Under the pieces are notes generated by a model, which was not told where the DNA came from, ran no database searches, and worked only from the letters and a program-made list of their open reading frames with translations. 25,300 nt of DNA. It comes from a bacterium (GTDB lineage: Bacteria; JAJVIF01; JAGGVT01). Position numbers and translations under genes: made by a program. This document shows, in pieces, positions 1-25,300 of the stretch (its first letter is position 1; every line of letters starts with the position of its first letter). The stretch lies in the NCBI GenBank assembly GCA_021157815.1, contig JAGGVT010000104.1, positions 1-25,300 of the forward strand, read 5' to 3'.

Positions 1-2177
1 CCTACCGCAGGTGTGCAGTAGTATGCATTTCCGATTGGCGCTGTCCAGTTAATCGCGCCTGTTTGCGGGTCCATGCTGCGGATTCCATCCGATGCCGGCA
101 CAATGAAATTACCATCAAGATCAAGCGTGAGATTGGCGTCGCATTTTATTGAACCGGGAGTGTTCCAGATTTCGGAGCCATCACTTGCATCAAGCCCATA
201 CAAAGTGCCATTATTGCTTTGTGCGCAAAATACAACGGAACCATCCGCACTTAAACCTTTGCATGCCAGATATGTATTTCCGTCTGAGCTGAAAGCCTGG
301 GTCCATGCCAATGAGCCATCGCTGAGATTAACCGCGGCGGTGTATCCGTTGGTTGAACCCGAACCGACAGTACTGACGAAAGCCATATCTTCATTGAGGA
401 AAATCTGCAGCGAGTTCCAGACACAGACATCGTTGCTCCAATCCGGTGCGCCCAGCGGGTTGGATGGCCCGTAAAGTCCAACACAGCCTGTGTTCCCGAT
501 ATTACCCTGAGTGGTGGGCCATATCGGATAAATTTGCTCGACTACATTGAAACTGACAACGGCAATGTCTGTCGCGTCAAGGTTGTCAATTACACGAACC
601 GCGGCATAAAACGTGCCAAGAGTATCGTAAGCATCCGATTCCTTTGTGCAGATTGGAGTCATGGTTGTGGCATCTGCGATAAAATTTTCTTCCAAACCAT
701 CTGCAATATCATAGTCCCATTCGTATTGAACGATTGTGCCGTCAGGGTCACTGGATGCTGTAGCATCCCAAACTATTGTGCCACCAAGAGCTACTTCCTC
801 ATCAATGGGAATGAGATCAGCCACAGGATCTTCATTGACTATTACAACTGGCATTTCAAATAACGCGTATGTTGCGAATTCGGAAATGTCAAATAATCCT
901 GTCAACGGATTTTCAATCGGACCAACGCGCTTGATGCCGTCCATACCGTTAAGTAGTGGTGATTCGTTCAATCCCGGTGAATAGGAATCGACAACCTTGA
1001 CCAGTCCGGTGTATGTTCCCTCCACACCGCTGGCTGTATTTGTGATTGTCGCGGCATAAACAAGCGGGTCGGATGGGTCGTGGCCTGTTCCTGTCGGCGA
1101 GGAGATATCCACAACAACCAACCCTGTTTCAACGCCGGGAACCTCAATTGTAATGCTGCCCACAGAACTGTCGGCAAACATTTCATCGAGGTTTGAGCCA
1201 ACCGCAACGCCATGATTGACATCAACTACATGGATTTCAACATCTGCGGTTGACGCGATATCTCCTTCCGCAAGATTATTAGCGATAATTTCGACTGAAA
1301 CCTCGCTTGCCGCTTTCTTGTTGTGCTGCGGAACTCGATATTCAGGAGTGAATCTTTCATTCTTGCTTGCTGAACTGACAGCATAAGTGCATCCGACCGC
1401 GTAGATGAAATCGAATGTGCCGTCGATGTCGAAAACGTAATCCTGATAATCGTAATCGCAGCCCATTGCCATAACCAGATTCCCGCTCGGAGGCGGATTT
1501 GTTACGCTTTCGAATCCCATCAGGTTCGACGCATCGAAATTGCCGGCAGTGTAGTCATCGAAATGTAATATGTATGGGTGCACTGTCGCATCGGTTGGAT
1601 AGATGTCATCGAGAACTGTATCCAGATATGGAGTGTAGCCATCAGCATTTACGAGAGTGAATCCGGCTGTTGTTTCTCCCAATCCGACAAATGTTATTCC
1701 AGTCGTGTTTGAAACGACAGTTCCCTCGACATTGAACACATGCAAATCTCCGCGGTTCTTCCCTGAAATCGGCTTAAGCAGGTCGCCAGCCGGGAACGGG
1801 TGTTTTATTCCGATTGAAACAACAAAGTTGCCATCAGCATCGAGAGATATCGAATCTATTTTAGCGCAATCGGAGCACGGCGCCATTTGAAGGAAGTTGG
1901 TTATATCAACAACTTCGAGAACATCTGTTAATGCGCTCTGTCGAAGAGGTGTCAGTTCGGCGCTGATTTCATCACTGTTCACAAACAGGTTGAAAATTCC
2001 AAGAGCGCCCATGCCGGCTGCAGGGGAGCCATCGGGGAATCTGTCCGATACGCCAACCAGAGGCTGTCCGGAAAGACCATTTTCAGAAGGTGTCGCAGGA
2101 TTGGTTTGAGAGGAACATCCTGCAAGAATAACAAATGCAAAACTTAAAAATAATGCTACTATTGCTCGTTGAAACAT
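1..2177 (-). CDS. Surface lipoprotein, shared N-terminal module + PKD + PQQ-like propeller (3' end beyond window)
   Basis: Reading the reverse complement from the ATG at 2177 gives one open frame of about 725 codons that reaches base 1 without a stop, so the gene is cut by the window edge. GAGGT lies 8 bases before the ATG. The N-terminus is a lipoprotein signal (MFQRAIVALFLSFAFVILAGC) with lipobox LAGC, predicting lipid anchoring. Residues about 35-440 form the module shared with the next two genes: VGVSDRFPDGSPAAGMG, a CSDC pair, HPYILHFDDYTAGNFD, MAMGCDYDYQDYV and PEYRVPQHNKKAASE. Residues about 445-545 look like a PKD domain (ATASSDPDGTIVQYEWDYD). After about 560, repeated blade motifs such as DGSLAWTQAF, DGSEIWNT and TGAINWTAP indicate a PQQ-like beta-propeller. 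The role is unknown; binding or surface display is inferred. Confidence in the gene is high, in function low. Confidence 0.9.
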   Translation of the reverse strand, partial: MFQRAIVALFLSFAFVILAGCSSQTNPATPSENGLSGQPLVGVSDRFPDGSPAAGMGALGIFNLFVNSDEISAELTPLRQSALTDVLEVVDITNFLQMAPCSDCAKIDSISLDADGNFVVSIGIKHPFPAGDLLKPISGKNRGDLHVFNVEGTVVSNTTGITFVGLGETTAGFTLVNADGYTPYLDTVLDDIYPTDATVHPYILHFDDYTAGNFDASNLMGFESVTNPPPSGNLVMAMGCDYDYQDYVFDIDGTFDFIYAVGCTYAVSSASKNERFTPEYRVPQHNKKAASEVSVEIIANNLAEGDIASTADVEIHVVDVNHGVAVGSNLDEMFADSSVGSITIEVPGVETGLVVVDISSPTGTGHDPSDPLVYAATITNTASGVEGTYTGLVKVVDSYSPGLNESPLLNGMDGIKRVGPIENPLTGLFDISEFATYALFEMPVVIVNEDPVADLIPIDEEVALGGTIVWDATASSDPDGTIVQYEWDYDIADGLEENFIADATTMTPICTKESDAYDTLGTFYAAVRVIDNLDATDIAVVSFNVVEQIYPIWPTTQGNIGNTGCVGLYGPSNPLGAPDWSNDVCVWNSLQIFLNEDMAFVSTVGSGSTNGYTAAVNLSDGSLAWTQAFSSDGNTYLACKGLSADGSVVFCAQSNNGTLYGLDASDGSEIWNTPGSIKCDANLTLDLDGNFIVPASDGIRSMDPQTGAINWTAPIGNAYYCTPAV

Positions 2178-2195
2178 AATATTTACCTCACATGT

Positions 2196-2223
2196 GTTTT
2201 ATGCAAGAACAACTTATTTGCAA
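2196..2223 (-). promoter_or_regulatory. Possible promoter of the PKD/PQQ lipoprotein gene
   Basis: On the minus strand TTGCAA (2218-2223) and TAAAAC (2196-2201) are separated by 16 bases, about 20 bases before the ATG at 2177. The match to a vegetative promoter is moderate. It would let this gene be transcribed separately from the upstream paralogs, which lie beyond a repeat and a broken gene. Confidence 0.3.
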
Positions 2224-2284
2224 AATGTGACCAGCCAGACTTTACCAGTCGCCGAGGGGACCCTAAATCCGCGATTGAACTCGT

Positions 2285-2316
2285 TGTCATTCCGGGCTTG
2301 ACCCGGAATCCATCTT
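2285..2316. repeat. Dispersed palindromic repeat (TGTCATTCCGGGC type)
   Basis: The 32 bases are identical to 25247-25278. The core contains CCGGGCTTGACCCGG, an inverted pair with a short loop, and the flank ATGGATTTCC continues in inverted sense to about 2342. Similar short palindromes are scattered through many bacterial genomes. This copy interrupts the lipoprotein remnant. Confidence 0.8.
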
Positions 2317-2592
2317 GACAAGCGAAAAAGATATGGATTTCCAGTGTGCCTGTGAGGAGCACTTCGGTATTCGAGTTGGAAAGATCCGCATCCGGCAGAC
2401 CGGGACTGTCCGGCTGAGTCGGCAGATTTGATGAGTTTGAGCATCCAACAAAACAAAGCGCCATGATGAAACTTAAAACCACCAAATAGCTTTTCGCAAT
2501 AATTTTATCTCTCCTGAAAAGAATTATTAGCCATTTACATATTTTATCAGATAGTTGGCTGAAATGACCTCTTTGTTTTATCGGCCACTTAT

Positions 2593-5154
2593 CTACGTCA
2601 AAAGCCCGACTGTCTCGCCGCCGGGACCGCCGTGGCATCCCATACGGCTTCCACTACCGGAAGCGCCGTCCCAGTCATCAATGGACGGGTCGCCGTTTTG
2701 TGCCGGTGATGTTGGTGAGACATCATAATCCTCAGTGGATGGATCATTGTAATCAGGGTCAACGAAAATGCAACCGATTCCCTCATGCACAGTGCATACA
2801 GGGCAGCCGGCAAAGTATTGGCTCATATCATAAAAGCATGAGTAGTCGCAGTACAAATCCTCATACAACGCTTTTACGCCACAGTCATTGCCAGGAGGAG
2901 AACCACTATAGTCTAAATGTGTCACAATGTTGTTGATAAACGTAGGATTGCTGCAGCTGTCAAAGAAATATCCAACAAGGTTCTGGATAAAAAAAGCTTT
3001 ACTGCTGTCCAGATTATCCACTGTGTTGTTGATAACCTCTGCACCTGAGCAATTTATAAAGTGGAACCCGCTTATCATGACTGCTCCCATGAATCCCATG
3101 CTGGCATCCGGAGTGATATGGTGTACAAGGTTGTTCTTCACGACCACATTTGCTGAACTCTCTATGTAGCAGGGATAGATGTTCTTGCCACTGCCGTCAG
3201 GAGTGGGTCGGATGTCAGTGAAGACATTGTTCCGCACAGTCAATCCGGGACAGTTATTGGCATACACCCCGTTGAAGTAGTTGCATCCGTAGTCTGATGT
3301 GTCTTTGTCGAAGCCTGCCATTCGGCAATGAGCAATGGTCAGGCTCGTTGTATCGGAGGCTATTATAGGATCAACAACTGCATAATTCGTCAGACCTGTG
3401 AATAAGCAATCTTGTATTGAATTGTTCGATCCGCCATCTACACTGAGCATCTCCATGTAATCATTGCTGCCACACGGTCCCGCGAACCCGATCTGGAATC
3501 CCTTAAGGGTCGCATTGTCAACACCGTCGAAATGTACCGAATGGGTATCAGGATCATCGGGACCATCAATAAACGCACGATCACCTCCATCCGTGTCGTC
3601 CCAGTTTACTGAGAGTACGATTACATCCGATGCCATGTTCACGTGCTCTTCATAAGGAGTTCCTGAATCATCTACCCAGACCTCGAAATCAACCAGCAGC
3701 GCTGCTGCGTCGATGCCATCCTGGATGTTGTCGAACGGATTGGTTCTTGTTCCGTCGTACAGGGGACCCGGATGCGAGTTGTCAACAAAAATAGAAGTAA
3801 CTGTCTCGGCAACATCAATAGTGAAGGTCTGGTATGTGGCAAATTCCGCAATATCAAACAAGCCTTCAAGCGGATTATCAAGCGGATCAACACGCTCGAT
3901 GCCGTCCATGCCATTTAGAAGCAGTGATTCATTCAGACCGGGAGCATAGCTGTCTGTGACTTTTACAAGGCAGTTGTATGTCCCCTCGGATGCGTTTGCT
4001 GTATTCATCATTATTGCGCCGAAAGCAAGAGGATCGGAGGGGTCATGCCCGGTTCCGGTTGGGGAGGAGACATCGACATTCAGTATGTTGGTTTCAATTC
4101 CCGGAGCGTCAATTGTTATCGCGCTGACAGAACTGTCAGCAAGCATCTCGTCAAGGTTTTCACCAACCGCAACGTCATGATTGATATCAACAACATTAAC
4201 TCTAATCACCGCAGAGGATAATACATCACCCCCTTCAAGATCATTGCTGATAATCTCAACACTCACCTCACTTGCAGCTTTTTTGTTGTGCTGTGGGACT
4301 CGATATTCAGGATTAAATCTTTCATTCTTGCTCGCTGAACTGACAGCATAAGTGCATCCAACCGCGTAGATGAAATCAATAGTGCCATCAATGTCGAAAA
4401 CATAATCCTGGTAGTCGTAATCGCATCCCATCGCCATTACCAGATTCCCGCTCGGTGGCGGGTCTGTAACACTTGCGAATCCCATCGGATTCGACGCATC
4501 GAAATTGCCTGCGGTGTAGTCGTCGAAGTGAAGGATATACGGATGGATTGTCGCATCGGTTGGATAGATGCCATCCAGAACTGTATCCAGATATGGAGTG
4601 TAGCCATCAGCGTTTACAAGAGTGAATCCGGCAGTGGTTTCACCTAATTCGGCAAATGAGTAACCAGCAAGGTTTGAAACGATTGTTCCTTCGATGTTGA
4701 ACACATGAAGGTCGCCGCGATTTTTACCGGAGATTGGCTTAAAGGGGTCTCCTGCGGGAAACGGGTGTTTTATCCCGATTGACACAACAAGATTGCCATC
4801 GGCATCAAGTGAAACCGACCCGATTTTTGCGCAGTCGTAACACGGTGCCATTTGAAGAAAGTTTGTTATATCAACAATCTCAAGAACGTCTGTTAACGCG
4901 GTTTGTCGAAGCGATGCCAATTCAGCTGTGGCATTAACCGGGTCAACACTGAGATTGAATAATCCGAGCACACCCATGCCGGATGCGGGGGAGCCATCGC
5001 TGAATCTGTCCGATACTCCAACGGGAAGAGTGTTTGATGAAAATGTGTCTGAACCATGTCCGGGTAGTGTAACAAGGCTGTTTCCACCGGAGCATCCTGC
5101 GAAAATCGCAAAGATGAGAATTACAAAAGCTGTTAGTATTGCTCGTAATAACAT
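2593..5154 (-). CDS. Surface lipoprotein, shared N-terminal module + right-handed beta-helix
   Basis: Encodes about 853 residues. I chose the ATG at 5154 over an in-frame ATG at 5169 because GGAGGT (5162-5167) is correctly spaced for it, and the product then begins MLLRAILTAFVILIFAIFAGC, a signal peptide with lipobox FAGC. Residues about 30-460 are the module shared with both neighbours (CYDC pair, YPTDATIHPYILHFDDYTAG, MAMGCDYDYQDYV, PEYRVPQHNKKAASE, LNGMDGIERV). From about 470, IFVDNSHPGP...DGTRTNPFDNIQDGIDAA is a typical DUF1565/beta-helix entry, followed by repeated N-N-x-V/I rungs such as VRNNVF, VKNNLVHHI, VINNTVDNL and FINNIVTHL. The C-terminus SRMGCHGGPGGETVGLLT is nearly the same as in the upstream paralog. 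Beta-helix proteins are often carbohydrate-active or adhesive; no catalytic site is recognisable. Confidence 0.93.
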   Translation of the reverse strand: MLLRAILTAFVILIFAIFAGCSGGNSLVTLPGHGSDTFSSNTLPVGVSDRFSDGSPASGMGVLGLFNLSVDPVNATAELASLRQTALTDVLEIVDITNFLQMAPCYDCAKIGSVSLDADGNLVVSIGIKHPFPAGDPFKPISGKNRGDLHVFNIEGTIVSNLAGYSFAELGETTAGFTLVNADGYTPYLDTVLDGIYPTDATIHPYILHFDDYTAGNFDASNPMGFASVTDPPPSGNLVMAMGCDYDYQDYVFDIDGTIDFIYAVGCTYAVSSASKNERFNPEYRVPQHNKKAASEVSVEIISNDLEGGDVLSSAVIRVNVVDINHDVAVGENLDEMLADSSVSAITIDAPGIETNILNVDVSSPTGTGHDPSDPLAFGAIMMNTANASEGTYNCLVKVTDSYAPGLNESLLLNGMDGIERVDPLDNPLEGLFDIAEFATYQTFTIDVAETVTSIFVDNSHPGPLYDGTRTNPFDNIQDGIDAAALLVDFEVWVDDSGTPYEEHVNMASDVIVLSVNWDDTDGGDRAFIDGPDDPDTHSVHFDGVDNATLKGFQIGFAGPCGSNDYMEMLSVDGGSNNSIQDCLFTGLTNYAVVDPIIASDTTSLTIAHCRMAGFDKDTSDYGCNYFNGVYANNCPGLTVRNNVFTDIRPTPDGSGKNIYPCYIESSANVVVKNNLVHHITPDASMGFMGAVMISGFHFINCSGAEVINNTVDNLDSSKAFFIQNLVGYFFDSCSNPTFINNIVTHLDYSGSPPGNDCGVKALYEDLYCDYSCFYDMSQYFAGCPVCTVHEGIGCIFVDPDYNDPSTEDYDVSPTSPAQNGDPSIDDWDGASGSGSRMGCHGGPGGETVGLLT

Positions 5155-5192
5155 TACTGTAACCTCCAAAACACGGGATAGAGTATTTTTGC

Positions 5193-5218
5193 AGACAAGA
5201 GGCTTAAGCCCCTTGTCT
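5193..5218 (-). other. Strong intergenic hairpin between two lipoprotein genes
   Basis: AGACAAG and CTTGTCT flank a GGCTTAAGCC palindrome, so 26 bases fold almost completely. It begins 14 bases after the stop of the upstream paralog. On the transcribed strand it is not followed by a U run, so it is more likely an mRNA-processing or 3'-protecting stem than an intrinsic terminator. Confidence 0.5.
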
Positions 5219-5231
5219 GGATTTTATAATT

Positions 5232-7838
5232 CTAAGTCAGAAGACCTACAACCTCACCATCGGGACCGCCATGGCAGCCCATGCGGGAGCGGGTTTCCGG
5301 GTCGGTGTTTCCGGGATCGCCGGAAGGTGTCCCTGAATCATCCCAGTCAACATAATCAGGATGCCCCATTTGCGCCGCACCGCCGTACATTATGTCGAAA
5401 TTCTCCGATGCCGGGTCGATATAACCGGGCGCAACATCGATGCAGCCAGCGCCTGGAGCAGCCAGCTGGAAATAATGAGCGCCTTCACCGCTGGGGATTT
5501 TGATATCAAAAGTACAGGTATAGTCACATGTAAGAGGCTGCTCAGTTGACTGTATGCCACGTGCCAATGGGCTGCCATCCGGCGCCCATCCCGACGAATA
5601 AAGGTGAGTGGCGATGTTGTTATAGAAAGTTCCATCAGCCGAATAAAGAATCATATAGCCAAAACACTGGTTTATCATGAAAGCATGTGAGCTGTCAAGC
5701 ATTGATACGGTGTTATTGAAAACAACAGGATTCGCGCAGTTCTCAACATGAATGCCCTCAAGAAGTACCGCTCCCATATATCCCACTCCCGCCAGAGGTA
5801 CAATTGAAAATATGACGTTGTTATGAATTGTTGGATTAGGAGTGTTTTCAACATGAATCGTGTCAATAATCTTGGAGCCCTCATCCTCCGTTTCGCGGAA
5901 GTCGCTGAATGAGCAGTTGCGAACGGTACATGTATTACAATCAACAATATAAACCGGATAAACCAAGGTCATGCCATATTCATCCACAATTCTGTCTAAA
6001 TCATCAAAACGGCAATACTCAACCGTGATATTGGTTGTGTTCTCGAAAAAGCAGGGAGCAATGGATAAATCCGAAGCACCAGTGAACAGGCAGTCGCGCA
6101 CAGTTACATCATGGCCGTTATCACACCGGATGAAATAATTCATGGAAGAACCGTCAACAGGCCCTCCGGGATAGCAATTAAATGTCTCGATTGTGAAATT
6201 GCCAACACCATCACCAATAAAGCAACAGGCATCGTCCACATCATCAGGCGGGTCGATTGTGGTTCGCGCTCCGCCATCGCTGGTGTCCCAGTTAACCCCC
6301 CTGACATGAACATTGTCGAGCATGTTCACAGTTTCCACATAAGGAACGCCTGAATCATCGACTCGTACTTCCCATCCCGCAGAACAGTTGTCCACTCCTT
6401 CCTGAATAGTGTTATATGGATGTTCGCGAGAGCCGTCCTCAGTTCCGGATGTGTTGGAATCATCGACATAAACAGCATCGTTTGTTATGTCAACAAGGAT
6501 TGAGAAAACCTGATATGTGGCAAATTCCGTTATTTCAAAAGCGCTGTAAACCGGATTGTCCGTTGGGGGAACTCGCTTGATTCCGTCCATGCCGTTCAGA
6601 GCCGGTGTTTCGTTAAGACCGGGTTGATAGGTGTCTGTTACTTTTACCAGACCGCTGTATGTTCCAACAACCGCGTTTGCAGTGTTCATGACAGTTCCTG
6701 AATAGACAAGCGGTTCGGATGGGCTGTGGCCTGTACCCGAAATAGCGCTGCCGCCGTCAATAACAAGTGTATCAATCATTACTCCGGGAATTTCAACCGT
6801 AATCTCATCAACCGAGGAATCCGCGAGCATTTCATTTCGAGCATTTCCGACCGGCACATCCTGGCTGATATCAACAACATTGATTTCAATCTCAGCAGTT
6901 GACAATGTATCGTCCTCTTCAAGATTGTTGCTGACAATTTCAACCCACAATTCACTGGCGGCTTTTTTATTGTGCTGAGGCACTCGGTATTCCGGATTAA
7001 ATCTCATGCTGTATGTTTCCGTGCTGATTGCGTACGTGCATCCAACAACAAAGAAAAAATCAACGTAATCGTTGCCAAGACTGAGGACATAATCTTTGTA
7101 GTCATAATCGCAGCCCATAGCCATAACCAGGTTACCGGTCGGTGGCGGATCTGTAACGCTTTCAAACCCCATCGGATTTACGGCATCGAAATTGCCCGCG
7201 GTGTAATCATCAAAGTAAAGAATATATGGATGAATTGTCGCATCGGTTGGATAGATGCCATCCAGAACCTCGTCAAGATAACCCGTGTAGCCATCGGCGT
7301 TTACGAGAGAGAATTCTGCAATGGTCTCTGAAGTATCTGTAAATTCAACTCCGGGAAGATTCGAAACAAGAATTCCCTCGATATTGAAGACATGCAAATC
7401 AGCGCGATTTTTCCCCGTGATTGGCAGAAGCGGATTGCCGGATTCAAATGGATGCCTGATTCCGATTGACACGACAAGATTGCCATCAGCATCAAGTGAA
7501 ACCGCTCCGATTTTCGCGCAGTCGGTACATGGTGACAATTGCAGGAAATTCGTGATGTCAACAACCTCAAGGACATCTGTTAATGCGGTTTGTCGAAGCG
7601 ATGTCAATTCAGCTGCGGCGTTAATTGGATCAACACTGAGTTGGAATAATCCCAGCGCGCCCATGCCGGATGCGGGAGAGCCATCTGGGAATCGGTCTGT
7701 TACGCCAACCGGAATTGAATTGTAAAGTCCGACAGTGTTATTTCCATCAATGGACAAGGATGCAGGATTTGAGCCTGAACAGCTTGAAAAAACAGTCAAC
7801 GATAAAAGAAGAATTGTAATAATTAGTGTAAAGCGCAT
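5232..7838 (-). CDS. Surface lipoprotein, shared N-terminal module + right-handed beta-helix
   Basis: Encodes about 868 residues from the ATG at 7838. The frame is open to 7886, but only the inner start gives a clean signal peptide (MRFTLIITILLLSLTVFSSC, lipobox FSSC). Upstream GGGGTTA is only a weak ribosome-binding site. The N-terminal module matches the two downstream paralogs (PVGVTDRFPDGSPASGMG, CTDC, KNRADLHVFNIEG, NLVMAMGCDYDYKDYV, PEYRVPQHNKKAASE). From about residue 475, VYVDDSNTSGTEDGSREHPY and NTIQEGVDN open a beta-helix with rungs such as VRNCSF, IHNNVIFSI, VFNNTVSML and FYNNIATHL. It ends SRMGCHGGPDGEVVGLLT. It is the first gene of the tandem set in the direction of transcription, with 77 bases to the next start. 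Surface exposure is inferred from the lipobox; no enzymatic activity can be assigned. Confidence 0.93.
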   Translation of the reverse strand: MRFTLIITILLLSLTVFSSCSGSNPASLSIDGNNTVGLYNSIPVGVTDRFPDGSPASGMGALGLFQLSVDPINAAAELTSLRQTALTDVLEVVDITNFLQLSPCTDCAKIGAVSLDADGNLVVSIGIRHPFESGNPLLPITGKNRADLHVFNIEGILVSNLPGVEFTDTSETIAEFSLVNADGYTGYLDEVLDGIYPTDATIHPYILYFDDYTAGNFDAVNPMGFESVTDPPPTGNLVMAMGCDYDYKDYVLSLGNDYVDFFFVVGCTYAISTETYSMRFNPEYRVPQHNKKAASELWVEIVSNNLEEDDTLSTAEIEINVVDISQDVPVGNARNEMLADSSVDEITVEIPGVMIDTLVIDGGSAISGTGHSPSEPLVYSGTVMNTANAVVGTYSGLVKVTDTYQPGLNETPALNGMDGIKRVPPTDNPVYSAFEITEFATYQVFSILVDITNDAVYVDDSNTSGTEDGSREHPYNTIQEGVDNCSAGWEVRVDDSGVPYVETVNMLDNVHVRGVNWDTSDGGARTTIDPPDDVDDACCFIGDGVGNFTIETFNCYPGGPVDGSSMNYFIRCDNGHDVTVRDCLFTGASDLSIAPCFFENTTNITVEYCRFDDLDRIVDEYGMTLVYPVYIVDCNTCTVRNCSFSDFRETEDEGSKIIDTIHVENTPNPTIHNNVIFSIVPLAGVGYMGAVLLEGIHVENCANPVVFNNTVSMLDSSHAFMINQCFGYMILYSADGTFYNNIATHLYSSGWAPDGSPLARGIQSTEQPLTCDYTCTFDIKIPSGEGAHYFQLAAPGAGCIDVAPGYIDPASENFDIMYGGAAQMGHPDYVDWDDSGTPSGDPGNTDPETRSRMGCHGGPDGEVVGLLT

Positions 7839-7865
7839 AGAAAAATAACCCCACGAGTGGATGTG

Positions 7866-7884
7866 AGAAATAATAATCATTATC
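7866..7884 (-). promoter_or_regulatory. Fur-like box upstream of the lipoprotein cluster
   Basis: I count 15 of 19 matches to the classical Fur box (GATAATGATAATCATTATC). On the minus strand TGATAATGATTATTA matches 13 of 14 arm positions of the 7-1-7 form. It lies 28-46 bases before the start at 7838 and overlaps AT-rich sequence that could hold the -10. The AT-richness lowers the weight of the match. If real, the lipoproteins would be repressed by iron. Confidence 0.4.
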
Positions 7885-8010
7885 ATAATAGCATATACTT
7901 AATGTGAATGGGAAAGCAAATTTACTAAAGTTTGCGGTTGATTTATCTGAAGGGGCGCCGCTTGGAATCTGTCCCAGAACCAACGATAATGAAAAAAATC
8001 CAGTAAATTT

Positions 8011-8221
8011 GTGGTGCGGGCATCCTGCCTGCATCTATTAACATCTAAAGTTACAGCTCAAGATGCAGGCAGGATGGGCTTGTTGAAAAAGCTTGTTTTA
8101 TCCCGAACCGTAGGGGCAACCCTCTGTGGCTGCCCTGTATTTACAGCAAACCTAAAGGCAGGCACAGAGACCTGCCCCTACATAATTAGGTTTTTCAACA
8201 GTCCAAGGATGCCCGCACCAC
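8011..8221. repeat. Perfect inverted repeat (GTGGTGCGGG type) interrupted by another element
   Basis: The 26-base left arm (8011-8036) is exactly complementary to a right arm made of 8061-8076 joined to 8212-8221. The right arm is split by the element at 8077-8205. The intact form would be a hairpin with a 24-base loop. Partial relatives occur at 12489-12512, 21525-21542 and 25169-25184. Confidence 0.85.
8077..8205. mobile_element. Non-autonomous MITE-like element with TGTTGAAAAA ends and 6-bp target duplication
   Basis: The ends are GGCTTGTTGAAAAA (8077-8090) and TTTTTCAACAGTCC (8191-8204), inverted with two mismatches. AGGATG occurs directly on both sides (8071-8076 and 8206-8211), as expected of a target-site duplication within the surrounding palindrome. 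The interior has no ORF but contains internal palindromes (GTAGGGGCA...TGCCCCTAC-like). A second copy in opposite orientation is at 23328-23454; fragments are at 21491-21522 and 25186-25200. Its transposase is not in the window. Confidence 0.8.
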
Positions 8222-8253
8222 AACAACGTCCTGTTTGATTAAACTGCAAGTAA

Positions 8254-8279
8254 TGAAAAAACCGGGCTTGCGCCCGGGT
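8254..8279 (-). terminator. Intrinsic terminator after the zinc-ribbon membrane protein
   Basis: On the minus strand the stem CCGGGC-GCAA-GCCCGG is followed by TTTTTT. It lies about 35 bases past the stop at 8314. Confidence 0.85.
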
Positions 8280-8313
8280 TGTGAGAATCAAAATTATTAA
8301 GTTTGATTACAAA

Positions 8314-9135
8314 CTAACCGTCACCATAAATCTCCTGATATCCCTTGTAATACGCGATAACCAAAACCGGTGAAAATACCAGGGCAAATGCGATACCGAT
8401 AAGCCATCCCAGTACAGGAATCATGCCAAGAATAGCTGGCACAATGCAAATTGCAATCAGGATTAATGCAAACATGAACAATCCGCTTATCTGCTTGGAA
8501 ATCAATGCAAACGCCGCGTTAATGCCATCGCCGAATTTCACTTTTTTATCCACGATAAGGAAGCTGGACATGCCGAATGCAATGATGACCATTATGCCCG
8601 GAATTACAAGAAAGATACTTGCAATTGAAGCGATTATTCCGCCCACGATTGCCAGGAGAAGCATATCGACAAAATATTCCCATCCGCAGCTGAACATCTT
8701 CCCGATGTCGAGTTTCTCCTTGTTGCGCAGATAGCCAATCATTACTATCAGGTAACCCGCATAAATGCCAGGCGTTGCAAATGAGCCTATGATGGTTAAG
8801 CCCAGTACGAAACATGCAGCTCCAAAAACGAGGGAAATAATAATGAGCTGAGCCACATCAGCCTGGAAAATCTCCCAGGCTTCCTTGAGCCATTTGACCC
8901 CATCGATTGGAACATCCCGTGGCATGAAATCACCACCGGAGGGTGGCTGCTCAGTTCTCAACGGCATTTCTTCCTTCGGAATTTCCTCTGTCGAAATGGT
9001 ATCCGCGACAGGTTCCTCTTTCGGCATGGGTTCCGGCTCAGGCGTTGTCTGCTCGGCAACTCCCAGCTTCTCCCCACAGTGTTCACAGAATTTGGCATCA
9101 TCGGGATTTTCATTTCCACAATATGGACAGAACAT
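8314..9135 (-). CDS. Zinc-ribbon multi-pass membrane protein
   Basis: Encodes 273 residues. GGGAGA lies 6 bases before the ATG. Residues 1-25 are a zinc ribbon with two CxxC knuckles (C3, C6, C17, C20; MFCPYCGNENPDDAKFCEHC). A linker of about 50 residues rich in P and E follows. From about residue 80 there is an amphipathic stretch (GVKWLKEAWEIFQAD) and then four to five hydrophobic segments, including LIIISLVFGAACFVLGLTII and a later pair rich in I, A and G. This layout resembles DUF4013-like membrane proteins with an N-terminal cytosolic zinc ribbon. The function is unknown. It stands alone between two intrinsic terminators and so is likely monocistronic. Confidence 0.88.
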   Translation of the reverse strand: MFCPYCGNENPDDAKFCEHCGEKLGVAEQTTPEPEPMPKEEPVADTISTEEIPKEEMPLRTEQPPSGGDFMPRDVPIDGVKWLKEAWEIFQADVAQLIIISLVFGAACFVLGLTIIGSFATPGIYAGYLIVMIGYLRNKEKLDIGKMFSCGWEYFVDMLLLAIVGGIIASIASIFLVIPGIMVIIAFGMSSFLIVDKKVKFGDGINAAFALISKQISGLFMFALILIAICIVPAILGMIPVLGWLIGIAFALVFSPVLVIAYYKGYQEIYGDG

Positions 9136-9244
9136 GATAATCTCCCTGTAAAACAGATTTTACAAATCACAAATTTGCCAAAGCATAATGGTAATTTTAT
9201 TGCTTCGACCGGCATATTTTATCCCATATATTAAAATAACACAA

Positions 9245-9270
9245 GAAAAAAACCGGGCTTGTTGCCCGGA
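9245..9270 (-). terminator. Intrinsic terminator after tsf
   Basis: On the minus strand CCGGGC-AACAA-GCCCGG is followed by TTTTTTT, 36 bases past the tsf stop. The stem is nearly the same as that of the next downstream terminator at 8254-8279. Confidence 0.88.
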
Positions 9271-9305
9271 TTTTATTTATTGCTGAATTTGGCGCCGGTT
9301 AAAAA

Positions 9306-9908
9306 TCAGTCGCCGATTTGGAATCGCGCGAACTTGCTTATGACAATATTTTCACCAAGTTTCGCGATTGTGTCGTTCAGAACATCCTGAATGCTTTTCG
9401 AGTCGTCCTTGATATACGCCTGTTCGAGAAGGCATATCTCGGAGTAGAATTTTTTCATTCGACCCTCGACGATTTTCTCAAGGATATTTTCCGGCTTGTC
9501 GCCCTCCTGTTTCAGCCTGTCAATCTGGACATCCTTTTCCCTGTTGAGAAAATCCTCAGGGATATCCTCCTTTTTAATATAAAGCGGATTGGCAGCCGCT
9601 ATCTGCATCGCGATTTCCTTTGTCAGTTCCTTGAACTCATCGGTTTTCGCAACAAAATCTGTCTCGCAGTTGATTTCAACAAGCACGCCGACTTTCCCGC
9701 CGAGGTGAATGTAGGATGTAATCAGTCCCATTGATGCTGTCCGCGCGGATTTCTTCGCGGCGACAGCAAGGCCTTTCTTGCGAAGGATATCGGTTGCATT
9801 ATTAACATCACCCTCAGTTTCAACAAGGGTTTTTTTGCAATCAAGCATGCCGGCTCCGGTTATTCGTCTGAGTTCCTTGATTTCATCCGGTTTTGGTGCG
9901 TACGCCAT
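9306..9908 (-). CDS. tsf: Translation elongation factor Ts, short form
   Basis: EF-Ts regenerates EF-Tu-GTP by displacing GDP in the cytoplasm. I chose the ATG at 9908, giving 200 residues, because GGAGGC (9916-9921) precedes it at 7 bases; an upstream ATG at 9929 lacks such a site. The N-terminal UBA-like domain is clear (IKELRRITGAGMLDCKKTL, then GDVNNATDILRKKG). The signature NCETDFVAKTDEFKEL falls near residues 81-96. At 200 residues it is shorter than the E. coli protein (about 280) and resembles the compact form found in several phyla, with a reduced core. The gene follows rpsB at about 70 bases, the usual order, and ends in an intrinsic terminator. Confidence 0.97.
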   Translation of the reverse strand: MAYAPKPDEIKELRRITGAGMLDCKKTLVETEGDVNNATDILRKKGLAVAAKKSARTASMGLITSYIHLGGKVGVLVEINCETDFVAKTDEFKELTKEIAMQIAAANPLYIKKEDIPEDFLNREKDVQIDRLKQEGDKPENILEKIVEGRMKKFYSEICLLEQAYIKDDSKSIQDVLNDTIAKLGENIVISKFARFQIGD

Positions 9909-9979
9909 TTTATTAGCCTCCAAAGACACAAGGTCTTTTTATCAGTTGTAGAAAAAATTATTGTTAAAATAGTATTATA

Positions 9980-10969
9980 TTATTCCGGTTTGTCCTGTGA
10001 TGCATCCGGCTTTTTAGTGGATTCATCAGCCATGCCCTCGGTTTTTAACTGGATACTATCCGGGATGCTGATTTCCTCTAATGGTTTCTCATCAGGTTTT
10101 GGAGCATCCTCTTTGCTGGTTTCCGGCTCAACAGTTTCCACCGCGGTTTTCGTATCAGCAGGCGCATCCTCGGTTTTCTTTTTATCATCCTCGGCTTTCT
10201 TTTTATCATCGCCAGTTGGCGCTGGATCCGGTTCAGGTGGACGTTCCTTTTTGGGAAGGTCATCCGGGCTAAGCAGAACAGCGTCCTCACCCTCGCGTCC
10301 TTCGATTATCGCGTTTGACATTGCCTGGCAGAACAGTCGTATCGCGCGGATAGCGTCATCATTGCCGGGTATTGGATAATCCGCTTCATCAGGATCGCAG
10401 TTTGTGTCGATTATCGCGACAATGGGAATCCCAAGCTTCTTGCCTTCCAGGACCGCGTTGCGTTCCTTTTTCAGGTCAACGATAAACAGCGCGTCCGGGA
10501 GTCTGGTCATATCCTTGATGCCAAGCAGGAATCGATTTAATTTTTCCAGCTTCTGCTCAAGCTTGAGAATTTCCTTCTTGGTCAGGTTGCCAAAATCGTT
10601 TTTCACAAATCTCTGATCAAGTTCATTTCGAAATTTGATTCGCTTCTGAATCGTTCTGAAATTGGTCATGGTTCCGCCAAGCCAGCGGTGATTGACATAC
10701 ATCATTCCGCATCGAAGCGCTTCCTCCCTGACAGCCTCCTGCGCCTGCTTTTTCGTGCCGACAAACAGGATATTTCCGCCTTCCTGGCTCAGTTTCTGTA
10801 CAAACGAGTACGCTTCCTTGAGCATTTTCAGCGTGAGCTGCAAATCCATGACATAAATGCCATTGCGCTGCGTGTAGATGTAGGGTTTCATCTTCGGATT
10901 CCAGCGCTTTGTCTGGTGGCCAAAATGGATTCCGGCCTCCAGTAGTTGCTTCATGGTAATTTCATACAT
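9980..10969 (-). CDS. rpsB: 30S ribosomal protein S2 with long acidic/lysine-rich C-terminal extension
   Basis: S2 binds the body of the 30S subunit late in assembly. The start [19 protein letters not shown] is typical; GGAGGT (10981-10986) lies 11 bases before the ATG. Conserved segments include [46 protein letters not shown] and [16 protein letters not shown], then [20 protein letters not shown]. The conserved protein ends near residue 232; the remaining ~97 residues are low-complexity D/E/K/P/T sequence, including a duplicated [14 protein letters not shown] unit. A family member is usually 230-260 residues, so 329 is long. It heads the rpsB-tsf operon and is preceded by a structured leader. 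Confidence 0.97.
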
Positions 10970-10980
10970 GCGTAGGCTAT

Positions 10981-11038
10981 ACCTCCGGCCTTTTTTCGCG
11001 CCTTGGGAACGTGTGGACAGGCCGTCGATGTTCCCAGG
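10981..11038 (-). promoter_or_regulatory. Candidate S2 leader structure over the rpsB ribosome-binding site
   Basis: In the rpsB transcript CCTGGGAAC (11030-11038) pairs with GTTCCCAAGG (11001-11010) with one bulge, leaving a 19-base loop. CGGCC in the loop (11020-11024) is complementary to GGCCG (10986-10990), which abuts the GGAGGT site, so a pseudoknot could mask the start. Ribosomal-protein leaders, including those of S2, are known to act as autogenous operators. The fold here is read by eye. Confidence 0.45.
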
Positions 11039-11049
11039 CAGGGATTAGT

Positions 11050-11077
11050 AAAAAAACTGGAGCACAATACGCTCCAA
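11050..11077 (-). terminator. Terminator-like hairpin upstream of rpsB (possible attenuator)
   Basis: On the minus strand TGGAGC-GTATTGT-GCTCCA is followed by GTTTTTTT, about 80 bases before the rpsB start. No minus-strand gene lies immediately upstream (the DUF3800 gene diverges), so it either attenuates rpsB or stops stray transcription from beyond 12.0 kb. Confidence 0.6.
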
Positions 11078-11201
11078 GAACATCATAAATATATATCATA
11101 TTTTCGGCATGAAATCAAATTACTCGATTATTCGGTAGTGGGTTAATTTGAACTTTCTCCTGTCAATTTAAAAATCCAGATATTCATGTTAGAATTTAGA
11201 C

Positions 11202-11948
11202 ATGAAAATACTAAGAATATATATTGATGAGGCGGGTTCACCACATACTGAAAAACCACTAGATGAAGAGAAGTTTTTTGTGCTATCCGGTGTTTTAATT
11301 AATGCGAAAAATTATTTGAAAATGAGAGATTCTCTAAATGCTCTCAAAATGAAATACTTTGGGAATACAAAAGTTGTGTTTCATTGGTATGATATTATCC
11401 ACAAAAGAGGGATATTCGAAAGGCTCAAGAAATCTTCAATTAGACGCAGTTTTCATAATGATTTAAAAGAAATATATCTTCAACTCCCTTTCTGCACTGT
11501 AAATGCTGTAATCAATCAATCTAAATTATGGGATAGATATGATAATCCATATCATCCTTATCACTTAGGGTTAAGAATACTCATGGAACGCGCATATTTT
11601 GAAGCTCAAGATAAGAGATATTCCAGGGTGGATTTAATTGCGGAAGGTTGCCATAAAACAGCGGATACTTTGCTAAGAATTGAACATCGCAGATTACTTG
11701 AAATGGGTTCATTACATAGAACAAGTGGTGACTTTCAATCTCTTGGGTTTGGTTTGACAATTATCAAAAAGAACAAGAATGTAAATGGGTTACAAATCGC
11801 TGACCAAACCGCTAGTATAATAAGACGAACATGGTTCAGAGGAGATAAAGGGGAAACAATGCCCGCCCAATATAACTTTGTAAATAAGAAATTCAGAACA
11901 AGTCGAAGTGGAATATATAAAGGGCATGGGCTTATTGAGTTTCCATAA
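11202..11948 (+). CDS. DUF3800 domain protein
   Basis: Encodes 248 residues and is the only clear plus-strand gene. The N-terminal YIDEAG is the DUF3800 signature. Further features are a conserved central HW...D...RGIFE region and a C-terminal QIADQTAS segment, where families of this type carry acidic or polar residues of a predicted RNase-H-like fold. The activity of DUF3800 proteins is not established; they are often found in variable or mobile regions. Base composition is visibly more AT-rich than the neighbours and codon use differs (many AAA, ATA, TTA). No Shine-Dalgarno precedes the ATG; TAGAAT lies six bases before it, suggesting a leaderless transcript. The gene sits alone between minus-strand housekeeping genes, consistent with horizontal acquisition. 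Confidence 0.85.
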   Translation: MKILRIYIDEAGSPHTEKPLDEEKFFVLSGVLINAKNYLKMRDSLNALKMKYFGNTKVVFHWYDIIHKRGIFERLKKSSIRRSFHNDLKEIYLQLPFCTVNAVINQSKLWDRYDNPYHPYHLGLRILMERAYFEAQDKRYSRVDLIAEGCHKTADTLLRIEHRRLLEMGSLHRTSGDFQSLGFGLTIIKKNKNVNGLQIADQTASIIRRTWFRGDKGETMPAQYNFVNKKFRTSRSGIYKGHGLIEFP

Positions 11949-11996
11949 AAGAAAGAGCCCCTGTAGGGCTCATCCCAGCCACTTTGTCGTAGCTTC
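11947..11996 (-). ncRNA. Candidate ~50-nt small RNA, antisense to the DUF3800 3' end
   Basis: It begins about seven bases after a strong promoter (12003-12031). The predicted transcript folds into two stems: AGCUAC-GACAAA-GUGGCU, then GAGCCC-UACAG-GGGCUC followed by UUUCUUUU, an intrinsic terminator. No ORF of note fits. The last bases overlap the stop codon of the convergent DUF3800 gene. It could be an independent small RNA, an antisense regulator, or a displaced leader/attenuator. Confidence 0.45.
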
Positions 11997-12002
11997 ATTA
12001 AT

Positions 12003-12031
12003 AATATACTGTTTTACTCAGACTTTGTCAA
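12003..12031 (-). promoter_or_regulatory. Consensus vegetative promoter for the candidate small RNA
   Basis: On the minus strand TTGACA (12026-12031), a 17-base spacer and TATATT (12003-12008). It is too far from and wrongly oriented for any nearby protein start; the only thing immediately downstream is the two-stem sequence ending at 11947. Confidence 0.7.
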
Positions 12032-12068
12032 CCTTTTGGACCGGGTTTTAATGAATTATTACTAAACG

Positions 12069-12085
12069 CTTGCCTTTTCGGCAAG
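12069..12085. terminator. Short hairpin after the YggU-family gene
   Basis: CTTGCC and GGCAAG enclose a five-base loop 50 bases past the stop at 12135. On the minus strand it is followed by CGTTTAGT, a poor U tract, so it is a weak terminator candidate at best. Confidence 0.35.
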
Positions 12086-12134
12086 TTATCTGCTGTGCTC
12101 TCTTAATACAACATAATAGATGATGTCTTTTTTT

Positions 12135-12449
12135 TCACATTTCGGACAACAGCGCAATCAGTGAATCGCGCAGATCATCCGCACTAACACCGTGGAACAG
12201 AACCGTTTTCTGTCTGGATGTTTCCCCTTTCACTATCTCGATATCCTTTTTCGGGATTTTTAATTTTGCCGATAGAAGCTTGATTATCGCACTGTTCGCC
12301 TTGCCTTTATCGGGAGCGGCTGTGATTTGAACTTTCAGTTTGCCGTCATGAACGCCGCTGATGGAATTTTTAGCAGCGCCGGGATGAGCTTTCAAAACGA
12401 GAAGCGAGCCTTTTTCGATTTTCTTTATTTCCAGATGGATGTCATTCAT
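12135..12449 (-). CDS. yggU: YggU / UPF0235 (DUF167) family protein
   Basis: Encodes 104 residues. The family pattern is clear: LKAHPGAAKNSISGVHDGKL, KVQITAAPDKGKANSAIIKLL, then KIPKKDIEIVKGETSRQKTV. The length is typical (about 95-105). DUF167 proteins are small cytoplasmic proteins of unresolved function. The gene follows the DUF58 gene by about 70 bases on the same strand and may be read from the same transcript; part of the gap is a GTGGTGCGG-type repeat fragment. No good Shine-Dalgarno sequence precedes the chosen ATG at 12449, so the first few residues are uncertain. Confidence 0.9.
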   Translation of the reverse strand: MNDIHLEIKKIEKGSLLVLKAHPGAAKNSISGVHDGKLKVQITAAPDKGKANSAIIKLLSAKLKIPKKDIEIVKGETSRQKTVLFHGVSADDLRDSLIALLSEM

Positions 12450-12488
12450 AACGTAATATTCTTTGCTGGTTAGCTGCTATCCTGCTTG

Positions 12489-12512
12489 TGGTGCGGACAT
12501 CCTGTCTGCATC
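12489..12512. repeat. Half copy of the GTGGTGCGGG inverted repeat
   Basis: GTGGTGCGGACATCCTGTCT continues to GCATC and then a TTACA loop segment, as in the left arm and loop at 8011-8055, with three substitutions. The right arm is missing; the copy ends next to the stop of the DUF58 gene. Confidence 0.65.
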
Positions 12513-12519
12513 AATACAG

Positions 12520-13908
12520 TTACACATTAAAAAACGCAAGGCTAAGGTCATTGCCCCTGTTAATCGTATAGAGCTCCGCACCGGTCGAGAGAACCTGATT
12601 ATCGAAATCCTCCATGTCGCTTCCCCACATTTTATGCCATTTTTCAAGAGTTTTGGATGAAAACTCCTGTGTGAGAAATGATTTGAAATTGACATGGACA
12701 ACAAGAACATTACCGCCATAACGATTAAGCGACTCGATGCTGTCGATGATATCCTGATCTTTTCGCGCGGTGATTAGAATCCAGCTTAAGCCCGGATATC
12801 TGTCAGCGAGGGTATCAACGCGTCCCTGCAGTTCAAGAGTGCCGTCGTTACGGCTGGCAGCGAGCATCCTGAGTTCCCTGTCGAACATACATTCGCCCTT
12901 TAAACTCTCAGAGACTGAAATATCATCCGCTGCAAGAGCGAGAACATGGGGGATTTTCCCATCATCGAACTGTTCCAGAAGTCCGGCGGTACATTCAATC
13001 ATGTATTCAAGCGATGTTTCCCTGCCTTTTCCAGCATTAAATCCCTTTCTGAGATCAAGAACGATTCCCCAGTTGGATTCCACCTGCTGGACAAACTGCT
13101 TGACCATCAGTTGGTTATGGCGCGCGGTTGATTTCCAGTGGACGAATTTCAGCGGGTCGCCCTCCTTATATTCCCGGATGCCAAGGAATTCCGGGCTTGC
13201 CCCCTCCCTGTCGCGCGGTATGTTTTCATCGCGCAGAATCCTGCTGGTGCCGCCCATCGGGAAATATTTCAAACTTGCCCACGTGGGAAGAATAAGAACC
13301 TCAGTGAATCCCTTTACTTTGATTGTGAATCTGAATAGCCCAAGCGGGTCGCCAGCTTCCACCTCACCGGGCCCAAGGCGATATTTGCCCCTGACAGGAA
13401 AAATCAGTGGTATGCTTCGATTAAACCAGCTTCCTCTAATAAGCGGTGGAAAGGTGATTGGAAATTCCGCGACCAGTCCCGTTTTATGAAATGCCTCCTC
13501 AAACAGGTCAACTTCCTCGATAAGTGTGATTCCAAAATATTTGAAGAAACGCCCCATCAGGGAAATTGATTCCCTCAAAGTAAGAGTTGATGACGCTGTA
13601 AGATCAAGCCCTGAAATATAGCCTCGTGTCGCGTTGTCGGTAAACCTGACTCCGAATGCGGAGAAAAACGAACGGCTTGTCAGTTGGTATGTTGCGAATA
13701 ACTGTTCACCTGCAACGCCCTCATCCGGGAGTTCACGTCGAATCTCAATCGATTTGGCTGCAATCATCGCCCAGATAAGAGAAAAGAGCGGAATCGACAG
13801 GAAAATAAGTCCGGTGAATAATGTAAGCGCAATCCATGAACGCATAAACGCCGCTATTGCGATTGAGCCGAAGAAAATAACAATCATTCCCTCACGGGAA
13901 ACTTTCAC
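12520..13908 (-). CDS. DUF58 domain membrane-anchored protein (MoxR partner)
   Basis: Encodes 462 residues from a GTG start at 13908. The MoxR stop and this start overlap as GTGA, implying translational coupling. Residues about 8-50 form two membrane segments. A beta-rich region follows, with KYRLGPGEVEAGDPLGLF near 175-192. The DUF58 signature REYKEGDPLKFVHWKSTAR lies at about 245-263 and opens a VWA-like domain (WGIVLDLRKG at about 280-289). The MIDAS motif of true VWA domains (DxSxS) is not visible, since LDLRKG replaces it. DUF58 proteins normally pair with MoxR ATPases in assembly or activation of membrane or extracytoplasmic complexes; the client here is unknown. Confidence 0.93.
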   Translation of the reverse strand: MKVSREGMIVIFFGSIAIAAFMRSWIALTLFTGLIFLSIPLFSLIWAMIAAKSIEIRRELPDEGVAGEQLFATYQLTSRSFFSAFGVRFTDNATRGYISGLDLTASSTLTLRESISLMGRFFKYFGITLIEEVDLFEEAFHKTGLVAEFPITFPPLIRGSWFNRSIPLIFPVRGKYRLGPGEVEAGDPLGLFRFTIKVKGFTEVLILPTWASLKYFPMGGTSRILRDENIPRDREGASPEFLGIREYKEGDPLKFVHWKSTARHNQLMVKQFVQQVESNWGIVLDLRKGFNAGKGRETSLEYMIECTAGLLEQFDDGKIPHVLALAADDISVSESLKGECMFDRELRMLAASRNDGTLELQGRVDTLADRYPGLSWILITARKDQDIIDSIESLNRYGGNVLVVHVNFKSFLTQEFSSKTLEKWHKMWGSDMEDFDNQVLSTGAELYTINRGNDLSLAFFNV

Positions 13909-14927
13909 CGGGATTCACCTTTGTCGATGGGGTCGATACTCATCAGGATCGAGGAAATAATGTCATCCTGCCCGCCTTTCTGCGCCGCCGCCTGGGGTTT
14001 TAGCAGCATTCGATGAGCCAGTATAATAGGTGCAAGCTCTTTTACATCAATTGGAATCACATAATCCCTGTTCCTGACCAAAGCGAGCGCTTTTGCAGCT
14101 CTTACCAGATTCAAACTGCCTCGCGGTGACGCGCCTACAATTATCGATGGGTCACGCCTGGTTCTGTTGATTATCCTGACAATGTAATCCTTGATGCTGT
14201 CATCGACATGAACTCGTTTCGCGATATTTCGCATTTTGAGAATCGTCTCAATATCAAGCACGGGAACAACATCTTCAATCGGATGCCTGATTTGCTGGGC
14301 GTTCATCATCTTGATTTCGATTTGAGAATCGAGATAACCAAGCGATAATCGCATCATGAAGCGATCCTTCTGCGCTTCGGGAAGAGCGTACGTTCCATGA
14401 AATTCAATCGGGTTCTGTGTCGCGATGACCATGAAAACATCAGGAAGGACGAAAGTTTCAGTTTCAATTGTAACCTGATGTTCCTCCATGCACTCCAGAA
14501 GAGCGGACTGCGTTCGCGGTGTGGCTCGGTTTATTTCATCCGCCAGAACGACATTGGCGAATATCGGGCCCTTTCGGAGCTGGAATTCGCCTGATTTCTG
14601 GTTGTAGATAAAAGTTCCGGTGATATCGCTTGGCAGAAGGTCGGGCGTGCACTGGACTCGCTGGAATGAACCCTCCACCAGCTTCGCCAGCGTTTTAGCG
14701 AGAATTGTCTTGCCAGTGCCGGGAACATCCTCGATAAGAACATGGCCGTCAGCAAGAAGCGCCGTTATGATATATTCAACAACTTTGCGTTTGCCGATGA
14801 ATACCTTCTCGATTGCGTCAGCTAAAACGCAAATCGTGTTGGTAATGCTCTCAAAATCACTTTCAGGTATTCTGCCGTCTGTTGAGTTTGTCTCGTGTAT
14901 TATTTCTTTTTCAGTTTTATGTGACAA
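13905..14927 (-). CDS. MoxR-family AAA+ ATPase
   Basis: Encodes 340 residues. The start is TTG at 14927 with AGAGG 7 bases upstream; no in-frame ATG lies near the N-terminus. Walker A is EDVPGTGKT (66-74), Walker B is VVLADE (126-131) followed by INRATPRTQSALLECMEE, and sensor 1 is ATQNP (169-173). The order and spacing match MoxR chaperone-like ATPases in the cytoplasm, which use ATP to remodel or insert cofactors into partner proteins, usually with DUF58/VWA proteins. The first ~25 residues are a variable polar extension. It is translationally coupled to the DUF58 gene and preceded at 105 bases by a membrane-anchored unknown protein that may be part of the same system. Confidence 0.95.
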   Translation of the reverse strand: MSHKTEKEIIHETNSTDGRIPESDFESITNTICVLADAIEKVFIGKRKVVEYIITALLADGHVLIEDVPGTGKTILAKTLAKLVEGSFQRVQCTPDLLPSDITGTFIYNQKSGEFQLRKGPIFANVVLADEINRATPRTQSALLECMEEHQVTIETETFVLPDVFMVIATQNPIEFHGTYALPEAQKDRFMMRLSLGYLDSQIEIKMMNAQQIRHPIEDVVPVLDIETILKMRNIAKRVHVDDSIKDYIVRIINRTRRDPSIIVGASPRGSLNLVRAAKALALVRNRDYVIPIDVKELAPIILAHRMLLKPQAAAQKGGQDDIISSILMSIDPIDKGESR

Positions 14928-15032
14928 AACAACCTCTGCCTCAGCTTACAAATAAGTGAAATACACCATGGCGTTTAACACACTTATTGTATCATATCGA
15001 AGGCTTTCAGTAATGCCGCGGGGAAAAGCCAT

Positions 15033-15728
15033 TTACTCGTTTCCCAATTCATTGTCAGTTTGAATCAGGTCGAATTTGGCTTCTATGTCCTTATCCGGGA
15101 AAAAATCCTCAACATCGAAACGCCAGACCTGTCTTGTTTTACCTGTGTCCGGTGCGGGTATTTCGGTGAGTTTGAAATCGTAATTCGATTCAACAAGCTC
15201 ATAGCCGCCAGGAAGGTAAATCTCGAAACGTCCCTTTTTAAGAGGTTTCTCCCATGCGCGAATTGTTGTAACTATGTAACCTATCTCGTTGCCATTAAGT
15301 TTGTGGCTGTACCGGCACGCCATTATTTTAGATCGCATTTTGGGAAATTTGAATCGATAGGCAAAACTGCTGCCCATCGGCATAATTGTGTGTGGGTATG
15401 TATTCCTGCCGCGCGTGATTTCCCAGTCCCCCCCCGAATTTTTATTCGCGTCTGTAACCAGCACTGATTCAGGAATAAGAATCCCAATATCGGTGTAAAC
15501 GGGAAATTCAATCATTCTTGTAATGTTAAACGGATTGCTGTTCTCGAAGATAAAATATCCCTGAATCTCAAGATTGAAACCGTCATCTGTTTTAACAACA
15601 TTCATGATGACCTTCTCGGCGACGAAATCCACAGGTGCGGTAATTCGGGGATTGATGTAGAAGCAAACAAACAGGACAAACCCGAGAACGAGTGCAACGA
15701 GAATAGCTATTACAGCCTTGTAACTCAT
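15033..15728 (-). CDS. Membrane-anchored extracytoplasmic protein of unknown function
   Basis: Encodes 231 residues. One N-terminal membrane segment (AVIAILVALVLGFVLFVCFY, about 5-24) is followed by a beta-rich, probably extracytoplasmic domain: IQGYFIFENSNPFNITRMIE, then PVYTDIGI, WRFDVEDFFPDKDIEAKFDL. I do not recognise the family. The pattern of short hydrophobic strands and aromatic residues would suit an immunoglobulin-like or late-embryogenesis-like fold, but that is a guess. It lies 105 bases before MoxR on the same strand, and membrane-anchored partners are common in MoxR loci. The region 15729-16041 upstream holds only a repeat element. Confidence 0.8.
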   Translation of the reverse strand: MSYKAVIAILVALVLGFVLFVCFYINPRITAPVDFVAEKVIMNVVKTDDGFNLEIQGYFIFENSNPFNITRMIEFPVYTDIGILIPESVLVTDANKNSGGDWEITRGRNTYPHTIMPMGSSFAYRFKFPKMRSKIMACRYSHKLNGNEIGYIVTTIRAWEKPLKKGRFEIYLPGGYELVESNYDFKLTEIPAPDTGKTRQVWRFDVEDFFPDKDIEAKFDLIQTDNELGNE

Positions 15729-15781
15729 ATTAGTTGAAGATTAATTCCCCTCTGTGACCTCTGAAAAAGGCTCTTTCTATT

Positions 15782-16005
15782 GTAGCCCGGCTTCTCATTA
15801 GGCTTTCTCAAAATCTGTGCTGTCTCAGAATCTTCTTTTCCTGTCATCCTGAGCGAAGCGAAGGATCTCTCCTCGACAGCGTGGATTAATTTCATCTGGT
15901 TTGATCATCAACACAGCAACTTATAGATTCTTCGCTACGCTCAGAATGACAAACCTTTTCGCTTATAATTAAGTTTTGAGACACTTTCCTCATTAACCGG
16001 GCTGC
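15782..16005. repeat. Layered inverted-repeat element (~220 bp)
   Basis: Three nested inverted pairs can be read. The outer is TAGCCCGG...(C)CGGGCTG with CTCATTA/CCTCATTAA. The middle is TGTCTCAGAATCTT against AAGTTTTGAGACAC. The inner is TGTCATCCTGAGCGAAGCGA against its near-complement at 15926-15952. A related copy of the whole is at 21027-21231. It has no ORF. It fills most of the gap between the membrane-anchored protein and the zinc-ribbon/TPR gene. Confidence 0.8.
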
Positions 16006-16041
16006 CTTTTGCTTCCTTTTTTCAGCGGTCTACCTTTTGAA

Positions 16042-16797
16042 TTATTTAATGAATGCAATAATAATCAGGACAGCTATCGCAAATGCAATAAAACATACAG
16101 CAAAAATAAATTGATTGCTTAGAATATGAGATTTATGGTTTCGATTCTCTAATTCCCGTTGCATGCTGATTCCACGAGGGTCATCCGGGCAAAGTTGCCT
16201 GAAGCGCACGAGGTCATCAAAGACAGCGCTTGGCGCGCCAAGCGATAAATCAACCTTGGCGGCAAGAAGATACGTTTCAGCAATATACGGAGCCAGGTCG
16301 GACGCTTTATAAAGTTCCTCCCGCGCTTCTTCAAAAAATCCCTCACGGCTTCGATGCAGAGCCAGATTGTAATGCTCCTTGGCGGCGAATTCGATATCAA
16401 TGATGGTTTTTAATTCAGCGATTTTACTTTCAAGGTCAATTCCCCACGGGGATGAATTAAATCCGGATTCGTAAACCTCCTCGTAAATCGCCTGCGCTTT
16501 TTGATACTGATGATTAAGAACATCGATTTCAGCGCCGATTAACCGCGATGTTATTTCCGCTTTCTCATCCAGTGTGGATGCTATTTCCAGTTTGATTCTG
16601 GCGTTTTCAAATTCACGCTGCCGTATGTCATTGCGAGCTTCGAAAAGGAGCGTCTGAGTAAAATTCTCCAGTGAACGTATTGTGGAAAGATCAGCGCCGC
16701 AGTTTTCACAGCGTTCAGCGTCCGGATTGTCTATGACTGCGGAGCAAACCGGACAAATAAGTTTATTAGAATTTGTTTTTCTGGTTTCTTCTTCCAT
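16042..16797 (-). CDS. Zinc-ribbon, TPR-like, tail-anchored membrane protein
   Basis: Encodes 251 residues. A zinc ribbon occupies residues 13-35 (C15, C18, C30, C33; CPVCSAVIDNPDAERCENC). Residues about 45-215 are helical with TPR-like alternation: FENARIKLEIASTLDEKAEI, YQKAQAIYEEVYESG, GFFEEAREELYKASDLAPYI, AETYLLAAKVDLSLGAPSAV. A single hydrophobic segment (FIFAVCFIAFAIAVLIIIAF) ends the protein, so it is predicted to be tail-anchored with the domain in the cytoplasm. Protein binding is the likely role; the partner is unknown. No Shine-Dalgarno sequence is present, and TAGAAT lies exactly six bases before the ATG, as for the DUF3800 gene, suggesting leaderless translation. Confidence 0.85.
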   Translation of the reverse strand: MEEETRKTNSNKLICPVCSAVIDNPDAERCENCGADLSTIRSLENFTQTLLFEARNDIRQREFENARIKLEIASTLDEKAEITSRLIGAEIDVLNHQYQKAQAIYEEVYESGFNSSPWGIDLESKIAELKTIIDIEFAAKEHYNLALHRSREGFFEEAREELYKASDLAPYIAETYLLAAKVDLSLGAPSAVFDDLVRFRQLCPDDPRGISMQRELENRNHKSHILSNQFIFAVCFIAFAIAVLIIIAFIK

Positions 16798-16855
16798 TAC
16801 ATCATTCTAAACCAAATTTGGCACTTCAATAAACTGTGTGGTTTATTTGGTCCCC

Positions 16856-16991
16856 GCAAAAAAGGGGCATTCCCCAATCATGGGGTACGTCCACAAAAGG
16901 CTTCAAACTTGATGAGCTCAATAAGACTCATTCATAATTCCAGTGTTTATCGTATTTGTAAATGTTGTTGGGACATTCCCCTTTTTTGCCC
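16856..16991. repeat. REP-like inverted pair (GCAAAAAAGGGG / CCCCTTTTTTGC)
   Basis: The left unit (16856-16875) and right unit (16970-16991) are inverted copies with small differences, about 95 bases apart. The left unit also contains its own small palindrome (GGGG...CCCC, then GGGG). The stretch 16798-17087 holds no gene. Such units resemble bacterial REP pairs, but no REP-associated transposase is in the window. Confidence 0.6.
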
Positions 16992-17087
16992 AACACAAAC
17001 TTGTCACCATTATTATACCCACCCAATTTATTGAAGAGCACCAAATTTAAAAGCGAAAGTATATCAAAAAAGATACGTTCAAAGAAA

Positions 17088-19328
17088 TCAGGAATCATCC
17101 TGAGGAATATTTTCTGATGGGATATTTTCTGATGGCATCTCTTCCAAATCCTCCAGGGATTGTTTTATTTCATTAGACGGCCTTGAGAGAAATTGAATCA
17201 TATGTTGCAGAAACTGGTTGTTTTCATCGCGTTCGAGCGCGTCAAGAATGACATGCCTCGCATCGTCGTAACGCTCAAGATGTATCAACGAAACGGCATA
17301 CATGTGATACCAGACACTATCCGTGTTTCCGCTGTTGATAAGTTTTTCAAGGACATCGCATGCGCCGATGTAGTTTTTCTCATTAAGATGGAGCCTTGCG
17401 AGAATCCCCGCGGTTGGAAACTGTCCTGTCTCAGGAGCAAAGGCAGGATCAAGAAGAAACGAACGTGTGAACATCTCAAGCGCAAGGTTGTGTCTTTCCG
17501 TATTCTGGTAAAACACACCGTAGTTGTAATATGCCGCGACATACTTACTGAGAATTTCTTTTTCATAAGGGTCAAGATTATCCGTTGTGAAATCAAGTTT
17601 TGCAGCGTAAAACATATTGAACAACGCGGAATTCAGGCATGGCATGGTATGTAAATCGCTCTTTTTCCCGTATGCGAAAATCACGCCATCAGGCATAATT
17701 TCCAAATCATATGTTACGGGTTTAAAAACAGGTAAGAAAGAGAAATAGATCTTTCTGTAAGGATTGGCAACCATGAGCTTTTCGACAAACATGTTTGGCT
17801 GTATTCGGTCGCCTGCGACAAAAGTATCAGGCACGCTGAGATCGGGATATTCCCTTTTCATGGAATCCCACCACCACGAATTGGTTTTAGTCAGCGCATC
17901 ACTTTCCAGAACAACAACATCCCTGCGGACATTCGCAACCTGCTGCAGATACCAGAAAAGGAATTGTTCGTCACCATCAGTAATAAGTATTGAGCTTTCC
18001 GGGATACTGCAGAGTACATCGAAAGCGTAACGTGAGCCGAGATTATGGTCGCGCATCGTGAATCTGCCGCCGTGTGAATTGTAAAATCCCAGAGCCATTA
18101 CAAGCAAAACGGCAAAAATTAGAACAGCGAAAAGAAAACGCGTACCGGTTTGTTTGATAATTCGAGGCACATCCTCAAGCATCCAGCTAAACATATATCC
18201 GATAAAAATCGCGAACACAAGATGCGCGGGGATGTAGTAAACTTCCAGATAGAATAATTCAGGCTGAGATATTTTTCTGAAATAGAAAAAATAGGGAACG
18301 GTTATGAATAAATAGCACAGTCCGAGCATTAGCCCAAACCGTTTGCCCTTTATCAGAGCAATTAAAAGCCCGATGTAGCCGAAGATCAGGAACCATTTAC
18401 CATACGCATTATTGAGCCATCCGTTGTATGCCTTTGCCAGTCCGCCCATTCTCAGGGATTCATCGCTGAATTTGATTGATTCTTTTATTCCCCTGTATTC
18501 CGAACGTGTTGCCACTTTGAAAAAATTGCCGATATTTTCCGGATTGCCCCAGTCCAGGAACGGATCTTTCGCGGACGCTGATGGCAAATATAAATTAGGA
18601 AGCAATCCGACCACAAAGAAAAACAACATTCCCCAGATTATGCCTTTGGTAAGTTTGATCTTTTTCGCGGAAAGTGCGAGAAAGAGAAACACGGCGACGG
18701 GAAGCAGCATCGCGAGTACGGATGTATGATGCGAAAGCCCCAAACCGAACAACAGCGCGACAAGGAGCAATCGCCATGATGTCGGTTTTTCATTGATTAA
18801 AACCAGCACATAGATAATCAGAGCTGTAATCAGCGCGTGAAGCGTATAAACCTCTCCAATCAGGCATTGTGAAAGGAAAGTCGTGCCGGTTGCGAATAAA
18901 AACGCGCCCAGAAACGCGGCAAAAGGATTTTTCATCGCTCGCGCGATGATAAAATAAACAACAAGCACTGTGATAACGCCAATCCAGAGGGACATCATGT
19001 TCATTCGAAACGCGACATCGAAAATACCATCCGGGTATGCTGTCGATGGCGAAGCGAATGGAAGGTGGGAGAAGATCCGTCCAAGCATTGTAAACAAGGG
19101 GTATCCGGGTGAATGTGCAATCCCGGATGTGTATGCCGCCGTTGCCAATTCGCCTGCATCGCCGACGGGAAGTACGGGGCACACTCTCACACCATAAATT
19201 ATCCGTGTTGTAATTGCGAGAATAACAACAAGAATCGCGGATATTGGAATCAGTTTAACGTGTTTTGAATCACGATTACTGTCCGTCCCGCGGGAGTCTG
19301 ATATGTTGAAATAACCACGAGCTGCCAT
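17088..19328 (-). CDS. DUF2723 multi-pass membrane protein with C-terminal TPRs
   Basis: Encodes 746 residues. After a polar N-terminus and a first membrane segment (about 26-44) comes GDAGELATAAYTSGIAHSPG (56-75), the DUF2723 hallmark; D57 and E60 correspond to the acidic pair placed at the catalytic loop of related GT-C glycosyltransferases. About ten further hydrophobic segments extend to about residue 420. A soluble region follows, with ILITDGDEQFLFWYLQQVAN and a TPR stretch (YYNYGVFYQNTERHNLALEM, CDVLEKLINSG, YAVSLIHLERYDDARHVILD) near 590-715. The acidic tail contains a tandem PSENI repeat. The likely role is transfer of a sugar from a lipid carrier to an extracytoplasmic acceptor, inferred from the family. 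A promoter lies 41-69 bases upstream. Confidence 0.92.
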   Translation of the reverse strand: MAARGYFNISDSRGTDSNRDSKHVKLIPISAILVVILAITTRIIYGVRVCPVLPVGDAGELATAAYTSGIAHSPGYPLFTMLGRIFSHLPFASPSTAYPDGIFDVAFRMNMMSLWIGVITVLVVYFIIARAMKNPFAAFLGAFLFATGTTFLSQCLIGEVYTLHALITALIIYVLVLINEKPTSWRLLLVALLFGLGLSHHTSVLAMLLPVAVFLFLALSAKKIKLTKGIIWGMLFFFVVGLLPNLYLPSASAKDPFLDWGNPENIGNFFKVATRSEYRGIKESIKFSDESLRMGGLAKAYNGWLNNAYGKWFLIFGYIGLLIALIKGKRFGLMLGLCYLFITVPYFFYFRKISQPELFYLEVYYIPAHLVFAIFIGYMFSWMLEDVPRIIKQTGTRFLFAVLIFAVLLVMALGFYNSHGGRFTMRDHNLGSRYAFDVLCSIPESSILITDGDEQFLFWYLQQVANVRRDVVVLESDALTKTNSWWWDSMKREYPDLSVPDTFVAGDRIQPNMFVEKLMVANPYRKIYFSFLPVFKPVTYDLEIMPDGVIFAYGKKSDLHTMPCLNSALFNMFYAAKLDFTTDNLDPYEKEILSKYVAAYYNYGVFYQNTERHNLALEMFTRSFLLDPAFAPETGQFPTAGILARLHLNEKNYIGACDVLEKLINSGNTDSVWYHMYAVSLIHLERYDDARHVILDALERDENNQFLQHMIQFLSRPSNEIKQSLEDLEEMPSENIPSENIPQDDS

Positions 19329-19368
19329 TTTTCAGATGGAAATAATCCGGTCAATCAGAATGAATGCC

Positions 19369-19397
19369 ATTATATAGGGGGTTGCCTAAAAAGGCAA
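19369..19397 (-). promoter_or_regulatory. Promoter of the DUF2723 gene
   Basis: On the minus strand TTGCCT (19392-19397), a 17-base spacer and TATAAT (19369-19374), giving a leader of about 35 bases before the ATG at 19328. The -35 lies in a small TTGCC/GGCAA palindrome. Confidence 0.6.
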
Positions 19398-19410
19398 AAG
19401 GGGAAATGTG

Positions 19411-19445
19411 AAAAAAAGAACAGCAGAGGGCTAAAACCCTCTGCT
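19411..19445 (-). terminator. Intrinsic terminator after the aminotransferase
   Basis: The arms AGCAGAGGG and CCCTCTGCT enclose a six-base loop; on the minus strand the stem is followed by GTTCTTTTTTT. On the plus strand ATTTTAATT follows, so it may work in both directions. A sister copy is at 21637-21665. Confidence 0.85.
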
Positions 19446-19486
19446 ATTTTAATTATATTTCATGCCGTCAAGGACGGTTCCAAAAT

Positions 19487-20779
19487 CTACTTCAAACCGT
19501 CAAGAACGGTTCTGAATCGTTTGATAACATCATCGCAAGCCTCTTTGGGGATTGTCAAAGGCGGCTCAATGCGGATAACCTTCGGATTGTTCAGTGTATG
19601 CGCTGTGAGTACATGATGGTTGAAAAGCTCCTGCGCTGCGGTTACAGACTTGTCTTTCTCCTTGAATTCGACGCCAATCATCAGACCGATTCCGCGAACG
19701 GCCACAATCAATTCAGGATAATCCGCCATGACTTTCTCGAATTCAGACTTGAAATAAGCGCCAGTATCGGCAGCCCTTTCGGCTATATTCTCGGTTACAA
19801 GCACCTCGATTGCCGCTATGCCAGCCGCGCATGAAAGCGGATTGCCTCCGAGTGTATTCGAATGAATAAACGGATTAGGCTCAAGGAATTTCCAGACTTC
19901 AGGTGTTGCGGTGCAGCATCCGACCGGCATTACGCCTCCACCAAGCGCTTTTGCGAGTCCCATGATATCAGGAGCGACATTCCAGTTTTCGCAAGCGAAA
20001 TTCTTTCCGGTTCGTCCCATTCCGCTCTGAACCTCATCAAAGACAAGAAGCAGTTTTTTATCATCGCAGAGCTGGCGGACTTTCGGAAGGTAATCGTCAT
20101 CAGGAACAACGATTCCACCCTCGCCCTGAACAGGTTCCATCATGATTGAGCCGATTTCATCAGTGACTGCATTCGCGAGAGCGTCGATATCGTTAAACGG
20201 AACAGGTATAAATCCCTCAAGCAATGGTTCAAACGGTTTGCGATAGACATCACGGAACGTCGCTGAAAGCGCACCCAATGTCTTGCCGTGGTATCCCATT
20301 TCCATGACAATCATTCCGTGCTTTCCAGATGCCAGCATTGCGAATTTTATCGCCGCCTCGCTCGCCTCAGCGCCGGAATTGCAGAAAAACGTATATTGAA
20401 GGTCTCCCGGTGTAATCTGTGAAAGGAGTTTCGCGAATCGACCCATGTGCGGATTAAGCAGCTCCTGTGAGGAAATGCCCATGCGGTCTAGTTGGCTCTT
20501 CACAGCATTTACGATTGTCGGATGAAGATGCCCAAAATTGAAAACGCCATAACCGCCAAGGCAGTCGATGTATTCATTTCCGGCAAGGTCAATCAGAAGG
20601 TAATCACGGCCAGTCCACTCGATTGATCTGGCATCGCCGCTTTTGCGCCATTTAACCAGCGCCGGATTTACATAGTGATTCAGGTTGTCCATTGTTTCAC
20701 TGATAAAAGCATCACGCTCTTCATCAGTAATAACCGCCGGTATGTTGTATTTCTTTTCTTCGTTCATCATTGATGTCAT
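19487..20779 (-). CDS. Class III PLP aminotransferase, putrescine-aminotransferase-like
   Basis: Encodes 430 residues with GGAGGTG 10 bases before the ATG at 20779. The fold-type I, class III pattern is complete: phosphate-binding FFCNSGAEASEAAIKFA (131-147), YHG (163-165), EPVQGEGG (215-222), FDEVQSGMGRTG (247-258) with D248, and the PLP lysine K277 in GLAKALGGG. GVFNFGHLHPTIV, SSQELLNP and QYTFFCNSG resemble E. coli putrescine aminotransferase (PatA/YgjG) more than acetylornithine aminotransferase. Members transfer the terminal amino group of a diamine or omega-amino acid to 2-oxoglutarate or pyruvate in the cytoplasm. Substrate is uncertain; no polyamine genes are adjacent. A TATAAT lies 27 bases upstream and an intrinsic terminator follows, so it is likely transcribed alone. 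Confidence 0.93.
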   Translation of the reverse strand: MTSMMNEEKKYNIPAVITDEERDAFISETMDNLNHYVNPALVKWRKSGDARSIEWTGRDYLLIDLAGNEYIDCLGGYGVFNFGHLHPTIVNAVKSQLDRMGISSQELLNPHMGRFAKLLSQITPGDLQYTFFCNSGAEASEAAIKFAMLASGKHGMIVMEMGYHGKTLGALSATFRDVYRKPFEPLLEGFIPVPFNDIDALANAVTDEIGSIMMEPVQGEGGIVVPDDDYLPKVRQLCDDKKLLLVFDEVQSGMGRTGKNFACENWNVAPDIMGLAKALGGGVMPVGCCTATPEVWKFLEPNPFIHSNTLGGNPLSCAAGIAAIEVLVTENIAERAADTGAYFKSEFEKVMADYPELIVAVRGIGLMIGVEFKEKDKSVTAAQELFNHHVLTAHTLNNPKVIRIEPPLTIPKEACDDVIKRFRTVLDGLK

Positions 20780-20805
20780 TATGAAAACACCTCCGTGATT
20801 TCGGT

Positions 20806-20811
20806 ATTATA
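20806..20811 (-). promoter_or_regulatory. Possible -10 element of the aminotransferase gene
   Basis: A perfect TATAAT on the minus strand, 27 bases before the start. No convincing -35 is present at 16-18 bases, so assignment is tentative. Confidence 0.4.
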
Positions 20812-21026
20812 TTATTGAATAAGTAATAAATTACAGAAATAGAATACAGATGGAAGGTTTCATTCAGTCCAGCCGGTCCATGCGAGTGCGTTGAGTATTT
20901 TCTGAAGAAGTTTTTCCATTACGGTTAATGATAATACTTCATAGTCAGTCGTTTTTGCAACCCCTGAGATAATATGGGAAATATAAAATGCAAGTAAAAG
21001 AGATTTCTGAAAAAAGGAATAAATGG

Positions 21027-21231
21027 TAGCCCTGTTTCTCATGATACTGTCTCAGAACCTGGCTTTTTCTGTCATCCTGAGCGAAGCGAAGGATCTATTT
21101 TAAATAGTGTAGATTAATTTCATCATGTTTAATCATCAACACAGTAGCAAATAGATTCTTCGCTGCGCTCAGAATGACAAACCTTTTTGCTTATAATTGA
21201 GTTCTGAGAAAATTTCCTCATTAACCGGGGT
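21027..21231. repeat. Second copy of the layered inverted-repeat element
   Basis: It aligns over its whole length with 15782-16005: GTAGCCC..TTCTCAT, TGTCTCAGAACCT, TGTCATCCTGAGCGAAGCGA, a matching centre (AATCATCAACACAG), TCAGAATGACAAACC, and CCTCATTAACCGGG. Differences are small substitutions and indels. It has no ORF. It is the first of several repeats filling 20.8-21.68 kb. Confidence 0.8.
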
Positions 21232-21249
21232 AATGCGTGGATATTACCG

Positions 21250-21482
21250 TGTTTCCCCGGCTAATGAGGAGGCTGTCTCAAAACCTGCGAAAACCGTCAT
21301 TCCGACATTCGCGAAGCGGATGGTCGGTTCTTTAGTCTGTCCTCAGAAATCCCTTTCTTCTTTTCGTTTATCAGCAATCGTGAGTTTCACCGATTTTTAA
21401 AGGGATTCCGACCATCCAACTCGCTATGTTCGTTGGATGTCGGAATGACGAGTTTCCTGCTGTTTGGAGGTTCTGAGACATC
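21250..21482. repeat. Related inverted-repeat element with a different interior
   Basis: It opens with CCCCGGCTAATGAGG and TGTCTCAAAACCT, and ends with AGGTTCTGAGACA, an inverted match to the latter with one mismatch. Inside, GTCATTCCGACATTCGCG and GTCGGAATGAC form another pair around AT-rich sequence. The ends are of the same type as in the two layered elements, but the centre is unrelated. Confidence 0.7.
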
Positions 21483-21490
21483 TTCCAAGG

Positions 21491-21542
21491 TTCGCCCCTA
21501 CATTAGCGCTTTTTCAACAGCCACAGGATGCTCGCACTTGCA
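21491..21542. repeat. Decayed end of the TGTTGAAAAA element in a GTGGTGCGGG repeat
   Basis: TTCGCCCCTACATTAGCGCT, then TTTTTCAACAGCC and AGGATGCTCGCAC reproduce the right end of the nested structure at 8180-8221. The left half is missing. Confidence 0.6.
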
Positions 21543-21580
21543 CGATAGTCTGAATAAAGAAAAAATGGATTCCCGTTTTC

Positions 21581-21628
21581 ACGGGAATGACGGAATCTTG
21601 TTTCACGGGAATGACGAAATCTTGTTTC
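21581..21628. repeat. Two 24-bp direct repeats of a palindromic-repeat arm
   Basis: ACGGGAATGACGGAATCTTG plus TTTC (21581-21604) is followed directly by the same unit with one change (21605-21628). Just upstream GGATTCCCGTTTTCACGGGA forms the matching palindrome, so an arm of a dispersed repeat has been duplicated in tandem. Confidence 0.7.
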
Positions 21629-21636
21629 GAGGAGAT

Positions 21637-21665
21637 GAAAAAGCAGAGGGTTAAAACCATCTGCT
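21637..21665 (-). terminator. Intrinsic terminator after the sulfatase-fold gene
   Basis: On the minus strand AGCAGATGG-TTTTAA-CCCTCTGCT is followed by TTTTTC, 22 bases past the stop at 21687. It is nearly the same sequence as the terminator at 19411-19445. Confidence 0.85.
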
Positions 21666-21686
21666 ATTTATATCAATAATTATCGA

Positions 21687-23144
21687 TTAACGGCCTGGAA
21701 CTTCATCCAGTGGAATCGACATGGGCTGTTTCATACCGGGGGGGCCGTAGTTGCGCTCGATTTCATTCTCCAGAGCTCGCTTGTGATTACTGCTCAACCA
21801 GGCATCCAGGAGTTTTTTCATTTCAATGCCGACAGGATCATCCTCGGAATAGAGATCGTAAATCTCCTCAGGGTCATTAATGACATGATACAGCCTGTAA
21901 TCATGATTATGAATCCTGATAAGTTCGTAGTTGCCCTTGATAACGGAATACTTGTTCGGATCATCCCAGTAGCAGAAGGCTGGATATTCATCTTTCAGAT
22001 TGGGGCTTGATGAAAATCCCATCAGGTTCATGCCTGAAATCTGTCTGTTTGGCTTGACTCCCATATAGCCAAGGATAGTCGGCATGATATCAATTCCCTC
22101 AACGACATCCTTTATTCTCGCCGCGCCGCCGTTTGGAATATGGACAATCAACGGAATACTGCTCAGGCAGTGATTGACATGCTGTCCATAATTGAAATAA
22201 TAACCATGTTCACCCAGCGACTGGCCATGCAGCCCGGAAATAATAACCATGGTGTCATCATTGATATCCAGACGATACAACGTATCCAGAAGTTTTCCGA
22301 TGTAATAATCGGTTTCGGCAATTTCAGCATCATAACGTCGAATCATCTCGCCAACAGACGGCGTGTCGCCTGAAATCCCATGATACGCGGGTATCTGGTT
22401 TATTGGGTAGTCATCCGAATCCGAGACAGGAAGTACCTTTGGATTGCCATATTCCTTCAATTGATGAAGCTGATTTCCAAACCGCGGGTCGGCATCATAA
22501 GGCCCTTTCGGATCAGGAAACTGAACAAGCATGAAGAAAGGCCGCCGGAAATTCCTGCTCAGCCATGATTCAGCTGCGTCAAACGTTTCGCCTGAATCAC
22601 GCACTCTGAACGAACTGTCCTCCAGAGTTACCATGTGGTCATCGAAATAATCAAACCCTTCTGCAAATCCATAGGCGCCTTTCAAGACATGATTCGATAC
22701 AACAGCGCAGGTTGTGTGCCCGGAATCACGAATCGCCGCGACCAAAGTTGGTTCCGGATTGCAGATAAGGTCGCGGAAACCCACGCTTGCATTTTTCCTG
22801 TTGGATGCCGGATAACAGACCGGATACTCGGAGGTCAGCATCGTGGCCATCGAGCGGTATGGTTCAGTTGACTGTGCATAGCATCTTTCAAATAGAAGCG
22901 ACTGCCCCGAGAATGAATCAATACTCGGAGTTGTGGAGTTGTCATAACCGTAGGCGCCGATATGGTCAGGGCGAATTCCGCTGAGGTTTATCAATAAAAC
23001 GTTGCCGTTTTTATTCACCAGATTCTGAGCAATGCCAATGCCGCCAGGGTTGAAGGATAAAGTGTCCCGAGGCTTCACCTGTAACACCATGAATCCGACA
23101 ACGGTAAGAACGACCAGAATAACTATCGTGAGAAAATACCGCAT
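21687..23144 (-). CDS. Sulfatase/alkaline-phosphatase-fold protein, probably inactive
   Basis: Encodes 485 residues with an N-terminal membrane anchor (about 3-22), so the domain is probably extracytoplasmic. The sulfatase fold is clear: VLLINLSGIRPDHIGAYGYD (49-68), TTPSIDSF (71-78), DTLYRLDINDDTMVIISGLH (287-306), GQSLGEHGYYF, and PTILGYMGVKP. Key residues differ from active members. The metal-binding Asp before IRPDH is Ser55; the Cys/Ser nucleophile position in CxPxR is Thr93 (TEPYR); DPHxPY is DPKGPY; and the DHG metal motif reads LHG (Leu305). Thr can serve as nucleophile in phosphoglycerol-transferase relatives, but the two missing Asp suggest a pseudoenzyme or a binding protein. It has a strong promoter and its own terminator. 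Confidence 0.9.
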   Translation of the reverse strand: MRYFLTIVILVVLTVVGFMVLQVKPRDTLSFNPGGIGIAQNLVNKNGNVLLINLSGIRPDHIGAYGYDNSTTPSIDSFSGQSLLFERCYAQSTEPYRSMATMLTSEYPVCYPASNRKNASVGFRDLICNPEPTLVAAIRDSGHTTCAVVSNHVLKGAYGFAEGFDYFDDHMVTLEDSSFRVRDSGETFDAAESWLSRNFRRPFFMLVQFPDPKGPYDADPRFGNQLHQLKEYGNPKVLPVSDSDDYPINQIPAYHGISGDTPSVGEMIRRYDAEIAETDYYIGKLLDTLYRLDINDDTMVIISGLHGQSLGEHGYYFNYGQHVNHCLSSIPLIVHIPNGGAARIKDVVEGIDIMPTILGYMGVKPNRQISGMNLMGFSSSPNLKDEYPAFCYWDDPNKYSVIKGNYELIRIHNHDYRLYHVINDPEEIYDLYSEDDPVGIEMKKLLDAWLSSNHKRALENEIERNYGPPGMKQPMSIPLDEVPGR

Positions 23145-23156
23145 TTTGACTGTTTA

Positions 23157-23195
23157 TTTTGGCGCCAATCAGTGAGAAATCAATCGACGCCAAAA
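23157..23195 (-). other. Leader hairpin before the sulfatase-fold gene
   Basis: TTTTGGCG (23188-23195) and CGCCAAAA (23157-23164) pair perfectly in the mRNA around a 23-base loop, ending 13 bases before the ATG. No Shine-Dalgarno sequence follows. It might influence translation. Confidence 0.4.
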
Positions 23196-23212
23196 AATTC
23201 CCCTCAATTAAA

Positions 23213-23241
23213 ATTTTAACTGGTAAGAGCGTTTCTGTCAA
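23213..23241 (-). promoter_or_regulatory. Promoter of the sulfatase-fold gene
   Basis: On the minus strand TTGACA (23236-23241), a 17-base spacer and TAAAAT (23213-23218), about 70 bases before the start codon. Confidence 0.75.
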
Positions 23242-23310
23242 ACTCAGGAGGCGGTTTGGTGATGTGAGTGAAATGAATTTGACATCAAACAATATGCTGT
23301 CATAAGTAAT

Positions 23311-23471
23311 GTCATTCCCGCGAAAGCGGCTGTTGAAAAAGGGCTGAATGTAGGGGGTAGGTCTCTGTGCCTACCCTAAATATTGGCATAAATACAGGGC
23401 AACCACGGAGAGTTGCCCCTACGGCCTGGGACAAAACGGGGTTTTTCAACAGCCCCGAACACGGGAATGAC
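23311..23471. repeat. GTCATTCCCG palindromic repeat split by the TGTTGAAAAA element
   Basis: GTCATTCCCGCGAAAGC (23311-23327) and CCGAACACGGGAATGAC (23455-23471) are the two arms of a dispersed palindrome. They are separated exactly by the element at 23328-23454. Confidence 0.7.
23328..23454. mobile_element. Second copy of the MITE-like element, inverted relative to 8077-8205
   Basis: The ends GGCTGTTGAAAAA and TTTTTCAACAGCC are perfect 13-base inverted repeats. The reverse complement of the interior aligns with the first copy (GTAGGGGCAAC, TTGCCCTGTATTTA, GGCACAGAGACCT). I see no clear target duplication. There is no ORF. Confidence 0.8.
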
Positions 23472-23570
23472 GGAATATCATTCTTAGTCTGACTTAGGAA
23501 CAATTAAATGGTGTCAGTCGCCAATTATAACGACTTTCCCGAAAGGCTCTTAAACCCTCTGCTATTTTCC

Positions 23571-23606
23571 AATCGAGTACTTCGACAAGCTCAGTACCCG
23601 ATTAAC
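23571..23606. repeat. Palindromic repeat GTACTTCGACAAGCTCAGTAC
   Basis: AATCGaGTACTTCGACAAGC then TCAGTACcCGATT forms imperfect inverted arms around a small loop, just downstream of the tRNA gene on the minus strand. It lacks a U tract, so it is not an evident terminator. The core is a repeat type seen across bacterial genomes. Confidence 0.6.
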
Positions 23607-23626
23607 AGATTGTACCAATCAATAAA

Positions 23627-23701
23627 TCGGGCGGGTGAGATTTGAACTCACGACCCCAAGTCCCCCAGACTTGTACGCTAACCGGACTGCGCTACCGCCC
23701 G
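23627..23701 (-). tRNA. tRNA-Pro (anticodon GGG)
   Basis: The transcript folds as a full cloverleaf of 75 bases: acceptor CGGGCGG/CCGCCCG, D-stem GCGC/GCGT, anticodon stem CAAGT/ACTTG with loop CTGGGGG, and T-arm GTGAG-TTCAAAT-CTCAC. The anticodon GGG reads CCC and CCU. C1-G72 and A73 are the usual proline identity elements. The 3' CCA is not encoded and must be added by the CCA enzyme. Confidence 0.97.
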
Positions 23702-23725
23702 AAATCAATTAGTTTTCAACAATCA

Positions 23726-23754
23726 ATTTTACAGCCTTAATAGAATCATGTCAA
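23726..23754 (-). promoter_or_regulatory. Promoter of tRNA-Pro
   Basis: On the minus strand TTGACA (23749-23754), a 17-base spacer and TAAAAT (23726-23731), placing the start about 18 bases before the mature tRNA 5' end. Confidence 0.8.
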
Positions 23755-23762
23755 TTATTCCA

Positions 23763-23910
23763 AACCTGCTAACCTACTAACTTACTAACATACTAACCTG
23801 CTAACCTGCTAACATACTAACCTGCTAACCTGCTAACCTGCTAACCTGCTAACCTGCTAACTTGCTAACTTGCTAACCTGCTAACTTGCTAACCTGCTAA
23901 CTTGCTAACC
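23763..23910. repeat. 8-bp tandem array (AACCTGCT), about 18.5 units
   Basis: The unit AACCTGCT and variants (AACTTGCT, AACATACT, AACCTACT) repeat without breaks. Units are most regular in the middle and vary more at the tRNA end. The array overlaps the last bases of the metallophosphoesterase-like gene and supplies its TAG stop. Each unit carries TAA on the plus strand and TAG on the minus strand, so three units close all six reading frames. Confidence 0.92.
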
Positions 23911-25095
23911 GTTTCCACCATACTCCCACACGCCAAACCAGTCGTTCATTTCACCATCATCGTTTCCCCATGATAATCCCATCGTTATTTCAATGTCCCA
24001 TTTCATTCCACTTGCGCCGTACGCGCTGAAAACCTTGTTATATCGCTCAATACTTGTCCTGTAATATTTCTCGCATTTATCAGCGTATTTCTCTATCTGG
24101 CAAACCTCCCATGAAATCGCGCTTTCATCGAATGAATATATTGTGTACGCGCACGGATAACTCACCAATGCCGGATTTATCGCTAACATTGATACCGGAT
24201 TAACATCAGGATACAGCACTTTTTTATTCAGATGATAATCTCCCATCAGAACAAGCGGAACTTTGTATTGCTCTATCAGCGAAAAAAATTCCTCAGACCT
24301 GTCCGATGCCTTGTTCACCCACCACGGATAATGCATCACGATATTTTCAGGCAATGTCGGATTGTTTCTCTCGGATTTTTTTGTACGTGGAATCCATTCA
24401 ACATCCTCAATCGGAGTATTCACACTCCGAAAAACAGGAGTAATCACCGGGCAGTGCTGGAAGATAATCACAGGCTTGTTTGAGTTGCGCTTTAAATCAT
24501 TCTCAAGCCATTCTATCTGCTCGGATTCAAACGAGCCGCGGTCGCCATTGAAATGAAGCACGTTGTCCATTCCAATTATATGAACAACATCGGAATCGCC
24601 ATTTGTAAAATCGAGCGAGAAATCATATTTCCGTACACCCGGATACGCTGAATCCTCAAACATGACATTCTCATTCAGGTTCTCGTACGTTACAGGAAAA
24701 TAGCGGCTTATTGTTGGAGGCGAATAATCGGGTTTGTAGTCCCAGTCACCGGGTATCATAAAAAACGGCGTGTCGAGTTCGTGAAGGATTTCAGACAGAA
24801 GTTTGTAATCAGCCATCGAACTGGAATTTATGTTATCACCGCAAAACAGTACAAAATCGATATCGTTGGATGGTTCAGTATCCTGATTAAGAGCGTTTAT
24901 TTCACCAATCGCGATTTGTAATAGATCCGCGCTTTGGTTAAGCAGCTTGAAATAGTCGGGCTTGTCTTTTGCGTTATGGTCGATATGCGGATCAGCTATC
25001 AGAGCGAACCTGAAATTGAAATCAGTTTTCGCATCAGCATTATTGAGCGGAGCAAAAACCAGAAAAAATAAAAGCGCTGTCAGAAGTCGTTTCAT
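23905..25095 (-). CDS. Secreted calcineurin-like metallophosphoesterase, variant metal motifs
   Basis: Encodes about 396 residues from the ATG at 25095; ATGs at 25104 and 25140 are alternatives, but 25095 gives a typical signal peptide (MKRLLTALLFFLVFAPLNNA then DAK), with no strong ribosome-binding site for any. The metallophosphoesterase order is present: DPHIDH (motif I), GDNINSS (II), GDWDYK in place of GNHD (III), FQHCPVI (IV) and GDYHLN in place of GHxH (V). So Asn and His of motif III and the first His of motif V are replaced by Asp, Trp and Asp. The substrate is unknown; activity may be altered rather than lost, since Asp can bind metal. The stop codon lies inside the 8-bp tandem array. 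Confidence 0.88.
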   Translation of the reverse strand: MKRLLTALLFFLVFAPLNNADAKTDFNFRFALIADPHIDHNAKDKPDYFKLLNQSADLLQIAIGEINALNQDTEPSNDIDFVLFCGDNINSSSMADYKLLSEILHELDTPFFMIPGDWDYKPDYSPPTISRYFPVTYENLNENVMFEDSAYPGVRKYDFSLDFTNGDSDVVHIIGMDNVLHFNGDRGSFESEQIEWLENDLKRNSNKPVIIFQHCPVITPVFRSVNTPIEDVEWIPRTKKSERNNPTLPENIVMHYPWWVNKASDRSEEFFSLIEQYKVPLVLMGDYHLNKKVLYPDVNPVSMLAINPALVSYPCAYTIYSFDESAISWEVCQIEKYADKCEKYYRTSIERYNKVFSAYGASGMKWDIEITMGLSWGNDDGEMNDWFGVWEYGGNG

Positions 25096-25168
25096 TACAG
25101 CCATCAGGATAGATTCAATTTGATTAATACACAAGAACACTAATGTTCAATTTAAACAGGATGTTGTT

Positions 25169-25200
25169 GTGGTGCGGGTATCCCGGGGCTGTTGAAAAAG
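25169..25200. repeat. Partial GTGGTGCGGG repeat joined to the TGTTGAAAAA element end
   Basis: GTGGTGCGGGTATCCCG is followed directly by GGGCTGTTGAAAAAG. This is the same association of outer arm and inner element end as at 8.0-8.2 kb, but with the rest missing or replaced. The stretch 25141-25300 holds no gene. Confidence 0.6.
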
Positions 25201-25246
25201 GTTTAATAGGCCAGAAAATCATAAGAAAACCATCAAGTATATTCAA

Positions 25247-25278
25247 TGTCATTCCGGGCTTGACCCGGAATCCATCTT
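25247..25278. repeat. Second copy of the TGTCATTCCGGGC palindromic repeat
   Basis: The 32 bases are identical to 2285-2316, and the similarity continues more loosely (AAGC, GAAAA, GGATT) to the window edge. Confidence 0.8.
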
Positions 25279-25300
25279 CAAGCCTGGAAAACGTGGATTC

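Follow-up and report, generated by a model that had tools for sequence, protein, structure and literature searches.

A constant N-terminal module followed by many different C-terminal domains in an apparently undescribed family of predicted envelope lipoproteins

The stretch of DNA analysed here (the window) is a complete contig of 25,300 bases (C35), belonging to a genome of 3.2 Mb that is assembled in 221 contigs and is 91% complete. ORF analysis of the window places three lipoprotein genes, P3, P2 and P1, on the minus strand at the left contig end, where the P1 ORF runs off the contig after 725 aa. The features of this region are the following:

5232..7838, minus strand: P3 lipoprotein gene, 868 aa, constant module and beta-helix, lipobox FSSC at residues 17-20
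6492..7706, minus strand: P3 constant module, 67% identical to the P1 module
5235..6491, minus strand: P3 C-terminal beta-helix cargo (Beta_helix, 1.5e-7)
2593..5154, minus strand: P2 lipoprotein gene, 853 aa, constant module and beta-helix, lipobox FAGC at residues 18-21
3811..5019, minus strand: P2 constant module, 78% identical to the P1 module
2596..3810, minus strand: P2 C-terminal beta-helix cargo (Beta_helix, 5.1e-6), about 41% identical to the P3 beta-helix
about 2336..2482, minus strand: remnant of a fourth family member, the start of a type-2 lipoprotein (lipobox, tether and first module strand)
2286..2311, minus strand: 26-bp palindromic repeat GGATTCCGGGTCAAGCCCGGAATGAC, 116 genome copies with at most 2 mismatches
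3..2177, minus strand: P1 lipoprotein gene, with module, PKD domain and PQQ-type propeller, lipobox LAGC at residues 18-21
840..2054, minus strand: P1 constant module, with domain 1 at about 1329-2015 and domain 2 (Ig/PKD-like) at about 846-1328
570..836, minus strand: P1 PKD domain (PKD_4, 6.7e-7, residues 448-536)
33..359, minus strand: part of the P1 PQQ-type propeller (PQQ_2, 2.2e-8, residues 607-715)

The remnant lying between P1 and P2 (2336-2482) is 57% identical over 49 aa to a complete relative (L043:4731-6530), with an E value of 1e-12 computed within a small ORF set. Type 2 designates a second, more distant subfamily, which carries a shorter form of the same module. This broken fourth gene stops just before the 26-bp palindromic repeat, located just downstream of it; a second copy of the repeat is found in the window at 25248-25273, and many of the genome copies lie at contig ends. 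Upstream of P3 (8009-8223) lie inverted repeats that are nested (18 nt perfect, 25 nt at 84% and 16 nt perfect) and look like one mobile miniature element within another. Further along, positions 17091-19328 encode a TMEM260-like protein O-mannosyltransferase with TPR repeats. The animal TMEM260 enzyme modifies TIG domains, and a weak TIG match is found in one cargo region (L082); that the O-mannosyltransferase might glycosylate the family lipoproteins is only a guess.

The initial annotation had described a shared lipoprotein module in the three genes, and indeed we find about 405 residues that are 67-78% identical, with a lipobox in each protein (AGC, AGC and SSC in P1, P2 and P3, respectively). 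Pairwise module identity is 78% for P1/P2, 70% for P2/P3 and 67% for P1/P3; BLASTP aligns P1 with P2 at 74% over 448 aa and P1 with P3 at 64% over 440 aa, and the P2/P3 alignment (53% over 862 aa) includes the C-termini. Among the long stretches that had been reported as identical, PEYRVPQHNKKAASE and MAMGCDYDY are the same in all three proteins, but HPYILHFDDYTAG reads HPYILYFDDYTAG in P3. Profile matches agree with the C-termini first noted, a PKD domain plus a PQQ propeller in P1 and a beta-helix in P2 and P3. As the beta-helices of the last two are homologous, there are only two C-terminal types within the window.

The very similar DNA of the shared part was, on the other hand, an overstatement, and neither a recent duplication of the three genes nor gene conversion between them is supported. 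Fourfold-degenerate sites of the module are only 50% identical (79/159 for P1/P2 and 72/142 for P2/P3), with 25% expected by chance. For the silent sites along the three genes, whose comparison had been suggested as a check, Sawyer-type runs tests over 157 silent polymorphic codons were flat (p = 0.81, 0.28 and 0.045, uncorrected), and none survives correction. We also rejected the possibility that P2 is chimeric, with the module of a P1-like gene and the tail of a P3-like one. The raw identities hint at this (78% vs 70%), but P2 falls with P3 on the module tree, with a support of 94/97 that is marginally below the program's own threshold. The trio thus fits ordinary duplication with a differing P1 tail, P1 alone differing in cargo within the window.

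The three genes belong to a large family. Searching their own genome with the P1 module returned 85 matches, and 81 family ORFs were recovered from the fetched DNA; about 75 of these were long enough for analysis and together amount to 209 kb. This is 6.5% of the assembly for the close subfamily alone (about 80 copies). A profile spanning both subfamilies gave 136 matches in the window's genome and 133, 134 and 114 in the others, so that all four sampled species of the phylum are covered; these counts are approximate, since one gene may be split over several matches and at most the best 150 candidates were scored per genome. One of the four genomes is near-complete, in 4 contigs, and its count is comparable, hence the high number is not an assembly artefact. 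Outside the phylum, neither profile matched any of 381 genomes (best four or five candidates scored in each), and a run on 40 genomes in which every candidate outside the phylum was scored gave no match either, nor did a phage search with P1. Among the genomes sampled, the module is therefore restricted to this phylum.

In their genomic arrangement, 59 family genes stand alone and ten clusters hold two or three members each. Many copies lie at contig ends (C8, C18, C82, C124, C128, C145, C153, C179 and others) with some cargo ends missing, and given these copies the number in the window's genome is probably higher than counted. In a distant species of the phylum, five family lipoproteins follow one another (L128, G002:C2:192000-207500). 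Two genes about 5 kb apart in L135 (G002:C1:1621000-1633000) have the same signal peptide and C-termini of equal length (513 aa), and are apparently a very recent tandem duplication. Another member (L043:2477-4486) shows an in-frame TAG near the module start; the gene may be decaying, or the codon may be an error of sequencing. We did not find a description of such a family in the freely accessible literature; it thus appears to be an undescribed family of lipid-anchored envelope proteins, with more than 100 members per genome in one small phylum.

The module had not been recognised as a named domain in the initial annotation, and the family models bear this out. No Pfam or NCBIfam model scores above its curated cut-off in any of 70 members, the Pfam result being the same with 39 diverse members, and a sequence search of solved structures with the module returned nothing significant. 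AlphaFold2, given 70 aligned natural modules, yields a two-domain, all-beta model (pLDDT 90, pTM 0.90), for which Foldseek reports no match at E<=0.001 for the whole module. Domain 2 (residues 236-390) is an Ig/FnIII/PKD-like sandwich (Z 8-10, rmsd 2.1-3.3 over 81-101 residues) that matches several unrelated folds of this class; this arrangement is a very common one and is uninformative on function. Domain 1 (residues 1-229), modelled alone with a pLDDT of 90, has no clear structural match: VP37 comes first (Z 7.2, others 5.0 and below), and there is again no Foldseek match at E<=0.001. Seven residues, C47, C50, H72, R88, P229, D265 and D343, are invariant among the 70 members of the close subfamily. 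A metal site formed by C47, C50 and H72 is doubtful: several type-2 proteins retain the CxxC without the His, which favours a disulfide over metal binding by Cys and His.

What follows the module is diverse. Coverage clustering distinguishes about 31 C-terminal architectures in the window's genome, the exact number varying with the clustering threshold. The cargo domains comprise PKD, fn3 and TIG domains, beta-helices and propellers of the BNR, PQQ, SBBP, LVIVD and Kelch types; when 74 C-termini were compared to NCBIfam, 25 families were matched, choice-of-anchor B, I, J and Q among them. In the distant species G002, Reprolysin-like and M57 metalloprotease domains and FG-GAP domains are found. 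These names are typical of extracytoplasmic binding domains; in other bacteria such cargo types bind polymers or break them down, and they may, by analogy, do so here. The initial annotation had named beforehand a known domain in the module, or a single type of C-terminus, as outcomes that would speak against it; the module matches no family and is found with these many architectures.

Several observations bear on the exchange of C-terminal domains that had been suspected. Of 70 members, only 10 have the same nearest relative by module and by C-terminus; in the other 60 the two differ, and the C-terminal types are scattered over the module tree. Indeed, 11 multi-member cargo groups require 24 changes on this tree, for a minimum of 10 and a shuffled mean of 32.6. 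Furthermore, we compared 82 pairs of proteins whose modules are similar but whose cargo bears different labels. In 58 of them, similarity stops no more than 15 residues from the module end; in the remaining pairs it continues through a shared PKD-like domain, or the gene is truncated. Because the histories of module and C-terminus disagree and similarity ends at the module boundary, we conclude that cargo has been exchanged many times beyond a junction that is fixed at the module end. Within the window this exchange process is an old one, given the divergence at fourfold sites (50% vs 25% by chance) and runs tests that show no conversion.

A clear lipobox is present in 75 of the 81 family ORFs, the remaining six being cut by contig ends or broken, and the lipobox Cys is directly followed by a Ser in 74 of the 75. 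All of 36 sampled members are lipoproteins in G002, which has a good assembly; there the residue after the Cys varies. The lipobox is followed by a tether of 25-57 residues, in which Ser, Pro, Gly, Asp and Asn abound. Signal peptidase II (PF01252) scores above cut-off in all four phylum genomes and Omp85 is present in the window's genome; together with the lipobox, this makes it very probable that the family proteins are lipid-anchored in a two-membrane cell. The anchoring membrane is probably the outer one, where the cargo might face the cell surface; lipobox, signal peptidase II and Omp85 argue for the lipid anchor but for neither side of the membrane. The proteins could instead be held in the inner membrane with their cargo in the periplasm, which is consistent with LolA not being detected in any of the four phylum genomes.

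We favour, with a probability of about 0.6, the reading that these are phylum-restricted envelope lipoproteins whose module is an anchor or stalk presenting exchangeable cargo. Each protein is built of a signal peptide with lipobox, a flexible tether, the constant module, modelled as two beta-sandwich domains, and a C-terminal cargo that can be exchanged. Cleavage by signal peptidase II and lipidation of the Cys are established lipoprotein biology, and would here hold the N-terminus in what is probably the outer membrane. The tether and the module would act as a stalk, a role that we infer for the module, keeping the cargo clear of the membrane and toward its substrates or partners. Propellers, beta-helices, PKD arrays and choice-of-anchor domains would be presented in this way, and occasionally protease domains. 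The repertoire would have grown by gene duplication and by replacement of everything past the fixed boundary at the module end. A pure stalk would have no obvious need for invariant C47, C50, H72 and R88, a hint that, in the close subfamily, the module may do something more specific.

Other roles of the module have to be weighed against this one. It could be an N-terminal signal for sorting and display, recognised by an outer-membrane machine of its own that would deliver any attached cargo to the surface, well over 100 different ones per genome, as an N-terminal counterpart of type IX secretion. In favour of this, a single conserved module with invariant residues precedes, in one phylum, upwards of 100 cargoes per genome that are not otherwise related; the cargo includes choice-of-anchor domains, which carry other anchors in other lineages, and the apparent lack of LolA in the four phylum genomes points the same way. 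However, a partner machine was not identified, lipidation alone could place the proteins, and no site for cleaving off the module is visible, so that we hold this reading possible yet rather unlikely. Less likely still is that the module is a ligand-binding adhesin domain, for example a carbohydrate-binding one, with the cargo as an accessory. The beta-sandwich of domain 1 shows scattered likeness to the CBM2 and CBM29 folds, but these matches are weak (Z ~4, Foldseek E ~0.1 or worse) within a mixed set of best matches; moreover, the module is the conserved part, whereas adhesins usually vary in their binding part.

We consider it quite improbable that the family results from ordinary paralogous expansion without display, its members being periplasm-facing scaffolds or assembly factors in the manner of BamB, itself a PQQ-type propeller lipoprotein. 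Four members give PQQ_2/BamB-like matches and Omp85 is present, but the scores are far under the BamB equivalog cut-offs (28.9 vs 285 bits for P1), and scores of different cargoes are ill-suited to a single assembly role. As for a secreted, APOBEC-like nucleic-acid deaminase, this is suggested by matches to PF18778, PF18750 and PF08210 in a few members (E 0.002-0.07), driven by a PCxxC motif and all under the curated cut-offs. We rejected this candidate, which we regard as extremely improbable: the 70 members have no conserved His-x-Glu upstream of the PCxxC, and the model is all-beta, not alpha/beta.

An anchor or stalk with exchangeable cargo has partial parallels in known systems. The SusD-type expansions of Bacteroidota likewise comprise many lipoprotein paralogues within a single genome, but SusD is helical whereas the module model is all-beta, and the module has no SusD family match. 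The LipL53-type lipoproteins of Leptospira (NF047494) share the SBBP propeller, and six cargo regions match NF047494; this match is confined to the cargo, the constant module matching no NCBIfam model. The choice-of-anchor proteins (B, I, J and Q) have the same cargo domains as those found in the window's genome, but the anchor here is an N-terminal lipid with a new two-domain module instead of the usual C-terminal sorting tags. Among systems in which one module serves many cargoes, the family is closest in logic to the type IX secretion cargo of Bacteroidota, where a constant C-terminal sorting domain is likewise carried by many unrelated cargoes per genome in a restricted lineage (PMC5445135, PMC12618676). 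The differences are the N-terminal position of the constant module, beside the lipobox, and a machine that was not identified; the type IX C-terminal sorting domain is not among the 25 NCBIfam families matched by the 74 C-termini.

In conclusion, the family is best placed among the modular envelope lipoproteins, where it stands out for its size, for having the constant module at the N-terminus, for being confined to one phylum and for the share of the genome that it takes up. Naming the module would annotate a large share of the envelope proteome of this phylum. The family is also a natural data set for the evolution of a repertoire through cargo swaps behind a fixed junction, and it raises the question of how lipoproteins are placed in two-membrane bacteria that have no recognisable LolA.
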